This document shows positions 1-40,689 of a stretch of 40,689 bases of DNA, piece by piece. Within the stretch, counting starts at the first letter, position 1. Every line of letters starts with the position of its first letter. The position numbers were made by a program, and so were the translations under genes. The notes below the pieces were generated by a model that ran no database searches, was not told where the DNA came from, and worked only from the letters and a program-made list of their open reading frames with translations. Source of the DNA: Candidatus Peribacteraceae bacterium (lineage in GTDB: Bacteria > Patescibacteriota > Gracilibacteria > Peribacterales > Peribacteraceae); contig JAQVVD010000012.1 of NCBI GenBank assembly GCA_028699155.1, forward strand, positions 1-40,689, read 5' to 3'.

Positions 1-155
1 TTCCTTCGCACAAGTTTTCTCTGTATTTGAAGGAGTGTGAATTCCGGTTTAATCATCGGAACGAAAATCTGTATACTGTTCTTCTGTTAGTCCTCAAAAA
101 ATTCTAGTTTCCTAGGGGAGAGCCTAAGTATAACGAATCAAGTATAAAAATCATC

Positions 156-177
156 GCGAAGCGGAGCTCCGCTTCGC
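156..177. repeat. 22-nt perfect palindrome
   Basis: A perfect palindrome centred on GAGCTC (arms GCGAAGCGGAG) in the otherwise AT-rich first 245 bases. I see no convincing gene in 1-245. It could form a cruciform or be a genome-wide repeat unit; no T-run follows on either strand, so it is not a clear terminator. Confidence 0.6.
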
Positions 178-215
178 TGGAGCGATTCCATGAAAAGAGA
201 AGGAGAGTCCAGGAG

Positions 216-234
216 AGGAAACCGTAGGTTTCCT
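216..234. terminator. hairpin downstream of tRNA-Arg
   Basis: Perfect 8-bp stem AGGAAACC/GGTTTCCT with a 3-nt loop, 11 nt past the tRNA-Arg 3' end. On the tRNA (minus) strand no U-run follows; on the plus strand only TTT follows. It is possibly a processing or termination signal of the tRNA transcript. Confidence 0.3.
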
Positions 235-245
235 TTCACGCATAG

Positions 246-320
246 TGGTGCCCCCGGCAGGAATCGAACCTGCATTTATCCCTTAGGAGAGGATTGTTCT
301 ATCCATTGAACTACAAGGGC
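246..320 (-). tRNA. tRNA-Arg (anticodon CCU), CCA encoded
   Basis: Full cloverleaf on the minus strand: acceptor GCCCTTG pairs with CGGGGGC (two G-U pairs), D-arm GTTC/GAAC, anticodon stem ATCCT/GGGAT with loop CTCCTAA giving anticodon CCU (reads AGG), and T-arm GCAGG/CCTGC with loop TTCGATT. The discriminator is A at 249, followed by an encoded CCA (248-246). It decodes the rare arginine codon AGG. Confidence 0.95.
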
Positions 321-434
321 TGTTGCACCGCTGCGGCGGACGGGGGGGCTGTCTCTGCGTCAAACTGCAGGAGCATATGCGAAATGAGCTGCGTAAAGTT
401 TACAACCTCTTACATCGGAATCCCACTCTAATCC

Positions 435-998
435 TTACTTCTGCGGAGTAAGAACGACGATATCTCTGCCCTCGGTCGGCAGGCTTCCTTTCTTCACATC
501 AAATGCATGTACCGCCTCTTTGCCTTGCGCCCCGCAAACCTTGAGAGTTTCTGCGTATTTTTCCGCGCCTCCCGTATTTAAGGGGATGAGGACGCGCGGA
601 TCGATATCATCGATGATTTTCTGCAATGCTTTGGGATTATCGGATGGGACGCAGAGCACATCGATATCGCCAAGGAACTCTATCTGGCTGTCCGACCAAT
701 CTTTCAGAGGAGAGTCGAGGAAGGCAAAATGCACGCCTTCGATCTCTACCATGTAGGAAACAGATGCTCCTTCGTCATGCCCGATTCCGCAAACGGAAAC
801 GCCGTCGATATCGTACTCTCCGGGCCAGGAAATCGTACGCAGAGCCGGTTTTTCTTCCGGTGCCTCCAGGAGTACGATTTCGTTCTCTTTCTGCACATAC
901 CCGTTCTCTGCGTGCACGATCACCGATTGCTTACCCGTTTTCAGAAGAACAGTAGTCCCGCCTTGGTACGTCATTGTAATCATAGCAAAACGCATCAT
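435..998 (-). CDS. degenerate metallo-beta-lactamase-fold protein (COG2220-like)
   Basis: 187 aa. The N-terminus (MITMTYQGGTTVLLKTG) and the later GEYDIDGVSV, VEIEGVHFAFLDS and DVLCVP segments follow the beta-strand pattern of UlaG/COG2220-type MBL proteins, but no HxHxDH metal-binding motif can be seen, so it is probably not an active hydrolase. An AGGTGGG Shine-Dalgarno lies about 9 nt before ATG 998; an internal ATG (MITMTY) is an alternative start. It is the last gene of a minus-strand lspA-murA-MBL run, 45 nt after murA. Its function is unknown. Fold assignment is moderately sure; loss of metal ligands is read directly from the sequence. Confidence 0.65.
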   Translation of the reverse strand: MMRFAMITMTYQGGTTVLLKTGKQSVIVHAENGYVQKENEIVLLEAPEEKPALRTISWPGEYDIDGVSVCGIGHDEGASVSYMVEIEGVHFAFLDSPLKDWSDSQIEFLGDIDVLCVPSDNPKALQKIIDDIDPRVLIPLNTGGAEKYAETLKVCGAQGKEAVHAFDVKKGSLPTEGRDIVVLTPQK

Positions 999-1042
999 AA
1001 GGAATGCCCACCTGTAAGGGAAGAAGATCCTCGAAGATCTTG

Positions 1043-2401
1043 CTATCCATACATTACCTGTGTTTTCTCGCCTCTCTGGCGAAGTGCCCGCAGTTTTGCG
1101 TCTTCGATCCTCTCATCCGTGGAGGCATCCGCTGGCGGAACGGTCACCTTGCGAATATCCGCGCCCAGCTTCTTGAGCTTCTCTTCCAGACGATCGTAAC
1201 CGCGCTCTATGTACCGCACGTCCGTAATGATTGATTCCCCCTCCGCGCAGAGAGCTGCGAGCACCATCGCCGCGCCTGCACGAATATCATTGCTCGCAAC
1301 AGTGCGCCCCCTCAGAGGGGTAGGCCCAATGATAAGTGCCTGATGCGCATTGAGCATTTCTACATGCGCACCCATTTTCTCCAGTTCGTAGAGGTATGCC
1401 ATTCTCCCCTCAAACAACCGCTCGAAGATGCGGCTGACCCCGGATGCCTGCGTCATCAGGACTCCGATGGGAGCCTGGAGGTCTGTGGGGAATCCCGGGA
1501 AAATATTCGTGCGGACCTCGCCTGCCCTGAGCGAAGAGATCTCTCCATCGATGAAGAGCATTCGCTCTGTCTCATCATACTGCCACACGCCTCCCAGCCG
1601 ATGGATCGCGGACAGGAATGACAATAAATGTGACTTGTCTACATCATGGAGACGCACTCTCCCGCGCGTTACCAGTGCCGCGATGACAAATGCGCCTGCT
1701 TCCAGGTAGTCGGAGGGCACGGCGTGCGTAACGCAGGCAAGTTGCTTCTTGCCCCGTACTACAACCGTATGTGTTCCTGCTCCTTCCACCTGGGCCCCCA
1801 TACCATGGATGAACTGCTCTGTTTCCTGCACATGAGGTTCTGCTGCAGCGAGGTCAATGCGCGTTTCGCCGGGGACTAAAGCGGCTGCAAGAACGACATT
1901 CTCTGTCGCAGTCACAGAAAACTCCGGGAGCACCACATGGCTCGGCTTCAGCTGCCCCTGCAAATGTAAGACTTCATCAGTGCTCATGTCTTCCGCTCCC
2001 ATCTGCCGGAACGCCTGCACATGCGCATCCACCGGGCGTTTGCCTAGCACGCATCCACCGGGATACGCCATCTCCGCCACGCCGAACCGCGCAAGGAGCG
2101 GCCCCAGGAGCACGATAGAACCGCGGAGGCGCGAAACGAGCTCTGCGGGGATCAGTCTGGGCTGCAGGTTATGCGTGCGTATGCGCACTGTTCCTTCCTG
2201 AAAAGAAGTTTCTGCTCCCAGGTACTCCAGAATTTCCAGCATCTTGAGCGTATCTGTCAGGCACGGCACGTTATGGAGCACTGTCTCCCCGCTGCAGAGG
2301 ATGCTCCCTGCGATCAGCGGAAGCGCCGCATTCTTGGACCCGCTTATCAAAACATCCCCCCGGAGAGGCGTGCCGCCATTGATCTGGTACCTGATATCCA
2401 T
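1043..2401 (-). CDS. murA: UDP-N-acetylglucosamine 1-carboxyvinyltransferase MurA
   Basis: 452 aa against about 420 usual for the family. Catalyses the first committed step of peptidoglycan synthesis in the cytoplasm: enolpyruvyl transfer from PEP to UDP-GlcNAc. Visible hallmarks are the N-terminal SGSKNAALPL (with the conserved Lys-Asn pair), RLRGS, and the active-site loop GGCVLGKRPVDAHV with Cys117, the fosfomycin-target cysteine. The extra length is a C-terminal tail after the usual RGYDRLEEKLKKLGA end, rich in Asp/Glu/Arg. No Shine-Dalgarno is visible; a TACAAT box lies about 18 nt upstream of ATG. It lies 77 nt downstream of lspA on the same strand, suggesting a cell-envelope operon. 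Confidence 0.97.
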   Translation of the reverse strand: MDIRYQINGGTPLRGDVLISGSKNAALPLIAGSILCSGETVLHNVPCLTDTLKMLEILEYLGAETSFQEGTVRIRTHNLQPRLIPAELVSRLRGSIVLLGPLLARFGVAEMAYPGGCVLGKRPVDAHVQAFRQMGAEDMSTDEVLHLQGQLKPSHVVLPEFSVTATENVVLAAALVPGETRIDLAAAEPHVQETEQFIHGMGAQVEGAGTHTVVVRGKKQLACVTHAVPSDYLEAGAFVIAALVTRGRVRLHDVDKSHLLSFLSAIHRLGGVWQYDETERMLFIDGEISSLRAGEVRTNIFPGFPTDLQAPIGVLMTQASGVSRIFERLFEGRMAYLYELEKMGAHVEMLNAHQALIIGPTPLRGRTVASNDIRAGAAMVLAALCAEGESIITDVRYIERGYDRLEEKLKKLGADIRKVTVPPADASTDERIEDAKLRALRQRGEKTQVMYG

Positions 2402-2478
2402 AGTGCGCTGCAGTGCAGAATTGTACCGTAGATCCTGGTCCTGACCAGTCGTTTCCGGGCTTCTTTCTCACTCCTTCT

Positions 2479-2928
2479 TTAGGCGATTTTCCCCGGATTT
2501 CTGCGCGCCAGCCATCCCAGCAGCATTTCCGCCAGCAGGAATGCCACTCCCACATTTATACAGATGTCCGCTACGTTAAAAACGGGGAAGCTCCCGATCT
2601 GCATCATATCTGTCACCGTACCGTCTGGCAGGCGGTCAATGATGTTTGCTACACCGCCGCCCAGAATGAGACCGAATCCGATTCTCTCAAGTGGTTTTGC
2701 TGCAGAACGGAGGGCGACCGCCATCACGATGAGCACGGCGAAGAGGATGATGGCATCCTGGTACGGTCCCAGGTGCAGGCCAAAGGCGATTCCTTCGTTC
2801 TCCGCCCGCTGCAGACCGATGAACGAACCGGCAATGGCGATCCTGCCCGTGAGCCACAGATCGACCGCACGCGCAGCCAGAACGCTGGCAACGCCACTGG
2901 CGCAAGCCACAAGCGCAATCAATCGCAT
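2479..2928 (-). CDS. lspA: lipoprotein signal peptidase (signal peptidase II)
   Basis: 149 aa integral membrane aspartyl protease with four hydrophobic segments. It cleaves the signal peptide of diacylated prolipoproteins before the lipidated cysteine. The two catalytic aspartates are in NIIDR (Asp98) and FNVADICINVG (Asp121), both in the canonical LspA contexts, and the AENEGIAFG segment matches the conserved N-x-G-xx-FG loop. It is the first gene of the lspA-murA-MBL run, divergent from nusA. A possible lipoprotein substrate is encoded at 6826-7167. No Shine-Dalgarno is visible. Confidence 0.93.
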   Translation of the reverse strand: MRLIALVACASGVASVLAARAVDLWLTGRIAIAGSFIGLQRAENEGIAFGLHLGPYQDAIILFAVLIVMAVALRSAAKPLERIGFGLILGGGVANIIDRLPDGTVTDMMQIGSFPVFNVADICINVGVAFLLAEMLLGWLARRNPGKIA

Positions 2929-2971
2929 GCACGTATGCTAACAGAAACTGCCGTAAAATACCTGTAAGTAC

Positions 2972-3001
2972 TTGCGGACATTCCGGAGAACAGGGTACAA
3001 T
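2972..3001 (+). promoter_or_regulatory. nusA promoter
   Basis: Sigma-70-type: -35 TTGCGG (2972-2977), 18-nt spacer, -10 TACAAT (2996-3001). The expected start site near 3008 coincides with the first base of the leader stem described next. Confidence 0.65.
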
Positions 3002-3007
3002 ATTCTT

Positions 3008-3074
3008 GTCGCATCGTGAGTAGAGACACTATCCCCCTTTCTATCGGGATGGTGGTTTTCCCGATATCTGCGAC
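3008..3074 (+). promoter_or_regulatory. structured 5' leader of nusA
   Basis: The leader can fold as a closed element: outer stem GTCGCA (3008-3013) with TGCGAC (3069-3074), inner 8-bp stem TATCGGGA (3042-3049) with TCCCGATA (3059-3066). The outer stem begins at the predicted transcription start. After it comes a pyrimidine-rich stretch to ATG 3104 with no Shine-Dalgarno. Possible autoregulatory leader; no known riboswitch class recognised. Confidence 0.5.
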
Positions 3075-3103
3075 ACTGTTACTTCTTCTTTCCTCCCGTC
3101 ATC

Positions 3104-4462
3104 ATGCGCGCATCGTTCCTCGCCGCCATTAACCAGATCTGCTCTGAGAAGAACGTGAATCCCGATCAGGTGCTGGATGCGGTCAAACAGGCTATCGCCA
3201 CCGCGTACCGGAAAGACTACGGCAACAAGGAGCAGGAGATACGCGTGGAACTGAAAGAGGGGCAGGACATGCCGACGATCCTTCTCGTGAAGGAGGTGGT
3301 CGACGATGTGGAGAATGAGAACTTCGAAATCAGCGTCAAGGATGCCAAGAAGATCAGGCCTGGCGTGGAAACGGGCGATGAGATTGAGATTGACGTTACC
3401 CCGATGGAGTACGGCCGCATCGCGGCGCAGGCCGCCAAGCAGGTCATTCTGCAGAAACTGCAGGAGGCGGAGAAACAGAGCCTCTACGAGATGTTCAAGG
3501 ATCGTGAAGAGGAGCTGCTCACCGCAACGGTCACGAAGGTCGAGCACAACTGGGTGACCCTGGAAATCGAAGGGATGACTGTGACGCTCCCGTGGCGGGA
3601 GCAGATCCCGGGGGAACACTACTACACGGGCAAGCGGATTCGTGTGTACCTGGATAAAGTGGAAATGACAGGAAAGGGACCGCAATTGCGCATCTCGCGC
3701 ACGCACTCAAACCTCGTGAAGAAGCTTTTGGAACTTGAAATTCCGGAAGTGCGCAACGGCGACGTGCAAATCAGGGCGATTGCCCGCGATGCCGGGTTCC
3801 GCAGCAAAGTCGCCGTTGCGAGTTCTGACCAGCGCATTGATCCCATCGGCGCATGCGTCGGGCAGAAAGGCGTGCGTATCCAGGCTGTGATGGAGGAGCT
3901 GAACGGTGAGCGCGTGGATATGATTGAGTGGTCTGACGACCCCATCAGGCTCATTTCTACCGCGCTGCAACCAGCTGCCATCTCCGCTGTCATCATTGTG
4001 AATGACAAAGAGTACCTGGACGAGGAAGGGCGCAAGATCAAGAAGCGTGCGGCGGTCTTCGTGGAAGAGGCGCAACGCCCCATGGCAATCGGCAAGAAGG
4101 GGCAGAACATCCGCCTCGCCACAGAACTGACCGGCTTCGAGCTGGATATGTACAACTACGAGGAACTCCCCGCCTTCAAGGCGAAGCTCGCAGAATTGCG
4201 CGGAGGCGCGGAAGTGGCAGTGACTGAATTCGTTCCGGAGGAAGAAGGCGCTGAGGGGGAGAAGCCGAAGGGGCGGCGCGCATTGAAGGTTGTGGAGAAG
4301 AAGAAGGAAGAAGAGAAGGAGGAGAAAGGAGAGAAGGAGACGGAGAAGGAGAACGGAGCAAAGAAAGAGAAGAAAGCGAAGGAACCGAAGGGTGAAAAGG
4401 AGGAAGCCCCGGCCGAAGAGAAGCCTGCGGAGGGAAAGAAGGAGGAAAAAGGAGAAGCGTAG
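3104..4462 (+). CDS. nusA: transcription termination/antitermination protein NusA
   Basis: 452 aa. Binds RNA polymerase and nascent RNA, modulating pausing, termination and antitermination. Domain order: N-terminal polymerase-binding domain (about 1-125, beginning ASFLAAINQICSEKN), S1 domain (about 134-200), then KH1 and KH2 (about 225-345, with the GACVGQKGVRIQAV and AIGKKGQNIRLA GxxG loops). After residue 365 comes an unusual 85-residue low-complexity tail of almost only Lys, Glu, Gly, Ala and Pro, in place of the acidic repeats seen in some NusA. No Shine-Dalgarno is present; translation starts after a CU-rich leader. The next gene begins 27 nt downstream. Confidence 0.96.
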   Translation: MRASFLAAINQICSEKNVNPDQVLDAVKQAIATAYRKDYGNKEQEIRVELKEGQDMPTILLVKEVVDDVENENFEISVKDAKKIRPGVETGDEIEIDVTPMEYGRIAAQAAKQVILQKLQEAEKQSLYEMFKDREEELLTATVTKVEHNWVTLEIEGMTVTLPWREQIPGEHYYTGKRIRVYLDKVEMTGKGPQLRISRTHSNLVKKLLELEIPEVRNGDVQIRAIARDAGFRSKVAVASSDQRIDPIGACVGQKGVRIQAVMEELNGERVDMIEWSDDPIRLISTALQPAAISAVIIVNDKEYLDEEGRKIKKRAAVFVEEAQRPMAIGKKGQNIRLATELTGFELDMYNYEELPAFKAKLAELRGGAEVAVTEFVPEEEGAEGEKPKGRRALKVVEKKKEEEKEEKGEKETEKENGAKKEKKAKEPKGEKEEAPAEEKPAEGKKEEKGEA

Positions 4463-4489
4463 GATGCGTAAGCGCGCTAGGATGGCAGC

Positions 4490-6814
4490 GTGAAGCTGCC
4501 CTCTCTTCCATTCGTTGTCCTGGATACGGAAACCACGGGATTCATCCCGAAGGTGAATCGTGTCATTGAATTCGCCGCCGTCCGCTATGACGGTGAGAAA
4601 ATCGGCACGCCGTACGAGCAGCTCTTCTCGATCCCCGGCTCAATTCCGGCGCAGGTCAGTACGCTCACTCACATCAATGATGCTGATCTGGAGGGGCATC
4701 CGCCATTCGAAGAAAAATTGCAAGAGATCGCAGCGGCTATAGGAGAAGACACCCTCATTGTCGGGCAGAATGTAGGGTTCGATATCCGCATGCTGAAGGG
4801 CGAGGGGATTGACCTGACGCAGCGGCCGTGGATAGACACATCCATGCTGGCTTCTCTCGTTTTTCCGGAACTCAAGAGCTACTCGCTGGGCTACGTGAGC
4901 AGAGTGCTCGGTCTCAACCATGAGCCGGTGCACCGGGCGCTCGGCGACGTTCATGCAACGCTCGAACTGCTCTCGCGCTGCTGGGAGCGTTTTGTATCAC
5001 TGCCCGCCGCTCTGCGCGAGCCGCTCGATGCCGTCATGGCGAAAGCCCCACAGGCATACCGGACTCTGTTCGGAGCACTCCCCCCTCCTTCCCGCACCGC
5101 CGAATCACCGCCATGGCTGACTGCAGAAGTACGCAGGCATCTGCATGGCGAAGGCCTGACCGGGTTCCCTCTTGAGGCACCCGCACGAGGAACCGTGCAG
5201 CTTGTGGAAGAACCATTTACACCGGGGTTCCTCTCGCAGATTCTGCTGGATGCCATAGGGAAGAAGCACTCCTCTGCCATTGCAGTGAAGAACTTGCACA
5301 GCACGCTGCAATCACTCTCCATCCCCAACGGAGTGCGCGTTCTGCACCCGCCCTCTGCGATGCTCGACGCCAGAGCGGTTGCAGCATTCGCATCGCAGGG
5401 GACGTACACGGCAGATGAGGCGACACTCGCGGTGAAGCTTGCCTGGTACGAACCGCAGATTCGTTCGCAAGCCCCTCTCCATGGCGAGGAGCAGTCTATA
5501 TGGAATGGCAAGCTTGCATGCACAACGGAGAGCGCGGATTACCGGGAACAATTCGGGACGCAGCACGGCGTGTTCCTGCTGGATCACCGTCAGCTCCTCT
5601 CCGCGCTGGCCGAACCGAAACATCCAGGATATGCGCTGCTCACTTCTGTCACGCACGCTGTCGTGGATGATGCGTCAATGTTGGAAGACACAGCAACCAA
5701 AGCATACGGGCACTACTGCTCATTGAATGATATGCGTGCAGCTGCCGAGGGAAACGCTGCGCTCACCAAATTCACGGACCTGCTCCAAATCTGGGTGGAA
5801 AAAACCAGGCAGTTCCACGATGTGCACTACATTGTCCCGGCAGACCTCTCTACCCCAGAAGCCGGTGGTTTGCGCAGCCAGCTGCAAGAGATCCTGGAAA
5901 AAACTGCGGTAACCAATGGATCGCCGATCCATGCGCAGCTCGCCTCCCTTCTGGCAATCCTGCAGGCGGAGCATCTGCCCGGCCGGATCTGCTGGATCGA
6001 ACAGCGGCAGGATGGCAGCCAGTTCGTGCAATCCGTCCCCGAACACATCCCCCCCTTGCTCAAAGAGCACCTCTACGACCGCTGCAGCACGACGCTGCTG
6101 GTCCCCCCCGACAGCGCAGACTCTCTTGCTGAACTGCTGCCGATTGGCAGTAAAACGGTACGAATCTCTGCTCCTGCGGCAGATCCGCCGCTGGAAATTT
6201 CCTGTGCTGCAGGCAGGACAATCGCATCCATATTCGCGAGTCCCCCGGAGGGAAAAACGGTTCTCCTCATGGGCAGCAGAGGGAAGATTGAGAATGTTTT
6301 CATCCGGTATGCCAGAGCGATGGAAGAGCTCGGCGTTACGCTCATCTGCCAAAACTTAAGCGGCGGGATGGGTCGCATGCAGGCGGAATTCGCTGCAACC
6401 ACAGGCACGACTATCTGGGTGCTTACGCCGTGGTCATTCGAAGGGGTAGAAGTTCCTCTGGGGGGTATAGACCACCTGATTATTGAAACTCTCCCATTCG
6501 ATCATCCGTCGCACACTGTCCTGAGCAAACGGGCAGAACACTACCGCGATCCATTCAATGAGTACACGCTTGCCCGCCTGAAACACCGGCTCCACAGGCT
6601 GCTGCGTACTTTCTGCTGCTATCGTTCGCCTGTGGGCGATATTCTCTTCCTGGATGAGAGGCTGGAGAAGAAGGAGTACGGCAGGAGCATATGGCGGTAC
6701 CTGCAACGCCTGGCTGGCACGGCAGAAACTCCGACGCAGTCTCTGCCAGAAAAAATCAGGCACGCGCCGCAGAAAGTGGATGCAAACAAGAAAACCCAAC
6801 TCCCGCTCTTCTAG
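4490..6814 (+). CDS. DEDDh exonuclease fused to an inactivated DinG-type helicase
   Basis: 774 aa, GTG start. Residues 8-170 are a DnaQ-type 3'-5' exonuclease with an intact DEDDh set: D12 and E14 (DTET), D98 (GFDIRML), H148 and D153 (HRALGDVH). The rest aligns in motif order with the DinG/XPD helicase part of Gram-positive DinG (about 930 aa): FLLDHRQLLSAL, VVDDASMLED (about 391-400, where DEAH should be), SFEGVEVP...LIIETLPFDHPS (about 649-674), HRLHRLLR (about 699-706, motif VI) and ERLEKKEYG. No Walker A GxGKT is found where TPGFLSQILLDAI stands, and DEAH is DDAS, so ATP hydrolysis is unlikely. Probably a nuclease with a helicase-derived DNA-binding region, in repair or proofreading. Follows nusA by 27 nt. 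Confidence 0.8.
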   Translation: MKLPSLPFVVLDTETTGFIPKVNRVIEFAAVRYDGEKIGTPYEQLFSIPGSIPAQVSTLTHINDADLEGHPPFEEKLQEIAAAIGEDTLIVGQNVGFDIRMLKGEGIDLTQRPWIDTSMLASLVFPELKSYSLGYVSRVLGLNHEPVHRALGDVHATLELLSRCWERFVSLPAALREPLDAVMAKAPQAYRTLFGALPPPSRTAESPPWLTAEVRRHLHGEGLTGFPLEAPARGTVQLVEEPFTPGFLSQILLDAIGKKHSSAIAVKNLHSTLQSLSIPNGVRVLHPPSAMLDARAVAAFASQGTYTADEATLAVKLAWYEPQIRSQAPLHGEEQSIWNGKLACTTESADYREQFGTQHGVFLLDHRQLLSALAEPKHPGYALLTSVTHAVVDDASMLEDTATKAYGHYCSLNDMRAAAEGNAALTKFTDLLQIWVEKTRQFHDVHYIVPADLSTPEAGGLRSQLQEILEKTAVTNGSPIHAQLASLLAILQAEHLPGRICWIEQRQDGSQFVQSVPEHIPPLLKEHLYDRCSTTLLVPPDSADSLAELLPIGSKTVRISAPAADPPLEISCAAGRTIASIFASPPEGKTVLLMGSRGKIENVFIRYARAMEELGVTLICQNLSGGMGRMQAEFAATTGTTIWVLTPWSFEGVEVPLGGIDHLIIETLPFDHPSHTVLSKRAEHYRDPFNEYTLARLKHRLHRLLRTFCCYRSPVGDILFLDERLEKKEYGRSIWRYLQRLAGTAETPTQSLPEKIRHAPQKVDANKKTQLPLF

Positions 6815-6825
6815 AGCGAGTTCGG

Positions 6826-7167
6826 TTATTTCTGCGGATCGGGGATGCACGTCACCAGGTTATCCTCTCCCCAATCCAGGCAGCCCGGGAGGGAATCGCA
6901 CTGAGTGGCAACGCCGTTCGTGTAGTAGATGTACCGTTGTACTTTATCTTCGCACTGCAGTTTGCACTCCCACGGATTGTCAAAAGAAGCATCGGAAGGA
7001 TGCGGGAAGGTGTAATCGACAGCAATCGGTTCGCCCTTGCAGGAAGCTTGCGGGGGCGGGGGAGTAGCTTCCGGGAGCTTCTTCTCTGTGCATGACTGGA
7101 TGACCAGCAAGAGAAGAATGATCAGGAGGAGGATGTAGAACGGCCACTGTTTCCGAAAGGACTTCAT
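6826..7167 (-). CDS. secreted/lipoprotein-like six-cysteine protein, paralogue 1
   Basis: 113 aa, not a named family I recognise. Basic N-terminus and hydrophobic segment (about 10-25) ending in VIQSC, close to a lipobox, so it may be a lipoprotein matured by LspA. After a proline linker comes a compact domain with six cysteines: CKGEPI, NPWECKLQC, TQCD, GCLD and VTC. The same domain occurs in the next gene upstream (7253-7669) with about half its residues identical. The mature domain should be outside the membrane with disulfides. Its 3' end faces the exonuclease gene, only 11 nt away. Confidence 0.75.
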   Translation of the reverse strand: MKSFRKQWPFYILLLIILLLLVIQSCTEKKLPEATPPPPQASCKGEPIAVDYTFPHPSDASFDNPWECKLQCEDKVQRYIYYTNGVATQCDSLPGCLDWGEDNLVTCIPDPQK

Positions 7168-7206
7168 CTATCGCCATAGTATGCCTTTCGCATGCTGCAC
7201 TCAACG

Positions 7207-7231
7207 AAAGACCGCCATCGGCGGTCTTTTT
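7207..7231 (+). terminator. intrinsic terminator between the two paralogues
   Basis: Perfect 10-bp stem AAAGACCGCC/GGCGGTCTTT with an ATC loop, followed by TTTATT on the plus strand. On the minus strand it would end the transcript of 7253-7669 with a weaker CTTTCGTT tail, so it may work both ways and separate the two paralogues. Confidence 0.7.
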
Positions 7232-7252
7232 ATTCCTTCATTCAGCCAGGGG

Positions 7253-7669
7253 CTATTCCTCCTCTTCGTCCGGCTTGTCACCCTTGGGCGGGTTGCAGGT
7301 GACTCCCTGGTCCTCCCCCAGATCCAGACATTCCGGGAGAACATCACACTGCGTTCCAATTCCATTGGCGTAGTAGATGTAACGCCGTTTCTTGTCCTGG
7401 CACTGAATTTGGCACTCCCAGGGATTATCGAAATCTGCGTCATTCTCCGAGTGCGGCCACCTGTACTCAACGTAGATGGGATCTCCTTTACATGTCTGAT
7501 CTGGTTGCAGTTGAGGCACTTGCCGCTCTCCATCCTGCGTGGTAATTCCTCCTTCCGAAGCAACGGGGAATACCTTGTACTGCGTCATCGTCTGTAAAAT
7601 GATGACTGCTGCAAATGCAAGGAGGACGCCGTACACAATGATGTTCTTGAGAGTGAAGATGTTTTTCAT
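7253..7669 (-). CDS. membrane-anchored six-cysteine protein, paralogue 2
   Basis: 138 aa. One N-terminal membrane segment (about 11-28) with no lipobox cysteine, a Gln/Pro/Thr linker, then the same domain as 6826-7167: CKGDPIYVEY, PHSENDADFDNPWECQIQC, RYIYYANG, TQCDVLPECLDLGED and VTCNPPKG, ending in an acidic DEEEE tail. The six Cys and the DNPWEC, RYIYY.NG and CLD.GED motifs are shared, so the pair arose by tandem duplication; one copy kept a plain anchor while the other gained a lipobox-like site. No known function; the strongest clue is the extracytoplasmic disulfide-rich fold. Confidence 0.75.
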   Translation of the reverse strand: MKNIFTLKNIIVYGVLLAFAAVIILQTMTQYKVFPVASEGGITTQDGERQVPQLQPDQTCKGDPIYVEYRWPHSENDADFDNPWECQIQCQDKKRRYIYYANGIGTQCDVLPECLDLGEDQGVTCNPPKGDKPDEEEE

Positions 7670-7700
7670 GTCGCCACTCTATCTTGCCGGAGCACGGGTA

Positions 7701-9095
7701 TCAACTGCCTTCACCCCGAAAGATGACTACAAATAGTGTTCTCCACACAATCCAGAAATCCAGCAAGAATGACCATTCTTCCACATACTGAAGGTCCAGG
7801 CGTACTTCCTCGCGAAATGTGAGGGTACTGCGGCCGGAAACCTGTGCCAATCCGCTGATGCCGGGTTTGACAGCAAACACCCTCCGTTCGTAGAGGCTGT
7901 ACCTGCTCACTTCCTCCGGCAGATGCGGCCGCGGACCAATGAGCGACATGTGCCCGGCGAGGACATTGAAGAGCTGCGGCAACTCGTCTAAGTCAAACCG
8001 CCGCAGAAAACGCCCGGTGCGCGTGATGCGCGGGTCGTTCTTTATTTTGAAGAGCGGCCCGTCTCTGCGCTCATTCTTGAGGAGGAGGTCTCGCTTTCTC
8101 TCCTCTGCATGCCTGATCATAGACCGGAACTTGATGACCGGAATGGTGCGCTCTGCATGCTCTCCAACCCGGCGCGATACGTAGAAAACAGGACGGCCAT
8201 CTGTGAGGAGAATGAGAAACGAAAGCAGAAGGAGGACGGGGGAAAGAATGATGAGCAGGACGATGCTGGCGACAATGTCGAAGAGCCGTTTCCACACTTT
8301 TCCCCAACCATCGATGCGCGTGGGGCAAAACCGAATCATGGGGAGGAATCCCAGCCGTTCAACCACGAGCTGATGGGGAACATCAGCAAACACGGGTGGA
8401 AGAAATGCATACCCGATATGACGTGAACGGCAGTAATCGATCAGCATGACTGTTTCTTTGCTGGAAGGGTTTGGATCTGTCTGGAGCACGAGATCGGGGC
8501 GGCAACGGGCGGTAAGCTGCTTGAGTGCCTTCATGTCCGGCACATGGCCCACGTATTCATACCGCCTGTCATTCTTGAGCGTATCCTGCGCAACGTGTGA
8601 TGCCGGCTGTTTCCCGACAGAAGCCACCAGATGCACGCCGATTCCGCAACGGAGGAAAAGCCGCTGCAGCAGGAGAACCGCCGCGCGGAGAATCGTAATG
8701 AAGATCATAAGGAACAGGACGGAATGTACCAGGAGCATACGGGAGAAGAAGAGTTCCCTCCGCACCAGAAAGTACCACCCGATGACTCCTACTACCCAGA
8801 GGAGAGCGATCGTCATGACACGGAACACCTCCTGCCACGCGCTCAGCGTCGTCCGCAGGACATAGAGCCCGAAGAAAGCGGCGAGCAGGAGGAGCGAGAG
8901 AATGCTGGGCAGGACAAACGATGTGATGTAAGCGCGCAGCAATGGAAGCGACTGCGCCTCCTCCAGCAATTGCACATTGGGGATCAGGTCTATGCGCGCT
9001 GCACGGAGGTGGTAACTGAGGAGGAGCGCGGCGAAAATAGCCAGCGCATCCAGTGGAATGCGAACTATGCCGAAGAGGGCTTCTGATTTCTTCAT
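7701..9095 (-). CDS. polyprenyl-phosphate sugar-1-phosphate transferase (WbaP/EPS type)
   Basis: 464 aa. N-terminal half has about four membrane helices followed by a nucleotide-binding-like region; the C-terminal third is the bacterial sugar transferase domain starting at KRLFDIVASIVLL, with PVIKFRSM, the DELPQLFNVLAGHMSLIGPRP signature, and KPGISGLAQVSGR. It loads the first sugar phosphate on undecaprenyl phosphate to start polysaccharide or glycoprotein glycan synthesis at the inner face of the membrane. A flippase that may act in the same pathway is at 39313. A TACACT box ends 11 nt before the ATG, suggesting a very short leader. Sugar specificity cannot be read. Confidence 0.93.
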   Translation of the reverse strand: MKKSEALFGIVRIPLDALAIFAALLLSYHLRAARIDLIPNVQLLEEAQSLPLLRAYITSFVLPSILSLLLLAAFFGLYVLRTTLSAWQEVFRVMTIALLWVVGVIGWYFLVRRELFFSRMLLVHSVLFLMIFITILRAAVLLLQRLFLRCGIGVHLVASVGKQPASHVAQDTLKNDRRYEYVGHVPDMKALKQLTARCRPDLVLQTDPNPSSKETVMLIDYCRSRHIGYAFLPPVFADVPHQLVVERLGFLPMIRFCPTRIDGWGKVWKRLFDIVASIVLLIILSPVLLLLSFLILLTDGRPVFYVSRRVGEHAERTIPVIKFRSMIRHAEERKRDLLLKNERRDGPLFKIKNDPRITRTGRFLRRFDLDELPQLFNVLAGHMSLIGPRPHLPEEVSRYSLYERRVFAVKPGISGLAQVSGRSTLTFREEVRLDLQYVEEWSFLLDFWIVWRTLFVVIFRGEGS

Positions 9096-9225
9096 TGCGG
9101 GCTTCCAGTGTACTACGGTTGCAGGCTGTTTGGAGCAAACTTTATGAAGACTCTGCGAAGCTTTGGACTGGGAGAAGTGAGGAACATCATCAAGGAGAAT
9201 AGGGCTGCCTGTCGCTGCGCCGGGG

Positions 9226-9304
9226 CATCCGGCTTGGAGATAATGTAAACGGCGAACATCGCGGCGTAGTCAGCCGCAGCTGACGAAGCCGGATGGAGCC
9301 GCCT
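9226..9304. repeat. 79-bp direct repeat, left copy
   Basis: 78 of 79 bases identical to 10020-10098 (A at the position where the right copy has G). The unit has inverted ends (CATCCGGCTT and AAGCCGGATG), an internal palindrome GTCAGCCGCGGCTGAC in the right copy, and its last 17 nt (TGGAGCCGCCT plus upstream bases) equal the 3' end of tRNA-Thr with CCA. On the minus strand both copies contain ATG followed by codons for MFAVYIISKPD. Confidence 0.9.
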
Positions 9305-9322
9305 TAAGAAAGGACTGTGCTG

Positions 9323-9351
9323 AAAACAGCCCACACCGAGGAAGTGGGCTG
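9323..9351 (-). terminator. intrinsic terminator of the 48-aa gene
   Basis: On the minus strand, CAGCCCAC pairs with GTGGGCTG (9 nt loop) and is followed by TTTTC. It begins 10 nt after the stop codon at 9362. Confidence 0.75.
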
Positions 9352-9361
9352 AGAGGGCTGT

Positions 9362-9508
9362 TCAACGGTTGTACTTGTGGCTACCATTTTCCACGATGGA
9401 CAAAATGGTCCCATCCGCTGCCACATGGTAGTGGTCGGTATGGGTATTCGTCGCACCGGGGAGTGGGATCAGCCACTCACCGCTTCTCCGCTTGACTGGT
9501 TGAGGCAT
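9362..9508 (-). CDS. 48-aa protein with near-perfect Shine-Dalgarno
   Basis: Reads MPQPVKRRSGEWLIPLPG, then an HTDHYHVAADGT centre and a SHKYNR end. Evidence that it is real despite its size: AAAGGAGGTGAT (the full anti-SD complement) 4 nt before ATG 9508-9506, an intrinsic terminator right after the stop, and a compact polar composition with a His-rich core (HTDHYH) that could bind metal. No signal peptide or membrane segment, and no family recognised. It lies inside the interval bounded by the 79-bp repeats and is divergent from the pentapeptide-repeat gene. Confidence 0.7.
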   Translation of the reverse strand: MPQPVKRRSGEWLIPLPGATNTHTDHYHVAADGTILSIVENGSHKYNR

Positions 9509-9511
9509 AAA

Positions 9512-9523
9512 ATCACCTCCTTT
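9512..9523 (-). promoter_or_regulatory. extended ribosome binding site
   Basis: AAAGGAGGTGAT on the minus strand, complementary to the 16S 3' end over about 11 nt, AGGAGG lying 7 nt from ATG. It stands out because most genes in this window have no visible SD. Confidence 0.8.
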
Positions 9524-9560
9524 CTCCTCGGATTACATTTCAAAGAACAGCTCTCAAATC

Positions 9561-9580
9561 CTCAAATCTCGTGATTTGAG
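9561..9580. promoter_or_regulatory. inverted repeat upstream of the pentapeptide gene (possible operator)
   Basis: CTCAAATC (9561-9568) and GATTTGAG (9573-9580) with a TCGT loop; a further direct copy of CTCAAATC at 9553-9560. It sits between the two divergent genes and immediately upstream of the -35 of the plus-strand promoter, a normal place for a dimeric regulator site. Confidence 0.4.
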
Positions 9581-9582
9581 CT

Positions 9583-9610
9583 TTGCAGCCTACGGTGCTC
9601 TTTCTATACT
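9583..9610 (+). promoter_or_regulatory. promoter of the pentapeptide-repeat gene
   Basis: -35 TTGCAG (9583-9588), 16-nt spacer, -10 TATACT (9605-9610). The -10 ends 8 nt before ATG 9619, so the mRNA would be leaderless or nearly so. Confidence 0.5.
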
Positions 9611-9618
9611 TTTCAAAC

Positions 9619-9954
9619 ATGGAATTGATCGATTCGATTATCGGTAAAGACCACATCACAGGAGATTTCTTTCTCCAAGAGAAAGAAATTCTGGATTTCC
9701 CTTGGCGGGGAACAGTATTCGATGAGGCAAAAATTTTGGGTGGCAGTATGATGGGGTCGCTCTTCGAGAACTGTACTTTCACGAACACGACATTCGAAAA
9801 TATCCATCTTGATCATGTTGATTTTGTTCGTTGCCACTTTGAAAGTTTCAAAATCATTAATTGCAGTAAAGATGGAATGGAAATACGCGAGTGTATAGGT
9901 TCCCCGCCGACAATGACCGGGACTAAGATGAATAAGAATAATGGAGCAAACTGA
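9619..9954 (+). CDS. small pentapeptide-repeat-like protein
   Basis: 111 aa from ATG 9619 (an in-frame ATG at 9583 would add 12 residues but precedes the predicted promoter -10). The centre reads in fives: SLFEN CTFTN TTFEN IHLDH VDFVR CHFES FKIIN, with aromatic or aliphatic residues at the middle position, typical of a short right-handed quadrilateral beta-helix. Such proteins mediate protein contacts; some mimic DNA and protect gyrase, but nothing here shows that function. No SD. Codon use is more AT-rich than in flanking genes, and the gene lies in the repeat-bounded insert, suggesting acquisition. Confidence 0.65.
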   Translation: MELIDSIIGKDHITGDFFLQEKEILDFPWRGTVFDEAKILGGSMMGSLFENCTFTNTTFENIHLDHVDFVRCHFESFKIINCSKDGMEIRECIGSPPTMTGTKMNKNNGAN

Positions 9955-10019
9955 CAAATTCCTTGTGTCAACAACAAGAGAGAGCGTTCGATTCCTGGTA
10001 CCAGAAATCGAACGGCTCC

Positions 10020-10098
10020 CATCCGGCTTGGAGATAATGTAAACGGCGAACATCGCGGCGTAGTCAGCCGCGGCTGACGAAGCCGGATGGAGCCGCCT
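10020..10098. repeat. 79-bp direct repeat, right copy overlapping tRNA-Thr 3' end
   Basis: Pairs with 9226-9304 (one mismatch). Its last 11 bases are the encoded CCA and 3' acceptor strand of tRNA-Thr. The arrangement tRNA-repeat-insert-repeat resembles attachment sites of an element integrated at a tRNA 3' end, with 715 bp between the copies, but no integrase is present. Confidence 0.85.
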
Positions 10099-10162
10099 CG
10101 GGGATTTGAACCCCGGACCTACGCATTACAAGTGCGTTGCTCTACCACTGAGCTAAGGCGGC
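10088..10162 (-). tRNA. tRNA-Thr (anticodon UGU), CCA encoded
   Basis: Minus-strand cloverleaf: acceptor GCCGCCT/AGGCGGC, D-arm GCTC/GAGC, anticodon stem ACGCA/TGCGT with loop CTTGTAA (anticodon UGU, reads ACA), T-arm CGGGG/CCCCG with loop TTCAAAT, discriminator T at 10091 and encoded CCA at 10090-10088. Its 3' end is the boundary of the right 79-bp repeat. Confidence 0.96.
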
Positions 10163-10388
10163 ATGGGACATACGTCTACTGGAAGGAACAGATTCTCAAC
10201 CGAGCAGTGACCTTTTTATCACGTCCGCCTGCGGCGGACTAGGCACTTAAGCTAAGGCGGCAAACTCTATAGGGAAAGACCGGAGGGAAATCTGTACCAC
10301 CACTGCCTGCCGGCCGAAGCCTCGCGCGGAGGCTGGGGCTAAGGCGGCTTGCGTATGAAAGATCGAACAGAGGAAGCCTACGAATTCC
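10163..10388. other. spacer with tRNA-Thr 5'-end fragments and GC hairpins
   Basis: No gene seen. The tRNA-Thr 5' sequence (plus-strand AGCTAAGGCGGCA, 10151-10163) recurs at 10250-10262 and, as GCTAAGGCGGC, at 10338-10348, spaced 99 and 88 nt. A hairpin GTCCGCC-TGC-GGCGGAC is at 10223-10239. They look like decayed tRNA copies or repeat scars between tRNA-Thr and rnpB. Confidence 0.6.
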
Positions 10389-10417
10389 TTGCGAGAAAGG
10401 CAATGGAGACAGACAAT
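10389..10417 (+). promoter_or_regulatory. rnpB promoter
   Basis: -35 TTGCGA (10389-10394), 17-nt spacer, -10 GACAAT (10412-10417). Predicted start near 10424 agrees with the 5' side of RNase P helix P1. Confidence 0.55.
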
Positions 10418-10420
10418 ATC

Positions 10421-10796
10421 TTTCCCTGTTCTTTGGGTGACCGCCCTGCCGCAAGGCGGGGAGGAACATCCGGGCACCGCCGGAACGCCATGCGGGTAAC
10501 GCCCGTCGCTGCACCATATATCAGGTAAAGGCGCAGTAGGACCAGTGCCACAGTGACGATGCCCCTTTCGGGGGGAGTGAAACGCCTCGGAAACCGAGGA
10601 CACACGGATTCGTCTGTGTGGTGGCAAACTCATGGTGGTGCAAGGAGGGTTTGGGTAGCCGGAACCTGCGGTGGTTCCGCCGCACCGGTTGCTCCTCCGC
10701 GCTTGAGGTCTCCGCGTAAGCGGGATCCCAGATAGATGGTCACGCCCTGTGAGCAATCACAGGGAACAGAACCCGGAGTACAGAAGAGCAGGGAAC
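10421..10796 (+). ncRNA. rnpB: RNase P RNA (class A-like)
   Basis: Catalytic RNA that matures tRNA 5' ends. Recognised by ordered matches to the E. coli type: GGAGGAACATCCGGGC (CR I, usually GGAGGAAAGTCCGGGC), GGGTAACGCCCG, CCAGTGCCACAGTGACGA, GAGTGAAACGCCTCGG, GGTGGCAAACTC, and near the 3' end AACAGAACCCGG (CR V). The ends form P1: TTCCCTGTTCTT (10422 on) pairs with AAGAGCAGGGAA. Length about 375 nt is normal. The altered CR I triplet (CAT for AGT) is unusual. Boundaries are good to a few bases. Confidence 0.9.
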
Positions 10797-10826
10797 TAAA
10801 AAAACCGCACGAGACAGCTGCATCTC

Positions 10827-12440
10827 CTATGCACGCTTCTTCGTGCTGCGCCGCTGCTTCTTCTTGAGCATCTTTCCCTTCCGCACCACCGGAAAAGAAA
10901 CAATGAACGTACTGCCATCTCCCTCTTTGCTCTCGAAGGAAAGGGATGCTCCCATGCGATCCGCCAGCATCCTGCAGGAATACAGGCCGAGGCCCGCGCC
11001 GTTGGATTCCACGGCGCGCGCATTGGAGGCACGGTAGAGCTTCTGGAAAATGTGCTCCTGTTCCGCATAGGGAATACCAATGCCATGGTCCTCTACAGAA
11101 ACATACATGTGCTGTTTGCTGCGTTTCATGCGGATATGCAGCACGCGGCTCCCATCGGCCTTGGAATACTTCACGGCATTGTGGATGAGGTTCTGGATAA
11201 TGATCCCCGCAAGCAGCCGATCTGTAGGCACAACTGCGGCTTGCGGAAGCAGTTCCACGCTGTGCTGCACGCCTTTCGACTTCATGAGCGGCTGAGTGTT
11301 GCGAATGACATCTTTGACTATGTCATTCATGTCCACATCTTCGTAGACGGGGGTGAATCCCTCCTCACTAATGCGAGAGGCATCCATGAGCTCACCTAAC
11401 ACTGCAGTCATCTTTTTGGTTGCCATGCGCATCTCTACAACGAATGACTTTTGTTCCTTCGTGAGTTTCCCCCCTCCATCCCCGGCCGAAAGCAGTTCCA
11501 GATACCACTGAACCGTAGAGAGCGGCGTGCGGAGGTGGTGCGACGCGACAGTGATGAAATCTGACTTCATATAGTCCAGCTGGCGCTCCATTGTCACATC
11601 CTGGAAGGATACGATCGCGCCCAGGAGCGTGCGCTTCTCCTGGAGCGGCGTGACGGATACTCTTACGGGGAGCATCGTCCCTCCGGAAAGCAGCACATTC
11701 AGATGCACCTCTGGGCTGATGAGCACCTCCTCCCGGTCATGCAGGCACCGCACAACGGGATGTTCTTCTTTCGTTAGCAGCTTCTCGTGCTTCTGCATGG
11801 GGAGCACCGCCGTAATAGGCTTGCCGATGATCGCGCGCTCTTCTGTTTTGAGGAGAGAAGCCGTAGCAGGATTGACCTGCAACACGGTGCCATTTTTATC
11901 TACCACCAGGATTCCTACGCGAATCGTGCGCAGGATCGTGCGGTCCTTGGCGTACTCTTCCCGCAGCTGTTTCGTCCTTTCTTCGATGATTCCCTCGAGA
12001 TTCTCGTACACTTCCTGCAGGCGCCTGGTCAGGCTGGAAATCACTTTATCCAGCTCCTCCGCCTCGTCGTTCGTGCGGATGGTGTGACGGTACTTCCAGT
12101 GCCCCGGGCGTATCTGTTCGACCTTATCGCGCATTTCCATAAACGGCTCTGCAAGTCGGCGTCCGAAGGAAAAGGAGAGGACGACTGCCAGCGCCAGGAA
12201 GACGCCGCCGAAGATGAGCAGTGTTTTCCCCAACTGTGCGCCGTACTGCAACAGCTCGTACACACTGATCCCCAGCACGCCCCTCTGCACCATCGAGATG
12301 ATGAACACATACGACGTCGTCGAAAGGACGACAATGATGATTGTGGAGAGGACGACGGAGTGTAAGACGGCGCGCCACAGGATGGACCCGCGGTTCAGGC
12401 GCTTGAGGAGGGAGCTGGATTTGTCTCTTTTTTGAGCCAT
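10827..12440 (-). CDS. membrane sensor histidine kinase (HAMP-PAS-HisKA-HATPase)
   Basis: 537 aa. Two membrane segments (about 25-50 and 72-92) with only about 20 residues between them, so little external sensing surface; HAMP (about 93-145), coiled coil, PAS (about 168-285), HisKA with SHHLRTPLS (phospho-acceptor His301, where the usual following Glu is His), and HATPase with IIQNLIHNAVKYS, VEDHGIGIP and NGAGLGLY. Basic Lys/Arg-rich C-terminus. It lies just past the major pilin gene and probably pairs with the receiver protein at 21909-22298 that opens the pilus operon, giving control of pilus output; that pairing is inference. Transcribed from its own promoter at 12452-12480, with almost no leader. 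Confidence 0.93.
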   Translation of the reverse strand: MAQKRDKSSSLLKRLNRGSILWRAVLHSVVLSTIIIVVLSTTSYVFIISMVQRGVLGISVYELLQYGAQLGKTLLIFGGVFLALAVVLSFSFGRRLAEPFMEMRDKVEQIRPGHWKYRHTIRTNDEAEELDKVISSLTRRLQEVYENLEGIIEERTKQLREEYAKDRTILRTIRVGILVVDKNGTVLQVNPATASLLKTEERAIIGKPITAVLPMQKHEKLLTKEEHPVVRCLHDREEVLISPEVHLNVLLSGGTMLPVRVSVTPLQEKRTLLGAIVSFQDVTMERQLDYMKSDFITVASHHLRTPLSTVQWYLELLSAGDGGGKLTKEQKSFVVEMRMATKKMTAVLGELMDASRISEEGFTPVYEDVDMNDIVKDVIRNTQPLMKSKGVQHSVELLPQAAVVPTDRLLAGIIIQNLIHNAVKYSKADGSRVLHIRMKRSKQHMYVSVEDHGIGIPYAEQEHIFQKLYRASNARAVESNGAGLGLYSCRMLADRMGASLSFESKEGDGSTFIVSFPVVRKGKMLKKKQRRSTKKRA

Positions 12441-12451
12441 TTCTTCGTATT

Positions 12452-12480
12452 ATTATACAATAAATTGTCTTAATAAACAA
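12452..12480 (-). promoter_or_regulatory. histidine kinase promoter
   Basis: Minus strand -35 TTGTTT (12480-12475), 17-nt spacer, perfect -10 TATAAT (12457-12452). Only 11 nt separate the -10 from ATG 12440, predicting a leader of a few nt at most. The -35 is the T-tract of the upstream pilin terminator. Confidence 0.75.
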
Positions 12481-12502
12481 CACCCCGGACAGGGGTGTTG
12501 TT
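12476..12502 (-). terminator. terminator of the major pilin transcript
   Basis: 11-bp perfect stem AACAACACCCC/GGGGTGTTGTT with a 5-nt loop, followed on the minus strand by TATT after the TTGTT arm. It ends the pilus transcript 27 nt after the pilin stop codon and overlaps the kinase -35 box. Confidence 0.8.
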
Positions 12503-12528
12503 CGTACTGCCTGCTAGAAGAAGGCACT

Positions 12529-13005
12529 CTACCGCGTAACGCTAATGGACGCTCCCAGCTCTGCGCCGCTGGCGCTCACTGTCACACGATTATTGGTCTG
12601 CAGAATGGAATAGCCTGTCCAATTTGCGTCGTCGCCTTCATTCCCCTGCTGCGGATCGCGGGGAATCGCCGTGATGTACGTGCCGACGAGAGCACTCAGA
12701 TCCACGCCATCAGCTCCTGTGCAGGTCTCCGATGCATATGCACCATCGCAAATCTGCTTTTCTTCCGTTCCGATATTCCCGGGGAGCGCACCATTGTTAT
12801 CAATGGCGTACTGGTACACCGCCTGCAGCACGGCGTTCACGTCGCTGCGGCGCTGTGCGTTGCGCGCCTCACCCAACTGCTTGGTCGGGTTGATGGCCAC
12901 GATCACGATGGAGGCAAGAATGGCAATGATGCCGATCACGAGCAGCAGTTCGATCAGGGTGAACCCGTAGCGATATCTGCTCTTCAGAGAGGAAAACATT
13001 TTCAT
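12529..13005 (-). CDS. type IV major pilin-like prepilin
   Basis: 158 aa. Leader of 14 residues ending in G before FTLIELLLVIGIIAILASI, the classical class III signal cleaved by the prepilin peptidase (encoded at 26158), with Glu at position +5 of the mature chain. The hydrophobic helix is followed by a polar globular part with two cysteines and a DPQQG loop. Short size and placement last in the cluster, with its own likely promoter and a strong terminator, fit the major subunit. A hairpin plus T6 lies in its 5' leader. Confidence 0.93.
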   Translation of the reverse strand: MKMFSSLKSRYRYGFTLIELLLVIGIIAILASIVIVAINPTKQLGEARNAQRRSDVNAVLQAVYQYAIDNNGALPGNIGTEEKQICDGAYASETCTGADGVDLSALVGTYITAIPRDPQQGNEGDDANWTGYSILQTNNRVTVSASGAELGASISVTR

Positions 13006-13029
13006 AATTGAAGAGGGGAAGGAAAAAAG

Positions 13030-13063
13030 GGAGAGAACACTCTCGAGATTGTCCCTTATTGTA
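13030..13063 (-). promoter_or_regulatory. possible pilin promoter and leader hairpin
   Basis: Minus strand -10 TACAAT (13063-13058) without a clear -35. About 15 nt downstream, GAGAG/CTCTC (13031-13044) with a TGTT loop is followed by CCCTTTTTT, so it could end readthrough from the minor pilin genes or attenuate pilin mRNA. Confidence 0.35.
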
Positions 13064-13137
13064 CAGCGATGGAGCCCTATGCAGAGCGGATGTCCTTGAC
13101 AGTATGAATTATATGATCAAACGAAAGATACCGGCTG

Positions 13138-13800
13138 CTACCCCTCTACGCCGCACAGGAAGTCTGTAACGGGAACACAGACGCCATTCACGCATGTCTG
13201 CCAAATGTATATTTTTGTTGCCGGATCGCAGAATGGCGCCAGGCAACCGCAGGCATCGCCGATTGGCGTATCATCCGGATAGAGGTTGATGACTGTGTCA
13301 AAGTGGCTGGAATAGACGAGCGGTTGGCTCAGGCGAATCATGCGCCGCATATCCAGGCTGACTGCCACGCTCTGCCGGTCTTCCGCCGTGGATGTGTTAT
13401 CCACGGCGAAGTGCGTGACGCCGACGAGTTCGGAGCTGAGCACGCGACGCGACCGCCCCTGGACCATGATGATTGCACCGCTGCTGCGCGCAATGATCGT
13501 GGGATTTGTCGCCCCGGAATCCGTCTGCAGCGCGAGAATGAATCCCGTTCCCCCCAGAGGAGGATCAATGATGCGCTCCGCCGACTGCACGGTACGGATA
13601 ATCTCCTGCAGCACCTGCGCCCCGTTCTGTTCGACGAGTGCGATTGCATCCTGCCGTTGCCTGCTCTCCGTCACGCTGAAGAGGAACGGAATGAGGGCAG
13701 AAGCCATGATCCCCATGATTGCTATGAAGAGGAGAAGCTCTACCAGCGTGACTCCCGCCCGATCATGCATGTGCCGATGATGGAGAGTATCGCGTGCCAT
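13138..13800 (-). CDS. minor prepilin, PulJ/PilW-like
   Basis: 220 aa. Leader of 16 residues ending RAG before VTLVELLLFIAIMGIMASALIP with Glu at +5. The globular part has long beta-strand-like stretches (VGVTHFAVDN, QSVAVSLDMRR) and a cysteine-rich end (CGCLAPFC, TCVNGVC, FLCG) with six cysteines. GspJ-type minor pilins cap the pilus or pseudopilus tip. The gene lies 6 nt after the adhesin-like prepilin at 13807. Confidence 0.85.
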   Translation of the reverse strand: MARDTLHHRHMHDRAGVTLVELLLFIAIMGIMASALIPFLFSVTESRQRQDAIALVEQNGAQVLQEIIRTVQSAERIIDPPLGGTGFILALQTDSGATNPTIIARSSGAIIMVQGRSRRVLSSELVGVTHFAVDNTSTAEDRQSVAVSLDMRRMIRLSQPLVYSSHFDTVINLYPDDTPIGDACGCLAPFCDPATKIYIWQTCVNGVCVPVTDFLCGVEG

Positions 13801-13806
13801 GCTGTA

Positions 13807-15327
13807 TTAATTTCCTGATGCGAGTGCCGAGATTTCCGATTGGGAGAGGACACGGTTGTAGATGCGCACATCATCCAATTTCCCATTGATGTTAAACGCA
13901 TCTGCCCAATCCCTGTCGCCGCATCTGCCCATGGTCAGCTTGCGTCCTCTGTTCAAAGAGCCTGAGTACGTATCTGACCTGCTGCCGAGGATGCCGTTCA
14001 CATAGATGCGAATGGCAGATCCGTCGTACGTTCCGGCCACGTGATTCCACGAGGTCGGGTTGATCTGTGACCGCGCGTAGTTATCGTCCCATTCCTGAAT
14101 GAAGAACGTGATCTGTGAACTGGAATTATAGAAGAACCCCCAGCCTTTTGACCACGTGGTTCCGTCCGTCTTGCAGATGATCCCATCAAATATCCAGGGC
14201 AGGCTGTCATTCTTTGTCCAGAAGGAGATGGTGACGGGCGTAGGGAAGAGGAAGCTGCTATCCGTGAAATCGATGTAGTCATTCCACCCATCGAAATCGC
14301 GGCTCGCCGTATTGCTGAATACCAGAGAGGCCTTTTCGCCCGTACTGACAGCGGCGCCGTTCTTCGGCGTTCCATCGTGGGAGTTCCCTGTCGCATCGAT
14401 CACCGAAGCGCCTGCGCTCGTTTCATCCAGCTTCCAGTATCCGATGTAGTCGCTGGGGGACGGCGTGACAACGATTTCGATCTGGCAGAGTTCGCTGCAG
14501 CCATCCCCCGCATTCGTGTTGCCATCGTCGCACTCTTCGTTTGACTGCAACACATCGTCGCCGCATCGTTCCGTACGACAGGAAGAGGAACAGCCGTCGT
14601 TCTCCGCCGTGTTGCCGTCGTCGCATTCCTCGTTCGCTGCAAGGATGCCATCGCCGCATATTTCGCTCTCGCAGAGTTCATTGCAACCATCGCCGGCTTC
14701 GGTGTTGCTGTCGTCGCACTGTTCTCCGGCCTGCTGAATGCCATCGCCGCACACTTCATTCTGGCAGACAGAAGAACACCCGTCATTGTTCCTCGTATTG
14801 CCGTCGTCGCATTCTTCGCCTCCGTCCAGAGCGCCATTCCCGCAATCCTGGGGCGGGGGACCGGTGAATGGCTGACAGCCCCGAATCGCATCGACCTCTT
14901 CCCAGGAGTCTACAATCGCTCCCGGAATCACCATGTCCAAATGCGCTTCCAAACGGCGTGTCGTGAAGTTGCCGAATGTCGCCTCCGCGCAGAGCGTCCT
15001 GTCCTCATTCCCCTCTCCGCCGATCGGATAGATCGTACACTCCGCAAGATCGTACTGGATCGTGCCTTTATTATCGTATGCATACACGAATGAGCGCGTA
15101 ACGTTCCCCTCATACTCCAGGTCCGCCTGCAGAGAAGTGATTGCGTTCTCCATGCACGTCCATGCCCCCTGGAACGCCTGTGCGGAAAGCTGCATGGAAT
15201 ACGCGCTCCGTTCGACGCTGAGACCCAGCAGCACCAGTGCGATGGACGTCGCAGACGCCATCGCGCCCACCACGAGCACCGTGAGGAGGAGCGTGTAGCC
15301 GTTGCGGGAGGGAACGTGTTTCATCAT
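13807..15327 (-). CDS. PilX-like minor prepilin with four DUF4215 repeats and a LamG domain
   Basis: 506 aa. Prepilin-type N-terminus NGYTLLLTVLVVG (cleavage after Gly10; no Glu at +5, as in PilX/GspK-like tip pilins). Residues 161-283 hold four about 30-residue Cys-rich repeats of the form CGDG...GEECDDGNT...DGCS..C (DUF4215/Myxococcus-type). Residues 295-500 are a LamG/concanavalin-like domain (IGYWKLDE, ISFWTK, WNHVAGTYDG, IRIYVNGILG, LDDVRIYNRVLS). Likely a pilus-tip adhesin, with the repeats as a disulfide-stiffened stalk and LamG as the ligand-binding head; binding is inferred. ATGA overlap with the preceding gene. Confidence 0.9.
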   Translation of the reverse strand: MMKHVPSRNGYTLLLTVLVVGAMASATSIALVLLGLSVERSAYSMQLSAQAFQGAWTCMENAITSLQADLEYEGNVTRSFVYAYDNKGTIQYDLAECTIYPIGGEGNEDRTLCAEATFGNFTTRRLEAHLDMVIPGAIVDSWEEVDAIRGCQPFTGPPPQDCGNGALDGGEECDDGNTRNNDGCSSVCQNEVCGDGIQQAGEQCDDSNTEAGDGCNELCESEICGDGILAANEECDDGNTAENDGCSSSCRTERCGDDVLQSNEECDDGNTNAGDGCSELCQIEIVVTPSPSDYIGYWKLDETSAGASVIDATGNSHDGTPKNGAAVSTGEKASLVFSNTASRDFDGWNDYIDFTDSSFLFPTPVTISFWTKNDSLPWIFDGIICKTDGTTWSKGWGFFYNSSSQITFFIQEWDDNYARSQINPTSWNHVAGTYDGSAIRIYVNGILGSRSDTYSGSLNRGRKLTMGRCGDRDWADAFNINGKLDDVRIYNRVLSQSEISALASGN

Positions 15328-16820
15328 CTGCAGTCTCCGCCTGCACCGGGGAAGAAGATATGGAATCCCGTGCTGGTAGCCATGTACAGCCGGTCATTCA
15401 TCATGTTGTAGAAAATGCCGTTCCCGCTGGTGGATAAGTTTTTGTACGCCACCTCTTCCACGGTTTTGTGGCGCGCGCTCCGTATCTGCAATTCCTTGCT
15501 GGAGAAATCCGTCGCCATGAAGGCGTAGCACCCGACGGGATCCATAGTCATTGCATTCACGCTGCCCTCCCCGTTGCTGCCCATATCTGCGCCGAATGTA
15601 TCGGCGAGATTCGCGCTGGGCACGCCATTGTCCCCCAGCACCAGCAGGTACTCGTCAATCGCCGATCCCTGCGAACGCCCCAGGTAGAAACCCGTCCCGC
15701 TGGCGCGGACAGAGAGCCCATCATTCGCATCGGTCGCATTGTAAGCGGCATGCTCCGACATTGCCGATGGATTGGAGATATCCGCCACGATCATTTCCTG
15801 CGCGTCCTTGCTCGTAGCAAGGTAGGCGTAAATCCCTGATGCATAGATGTCGAAAACAGTCGGATCGTCGGGAATGTTCAGCTCGTCCATCAGTGTGATG
15901 GCATTCGGGTCGCTGATATCGAGCGCATAGAGCTCGCTTGCGTCGGGGTCGCCTTGCGCGCCCGCATAGAGCACGCTTCCTTTTCGGAACAGTGCCATGC
16001 CTCTATTGACTCCTCCAGGCAGGTTGTACGTTGCGACCGGAACCGTTTCTGCATTGAGTGAAGTTGGATTCGCAATATCGTAAGCGAGGATTTCATCGCC
16101 GCTGTTGTAAGTAAGAAGGTAGAGCCTGTCGCGATACACCACCGGCGACCGTGCCGCCGACCCAAGTGAGAAATCGCTGGAAACGCGGAAGGGATGCGCG
16201 TCATCGGAGACATCAAAAATGTACAATCCCGCCCCCGCCGCTCCGCCGGTTACGAACGCATATGCGTCTTCCACTGTTACTCCGCTCAATTCCGGCGCCC
16301 CAGGCACGGGAACATTCGCCGCCATGGTGACTACGGACCAGTCGCCTATCTCCACAGCGCGGTTGCGCCAGTCTGTCAGTTCAACCGAGAGCACCGTCGC
16401 CCCGGAACGATGGTACCCGTGCTTCCAGGTTGTACGGGCCATGGCGCGAATCTTCTCGTCTGCAATGGAGTTGATTGTGAGAGCGGTGGTATACCCGTAC
16501 TGCCGAGTGAGAGAACCAGAGAGCATCCACTGTCCGTTCTCATCGAGCGTGTAGCCGTGTTGTCCCGGCACCAGTTCCGCAAAGTCGCGGTCCCGGATCG
16601 CTTTTGCGATTTCCAATGCCTGTTGCGTGTAGTGCATGCCCCGCATGCGATCCGCTCCTTCCTGAGAACTCTCCTGACCTGAGAGGAGCGCCCCAAACGC
16701 GGCAGTGGCGAATACGCCAAAGAGAACAATCCCGAGCATTGCCTCTACAAGGAGGGACCCGCGCCGTTCCGGAGCGCGACCGCCCCATGCCTGCAGAAAT
16801 ATGTGCAGCATGGAACTCAT
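15324..16820 (-). CDS. PilV-like minor prepilin with LVIVD beta-propeller
   Basis: 498 aa. Prepilin signal ERRG then SLLVEAMLGIVLFG with Glu at +5. After about residue 180 come repeats of the LVIVD type: YIFDVSDDAHPFRV, YDIANPTSL, YALDISDPNAI and VADISNPSAM, each preceded by YAY/YLA strands, predicting a propeller of about six blades that would sit on the pilus tip. Such propellers bind proteins or glycans; target unknown. Its last 4 nt overlap the start of the LamG pilin gene (ATGA), so the two are translationally coupled and probably made in fixed ratio. Confidence 0.88.
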   Translation of the reverse strand: MSSMLHIFLQAWGGRAPERRGSLLVEAMLGIVLFGVFATAAFGALLSGQESSQEGADRMRGMHYTQQALEIAKAIRDRDFAELVPGQHGYTLDENGQWMLSGSLTRQYGYTTALTINSIADEKIRAMARTTWKHGYHRSGATVLSVELTDWRNRAVEIGDWSVVTMAANVPVPGAPELSGVTVEDAYAFVTGGAAGAGLYIFDVSDDAHPFRVSSDFSLGSAARSPVVYRDRLYLLTYNSGDEILAYDIANPTSLNAETVPVATYNLPGGVNRGMALFRKGSVLYAGAQGDPDASELYALDISDPNAITLMDELNIPDDPTVFDIYASGIYAYLATSKDAQEMIVADISNPSAMSEHAAYNATDANDGLSVRASGTGFYLGRSQGSAIDEYLLVLGDNGVPSANLADTFGADMGSNGEGSVNAMTMDPVGCYAFMATDFSSKELQIRSARHKTVEEVAYKNLSTSGNGIFYNMMNDRLYMATSTGFHIFFPGAGGDCR

Positions 16821-16867
16821 TGTAAACGGGTGCGCCGGAACTCAGGAATGACAAACCCCTTTGAACA

Positions 16868-18088
16868 TCACGGATTGAGCAGTGTGAGCAGTAGAACGAG
16901 ATCCTGAAAATCCGCCGCGCTGCTCTGCAAATCAGTAGTTCCCAGCTCGAAGAGGTAGAGCGCCTGGTTCGGCTGTAGGCTGACTGTCCCCGTTTCCAGG
17001 TTGATGTACGCTTCCACGAAATCCTGTATGGATGCCTGGTTTTCCATCCCTGGGACATCCGGAACCGGATCGCCGTTTTTCAGAACGACGACGTACTGGT
17101 TGTTGGCTGTGCCGGTGCTCTGTTGCATGAGCACTTTCCAGTGTGTGTCCGAACTTCCATCGTACCACCATTGTTTTTTTGTCCATGAGCGGGCACGCAC
17201 GTCCATGAGTGTCCCCTGGCTGTATGTGGATGTGCAGCTGTACGAGTGCTGTTGACCATCATTCACGTTCGCACTCACCGGATGGTCCCAATCTCCGAAC
17301 GGATCGATCCACCCGCCGCCGATCCCGACCTGCAACGTCACAGGAAGAGGCAACCCGCCTGATGTAATTGCTGCGCCAAGCACCTGCAGATTGCAGGAGA
17401 AATCATCCGAAGATTCTACGGTATCATCCTGAATCACTACGTCCGGATCTCCGCCTTCCTCTTCTCCGCCTTCCTCTTCTCCGCCTTCCTCTTCTCCGCC
17501 ATCGGTCTGTCCACAGATGCCGAGCATCGCGCCCTGACCTTCGTAGTACTCCCAGAGCGAATCCGGCGCTTTGATCGTCTGCGGGGATTCGCCGAATGGA
17601 TCGATGCATATATCCAGCCAATCATCGGGGATGCCCACTTCCCCCGTCTCCCCGATATTCACTGTGATGGTGCGTTGCTCTCCGTTGAGAGCAGTGAGCG
17701 TGATCGTTCCCATGGCGCTGGGCTGCCCTGTGATCTTCGCGAATGTCACCTCTGTAAGACCGGAAACGGCAACTGTTGCCGGAATGGAGTAGTACTCATC
17801 ATACTCAGCATCGCGCATTGCGAATGATCCTCCCATGAAGAGAATTCCCCTGCCCGGCAACCCGTCGGTGGAAAACCCCCACGCAGAATCATTCATGGCG
17901 ACTTGCGCGAGGAATCTGGCTCGTTGCAATCCCTGTGCGATATTCTGCCGTGAAACTTCCAGGTCGCTGCGTATGAGGTACTGCCTGTACATTGGGAAAG
18001 AGAGGCTTGCCGTCGTCGCGAGAATTCCCAGCACCAAAAGAAGCTCAATGGCAGTGAATCCGCGCCGATGCGCCATTGGCAGTCTCAT
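16868..18088 (-). CDS. GspH/FimT-like minor prepilin with extended C-terminal domain
   Basis: 406 aa from ATG 18088 (a TTG at 18145 would add 19 residues; the ATG gives a leader of usual length). Prepilin signal AHRRG then FTAIELLLVLGILATTASL with Glu at +5, followed by a FimT-like domain (RYLIRSDLEVSRQNIAQGLQ-type helix, FSTDGLPGRGILF, TITVNIGETGEVGI). Then a linker of three GGEEE repeats and a second domain of about 190 residues I do not recognise, with Cys pairs and a long beta-rich region. FimT-type proteins start pilus assembly. It follows pilC by about 60 nt. Confidence 0.85.
   Translation of the reverse strand: MRLPMAHRRGFTAIELLLVLGILATTASLSFPMYRQYLIRSDLEVSRQNIAQGLQRARFLAQVAMNDSAWGFSTDGLPGRGILFMGGSFAMRDAEYDEYYSIPATVAVSGLTEVTFAKITGQPSAMGTITLTALNGEQRTITVNIGETGEVGIPDDWLDICIDPFGESPQTIKAPDSLWEYYEGQGAMLGICGQTDGGEEEGGEEEGGEEEGGDPDVVIQDDTVESSDDFSCNLQVLGAAITSGGLPLPVTLQVGIGGGWIDPFGDWDHPVSANVNDGQQHSYSCTSTYSQGTLMDVRARSWTKKQWWYDGSSDTHWKVLMQQSTGTANNQYVVVLKNGDPVPDVPGMENQASIQDFVEAYINLETGTVSLQPNQALYLFELGTTDLQSSAADFQDLVLLLTLLNP
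17450..17505. repeat. 15-bp tandem repeat (GGEEE linker)
   Basis: Three near-perfect copies of TCCGCCTTCCTCTTC (plus-strand reading) inside the FimT-like gene, encoding the GGEEE linker. A slippage-prone tract; copy number may vary between strains and set domain spacing. Confidence 0.8.
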
Positions 18089-18150
18089 ATTGCGCGTGGG
18101 AAAACTCCCTGGGATTGTACCAGCTGCGCCGTACTGCGCATACAAGAGTG

Positions 18151-20118
18151 TTACGCCCCGCCGACATTCCCGACGACGCTGTAGATCGGACCGAGGACTC
18201 CTATCGCGATCGTGGCAACGAGACCGCCGATGAAGAGGAGGAGAAGCGGCTCGATGATCACGGGCAATTTCTCTGCGATTTCAGAGGCTTCCTTGTCGTG
18301 GATGTCTGCAATCTTCAGCATGATTTTGGTGAGCGAGCCCGATTGTTCGCCGGTAATGACCAGCTGCTGCATTGAGGCGGGGAAACACTTGTCCGTGGCT
18401 TTGATGCTCTCGAAACTCGTCGCGAAGGAATCCCCCAGCTTCACGTGTTCCAGCAGTTCCGCGTAGAAACTGCGATACCGCGCCAACGATGTTGCATTCA
18501 CCAACGACTCGAGGGCCTCTGTGATGGGAACGCCCGCCTGGAGCAACCCGCCGACTACTACTCCGAAACGTGAGAGCGTCGCTTCTTTGACGAGCTTGCC
18601 GATACCGGGAATATGGTAGATGACCCACTGCACCAGAATCCTGAATGGCGTGTACTTCGTCAGAAGAACGAGTGCCAGTATGCCGGTAACGAAGGACGTT
18701 ATGATCATTCCTCCACTCGTTACGAAAATTTGTGTCCCCTTGATAATCATGCGAGTAATGAGCGGCAGCGGCACTCCGAGGGAGGTCAGGACTCCTACGA
18801 GATTCGGCAGGACGAAGAATCCCAGACCGAACACAATGCCGGTCATCATCACCAGGACGATTGCCGGATAGATCATCGCCGTCTTCACCTTGCTGCGCAG
18901 GGCATGGTCGCGCTCTTCCTGTTCAGAAAGATACTGCAGGTTCTCCACCAGGCTCCCCGCTTCTTCCCCTACGCGGATCATCGCAATCTGCTGTTGCTTA
19001 AAGAAGTACTGTCCCTCCATGGCGCGCCAGAGTGGGCTTCCCATTTCTACCGCTACAACAATGCGGCCGATGAGCTTGCGCATGGGACGCTTGCGCATCT
19101 CACGCCCAAGAACCCGCAATGCCTCCAGGAGAGAGAGACCTGCCCCCATCATCGTTCCGAGGTTATCGATGAGAGCGGTTCTCTCGCGATCCAGCCCCAT
19201 ATACGCCAGAGCACTGACGAATCGCTGGAATGCATTCTGTTTTTTTGGCTTCGGCATCTTCCATTCGATCTCCTTTTGCGTGTGTGTTTCCGGCTTCTTC
19301 TCCTTCTCTTTGGTTTTGCGTTCCTCCAGAATTTTACTCCTGCGCTCTGCCTCCTCCCGCCATTTCTTCTCCTCCCGCTTCTCCTGCGCCGCCTTCTCTT
19401 TCAGCCGTTTCGCCTCCTGCGCCGCCTTCTCTTTCTGCTCTTTTTTGGAAAGGGGTCTGGCCGCCGTTATTTCCCCCTGCTCTTCCTTCTTAAACCATGA
19501 GAGGAATGTACGCTTCTCCCCGGCTGCGTTTTTTTTCTTTGGTTCCGCTGCCGATTCGAGGAAGCCCTCCTCTGCAACTTGCTCGCGCAGGCGTTCTTCG
19601 TCCGCTGATTCCTTCTTGGCATCCGGCTCCGGATCAGTCGTAAATTCCAGCTCCAGACCGCCCGTTGCTTGCTCCTGTTTCTCTTTGGTAACAAGCTTGG
19701 ACGATGCGGGCTGCGGCAGCGGCTGTATCTGCTCTTCTTCCTTCGGCTCCAGGAGCCGGTCAAGGTGCTCGCGTTCCTCGAAAACACCGTGTTTGTCCGG
19801 GTCATTCTGCGATGGTTCCTCTGCGGCAATGAGCCGCTGTTTATGCCGCTCTACAACACTTTCTCCCTGCAGGGAGGGGAGTGAAATCTGCTCTTTGGAA
19901 TGCCTGCCCGTCTTTCGCGCTGCCGCCACATGGACTGCCAGGCGTTGTCCGTGCTTCTTCGGTTTGATCCTGTGCTGGATCGCAGGTTTCCTGCGCGCTT
20001 TGTGCTGCGCATGTTGCGGCTTTTCCTCCCCCAGATGGAGGAAGGAAAGCACAAGTGTCAGCAGGCTCTTGTGCGCTTGCCGGGATTGACTGCTATTTCT
20101 TTTTCCTGTTTTTGGCAT
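18151..20118 (-). CDS. pilC: type IV pilus inner-membrane protein PilC with 287-aa charged extension
   Basis: 655 aa. Residues 288-655 are a normal PilC/GspF platform protein: two GspF domains (ALIDNLGTMMGAGLSLLEAL... and FGVVVGGLLQAGVPITEAL...), each with RVGEEAGSL or TGEQSGSL, and three membrane helices. Before this lies a 287-residue extension rich in Lys, Glu, Arg and Gln, partly coiled-coil (KEQKEKAAQEAKRLKEKAAQ-type), absent from ordinary PilC of about 400 aa. An ATG at 19257 could start the normal form, but the extension has no stop and the start at 20118 overlaps pilB by 26 bp, typical of coupling. PilC organises the pilus motor beneath the membrane. Confidence 0.92.
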   Translation of the reverse strand: MPKTGKRNSSQSRQAHKSLLTLVLSFLHLGEEKPQHAQHKARRKPAIQHRIKPKKHGQRLAVHVAAARKTGRHSKEQISLPSLQGESVVERHKQRLIAAEEPSQNDPDKHGVFEEREHLDRLLEPKEEEQIQPLPQPASSKLVTKEKQEQATGGLELEFTTDPEPDAKKESADEERLREQVAEEGFLESAAEPKKKNAAGEKRTFLSWFKKEEQGEITAARPLSKKEQKEKAAQEAKRLKEKAAQEKREEKKWREEAERRSKILEERKTKEKEKKPETHTQKEIEWKMPKPKKQNAFQRFVSALAYMGLDRERTALIDNLGTMMGAGLSLLEALRVLGREMRKRPMRKLIGRIVVAVEMGSPLWRAMEGQYFFKQQQIAMIRVGEEAGSLVENLQYLSEQEERDHALRSKVKTAMIYPAIVLVMMTGIVFGLGFFVLPNLVGVLTSLGVPLPLITRMIIKGTQIFVTSGGMIITSFVTGILALVLLTKYTPFRILVQWVIYHIPGIGKLVKEATLSRFGVVVGGLLQAGVPITEALESLVNATSLARYRSFYAELLEHVKLGDSFATSFESIKATDKCFPASMQQLVITGEQSGSLTKIMLKIADIHDKEASEIAEKLPVIIEPLLLLFIGGLVATIAIGVLGPIYSVVGNVGGA

Positions 20119-21889
20119 GTTCTTTGGGAAGGCGATCTGCTTTTACGTTCTCCAGAGGCGGCGACGCCACGCGCATGAGCTCGTCTAAGGTCGTGAATCC
20201 CTGGCGGACTTTTTCGAGACCATCCTGAAACATCAGCTTCATTCCCTGGCGACGGGCGAGCAGCTCGATATCTCTGCTGGATGCCCGCTTAATGATGAGT
20301 TCCTGCACCTCCGGCGTGACCATGAGCAGCTCATGGATCGCAATGCGCCCGGCATAGCCCGTGCCGCTGCACGAAGGGCATCCTTTGCCCTTAAAGAGAC
20401 GCAGCTTCTCCTTCGCGGAGAAGAATTGTTTCGCCTGCGGATGGAGTTTCGCCGCCTCCTCTCCTGTGACGGAGTAGCTGTAGCGGCATTTGGCGCACAC
20501 GCGCCGCACGAGCCGCTGACCGATAATTACTTCCAGTGTGGAAGCCAGGAGGAACGGCTCAACGCCCATCTCCAGCAAGCGCGGCACTGCGGTTGCAGCG
20601 GTATTCGCATGGAGCGTGGAGAAGAGAAGGTGCCCTGTGAGAGCTGCATTCACGGAAATGTCCGCTGTCTCTGCATCGCGGATTTCTCCGACAAGGAGAA
20701 TGTCCGGGTCCTGGCGCATGAGCGCGCGGAGCCCGTTTGCGAATGACAGATTCGTCTCGTCATTCTTCTGGATGTGGTTGATCCCCGGGATCTTGTACTC
20801 GACCGGGTCTTCGACCGTCGAGATGTTCACATCCACCTTGTTGCGCAGCTTGAGCAGCGCGTAGAGCGTCGTGGATTTTCCCGAACCGGTCGGCCCCGTG
20901 GTAAGAATCATGCCAAACGGCCGATACGCGGATTTCTCCAACCTCTCCCTGTTCTCTTCATTGAATCCGAGCGACGTGAGCGTGAGTTTCCTCACGTATT
21001 CGGAGAGCAGGCGGAGCACGACTTTCTCGCCATCCACCACCGGCACAACCGATACGCGCATGTCTACTTTCATCCCCGTCGGCGCCTTGTAGCGTATCGC
21101 GCCGTCCTGCGCCGCGAAGTGCTCATCGATGTGCATGTTCGCGGCGATCTTGATGCGGTTGAGCACGCCTTCGTAATATTCCTTCGGAATGCGGCCGGCC
21201 TCGTGGAGTACGCCGTCCACGCGGAACCGCACGATGACCATTCCCTCCTGCGGTTCGAAGTGAATGTCCGATGCGTTCATCTGGATCGCATCGTTAAAGA
21301 TCTCCTGCAGAATTTCCGGCGCGACCTTCTTCTGTTTCTCAATGATCTGCTGGAAGCGCGTCTCCAGAGGCTTCTCGTAGTAACTGCACAAATTGCCGAT
21401 CACTGTCTGACTGGCATACATCCAGGCGATTTTTCCCCCGTATCGCACGCGATCTTTGGAGGCCTTGGATTTCTTTGCCTCCTGCTCTTTTTTCTTCTCT
21501 GAGGGAAAGATCGCTTCCTCCTGGTCCAGATTGATGCGCACCGCTTCTTCCAAAGTGGGATTGCCAGGATCGGATGTCGCAACCGTCACCTGCGTTGCGC
21601 CGGACCGCGCAACGACAACGCAGTTGTATGCGCGGGCGATCTGCTCCGGCAGTGAGGAGACGGTCTGCGCTCCTACTTCGGTCTTCTGCGGGTCGAAATA
21701 CGCGTACCCGTAATGTTCGGCAATCGCATTCTCATAGATGTCTTCCGTAAGCAGTTCCAGTTCAATGAGCGCCTGCTTGAGCGTGATGTTCCGCTGGCTC
21801 ACTTCGTCTTCGGCGCGTTTCACATCCTCCTCTGAGAGATAGTTGAGCTTCAGAAGTATGTCTTTGAGCTGTGCGTCTGCGACCGGCAT
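20093..21889 (-). CDS. pilB: type IV pilus assembly ATPase PilB
   Basis: 598 aa from ATG 21889 (MPVADAQLKDIL); an upstream in-frame start at 21937 would overlap the receiver gene. N-terminal MshEN-type domain (KDILLKLNYLSEEDVKRAEDE), then the GspE ATPase: Walker A GPTGSGKST (about 332-340), Asp box VEDPVEY, Walker B LLVGEIRDAETAD, His box TGHLLFSTLHAN, and the zinc tetracysteine CAKC...CPSC. It hydrolyses ATP to drive pilin polymerisation. A 25-residue Lys/Glu insert (about 145-170) is unusual. The C-terminus ends in basic KNRKKK. No pilT retraction ATPase gene is in the window. Confidence 0.95.
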   Translation of the reverse strand: MPVADAQLKDILLKLNYLSEEDVKRAEDEVSQRNITLKQALIELELLTEDIYENAIAEHYGYAYFDPQKTEVGAQTVSSLPEQIARAYNCVVVARSGATQVTVATSDPGNPTLEEAVRINLDQEEAIFPSEKKKEQEAKKSKASKDRVRYGGKIAWMYASQTVIGNLCSYYEKPLETRFQQIIEKQKKVAPEILQEIFNDAIQMNASDIHFEPQEGMVIVRFRVDGVLHEAGRIPKEYYEGVLNRIKIAANMHIDEHFAAQDGAIRYKAPTGMKVDMRVSVVPVVDGEKVVLRLLSEYVRKLTLTSLGFNEENRERLEKSAYRPFGMILTTGPTGSGKSTTLYALLKLRNKVDVNISTVEDPVEYKIPGINHIQKNDETNLSFANGLRALMRQDPDILLVGEIRDAETADISVNAALTGHLLFSTLHANTAATAVPRLLEMGVEPFLLASTLEVIIGQRLVRRVCAKCRYSYSVTGEEAAKLHPQAKQFFSAKEKLRLFKGKGCPSCSGTGYAGRIAIHELLMVTPEVQELIIKRASSRDIELLARRQGMKLMFQDGLEKVRQGFTTLDELMRVASPPLENVKADRLPKEHAKNRKKK

Positions 21890-21908
21890 AGCGAAGTGGG
21901 AAAAGAGG

Positions 21909-22298
21909 CTACTTGAGGAATTTCCTGATCGTCTCAACGATGACTGCGAGCGGCGTATTCGATTTTACGAAGTACTCCCTCACTCCCAATTCCTTCGCGC
22001 GCTCCTGATCTTCCGCCTGCCCCAAATTGGAGAGCACGATCACAGGCGTCGTGACTTTTTTGCTCTTGAGTTCACGCAACACTCCGAATCCATCAATCCC
22101 CGGGATGATGAGATCGAGGAGAATGAGGTTGTAGGGCTGCGCCTGCGCCTCTTTTATCCCTTCGGCCCCCGTGGAAGCAATGACTGTCTCGTACCCGCTG
22201 CTCATTAATTTAAGCTCAAGCGCATGCGCGAGCGGCCGCTCATCCTCGATGATGAGGACGCGTTTCGCTTTGGAGGAAGTGGTTTTTGTGTCTGCCAT
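21909..22298 (-). CDS. single-domain response regulator (CheY-like)
   Basis: 129 aa from ATG 22298; an upstream in-frame ATG (22352) lies inside the promoter and is unlikely. Receiver domain only: acidic pair in IIEDERP, phospho-acceptor Asp in LILLDLIIPG, Ser in VIVLSNLG, and Lys in YFVKSNTPL. No output domain, so it acts by protein contact, probably on PilB or the pilus machine as PilG/PilH do in other bacteria. First gene of the pilus operon, directly behind a strong promoter and 19 nt before pilB. Likely partner kinase: 10827-12440. Confidence 0.92.
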   Translation of the reverse strand: MADTKTTSSKAKRVLIIEDERPLAHALELKLMSSGYETVIASTGAEGIKEAQAQPYNLILLDLIIPGIDGFGVLRELKSKKVTTPVIVLSNLGQAEDQERAKELGVREYFVKSNTPLAVIVETIRKFLK

Positions 22299-22323
22299 GA
22301 TTTCTGTTTGGAAGAATCTGATT

Positions 22324-22352
22324 ATTATAGCAAAAATCTTCTCTGATGGCAA
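22324..22352 (-). promoter_or_regulatory. pilus operon promoter
   Basis: Minus strand -35 TTGCCA (22352-22347), 17-nt spacer, perfect -10 TATAAT (22329-22324). Gives a leader of about 20 nt to ATG 22298. Confidence 0.8.
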
Positions 22353-22399
22353 CTCTCTGGCCCGTATCTGATGCAGTAGAATTTTCGTGCAGTTCTGCC

Positions 22400-22427
22400 C
22401 TGACAGAAGAGCCGAACGTGCTACACT
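22400..22427 (+). promoter_or_regulatory. purH promoter
   Basis: -35 CTGACA (22400-22405), 16-nt spacer, -10 TACACT (22422-22427); divergent from the pilus operon promoter. Confidence 0.6.
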
Positions 22428-22453
22428 CTCCTCGCTAGGGCTCCTTGGCTTCT

Positions 22454-23968
22454 ATGGAACGTTGCGCTCTCCTCTCTGTCTCAGATAAAACTGGCATTGC
22501 AGACTTTGCAAGAAAACTCGTACAACTCAATTTTAGAATAATTTCGACAGGCGGTACCCAGAAAGCCCTGGAGGAAGCCGGAATCCCGGTAACGCCGGCG
22601 GAAGCCGTCACGCAGTATCCTGAGTGTTTTTCCGGGCGCGTGAAGACGATGCACCCCGCCATTACGGGCGGAATTCTCTTCCGGAGAGGGGACAGTGAGC
22701 ACGAAGCCGAGGCGAAGAAACTGGGAATTGAGCCGATTGATTTGGTCGTAGTGAACCTCTATCCGTTTGAGAAAACGGCCGCCGATCCCGGCAAGTCGCG
22801 CGACGAATTAATCGAGCAGATTGATATTGGCGGTCCCACGCTCCTGCGCAGCGCCGCCAAGAACCACGCGCATGTCACCGTGATCTGCGACAACGCCGAC
22901 TACGACCGTGTGTTGCGTGAGTTGGAAAAAAACGGCGACACATCGCCGGAGCTTCGCGCAGAGTTGGCGACGAAAGTCTTCCTGCGTACTGCTGCGTATG
23001 ACCTGGCCATCACACAGACCCTGAGCGGCGGGGAGAATACCGGCGTTCTACTCACGGATAAAACGGCTCTGCGCTACGGCGAAAACCCGCACCAGTGGGG
23101 CGCCTTTTACAGCCTGTACGGCTGCCAGCCGGGCTGGACGGTGCTGCAGGAGGAAAAGAAGATGAGTTACTTAAACATCCTGGATGCGGATGGCGCCTGG
23201 AACCTGACGTGCGAGTTTGATGAGCCGACCGCTGCGTGCATCAAGCATGCGAACCCCAGCGGGGTCGCATCGCATGCGGATATCGCCGAGGCGTTCCAGC
23301 GCAGTTACGACGCAGACAGGCTCTCTGCGTTCGGCGTAATTATCTCGCTCAACCGTGAATGCCCGGCAGCAGTGATCCAGAAGATCATCGATCAGAAAAT
23401 TTTCGTGGAGATCATCATTGCGCCGAGTTACGCGCCGGAAGCGGTGGAACTGCTGAGGAAGAAGCCGAAAATTCGCGTGATCGAGGACCACTGCCCGCCG
23501 CGCGAGGAGGAGCAGGTGCGTTTCCGCTCCATGCTTGGCGGCATGCTGGTACAGAATCTGGATGCGCGCATTGTGCGGAAGGAAGACCTGACCGTCGCAA
23601 CGGAAACTAAGCCGACGAAGGAGCAGATAGAAGATATGCTCTTCGCGTGGAAGGTGGTCAAGCACGCCAAGAGCAATGCTATCATTTTCGCGAAGGATAG
23701 AGTGAGCGTGGGTATCGGCTGCGGACAGACGAGCAGGGTTGATTCGACGATTATCGCTGCGCGAAGGGCTGGCGAGCGCGCGAAGGGCGCGGTGATGGCG
23801 AGCGACGCATTCTTTCCGTTCCCGGACAGCGTGGAAGAAGCCGCCAAACACGGCATTGCCGCAATCATCCAACCGGGCGGATCGATTCGGGATGTGGAGG
23901 TGATCGCGAAAGCGAATGAACTGAAAATCCCGATGGTACTAACAGGCATACGTGGATTCCGGCACTGA
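22454..23968 (+). CDS. purH: bifunctional AICAR transformylase/IMP cyclohydrolase
   Basis: 504 aa from ATG 22454 (an in-frame TTG at 22445 would add three residues). Performs the last two steps of de novo purine synthesis. N-terminal MGS-like cyclohydrolase domain (ALLSVSDKTGI, IISTGGT, GRVKTMHPAITGGIL, VVVNLYPFEKT, DIGGPTLLRSAAKNH) and C-terminal transformylase (LRYGENPHQ, LNILDADGAW, catalytic KHANPSGVA, SDAFFPFPDSVEEAA, IIQPGGSIRD). Length matches the family (about 510-530). No other pur gene is in the window. Its 3' end meets a convergent small gene. Confidence 0.97.
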   Translation: MERCALLSVSDKTGIADFARKLVQLNFRIISTGGTQKALEEAGIPVTPAEAVTQYPECFSGRVKTMHPAITGGILFRRGDSEHEAEAKKLGIEPIDLVVVNLYPFEKTAADPGKSRDELIEQIDIGGPTLLRSAAKNHAHVTVICDNADYDRVLRELEKNGDTSPELRAELATKVFLRTAAYDLAITQTLSGGENTGVLLTDKTALRYGENPHQWGAFYSLYGCQPGWTVLQEEKKMSYLNILDADGAWNLTCEFDEPTAACIKHANPSGVASHADIAEAFQRSYDADRLSAFGVIISLNRECPAAVIQKIIDQKIFVEIIIAPSYAPEAVELLRKKPKIRVIEDHCPPREEEQVRFRSMLGGMLVQNLDARIVRKEDLTVATETKPTKEQIEDMLFAWKVVKHAKSNAIIFAKDRVSVGIGCGQTSRVDSTIIAARRAGERAKGAVMASDAFFPFPDSVEEAAKHGIAAIIQPGGSIRDVEVIAKANELKIPMVLTGIRGFRH

Positions 23969-23970
23969 TA

Positions 23971-24117
23971 TTATTTGTGCTTCTCCGGTATGAAGTAGAG
24001 GAACCACACGAACCATACGGTCCAGACAGCTTGCACCCAATCCTGGTTTGCAATGCCAATCAGGCCGTAGATTCCCATGAATCCGAGGAATCCGAGGGAG
24101 CGTTCGGGCTGTTTCAT
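23971..24117 (-). CDS. 48-aa membrane protein
   Basis: From ATG 24117: MKQPERSLGFLGFMGIYGLI, then GIANQDWVQAVWTVWFVWFL and a YFIPEKHK end. Two hydrophobic stretches joined by a short NQDW turn predict a helical hairpin with the basic tail inside. The LGFLGFMGIYGL start recalls small DUF3796-like proteins, but that is weak. A TACTAT -10 lies 6 nt before ATG with a 17-nt spacer to CTGGCA, so it may have a leaderless mRNA. It follows the 8-Cys gene on the same strand and ends 2 nt from purH. Confidence 0.6.
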   Translation of the reverse strand: MKQPERSLGFLGFMGIYGLIGIANQDWVQAVWTVWFVWFLYFIPEKHK

Positions 24118-24158
24118 GCTGCAATAGTAGCAGCAAAGATGCCTGCTGCCAGCGGAAA

Positions 24159-24449
24159 TCATCCCCTAAAGGAGCATACCTGCACGCATTGCATGGTGCA
24201 GGGAGCAGTCGGGTCGTCGCTATGGCGGCATGCTGAGGCACATTCGTCGAATGTTCCTTCCAGCTCGGCGCATACATCTATGCGGATGCTCTCGCACTCC
24301 GCATGTGCCGCCAACCATGTGCCTCCTTCGTCTGTGCAGGCGGCTGCAATGGGGTCCAGATCCACTTCTGGAGATTGATTGGCGCGCCATACGCCATAGG
24401 CCACAACGATAATGATAAGGGCTATGAGTATTGCGAGTGATTTCCTCAT
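24159..24449 (-). CDS. membrane-anchored eight-cysteine protein
   Basis: 96 aa. N-terminal anchor (about 5-22, LAILIALIIIVVAYGVW), then a small extracytoplasmic domain with eight cysteines: AACTDEGGTWLAAHAECE, DVCAELEGTFDECASACRH, and PCTMQCVQVCSF. The GGTW...EC...C..L.G.F..CASACRH pattern differs from the six-Cys pair at 6826/7253, so this is a second disulfide-rich family. Its start overlaps the stop of the 49-aa gene upstream (ATGA), indicating coupling. No known function. Confidence 0.75.
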   Translation of the reverse strand: MRKSLAILIALIIIVVAYGVWRANQSPEVDLDPIAAACTDEGGTWLAAHAECESIRIDVCAELEGTFDECASACRHSDDPTAPCTMQCVQVCSFRG

Positions 24450-24595
24450 GAGATGCGGGGGGGAACGTCATAAAGAGTGTACGCGTTCTGCCAACGCTGC
24501 GGAAGTAGTCCGAGAAATTCCTCCTTCAGTACTTCCCACAGTGTGCCCTGGTCTGCAAAGCAAATACTGATTGTTTGTACTTCTTTTGCTGCCAT
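24446..24595 (-). CDS. 49-aa protein coupled to the eight-Cys gene
   Basis: Begins MAAKEVQTISICFADQGTLW, continues EVLKEEFLGLLPQRW and ends DVPPRIS. Soluble, mixed helix, no membrane segment. Support: ATGA stop/start overlap with 24159-24449, natural composition, and an upstream purine-rich GGAGGAGGGAGGAGG tract (24613-24627), though that is some 20 nt from ATG. Not recognised; perhaps a cytoplasmic partner of the anchored protein. Confidence 0.5.
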   Translation of the reverse strand: MAAKEVQTISICFADQGTLWEVLKEEFLGLLPQRWQNAYTLYDVPPRIS

Positions 24596-24845
24596 GTTTT
24601 AATGCGCTAAGCTTCCTCCTCCCTCCTCCATGAGACATCGTTGCGAATGTGGGCCCCGGCGCAGTGTCATCCGTGATGGCGTTGACCTTGAAGGTTTGCG
24701 CAGCAACGGGCAAACAGCAGACCCGAATTCCACGGCGGAAATGTTATTGAGAAGTATCTTCAGAGAAAGTACCCAAACAGGAACAGACATCCAGGAGGTG
24801 CTTGCTATGGAAAAAGAAGGAGATCTGGAACAAGCGCCTGAACTG
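24596..24845. other. 250-nt interval without a convincing gene
   Basis: A plus-strand frame of 73 codons (24630-24851) has no SD and overlaps the recR end by 6 nt. It contains AGGAGGTG ahead of an in-frame ATG at 24807 that would make only 14 residues. A minus-strand frame (24599-24952) runs out of recR in another phase. I see no terminator or promoter that decides between them. Confidence 0.4.
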
Positions 24846-25442
24846 TCATAGGTTCCTCCTCCCTTCGAGCGCCTCTCTGAGCGTACCCTGATCCGCGAAT
24901 TCGATGTCTGCGCCCATCGGCAGCCCGTGTGCGAGACGCGTGATTTTCGCAACTGAACCAGAAAGTTGCCGCTGGATGAAGCTTGCAGTTGCTTCGCCTT
25001 CTACATCGGGATTGGTCGCGACAATGACTTCTTTTACCTCTCCGGATTCGCACCGTGCGATGAGCTCACTCAACTTAAGCTGCTCGGGACCCATGCCATC
25101 GATAGGGGAGAGCACCCCATGGAGCACATGATATGTTCCTTTGTAGGAAGTTCGCTCGAAGGCGACGACATCCAGAGGATCTTCCACTACGAGGATCGTC
25201 GTATGGTCGCGCGATGTATCGCTGCAAATCTGGCAGGTTTCCTGCAGGGTGACCATCTGGCATTCCCTACAGTACTTCAGTTCGATTTTCAGGTCTCCCA
25301 GTGCTTTTCCCAACGCTTCCGGCGATGCTTTGGAGCTTCTGAGCAGGTGGAAGGTCAGGCGTTCTGCTGATTTGGGGCCAATGCCCGGTAGTTTGCTGAA
25401 TTCTTCGATGGCCTTGGTGATTTGCGGGGGGAGTAGGGACAT
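24846..25442 (-). CDS. recR: recombination protein RecR
   Basis: 198 aa, the usual length. Works with RecO (and RecF) loading RecA at gaps. N-terminal helix-hairpin-helix (SKLPGIGPKSAERLTFHLL), C4 zinc finger (CREC...CQIC), Toprim domain (ILVVEDPLDVVAFE, GEVKEVIVATNPDVEGEAT) and C-terminal LAHGLPMGADIEFADQGTL Walker-B-like end. A TAGAAT -10 at 25457-25452 ends 9 nt before ATG, with TTTAGA 17 nt further up, so a leaderless mRNA is likely. No dnaX neighbour is present, unlike many bacteria. Confidence 0.96.
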   Translation of the reverse strand: MSLLPPQITKAIEEFSKLPGIGPKSAERLTFHLLRSSKASPEALGKALGDLKIELKYCRECQMVTLQETCQICSDTSRDHTTILVVEDPLDVVAFERTSYKGTYHVLHGVLSPIDGMGPEQLKLSELIARCESGEVKEVIVATNPDVEGEATASFIQRQLSGSVAKITRLAHGLPMGADIEFADQGTLREALEGRRNL

Positions 25443-25507
25443 GGGAGATAGATTCTAAATCGAAAGTCTTCCGTTCTAAACTGTTTCGCGCTCTGCGCTT
25501 TTTCGTC

Positions 25508-25969
25508 TCAGTAATCCCTGCCTTGTTTGAGCCTCTTCTTCACATCACGTTCCTTGATTGCCTGCCTCTTATCCAGGCGTTTTTGTCCGCGCGCGAGCCC
25601 CAGGAGTACTTTGATGTGCCGCCCCGCACGCACTTCGAGCGGGATAAGGCTGACACCTTTCTCGTTGAGTGCAACGGCGAGCTTCTCAATCTGTGGCTTT
25701 TTAAGAAGAAGCGTTCTCTCGCGCCCCGGTTCATAGTCCGGGAGATCTCCCGCAAACGTGTAGAGTGCAATTGTCGCATTCTTCAGCACCGGTACGCCGG
25801 AATGCAGCGTGACGTACGAGCCGGCGAGGTTGATGTGCCCCTCACGGCAAGACTTGGCTTCTTGTCCGGTCAGCATGATTCCAGCCTCAATGGTATCGAG
25901 GACCTCGTAGTCATAGCGTGCGCGCCTGTTCTTGGCCGCGATCTTCATATACGCCACAGTATGCGACAT
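25508..25969 (-). CDS. smpB: SsrA-binding protein SmpB
   Basis: 153 aa. Partner of tmRNA in ribosome rescue. Hallmarks: KNRRARYDYEVLDTIEAGI, LTGQEAKSCREGHINLAGSY, the LIPLEVRAGRHIKVLLGLARGQK core and the basic C-terminal tail KKRLKQGRDY that enters the mRNA channel. An AGGAGGG SD lies 4 nt before ATG 25969; MKIAAKN at residue 8 is a less likely start. No tmRNA gene is visible next to it; the small RNA at 26046 is too short and divergent. Confidence 0.96.
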   Translation of the reverse strand: MSHTVAYMKIAAKNRRARYDYEVLDTIEAGIMLTGQEAKSCREGHINLAGSYVTLHSGVPVLKNATIALYTFAGDLPDYEPGRERTLLLKKPQIEKLAVALNEKGVSLIPLEVRAGRHIKVLLGLARGQKRLDKRQAIKERDVKKRLKQGRDY

Positions 25970-26012
25970 TTGCCCTCCTGTAGCCAGAAAAGGACAGCGG
26001 TTCCACTGGCTA

Positions 26013-26040
26013 TTGACAAATTTTAAAAAATGTATACTAT
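26013..26040 (+). promoter_or_regulatory. promoter of the 26-kb small RNA
   Basis: Perfect -35 TTGACA (26013-26018), 16-nt spacer, -10 TACTAT (26035-26040; TATACT two bases earlier is an alternative). Predicted start 26046-26048. No protein gene follows on this strand. On the opposite strand an overlapping TTGACT-17-TTTTAA could serve smpB. Confidence 0.7.
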
Positions 26041-26045
26041 GTCCC

Positions 26046-26160
26046 AGTCAACACCGCACTCCTCCCCACTATGGGGGCGGCGCCCGCTACTGCGGTTTGA
26101 AAAGTGCACTGTTGGCTTATTACGGGCCTTTGGTCCCTTTCGGCCGAAAGGCCCTTTCTA
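26046..26160 (+). ncRNA. candidate stand-alone structured small RNA
   Basis: About 110 nt between a strong promoter and a terminator. The 5' end AGTCAACA (26046-26053) pairs with TGTTGGCT (26110-26117), CCGCA (26054-26058) with TGCGG (26091-26095), and CCCC (26064-26067) with GGGG (26073-26076). GGGCCTTT (26124-26131) pairs with AAAGGCCC (26147-26154) and is followed by TTTCT. The single-stranded-prone CTCCTCC (26060-26066) could pair with Shine-Dalgarno sites. It lacks the SRP signature and is too short for tmRNA or 6S. Confidence 0.5.
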
Positions 26161-26913
26161 TATGTGCAGGTAGAATCGGAGGATTGCATCTCCGAAAAAG
26201 ATGGTGATGGCGCACGCCGTGACTAAGAACGGCGCGAACGCCAGGTGATCCCGGCGCTTCTTCTTCCCTGTCATAAGGAGCGGCATCGCGACGCTCGCTC
26301 CCAGCATGTATGCGAGGAAGAGACAGAGCACCACATGCTGCCACCCTTGTAAGAGTAAACTGATGCCGGCAATGAGAATCACGTCGCCTGACCCGACCCA
26401 TCTGCCCCTGCTCACGATCCATTGCAGACCGACGAATCCTATTCCCACTGCCAGCCCCAGGAATTCAACGTCGCCAGCTACGAATCTGAACAGGATTGCC
26501 AGGAGGAGGAGCGGGATGCTGAGAGCATCGGAAATGCGTTCCGTCTTTGCATCAAGAATCGCGATGAGCAGGAGGAGCCATAGGCAGAGCCCCAGCAGCA
26601 GCGCAGAGAACAATGTGCGCGGCTCAACGAAGCGCGCTGCGAGGAAGAGGAGACCGCCCGCCAGTTCAACTATCGGATACTGCCAGGAAATTTTTGTTTT
26701 GCACTGCGCACATTTCCCGCGGAGCATGCAGAAACTCACGAGAGGAATAAGTTCCTTTGGCGCCAGTATTTTTCTGCACTGAGGGCACTGCGAACGTCCC
26801 CGTACGCTTTCTCCTTTTGGCAGGCGCACGATGACCACATTCCCAAAACTTCCTACTGCCACTCCTATGAGCAGGAGAAGCACGGCCTGCAGCCACTGTG
26901 AGATCCCAAACAT
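26158..26913 (-). CDS. pilD: prepilin peptidase/N-methyltransferase PilD
   Basis: 251 aa, seven to eight membrane helices. Cleaves prepilin leaders after Gly and methylates the new N-terminus. N-terminal cytoplasmic domain with the zinc tetracysteine CPQC (43-46) and CAQC (68-71); catalytic aspartates Asp121 in ILDAKTERISD and Asp177 in GSGDV, the latter in the GxGD motif of aspartic membrane proteases. The following residue is Val where Phe/Tyr-Lys is common. Substrates are the five prepilins at 12529-18088. Possibly leaderless (TAGAGT box 9 nt upstream). Confidence 0.95.
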   Translation of the reverse strand: MFGISQWLQAVLLLLIGVAVGSFGNVVIVRLPKGESVRGRSQCPQCRKILAPKELIPLVSFCMLRGKCAQCKTKISWQYPIVELAGGLLFLAARFVEPRTLFSALLLGLCLWLLLLIAILDAKTERISDALSIPLLLLAILFRFVAGDVEFLGLAVGIGFVGLQWIVSRGRWVGSGDVILIAGISLLLQGWQHVVLCLFLAYMLGASVAMPLLMTGKKKRRDHLAFAPFLVTACAITIFFGDAILRFYLHI

Positions 26914-26934
26914 GCGTGCAGTACTCTACCGTAC

Positions 26935-27468
26935 TTATGCGCGCACTGCATCAGCTGCGAGTTTCTTTTTTGCGAGGTATGCCGCAGCACCGACGAACGC
27001 AATGAGCGCGGCGAGCCATGCGCCGATACCTGAATCGGGCAACTCGTTTGTCTCTCCGTAGAACGCCGGATCCCCTGTAAATTCCAGCTCGTTCTCGTCC
27101 CATCCTGCCGTATCCATCTCATCCCATGCTTCTGTGATTTCCTGTTCCTGAGGCAATTCGATCGGCACGATTTCTATGGGCATCTCCTGTGCGGGAATCG
27201 CTGCTCCGTCAGATGATAGGTCTGCGGCAATCCGCTGAGCGCGACTTACAATGCGCTCAATCTGGTCCGGATCGAGTGTTTTGTCCGCAACGTCGACCTC
27301 TCCTTTCGCGGTCGCATCTATACGATCCTGCGGCAGGACAAGTATGCCGGCGAGCTTCGAGAGCTGCGGGGCGGTGGCATGGTACCCCGCGTAGATCATG
27401 AGGGCCAACGAGCCTCCAACGACGGCTCCAAGAACCTGTTTCCATAATGAGGACTTCTTATTGAACAT
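26935..27468 (-). CDS. membrane/surface protein with LPDSG sorting-type C-terminus
   Basis: 177 aa from ATG 27468 (MFNKKSSLWKQ); an upstream start at 27519 is possible. N-terminal hydrophobic segment (about 10-30), a variable region with DPDQIERIVSRAQRIAADL helix, an acidic Pro/Glu stretch (EIVPIELPQEQEITEAWDEMD-like), and an end with LPDSG, a hydrophobic helix and KKKLAAD. This end has the LPxTG layout of sortase substrates, with Ser for Thr. No sortase gene is in the window. It lies between pilD and a nucleotidyltransferase. Confidence 0.65.
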   Translation of the reverse strand: MFNKKSSLWKQVLGAVVGGSLALMIYAGYHATAPQLSKLAGILVLPQDRIDATAKGEVDVADKTLDPDQIERIVSRAQRIAADLSSDGAAIPAQEMPIEIVPIELPQEQEITEAWDEMDTAGWDENELEFTGDPAFYGETNELPDSGIGAWLAALIAFVGAAAYLAKKKLAADAVRA

Positions 27469-27525
27469 AGGGATGTTGGTATGTGCCCCTACTGTACCAT
27501 TTATTGAAGAAATTTTCAAGGTCCC

Positions 27526-27906
27526 TCACGATAACAGGCTGCTCTTGTACTTCGTGGGCTCGTGAGCAGGAAGCCGTTCCATGGCACACGGTACATCTGC
27601 TTCGGTCAGCCCTGGCGGAAGTGTTTGATCGTATCCCAAGACGATGAGATCAGGTTGCACAGAGCGGAGCGGAGCAAGGTAATCATGCGAATCGCCGAGG
27701 AGTACGTGCATGTCAGGGAACGCGTGCTCCACTGCCTGCTTCCTCTCTTCTTCATTCTGTACAGGACGTTTCCCCTTCACGCGCTCAACTGTCCTGTCGC
27801 GCGCGACAACGACCCACACGTCCCCCTTCGCCTTTGCTGCGCGCAGGAAGAAATCGTGCCCCGGATGGAACCGATCAAAGGTACCGAATGCGAGGACGCG
27901 CACCAT
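27526..27906 (-). CDS. cytidylyltransferase-family nucleotidyltransferase
   Basis: 126 aa from ATG 27906 (GTG 27912 also possible). Rossmann-type nucleotidyltransferase with AFGTFDRFHPGHDFFLRAA (the HxGH motif), RDRTVERVKGKRPVQNEEER and DLIVLGYDQ. The size and motifs fit the TagD/RibL group, which transfer CMP or AMP to glycerol-3-phosphate or FMN; the C-terminal ISSTxIR is replaced by a short KSSLLS end, so substrate cannot be named. Begins 5 nt after the pseudophosphatase gene. Confidence 0.85.
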   Translation of the reverse strand: MVRVLAFGTFDRFHPGHDFFLRAAKAKGDVWVVVARDRTVERVKGKRPVQNEEERKQAVEHAFPDMHVLLGDSHDYLAPLRSVQPDLIVLGYDQTLPPGLTEADVPCAMERLPAHEPTKYKSSLLS

Positions 27907-27911
27907 ACGCA

Positions 27912-29828
27912 CTACTGCGCGTTAAGATCAACTTTGTAGATTCTCTTCTCGTCTGAGACGTACAGCCTTGTTTCATCCGCATCCACAAAGATGTCTTGCA
28001 GCTCCCCGATTTCATCGCTCTCCAGCACATACTGCTTGAGATACGACGCATCGCCTGCATTGCCTCCATGCGTCGTGATGATTACGCGCGATCGCACCGG
28101 ATCGAGGAAATAGATGTTCCCATCGGGTACTTTGTAAATTTTTGTCGCATGCGTGAGCAGCTCCTCCGGACTGTTGCGTACCGCAAACGGCTGCACTTCT
28201 CCACGAAGGAGCTTCGTTACTTCTCCACCCTCTTGGAGAATGTACACATTCCCGTCGATCGCCATATCGATCGCCTTCTCGATATTCCCGTTCACGTTGT
28301 AACCATCGGGGGCTCCGTAGCGGTTGCTCAGCCGCTCATATTTATAGATTTGGTTGTTCTCGGGCGAGAGCACGTAGATATACCGCAGGTACGCCTCTAT
28401 GTCTTTGCCGGCGATCCAGCCCGCAGGATCTTCCGTCTTCATGGAAGTCGGCTGCCCCGAAATAATCTCTGTCACTCCATTCCCTGTCGTGAGGAAAACG
28501 CTTGTCTGGTAACGGGGGAATGCGACGCCATCCACGAGCAGCTCCTCGTTCGCTATGCGGCTCGGATCATCGATACTGTTATGAAGGACTCTGTAGAGAT
28601 CCTGCCTGTCATAGACAAGGAACTCTTCGTCTTCCAGCCCGATCATGCCGATAGCCATGACATCGGGTTTCTTGGCGGCAAGATTCGCAACCACTCGCGG
28701 AGATAACCGGATCACATTGTTGATCTCTTCCCGTTTCGCCTGGATACGCGCGAGAATTTCGCCCGCCTCCTGTCGGAAGTAGCCGCTCTGATTCCCTATG
28801 ACTTGTTTTGCGCGCTCTTCTGCGCGTTTCAGAATGGCATTCGCCGCATCGATCTCACCGGTAAGGCGGCGATTCTCCGCAGTGCGCACGTCTTCATTTA
28901 TTTCATCGACGAGCGCCTGGAGTTCCGCCTTCGTTTGGCTGCGCTGGCTGAAGCTCGTAAGGTTGAAGATCGCCCAGATGATCAGAATAACGGCCAGTAC
29001 TCCCGCGATCAGCAGGAAGTGTGTGCGGCGTTTGCGTGTCGGATCTTTCATGTCCTTCCTGAAGGAGAGAATTTTTCCTTTTGCCTTGTGTACGCCGTCT
29101 TTCATTGCATCGCTCCTGAGCACGTCCGCAGCGGCACTCACGCCTGTGCGCACAAGCCCGGAGATTGAGGCAAGGATGGAAGAGTTGTTGCGCTGACGCT
29201 TCCGATCGTCTGTGCGGGGGCGCGAGCGCACCGATGCTTTGATGGATGCAATGTCTTGCTGATCTTTTTCAGCTCCGACGCTTATGACTGCGAATGCTGC
29301 CTGCTCCGCCTCCGCCTCCAGGGCTCCGCGCAACTCGTCTAACAATGCATGATGGCGTGACGCAAGCTGCGCCAACTGAGCAGGAGTGAGCGCCCGCAGC
29401 AGACGCTGGGTACTGATGATGACGACATCGCGCGCTTCCAGGCGGCCGCTCGCAATATGAACGAATGCAGGAGAAGATTTCCCTTTCGTGTACTCTGTAA
29501 TCTGGCTCGCTGCACCTGCCCGTACCACATACGCCTCCGCTCTCCCGGCGTGGGAAATATGGAACATCCCGTCTGGCGTGCCAACGGCGATCACGGCGTG
29601 CACATCCTGAATCGTCTTGGAGAGCAGCATACCTTTGATGAGCCCGTTGATCTCTTTGAGAGTGCTATCCAATCTGTCCGTTGTTTCTCCTTCTGCTTCC
29701 ACGAGTGCTTGCCCAACTACTTCCAGACACTCTTTTTGGAATCCCCGCCCCGCAGAGGAAGATTCTGCGTGGATCTGCAGCAGAACTACGACATTCTCCC
29801 CCTGCGCAGTCGTCAGGGTTTTGGACAT
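27912..29828 (-). CDS. PP2C-like pseudophosphatase - TM - coiled coil - beta-propeller protein
   Basis: 638 aa from ATG 29828 (MSKTLTTAQGENV, preceded by AGGATGG); the frame is open to 30014 but the first 62 codons lack features. Residues about 1-190 follow PPM/PP2C strand order (VVVLLQIHAESSSAGRG, HAVIAVGTPDGMFHISHAGRAEAYVVR, LEARDVVIISTQRLLRAL) but the metal-binding Asp positions are lost (STQRL where TDGL is expected). A basic linker, one membrane helix (270-291), a coiled coil (about 297-360) and a C-terminal propeller-like region with repeated YIYVLSPENNQIYKYE, NVYILQEGG, NIYFLDP and LYVSDEKRIYKVD strands follow. The propeller would be outside, the phosphatase-like part inside: a possible envelope sensor. 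Confidence 0.7.
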   Translation of the reverse strand: MSKTLTTAQGENVVVLLQIHAESSSAGRGFQKECLEVVGQALVEAEGETTDRLDSTLKEINGLIKGMLLSKTIQDVHAVIAVGTPDGMFHISHAGRAEAYVVRAGAASQITEYTKGKSSPAFVHIASGRLEARDVVIISTQRLLRALTPAQLAQLASRHHALLDELRGALEAEAEQAAFAVISVGAEKDQQDIASIKASVRSRPRTDDRKRQRNNSSILASISGLVRTGVSAAADVLRSDAMKDGVHKAKGKILSFRKDMKDPTRKRRTHFLLIAGVLAVILIIWAIFNLTSFSQRSQTKAELQALVDEINEDVRTAENRRLTGEIDAANAILKRAEERAKQVIGNQSGYFRQEAGEILARIQAKREEINNVIRLSPRVVANLAAKKPDVMAIGMIGLEDEEFLVYDRQDLYRVLHNSIDDPSRIANEELLVDGVAFPRYQTSVFLTTGNGVTEIISGQPTSMKTEDPAGWIAGKDIEAYLRYIYVLSPENNQIYKYERLSNRYGAPDGYNVNGNIEKAIDMAIDGNVYILQEGGEVTKLLRGEVQPFAVRNSPEELLTHATKIYKVPDGNIYFLDPVRSRVIITTHGGNAGDASYLKQYVLESDEIGELQDIFVDADETRLYVSDEKRIYKVDLNAQ

Positions 29829-30038
29829 CAAGGTGATGCCATCCTGCGCCCGTGTTTGACCCGTTTGGACAGCCGCGTCCATACAGAATGGTAGGCTACC
29901 CTTTCTGTATCCTGTTGGCAATTTCTGATTGCCGCCCTTCGCCACGATCAGCAATGGCCGCTCTGTCTTCCATTCTTTTATCGCTTTCGTCCGACGCTGG
30001 CTACCAACTCGCATCTGCGAACGTGCGTATCGGGGAAT

Positions 30039-30053
30039 GACACGTTTCGTGTC
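30039..30053 (+). terminator. weak hairpin between murB and the pseudophosphatase gene
   Basis: GACACG-TTT-CGTGTC followed by GAGGTTTT on the plus strand; no U-run on the minus strand where the genes lie. Role uncertain. Confidence 0.25.
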
Positions 30054-30059
30054 GAGGTT

Positions 30060-30908
30060 TTAACGAACGCAGACTTGTTCTAATACGATACGTTGCCCAA
30101 GAAGCTTGTGCAGTATTTTCGCCAGCCCTATAAGCCACACGATGCCGCGACTTCCTCTGGAATGATTGGTAATCCAATTCGTGCGCGTCGGAGAATACCT
30201 CGCGCCTCCTATCCGCACCCCGCGCAGGCAACGCATAATGTATCCGTTATATGCCTGGAATACGGAACCACAGTTCGGGCCCGAGTAATCGCAGTACCTG
30301 ACTGCCTCTTCTATTCGTTCCGCAATAGGATCCCCCGGCAACGACGCCGCGGGGAAACGGAACACAGCATGTAAAATAAGTTGCGGCTGTACGCCTGTGA
30401 ACATGGTCTTCCTGTATTCTATCTTCATGTCTTCGCGGCACTTGGTTATCACGCTCCCATTGGAAAGCATGGTAACCGATTCAACGAAGTCGTAGATAGA
30501 AAGATGCTGTTCGCGTCCTCGTCCTGCATTCATGGCTAGCGCGCCGCCGATGGTCGCCGGCACGGATGCGAGGTAATAGAAACTCGCAAGTGAATGGCTG
30601 CGGCAGTACTCCAGTACTTCATGCACTTGCATGGCAGAAGAAATCTCGTATCGATCATTGCCCAAATCCTTCAGTGAGCACGGAAGCGAATTCTTGAGAA
30701 CGAGCGATTGGATATTGCGCCGTACGTAACACGTGTTCGTTCCATTGCCAAGAATGTACACTTGCTTCTTCTGTTTCTGCGCCCAAGCCAGTAATTCCGC
30801 AAACTCTTCCGGCGTACGAAAAACGCTGAAATGATGGAATACATGTTCTGTTCCGTATGCCGAAAGCCTGTGGGTTGTGGTGCTGTGCGGCGTGATGCTT
30901 ATGCCCAT
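30060..30908 (-). CDS. murB: UDP-N-acetylenolpyruvoylglucosamine reductase MurB
   Basis: 282 aa. Reduces the MurA product to UDP-MurNAc with NADPH and FAD. FAD-binding PCMH motifs LGNGTNTCYV and ASVPATIGGALAMNAGRG; MurB C-terminal domain with YRKTMF (the catalytic Arg context), CGSVFQ (catalytic Ser context), GGARYSPTRTNWITN and LEQVCV (the Glu-containing end). All three catalytic residues seem present, so it is likely active despite a divergent sequence. It overlaps the pyruvyl transferase gene by 10 bp, so it is co-transcribed with polysaccharide genes instead of mur genes; murA lies 28 kb away. Confidence 0.88.
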   Translation of the reverse strand: MGISITPHSTTTHRLSAYGTEHVFHHFSVFRTPEEFAELLAWAQKQKKQVYILGNGTNTCYVRRNIQSLVLKNSLPCSLKDLGNDRYEISSAMQVHEVLEYCRSHSLASFYYLASVPATIGGALAMNAGRGREQHLSIYDFVESVTMLSNGSVITKCREDMKIEYRKTMFTGVQPQLILHAVFRFPAASLPGDPIAERIEEAVRYCDYSGPNCGSVFQAYNGYIMRCLRGVRIGGARYSPTRTNWITNHSRGSRGIVWLIGLAKILHKLLGQRIVLEQVCVR

Positions 30909-31960
30909 ATGCGTGCCAGAAAATCCTTCGATCGCTGCAGAGACAGGGCAAATTCAGCTTTGTATGCCACTTTTTGAGCAGCAATCTGCAAATATTCCCG
31001 CGCATCTGTATCGGGAGTGACCACGCGATGTCCGTCTGTGAAATTTACAGCAAAGTCGTTGATCTTCTGTTTGTTCTCCGATGTCATGGCAATCCAGGGC
31101 TTTTGCAACGCCACTGCAAACATAACTCCATGGAATGCATTCGTCACAATCATCTCCGCATTCTTGTACATCCCCACCCATTGCTCAGGCGTGAGCGGCT
31201 TGCCTCCGTGCCAAGCGGGTGCAGGGTCAAGCGACAGAACGGGGAGCTGATATTCTTGCGCGAGCCTCTGGGCCATGTTGGTCACAGCAACAAGATTACT
31301 GCATCGCTGCACGTATGCCAGGATATAACGGGCAGGAACGTCTGCAACATCCTGCGCCCACGTACCCCAGTCCAGGAGCAGTGTGGGGTCGAGCACTTGT
31401 TCTGCTCCTGAAATACCTATTGCATCCAGCAGAACTGCACTTGCCGAATCGCGCACGGAAATGGCATTCAATTGCATGAGCGCATGACGCATGATCTCCT
31501 GCTCTCGCGATGTGAGAGATGTCGTGTGACCAAACGTAGCCGCATAGCTCGCCGTCATTTGCTCCTGCGCAATACCATCAAGGAAGAAGTTCCTGTTGAA
31601 TCCCCGTTGCCACTTGCGAATGTTCCATATTTCATCGCTGCCACAAATGAGGGCATCGTACCTGCTGGCGATACTTTGGATTTGTTTCTTCGTGCGGCAT
31701 ACCCGGCTTAATGGCGTTGTTCTGCGAAGGAATGTCTGTAAAGAACGCAGCTGCCCCATGCTTTCCTTTCTTTTTCTCGGTCTCTTGAGATATTGCAACG
31801 CATATCCAATGATTGCTGGTTGGTTCGGGCGATAATCTATAATTTCTGCATGGTGACCTGCGGTATGAATATACCGGCACAAGGCATATGCCTGGAGAAC
31901 TGAACCGTAGTTATTGGAAGCATGGAACGTCAGAATTCCGATACGCATTGAATGTATCAT
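30899..31960 (-). CDS. polysaccharide pyruvyl transferase family protein
   Basis: 353 aa (MRIGILTFH at 31948 is an alternative start). Matches the WcaK/CsaB-type pyruvyl transferase fold: GILTFHASNNYGSVLQAYAL at the N-terminus, ALICGSDEIWN, ASYAATFG, ISVRDSASAVLL, VLDPTLLL, and in the C-terminal half ILAYVQR, ...MYKNAEMIVTNAFHGVMFAVALQKPWIAM with the conserved His. Adds ketal pyruvate to surface glycans, which in S-layer bacteria serve as anchor sites. Its start overlaps the stop of the truncated acyltransferase gene (ATGA). Confidence 0.92.
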   Translation of the reverse strand: MIHSMRIGILTFHASNNYGSVLQAYALCRYIHTAGHHAEIIDYRPNQPAIIGYALQYLKRPRKRKESMGQLRSLQTFLRRTTPLSRVCRTKKQIQSIASRYDALICGSDEIWNIRKWQRGFNRNFFLDGIAQEQMTASYAATFGHTTSLTSREQEIMRHALMQLNAISVRDSASAVLLDAIGISGAEQVLDPTLLLDWGTWAQDVADVPARYILAYVQRCSNLVAVTNMAQRLAQEYQLPVLSLDPAPAWHGGKPLTPEQWVGMYKNAEMIVTNAFHGVMFAVALQKPWIAMTSENKQKINDFAVNFTDGHRVVTPDTDAREYLQIAAQKVAYKAEFALSLQRSKDFLARIWA

Positions 31961-32343
31961 AATGCCTCAGTTACGAGGCTGCTACCGCGATTTATGCGGC
32001 GCCTAAGAATGTTCCTCAGCCAATGGTCATACGTACGCTGTATGGCGTAGGATGCTCCTAAAAACATAGGGTATATGCGCGATGCACGCGCCCGATAGAA
32101 CGCCAGAGGCGCTTGTGCCAATGCTTTGGGGAGCACAAGGTAGCCAGATACGAATGTAAACATGCCTAACGCCACCGGGGCCATGCGATATGTGAATGGA
32201 TTGTTGTGCGCCGAGAATACGTCGGCATATTCCCATAGGTGCCAATAACCTACGACGTACAAAATGGCAGTGCTGCGTATGATGGTCGCCGTAAAACTAT
32301 AAGACTTCGACATTGTTACGCTTGGAATATTACTCATGTCCAT
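31957..32343 (-). pseudogene. truncated acyltransferase-3 family membrane protein
   Basis: 128 aa, where the family has about 330-400. It shows only the N-terminal part: RSTAILYVVGYWHLWEYADV (first helix with the conserved His), a middle stretch PFTYRMAPVALGMFTFVSGY and YRARASRIYPMF, typical of the first two to three helices of O-acetyltransferases; the rest is missing and replaced by a short basic end. The ATGA overlap with the pyruvyl transferase is preserved, so an internal deletion is likelier than a random stop. Probably no longer an enzyme; it may still set translation of the next gene. Confidence 0.65.
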
Positions 32344-32526
32344 TGCTGCGACAAATACGATGCCGTTTACTATGTCTCCGGTTATGCATCTGTCTCCGAC
32401 AGGAGAGCTTTCGGCCTTAATCTCATGTGAAAAACAAAAAAACTAAACAAAAATTTGTTTTTCTGAAGCCAAAAGGAGGCATATGTGACAAAGATGCCCT
32501 TGTAATGTGCTCCCCTATGGACTACT
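32344..32526 (+). promoter_or_regulatory. RNase J upstream region with SD and tiny reading frames
   Basis: Contains the AT-rich inverted repeat AAACAAA-AA-TTTGTTT (about 32446-32461) and a strong SD AGGAGG (32474-32479) not placed for the rnj start. It precedes ATG-TGA (start-stop, 32483-32488) and GTG (32485), which opens six codons (MTKMPL) ending TAA at 32503. It may be a translated leader controlling rnj. Confidence 0.4.
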
Positions 32527-34524
32527 ATGGGAGTGAGGAAGAATCCTCGCTTAATAATTCCAAAACATTTAATGAGATCGGTAGGAGATTGGTTGAAGAA
32601 GAATCAGGGAGATCCCCCTGCTCCTTCGCAATCACAAAACACTACTCCCAGTCAGCCGGTAGTCGGCACTCCTGGGAAACAGACTACACCCAGCCAGCCA
32701 GTTCCTGGCCCCTCTGGGAAACAAACTACACCCAGCCAGCCGTTCGCCGGCAACCCCGGAAGGGGGAATCGCCCGCATAGGCATCGCGGGAGGCACACGC
32801 ATATGCAGCCACAGCAGCAAGCAAAACAACAGCCCGCTCCTGCAACTACCACTACGCGCGTCCCTATACGCCTGTACCCGCTCGGCGGCTTTGAACAAAT
32901 CGGGCGCAACTGTCTGGTTGTAGAAGTCGACAATGATATTTTCCTCATTGATCTGGGGCTCCAATTCCCGGATGAGGAGATGCTGGGCATCGATTACCTT
33001 GTCCCTGATATTTCCTCATTGAAGGGAAAGGAGAACAGGATTAAAGCAATCCTCTTTACGCACGGGCACCTGGACCACATCGGAGCCGTGCAACACCTGC
33101 TCCCGACACTGCACTATCCACCTTGCTACGGCACGAAACTGACAATGGCATTCGTGCGCAAACGCCTGGATGAGGAAGGTCTCACTTCTAAAGCGCAATT
33201 GCACAATGCCACGTATGGCGAACGTATCCGTTTCGGCAAGATAGAAGTGGAATTCCTGAAGGTGACACATAGTATTCCGGATTCTGCCGCCATCGCAATC
33301 CATACTCCTTATGGAACGATCTTCCATACGGGAGACTTCAAATTTGACCTGACCCCCCAGAATGAACCCCCTGCGGACTTCCAGCGGCTTGCAGAACTGG
33401 GGAAAAAGGGGGTACTGGTTGCCCTCGTAGATTCGACCAATGCCACGAAGCCTGGTTCCTCTCTGAGTGAACGGGAAATCAGCGAGACGCTCTTTGGATT
33501 GGTGCGCGACGCGAAGGGGCGCATTATCATCTCTACCTTCAGCTCGCTGCTCAATCGGCTCCAGCAGGTGATTGACCACGCGAAGCACTTCGACCGCAAG
33601 GTCTTCATCTCCGGACGGAGCATGGAGACGAACATTGAGATCGCGCAACAACTGGGATACCTCAAGGCTCCGCGCGGGCTCATCCGCAAGGTCGGACCCG
33701 GCATGGAGAAACTGCCTGACCGTGAAGTGATGATCCTCACAACCGGCAGCCAGGGGGAAGAGATGGCGGGGCTCGCCCGCATCGGGCTCGGCACGCACAG
33801 GAACATCTCCGTGAAACCGGGGGATACAGTAGTTTTAAGCTCTAACCCGATCATCGGCAATGAGCGCGCAGTCGCAAAAGTCATCAATAATCTGCACACC
33901 CAGGGCGCGATTGTGAAGACGAGCCAGGAACTCGCGCTGCATACAACGGGACATGGTCACCGCGATGATATCTTGCTCATGCACCGGCTCGTCCGCCCCA
34001 AACACATCATCCCCGAACACGGCGAACCTCATATGCGCTCCGCGCACGCAGACATCGCCCGGAGCATGGGGTACGCCGACAGCCAGATCCACCTGATGAA
34101 CAACGGTGAAATCATAGAATTCGACGCGCAGGGCAATGCACGCAAGAGTAAGCAGAAGCTCATGTTTGGCGACATCATCATCGATGGAAAGGGGAGCGCC
34201 GGAGAAGGCCAGCGGGTAATGGCTGACCGTAAAACTATGAGCACGAACGGCGCAATTGTGGTTGTCTTCCGCGCATACACGGACAGCAAACGGCTTGTGG
34301 GCGATCCGGATATCCTCGCCCGGGGACTCATCTATGGTTCCGAGCAACAGGAAATCACTGCCGCTGCAGTTCAGGTTGCAAAGAAGGCGTACGAAGAAGC
34401 TCTGGGCCGCGGAGAGAACGATCGTAAAGCACTCAAACGCGCAGTGAATGGAGCGCTCTACAGATACTTCGACCGTAAATTGGACAGGGAACCGATGGTT
34501 ATTCCCATCATTGTGGAAGTATGA
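32527..34524 (+). CDS. rnj: ribonuclease J
   Basis: 665 aa, start ATG 32527 without SD (ATG 32572 also possible). Residues about 112-665 are a full RNase J: YPLGGFEQIGRNCLVVE, HxHxDH at 179-184 (HGHLDH), TGDFKFDLTP, GSSLSEREI, TTGSQGEEMAGL, HTTGHGHRDD and PEHGEPHMR, then the C-terminal domain. It is a dual endo/5'-3' exonuclease for mRNA decay and rRNA processing. The first 111 residues are a disordered basic region of Pro/Gln/Thr/Lys/His with a 14-residue repeat, not found in the usual 555-aa enzyme; it may bind RNA or partners. The last 4 nt overlap the HAD gene. Confidence 0.95.
   Translation: MGVRKNPRLIIPKHLMRSVGDWLKKNQGDPPAPSQSQNTTPSQPVVGTPGKQTTPSQPVPGPSGKQTTPSQPFAGNPGRGNRPHRHRGRHTHMQPQQQAKQQPAPATTTTRVPIRLYPLGGFEQIGRNCLVVEVDNDIFLIDLGLQFPDEEMLGIDYLVPDISSLKGKENRIKAILFTHGHLDHIGAVQHLLPTLHYPPCYGTKLTMAFVRKRLDEEGLTSKAQLHNATYGERIRFGKIEVEFLKVTHSIPDSAAIAIHTPYGTIFHTGDFKFDLTPQNEPPADFQRLAELGKKGVLVALVDSTNATKPGSSLSEREISETLFGLVRDAKGRIIISTFSSLLNRLQQVIDHAKHFDRKVFISGRSMETNIEIAQQLGYLKAPRGLIRKVGPGMEKLPDREVMILTTGSQGEEMAGLARIGLGTHRNISVKPGDTVVLSSNPIIGNERAVAKVINNLHTQGAIVKTSQELALHTTGHGHRDDILLMHRLVRPKHIIPEHGEPHMRSAHADIARSMGYADSQIHLMNNGEIIEFDAQGNARKSKQKLMFGDIIIDGKGSAGEGQRVMADRKTMSTNGAIVVVFRAYTDSKRLVGDPDILARGLIYGSEQQEITAAAVQVAKKAYEEALGRGENDRKALKRAVNGALYRYFDRKLDREPMVIPIIVEV
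32641..32763. repeat. 42-bp tandem repeat in RNase J extension
   Basis: Units at 32641-32682 and 32683-32724 plus a 39-nt diverged third copy, each encoding TTPSQPx..G..GKQ. In-frame, so copy number can vary without breaking the gene. Confidence 0.85.
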
Positions 34525-35153
34525 AGTTCAACGCGGCCATCTTCGACCTCGACGGCACGCTCGTCGATACCATTCCTCTGTGGATGCAGGCGTACAGACA
34601 GACGTTCGCGGATTTTGGCGCAGAGGTTTCTGAGGAAGATTTTATCGCCCGTATTTACGTGCATAGTCTGCCGCTCATGGAGGCTCTGCAATTAGAGCAC
34701 CTCCCTGCGGATATCGAACCTGCATTCCGCAAGAAGCGCGACGAGCGGTATGTTTCACTCCTCCAGCTGAAAGCCCGATGGCTCCCAAAGGCGCAGGATG
34801 TGCTGACCGCGCTACGCGAACGACTGCCTACCGCCGTAGCAACAGGATCGCACCGGATATACACCGATGCTCTTGACCGCGGCCTGCGGCTGTACTCGTA
34901 CGCCGACACGATCACCTGCGATGACGTAAAGAGGGACAAGCCCGCACCGGACATGCTGCTCCTCGCTGCGGAGCGCCTGGCTGTTGCACCGCAGCAGTGC
35001 CTCTATGTCGGTGATCAGCTGTTTGACGTGGAGGCGGCGAAAGCTGCGGGCATGGCTTGCTGGATAATCCCGAATACCAGCACGCCAGACCGCGCGATAC
35101 AGGAGGCAGATGCTGTCCTGCAACATCTTTCTGATGTCTTGCATATGCTATAG
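34521..35153 (+). CDS. HAD-superfamily phosphatase
   Basis: 210 aa. HAD subfamily I with a helical cap: motif I FDLDGTLVDT (nucleophile and acid/base Asp), motif II AVATGSH, motif III Lys in VKRDKPAPD, motif IV VGDQLFDVEAA. Resembles phosphoglycolate phosphatase/beta-phosphoglucomutase-like enzymes, acting on small phosphorylated metabolites in the cytoplasm; substrate cannot be read. Coupled to rnj by an ATGA overlap, an uncommon neighbour pair. Confidence 0.92.
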   Translation: MKFNAAIFDLDGTLVDTIPLWMQAYRQTFADFGAEVSEEDFIARIYVHSLPLMEALQLEHLPADIEPAFRKKRDERYVSLLQLKARWLPKAQDVLTALRERLPTAVATGSHRIYTDALDRGLRLYSYADTITCDDVKRDKPAPDMLLLAAERLAVAPQQCLYVGDQLFDVEAAKAAGMACWIIPNTSTPDRAIQEADAVLQHLSDVLHML

Positions 35154-35203
35154 AAGACCTCTAAATTGTGTAGTTTTTACCTTAATTTTAAATGTAGTAA
35201 TCT

Positions 35204-35232
35204 TTGATTATTCAATGGTTTTAGTCTATTAT
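35204..35232 (+). promoter_or_regulatory. fic promoter
   Basis: -35 TTGATT (35204-35209), 17-nt spacer, -10 TATTAT (35227-35232). Predicted start near 35239, leader about 30 nt. Confidence 0.7.
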
Positions 35233-35244
35233 AGGTAAACCATT
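35214..35244. promoter_or_regulatory. operator-like inverted repeat across the fic promoter
   Basis: AATGGTTT (35214-35221) and AAACCATT (35237-35244), perfect 8-bp arms 15 nt apart, flanking the -10 box and covering the start site. A dimeric repressor bound here would block transcription. Confidence 0.5.
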
Positions 35245-35268
35245 TAATTAAATTATGCTATATTTTCT

Positions 35269-36261
35269 ATGAAAACATATGTAAGCAAGATTAAGGGTTA
35301 TAAATATCTCTATGCATACGACAGCATCTTTGTCGCAAAGGGTAAAAGCGTGCAGAAGAAAAAACTTCTGGGCAGAGTGGATGATTTGGCATCCGTATCT
35401 ACCCGCAAAAAAGAATTTTTGGAACTCCTAAACCAGGAGGAAAGTATTGAGCGGACTAAATATTGGAGCGAAAAAATTACGAATAAAGATTTTTTGAGAT
35501 ATGTCCCAATAGGAAAAATTGAGGGGTTAAGAACTTCCTTGCTCCGTTCAAAACTTGAAATCGGAATGATTGGATCTGACCTAATGGAACAAAATTTTAG
35601 TGTCGATTTTATTTTTAATTCTAATAAGATTGAAGGGAGCAAGGTGCCGTTTAGACAGGTGGCAAAACAGGTTAAAAACCCCTCTGGAAAAGTTAGTGAG
35701 GAAGTAAGAAACACCTTAAAGGCTTTGCATTATGTTGATAGTGATTTCTTTAAATTTAGTAGTAAGAACATTGTGGAGCTTCATTCAATTTTAATGGGAC
35801 ACGAACCTGCCAAACGTGGCTTACGATCAGAAGAAGTGGTAGTCAATAACCTACCAGTTATCGACTGGCGTGTCATAGAAGAAGAATTGGGCGCACTTCT
35901 TGTGTGGTTTACTAAAGAAAAAAATCGAATGTATCCCCCTGAACTCGCATTTAACTTTTACTATCGGTTTGAGAGAATACATCCATTCGTTGATGGAAAC
36001 GGGAGAACCGGCAGGCTTATTATGAATCGTATTTTAAAAGATAACCGCTATCATCCGATCATTCTTTGGAATAAGAAACGCATAGAACAAATGACTGTAT
36101 TCGCCAAAAGAATGGAGGGGAAGCCGGAGCACTTTTACAAATTTATGTACGAGCAGCTTAAGAAAACTTATGAGATTTACTTGGATAAATTGGAGAAAGC
36201 AAATGAGGCAAACAAGCTTATTGAAAAGTTTTTTATCCCGTCTGAATACAACTATTCCTAG
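35269..36261 (+). CDS. Fic domain protein (probable AMP transferase)
   Basis: 330 aa. Canonical Fic motif HPFVDGNGRTGR (238-249), with catalytic His238 and the nucleotide-binding loop, preceded by the flap region. An N-terminal SNKIEG (118-123) matches the inhibitory (S/T)xxxE(G/N) helix of class II Fic proteins, so it should be self-inhibited by Glu122 until released. Fic enzymes modify protein hydroxyls with AMP or other nucleotides; the target is unknown. The gene and its 115-nt upstream region are far more AT-rich than neighbours, pointing to horizontal transfer. Its 3' end overlaps pyrC tail-to-tail by 4 bp. No separate antitoxin gene is visible. Confidence 0.92.
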   Translation: MKTYVSKIKGYKYLYAYDSIFVAKGKSVQKKKLLGRVDDLASVSTRKKEFLELLNQEESIERTKYWSEKITNKDFLRYVPIGKIEGLRTSLLRSKLEIGMIGSDLMEQNFSVDFIFNSNKIEGSKVPFRQVAKQVKNPSGKVSEEVRNTLKALHYVDSDFFKFSSKNIVELHSILMGHEPAKRGLRSEEVVVNNLPVIDWRVIEEELGALLVWFTKEKNRMYPPELAFNFYYRFERIHPFVDGNGRTGRLIMNRILKDNRYHPIILWNKKRIEQMTVFAKRMEGKPEHFYKFMYEQLKKTYEIYLDKLEKANEANKLIEKFFIPSEYNYS

Positions 36262-37424
36262 AACCTTTGGACTTTCCCTTTGACTCTCCACCCCTCGTAC
36301 GGCGTCCAGCCGCATTTGGCGTGAAGTTCTGCGCCATGAAGCACCCACTCTGCGGTCGTGTCGATCTGTAGAACTTCCTCCTCTGTGGCGTTGAGATTGA
36401 AGATGCGATTTGGATTTGTGAAGCAGAGCCTCTTAATGCCATCCATACTCATCTGTGCATTCTCAATTTGAGATTTTTCATTTGGGTGCGGCCAGCCGCC
36501 CGCAGCAACAGTGAGGAGTAGTGGCAGCATTGTCTCTGTCCCGGGCACGCCGCTTGGCGCAGCGAGAGGATTGCCGTTCTCCTTCTCTTTGAGGAGATGA
36601 GGGGCATGGTCCGTTCCGATGCAATCCACCGTACCATCGGCAATGCCTTGCCAGAGCGCTTTTTGTTCCTGCGCCGTGCGCAGCGGCGGGTTCATTTTCC
36701 CGCGCGCGCCCAGTGTTGCGTAGTCGTCAATTGTGAGGAAGAGATGGTGCGGCGCAACTTCACATGTGACAGGCAACCCCTCCTTCTTCGCATCTCTCAC
36801 GAGCTCTACGCCCCGTGCCGTAGAGAGGTGCGCGATATGGAATTGTGTCCCATACATGCGTGCGTATTGAATGGCTCGTTCGATTGCTCTCGCCTCCGAT
36901 GCACAGGGGCGCATGAGGGAATAGAACGACACATCGGTCGCCTCCGGCGCCTGATCGAGAATGAGCTCTCTTGCCTCTGCATTTATTGCGGCATCTTCAC
37001 AGTGCCCGACGAGCGGCGCACCGAGCTCGGCACAAACTTTGAACGCCTCTTCGATCACCGCCGTATTTGCGCCCTGGTCTCCTGTTGAGTGGTCGAAGAA
37101 AATTTTCATGCCCACAAGGCGTTTGCGTAGTTCCGGCATGGACCATGCCTTCCTGAATTCTTGGATGTGACCTGCTTCTGTTGCGCCGAAGAAGAAACGG
37201 ATATCAACATTCCTGATGCGCTCTGCCCTCTGTATTTTCTCCTTCAAAGCTGCGACGGAAACCGTCGGCGGATTGGTATTGGGCATCTCGCACACGGTTC
37301 TCATCCCGCCGGCATGCGCAGCTGCGGCTCCCGACTCCATGTCTTCTTTCTGCTCAAAACCCGGCTCGCGAAAGTGGACGTGGCAGTCGATGAGTCCGGG
37401 GAGGGTGATGAGAGTGCGCGTCAT
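36258..37424 (-). CDS. pyrC: dihydroorotase
   Basis: 388 aa, class I type. Closes carbamoyl aspartate to dihydroorotate, third step of pyrimidine synthesis. Metal site motifs: DCHVHFREPG (His15, His17), GMKIFFDHS (the carboxylated Lys context), GHCED, HIAHLST, and GTDHAPH with the catalytic Asp; substrate contact in the N-terminal MPNTNPP. Start ATG 37424 overlaps the permease stop (ATGA), so it is translated from the pyrB operon. Family length is about 400-430; nothing essential seems missing. Confidence 0.96.
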   Translation of the reverse strand: MTRTLITLPGLIDCHVHFREPGFEQKEDMESGAAAAHAGGMRTVCEMPNTNPPTVSVAALKEKIQRAERIRNVDIRFFFGATEAGHIQEFRKAWSMPELRKRLVGMKIFFDHSTGDQGANTAVIEEAFKVCAELGAPLVGHCEDAAINAEARELILDQAPEATDVSFYSLMRPCASEARAIERAIQYARMYGTQFHIAHLSTARGVELVRDAKKEGLPVTCEVAPHHLFLTIDDYATLGARGKMNPPLRTAQEQKALWQGIADGTVDCIGTDHAPHLLKEKENGNPLAAPSGVPGTETMLPLLLTVAAGGWPHPNEKSQIENAQMSMDGIKRLCFTNPNRIFNLNATEEEVLQIDTTAEWVLHGAELHAKCGWTPYEGWRVKGKVQRF

Positions 37425-38146
37425 GTGGAAAGCAAGAGTAAACGTAAACCGCCGATAACAATAATCCCCAGAAGCATTCCTTCAAAGAGTCGCGCGCTGA
37501 CATGCGTAAGCAGGCGTTTCCCAAGCCAGACGCCCATGAAGAGAAATGGGAACGCGACCAATAGGAATACCCCCACTTCATACGACCATTGCCACTCTGT
37601 GAGGTACGCGGAGATTTTCCCGAGATTCATGAGGAATGCAACGATGGAGGATGTACCTATGAATGCGCCTTTCGTTAGTCCGAGTGAGAGAAAAATAGGT
37701 CCGCGAATGAGCACCGCATTCCCGATGATTCCACCGATAAATCCGTTGAGTGCTCCATATCCGACGAGATAACCCCTTGCCGCGGGCAAACGGAATGTCG
37801 GGCGGATCATACGAAGTATGACGAATCCCGTGCACGTTGCTGCGAGACCGATTTCTGGCACTCGGGTAGGAATTTGGAAGAGGATAAGCCCGCCAAGGAA
37901 GCTGCACGGCACCCCCAAAAGGATATACCACCAGACATACTGCCAACGTATCTCCAGATAGAAATGGAAGATTTTGCAAATCTGCATGCCTATCATCAGA
38001 ATGGAACTGAAGACGATATTCGTACGAATATCGAAGAAGAAACTCCCGAGCACCAACACAAGAATCCCCATACCTCCGCCGGAGACAGTGGAAAGAATAG
38101 CCCCTGCCGTAATGACCGGAGCCAGCAGTAAGAGTGAAATGCTCAT
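37421..38146 (-). CDS. TauE/SafE-family membrane permease in the pyr operon
   Basis: 241 aa, seven to eight membrane helices in two homologous halves: PVITAGAILSTVSGGGMGILV in the first, GYGALNGFIGGIIGNAVLIRGPI in the second. These glycine-rich motifs mark the TauE/SafE (DUF81) family of anion exporters or importers of sulfite, sulfoacetate and related organic acids. It overlaps pyrB and pyrC by 4 bp at each end, so it is made together with them; transport of a pyrimidine precursor or organic acid is an inference from this position. Confidence 0.88.
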   Translation of the reverse strand: MSISLLLLAPVITAGAILSTVSGGGMGILVLVLGSFFFDIRTNIVFSSILMIGMQICKIFHFYLEIRWQYVWWYILLGVPCSFLGGLILFQIPTRVPEIGLAATCTGFVILRMIRPTFRLPAARGYLVGYGALNGFIGGIIGNAVLIRGPIFLSLGLTKGAFIGTSSIVAFLMNLGKISAYLTEWQWSYEVGVFLLVAFPFLFMGVWLGKRLLTHVSARLFEGMLLGIIVIGGLRLLLLST

Positions 38147-39114
38147 GCTTTTCCGAGAAGCATTGCCAGAAGGGCCATGCGCACTGCGATTCCGTTCCTT
38201 GCCTCGCGGAAGTACGCGGCAGTCGGCAGCGCATCCACATCTGTGGCGATTTCCCCGATGCGTGGCAGCGGGTGCATCACAGTGATCTTTTTCCCTTTGA
38301 GGTGTTTTGCATTGAGCACGTACTTGAGTTTGAGCCGCTCGAACTCGGCGGAATCTTTGAATCGCTCCTGTTGCACGCGTGTCATGTAGAGAATATCCGC
38401 ATCAAGCCCTTCTTCCAGATGCTCCGTCTGCACGTAAGAGATATTTCTCTCGTCGAAGAAGCTTGTGACTTTCTCCGGCATGACGAGCTCCTTGGGCGAC
38501 ACAAGCGTGAACTTCACGTCTTTGTAGAGCCCGAGCAGGAAGCTGAGCGAATGTACGGTCCGACCGAATTTGAGGTCGCCGACCATGGTGATATGGATCC
38601 CATCCAACTTGTCGCATTCCTTCTGAATCGTGAAGATATCCAGCAGTGCCTGCGTGGGATGCTGCCCGGGGCCGTCGCCCGCATTGATGAATGGGACGGG
38701 GGAAACGCCCGCCGCCGTATCTGCGCTGCCCTGGTCGGGGTGGCGCATGCAGATGATGTCTGTGTACTGCCCGATCACCTGGATCGTGTCTTCGATTGTC
38801 TCCCCCTTGTAGAGGGAGCTGAACTGCATCCCGACGGCGGATACCGCACTCCCCCCAAGCCGATGCATCGCCGATTCGAAGCTGAGGCGCGTGCGCGTGC
38901 TCGGTTCGTAGAAGAGCGCGGCAAGAATCTTCCCCTTGAGCATCTCCGATCCGCCTTTCTCCACCACTTCCTCCATCTCTGCGGCCACCTGCAAAATGGC
39001 GTCCGTGTCATCTCGAGAGAGCTGCTTTGTGGACGTAAGATGTTTGATCGGGAGCGGCATCCTGTGAGAAGAGGATAGAGGAGGAGGACTCTGTTTGTCC
39101 ATAAAGTGAGCCAT
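38143..39114 (-). CDS. pyrB: aspartate carbamoyltransferase catalytic subunit
   Basis: 323 aa from ATG 39114; MPLPIKHLTS at residue 19 (39060, preceded by CACAGG) is about where other PyrB begin, so the first 18 residues may be untranslated. Transfers carbamoyl from carbamoyl phosphate to aspartate. Motifs: STRTRLSFE (72-80), carbamoyl phosphate site; MRHPDQG; HPTQALLDIFT; VGDLKFGRTVHSL; and HPLPRIGEI. No pyrI regulatory subunit is present. First gene of pyrB-permease-pyrC, divergent from the structured RNA at 39153. Confidence 0.96.
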   Translation of the reverse strand: MAHFMDKQSPPPLSSSHRMPLPIKHLTSTKQLSRDDTDAILQVAAEMEEVVEKGGSEMLKGKILAALFYEPSTRTRLSFESAMHRLGGSAVSAVGMQFSSLYKGETIEDTIQVIGQYTDIICMRHPDQGSADTAAGVSPVPFINAGDGPGQHPTQALLDIFTIQKECDKLDGIHITMVGDLKFGRTVHSLSFLLGLYKDVKFTLVSPKELVMPEKVTSFFDERNISYVQTEHLEEGLDADILYMTRVQQERFKDSAEFERLKLKYVLNAKHLKGKKITVMHPLPRIGEIATDVDALPTAAYFREARNGIAVRMALLAMLLGKA

Positions 39115-39118
39115 GACA

Positions 39119-39146
39119 TTGACGAGATTTCAAAAAAGCGTACAAA
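39119..39146 (+). promoter_or_regulatory. promoter of the 39-kb structured RNA
   Basis: -35 TTGACG (39119-39124), 16-nt spacer, -10 TACAAA (39141-39146). Predicted start 39153-39154 is the first base of the RNA's closing stem. Confidence 0.6.
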
Positions 39147-39152
39147 GATACT

Positions 39153-39284
39153 AAGCCCCTCTTCCCCCAGTCTGAGGAAATGCGCATGGTTTCATGCGCC
39201 TTGTCTGCTTCCTTCTTTTCACGCGGTGTGACCATCTGTGCCACGCCCAGGAAGCACCCTCAACAGGAAGAGGGGCTCTTTTTT
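39153..39284 (+). ncRNA. candidate structured RNA with three-way junction and terminator
   Basis: Closing stem of 12 perfect pairs: AGCCCCTCTTCC (39154-39165) with GGAAGAGGGGCT (39266-39277), then C and TTTTTT (39279-39284). Inside: hairpin GCGCATG/CATGCGC (39182-39199, loop GTTT), and stem TGCTTCCT/AGGAAGCA (39206-39213/39249-39256) that carries a further GGTGTG/CACGCC stem (39225-39230/39242-39247). About 132 nt. It ends 28 nt before the flippase gene, so it may be a free RNA or a leader with termination control. The SRP core and other classes I know are not found. Confidence 0.6.
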
Positions 39285-39312
39285 CTCCGCCCTTTCCCGT
39301 ACACTCTCTCCT

Positions 39313-40689
39313 GTGACCACGCGCCAAATCGCCGCCTCCACGTTCTGGCAAATCGCAAGCCAGGCCACCATGGCAGCTCTGAGCATCCTCACAGTCAAGT
39401 TTGTAGCCATAGGCTTAAGCCAGGAATTAGCGGGCGTGTACAACTCTGCGTACGGATTTCTTCAGCTTTTTGGCATCCTCGCGGATTTCGGCTTGTACGC
39501 GGTTGCGGTGCGGGAGGTAAGCAAGGCGAAAGCAGAGGCTCGTGAGGAGATTTTGGGGACGATCATCGTTCTGCGGTTTGGGACGCTCTTGCTCTCGCTT
39601 GGAGCCGCCCTTCTCTTTGTGTGGGTACTGCCCACATGGTATGGCACGCCTCTTCCGCTCGCTGTGACTATCGCATCCTTCGTCCCGTTCTTCACATTGC
39701 TTGCAGGCATACTGCGCACAGTGTTCCAGGTATCGTACAAGATGCACTTTGTTTTTATCGCAGAAGTGGTTCAGCGAATTTTTACCGTGAGCGCGATTGG
39801 CGCGTTCCTGTTTCTTGGAATACGCGGCAGCACTGACGTGCGCTTGTGCTACGTCTTTCTCTTGGTTGGAGGCATTGGAGCGCTCCTCCTGTTCCTCCTC
39901 TCGCTCATTTTCAGCGCGGGATTCATACGGATTCGCCTTCATTTTGATGTGCGGCTGACCAGGCGGATCCTGTCGCTTGCCGCACCGTTTGGTGTTGCCT
40001 TTCTATGTACAGCGCTCTACCGGCAGCTCGATGTGACGCTCATTGCACTGCTGCGAGAGGACTATCAGGTGCAGAATGCGTACTACGGATTCGTCCTGCG
40101 CATGGTGGAAACCGGCTATATCATCCCCACGTTCCTCCTGAATTCCACATTGCCGATACTTGCGGAGCGGCATGAGAACGGCGAGGAGACAGCCGGTCTG
40201 CTGGGGAAGACATTCTTTGCCATTCTCCTTCTGGGGACAATCTCTCTCCTCTTCTCGGCGCTGTGGTCACGGCCGCTCATCCTGCTCCTCACGACGCCGG
40301 CCTATCTCTCGACGCCTCTGCAGGTTGGTTCAGATACCGCGCTGCGGCTCATGAGCCTCCCTATTCTCCTGAACGGTTTGATCACGTACGCCTTCTATGT
40401 GCTTCTCACGAAGCATGTTTGGCGACTGTTGGTTACGATGCTCCTTCTGGGCGCCATCCTCTCTATCGGTCTCAACAGCGTTCTCATTCCCCTGTATGGA
40501 TTTATCGGGGCCGCCACAACTTCCATTCTCGTACAGAGCGTCCTTGCCGCCTTTCTCCTGCCGAAGAGCTTGTGTGTCATGCCTATTCGCCTCCCCAGGG
40601 AGCCATCCTCCGGTGGGGAGGATTTTCTGCTCTCCTCGCGATTGCTCTCTGGACATATGCGCCGTTTCTGCAGGGGGAGGTTGCAACGA
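39313..40689 (+). CDS. Wzx-type polysaccharide flippase (partial, runs off window; probable frameshift)
   Basis: GTG 39313, open to the last base (459 codons). MTTRQIAASTFWQIASQATM begins a multi-helix membrane protein of the MATE/Wzx group (AGVYNSAYGFLQLFGILADF, YAVAVREVSKAK, APFGVAFLCTALYRQLDVTL, LIPLYGFIGAATTSI), which flips lipid-linked sugars across the membrane; it could take the product of the transferase at 7701. After residue 427 the frame turns to a non-membrane, Arg/Ser-rich end, while the adjacent frame (GGA at 40599 on) gives GAILRWGGFSALLAIALWTY, a plausible helix. One base seems lost in the CCCC run at 40593-40596. A TACACT box ends 7 nt before GTG, so the mRNA may be leaderless. 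Confidence 0.85.
   Translation, partial: MTTRQIAASTFWQIASQATMAALSILTVKFVAIGLSQELAGVYNSAYGFLQLFGILADFGLYAVAVREVSKAKAEAREEILGTIIVLRFGTLLLSLGAALLFVWVLPTWYGTPLPLAVTIASFVPFFTLLAGILRTVFQVSYKMHFVFIAEVVQRIFTVSAIGAFLFLGIRGSTDVRLCYVFLLVGGIGALLLFLLSLIFSAGFIRIRLHFDVRLTRRILSLAAPFGVAFLCTALYRQLDVTLIALLREDYQVQNAYYGFVLRMVETGYIIPTFLLNSTLPILAERHENGEETAGLLGKTFFAILLLGTISLLFSALWSRPLILLLTTPAYLSTPLQVGSDTALRLMSLPILLNGLITYAFYVLLTKHVWRLLVTMLLLGAILSIGLNSVLIPLYGFIGAATTSILVQSVLAAFLLPKSLCVMPIRLPREPSSGGEDFLLSSRLLSGHMRRFCRGRLQR

Follow-up and report, generated by a model that had tools for sequence, protein, structure and literature searches.

A candidate small-RNA gene in the gap between divergent pyrB and flippase genes of Candidatus Peribacteraceae

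Bacterial small RNAs encoded between genes, such as the Hfq-type sRNAs of Enterobacteria, have their own promoter, a length of 50–250 nt and an intrinsic terminator, and turn over rapidly between genera. The RNA described here, known from its sequence alone, resembles them in all these respects, although its host is a Patescibacterium and its terminator stem joins both ends and encloses the whole molecule, while the Hfq-type sRNAs end in a separate 3' hairpin. It is also similar to 6S RNA (RF00013) in size range and in the pairing of its two ends, but it has neither a match to that family nor a conserved core, and its genome contains a separate RNA with the 6S core. Terminator-controlled leaders (riboswitches and attenuators) are likewise structured RNAs lying upstream of a gene, with an intrinsic terminator at the end; nevertheless, the gene downstream, a flippase, seems to have its own near-leaderless promoter past the terminator, and no antiterminator was seen. 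An sRNA gene such as the one predicted here is a familiar sort of element and not categorically new, its recurrent position adding interest. Literature searches found no description of an sRNA gene from Peribacteria or Peregrinibacteria, of a Peribacter 6S RNA or of a structured RNA from Patescibacteria, and the Peribacteria genome paper names Rfam only for rRNA annotation (PMC4736985). A little-studied lineage now has a candidate sRNA gene in a notable recurrent position.

The window, that is, the whole 40.7-kb stretch of DNA that was analysed, belongs to a 96% complete MAG of Candidatus Peribacteraceae (Peregrinibacteria, Patescibacteria), uncultured bacteria with tiny, reduced genomes. The small RNA unit is placed on the plus strand, in the gap separating minus-strand pyrB from a plus-strand polysaccharide flippase gene (Pfam Polysacc_synt; start codon GTG at 39313), which is the divergent setting given in the preliminary description. 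On the minus strand, a TauE/SafE-type permease gene lies between pyrB and a dihydroorotase-like amidohydrolase in an apparent operon (36258–39060), with overlaps of a few bases between the ORFs. All the features of the RNA unit are on the plus strand. Its promoter-like site (39119–39146) is composed of the -35 element TTGACG (39119–39124), a 16-bp spacer and the -10 element TACAAA (39141–39146); as a sequence match only, it agrees with the consensus at 9 of 12 positions, the -10 box being mediocre (4/6). A generic promoter scanner did not list it, since the scanner demands a T at the last -10 position. Promoters arranged with a 16- or 17-bp spacer also precede the RNA units of relatives. This placement sets the expected start at 39153/39154, 7 bases past the -10 box and where the closing stem begins, as had been proposed earlier.

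The predicted small RNA, of about 132 nt (39153–39284), is closed by a GC-rich stem of 12 perfect pairs, read from the sequence and the fold, with AGCCCCTCTTCC as the 5' arm (39154–39165) and GGAAGAGGGGCT as the 3' arm (39266–39277), the latter doubling as the terminator stem. The six Ts previously noted after the 3' arm form the T tract of the putative intrinsic terminator (39279–39284), and a single C, which had been omitted, separates them from the stem. Inside, the fold contains a 5-bp inner helix (39173–39262; UGAGG at 39173–39177 with CCUCA at 39258–39262), the counterpart of which is found in two relatives (G012 and G096) at an equal distance from the closing stem. Two branches follow: a 7-bp hairpin, GCGCATG-GTTT-CATGCGC (39182–39199; arms 39182–39188 and 39193–39199), and an 8-bp stem, TGCTTCCT/AGGAAGCA (39206–39256; arms 39206–39213 and 39249–39256), carrying on its top a further 7-bp stem with one G-U pair. 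Both branches had been described as perfectly paired, which holds except for this pair.

In terms of stability, the segment 39151–39284 (134 nt) has a minimum free energy (MFE) of -57.4 kcal/mol compared with -37.4 ± 3.7 kcal/mol in shuffled sequences (z -5.39; a value not reached by any of 200 shuffles), and its centroid structure equals the MFE structure. Moreover, a 12-bp stem with 8 G-C pairs plus a T tract did not arise once when the window gap was dinucleotide-shuffled 3000 times and, when both strands of the 40.7-kb window were scanned, no other unit combined promoter, stem and T tract. The in-register anatomy, the z-score of the fold, the shuffles and this sole occurrence therefore confirm the original observation that a joint match of promoter, stem and terminator was unlikely by chance. 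The RNA is present as a single copy in its genome. The minus strand of the region also folds well, but it offers neither a T tract nor a promoter to match.

Most of the 74 family genomes retain the divergent arrangement of pyrB and the flippase gene. For the comparison, 68 flippase-upstream regions were used, the comparison genomes being other genera of Peribacteraceae; 60 of the gaps had a divergent pyrB, including that of the window and that of contig C43. This 4.1-kb contig of the host MAG (locus L086) carries a second pyrB and a flippase which are 80% and 63% identical, respectively, to those of the window, and is probably contamination from another Peribacteraceae genus; a further RNA unit, unrelated in sequence to the window RNA, is found in its gap. 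Gap length is highly variable (24–1323 nt), and some gaps contain small ORFs. A terminator was scored where a helix of 9 bp or more, with 5 or more G-C pairs, came with a T tract, and gaps of at least 110 nt (n = 37) were considered. Such terminators pointed towards the flippase in 17 of the 37 gaps, compared with a shuffle expectation of 0.7 and a single case on the opposite strand; nine of the 17 gaps also had a matched promoter, with none on the opposite strand and none expected. Since the gap is divergent and no upstream gene reads toward the flippase, a transcript ending at a terminator on that strand would have to start within the gap. Nine full units were counted over 19.3 kb of gaps and three over 155 kb of control loci, a contrast in density which is an upper estimate because the controls are mostly coding. 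The RNA unit is not universal in the family, as no unit was detected in 20 of the 37 gaps and many gaps lack the length for one. An extra 5' hairpin domain stands ahead of the closing stem in C43 and in four of the relatives (G064, G011, G026 and G078). Visual inspection showed tandems of two or three RNA-like units in the gaps of G088, G090 and G034. Gaps of 600–740 nt with two or three structured, terminator-ended tandem units occur in the pairs G012/G096 (L138, L140), G034/G091 (L131, L132) and G088/G090 (L127, L125), and the tandem-unit gaps that were searched (L034, L041) gave no Rfam match.

A DNA search among 58 relatives found no nucleotide homologue of the window RNA, only chance matches of 15–34 bases. 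The RNA is unalignable across genera, and the RNAs of the family gaps showed no common sequence motif beyond terminator and promoter letters. It is thus an orphan as regards sequence, as first described, but not as regards position, since positional equivalents recur in the family. A single-sequence covariance model of the window RNA (R1) gave one match outside the window in 74 genomes, which was within a coding sequence of G064 and was rejected. Applied to the pyrB/flippase gaps, R1 found the outer helices at the corresponding place in G012 (25.6 bits) and G096 (18.7 bits), with controls at 15.4 bits or less. The covariance check proposed in the preliminary description could be made on the outer helices only, with three sequences: the closing stem showed two both-sided changes with respect to G012 and G096, which is not significant, 54 of 500 shuffles being as good. 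A short three-sequence model (R2) was discarded as proof of homology, being a general detector of GC-rich terminators which reached 30.5 bits in an unrelated control locus. Because of the shuffles and of this behaviour of R2, homology with G012 and G096, through the outer helices alone, is graded as only possible.

Within a genus, positional equivalents could be aligned and the stems were largely kept through changes. The equivalents of G065/G066 are 61% identical with 3–4 both-sided changes, those of G026/G078 72% identical with two, and those of G034/G091 86% identical with none or one. In the case of G088/G090 (50% identical), only the closing stem was preserved, and 9–12 pairs are disrupted in the second unit of G012/G096. 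Relatives carry different-looking putative RNA genes in the equivalent gap, and therefore the slot is kept while the RNA is fast-changing.

With regard to the flanking genes, the proposed pyrB promoter on the minus strand comprises TGGACA (39101–39096), an 18-bp spacer and TATCCT (39077–39072). An equivalent, of the type TGGACA-17-TAnnnT with the -10 box mostly 17–18 nt before the ATG, is present in 49 of 57 family members. The pyrB start codon is probably the ATG at 39060 and not that at 39114, the longest ORF beginning too early. On the plus strand, a flippase -10 box, TACACT (39300–39305), assigned from sequence and not from mapped starts, lies downstream of the RNA terminator; of 57 family members whose start codon was clear, 43 have a TAnnnT box at -12/-13, many of these having no RNA in the gap. 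Consequently, little or no leader is expected on either mRNA throughout the family (window 39058–39114, loci L121–L188). Since pyrB and the flippase would each have their own conserved promoter near the start codon, the RNA would be the leader of neither gene and, judging from these boxes, is not part of a neighbouring gene's mRNA.

The explanation that we consider likely is an independent gene for a small RNA, equipped with a promoter and an intrinsic terminator of its own. The free-standing structured RNA of the preliminary description is thus supported by the anatomy, by the absence of an Rfam family and by the separate promoters of the flanking genes. We infer transcription and termination as follows: RNA polymerase would start at 39153/39154 from TTGACG-16-TACAAA and make the RNA of about 132 nt, the two ends of which would pair into the 12-bp stem; this stem, together with the U tract, would act as an intrinsic terminator, and the RNA would be released ahead of the flippase promoter. 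A tentative but serious proposal is that the RNA is a trans-acting regulator, which works through base pairing or protein binding and whose targets change fast between genera; such targets would explain why position and architecture recur without sequence, and rapid sequence divergence at a conserved location is in keeping with species-specific regulatory RNAs. A more ambitious and rather doubtful extension is that the Peribacteraceae gap constitutes a dedicated sRNA slot for a functionally conserved regulator, or a set of up to three in tandem, where position, promoter type and end-closing terminator persist through an almost complete replacement of the sequence from genus to genus. In practice, a syntenic slot finds sRNA genes without sequence similarity, which sequence or covariance models alone would miss, and thus offers a direct handle on sRNA turnover in reduced, uncultured bacteria.

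Among the alternatives to an independent sRNA gene, the one that best survives, though unlikely, is a local cis effect without RNA function, in which transcription from the small-RNA promoter, or polymerase stalled at the terminator, would disturb the promoter of the flippase (or of pyrB), or in which the terminator would simply shield the flippase from stray transcription. The geometry would suit interference in the window, C43, G012 and G068, where the T tract overlies the -35 region of the flippase and ends 12–18 nt short of its -10 box, and in the window the small-RNA -35 is 18 nt away from that of pyrB. Nevertheless, in other members the distance from the RNA terminator to the flippase promoter ranges from 12 to more than 400 nt, and this wide variation speaks against a conserved interference mechanism, while the promoter and the 124-nt structured interior would be superfluous for a plain insulator.

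A terminator-controlled 5' leader of the flippase (riboswitch or attenuator), with the 12-bp stem as a conditional terminator and read-through giving the flippase mRNA, is less probable still. The RNA and the flippase are on one strand, with the terminator 28 nt before the flippase start codon, but the conserved flippase -10 box, 12–13 nt before the start, is past the terminator and also exists in RNA-less genomes, so that the leader for polysaccharide export suggested in the preliminary description was not borne out. Moreover, in several gaps the units number two or three in tandem, or the terminator and the flippase promoter are more than 90 nt apart, the window ORF list holds no leader peptide ending before the terminator, and the agreement of centroid and MFE structures gives no obvious antiterminator fold. 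An ATG frame within the RNA (39180–39545) was rejected as a leader peptide, since it passes the terminator without a stop. A minus-strand leader of pyrB was also rejected, there being no promoter or T tract on that strand and pyrB having its own promoter.

A chance GC-rich inverted repeat, or what is left of a mobile element bounded by terminal inverted repeats, would account for a sequence that differs in every genus and for gaps so variable in length, some with small ORFs; however, the shuffles, the single copy in the genome and the bias of T tracts to the flippase-facing end (17 vs 1), unexpected for the inverted repeats of a mobile element, make it very improbable. The least credible reading is that the window RNA is the divergent 6S or SRP RNA of the lineage, which its 6S-like size and end-closing stem and a host genome with no SRP RNA detected by either bacterial model would favour, but which conflicts with the strongly conserved core of the family's 6S-like RNA and its host copy on contig C35, with the lack of an SRP helix-8 motif, AGGAAGCA being fully paired within the 8-bp helix, and with the expectation that a housekeeping RNA be alignable between genera of one family.

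As for known RNA families, searches of the window at gathering and permissive thresholds gave no relevant Rfam match for the RNA, nor did 14 related loci at the gathering threshold. Both RNase P RNA (Rfam match at window 10425–10796) and tmRNA (contig C36) were discarded as its identity, since both genes were found elsewhere in the genome. 6S RNA was rejected on the grounds of no RF00013 match and no lineage 6S core, the core being present on C35 instead, and SRP RNA on those of no Rfam match and a fold devoid of the helix-8 motif (GGAA-type tetraloop, AGCA internal loop). The early judgement that the RNA was not SRP, 6S, tmRNA or a recognised riboswitch was therefore sound. In the whole host genome (96% complete), SRP RNA was undetected with both bacterial Rfam models (E up to 10), and it may be missing, highly divergent or located in an assembly gap. 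A 6S-like RNA with the strongly conserved core GCGGTCACCCACCTGG is widespread in Peribacteraceae (loci L062–L083); with respect to RF00013, two of 59 genomes were above the Rfam cut-off and 24 had any match. The copy of the host genome (contig C35, ~24590–24740, locus L209) was missed by the Rfam model and caught by the core pattern.
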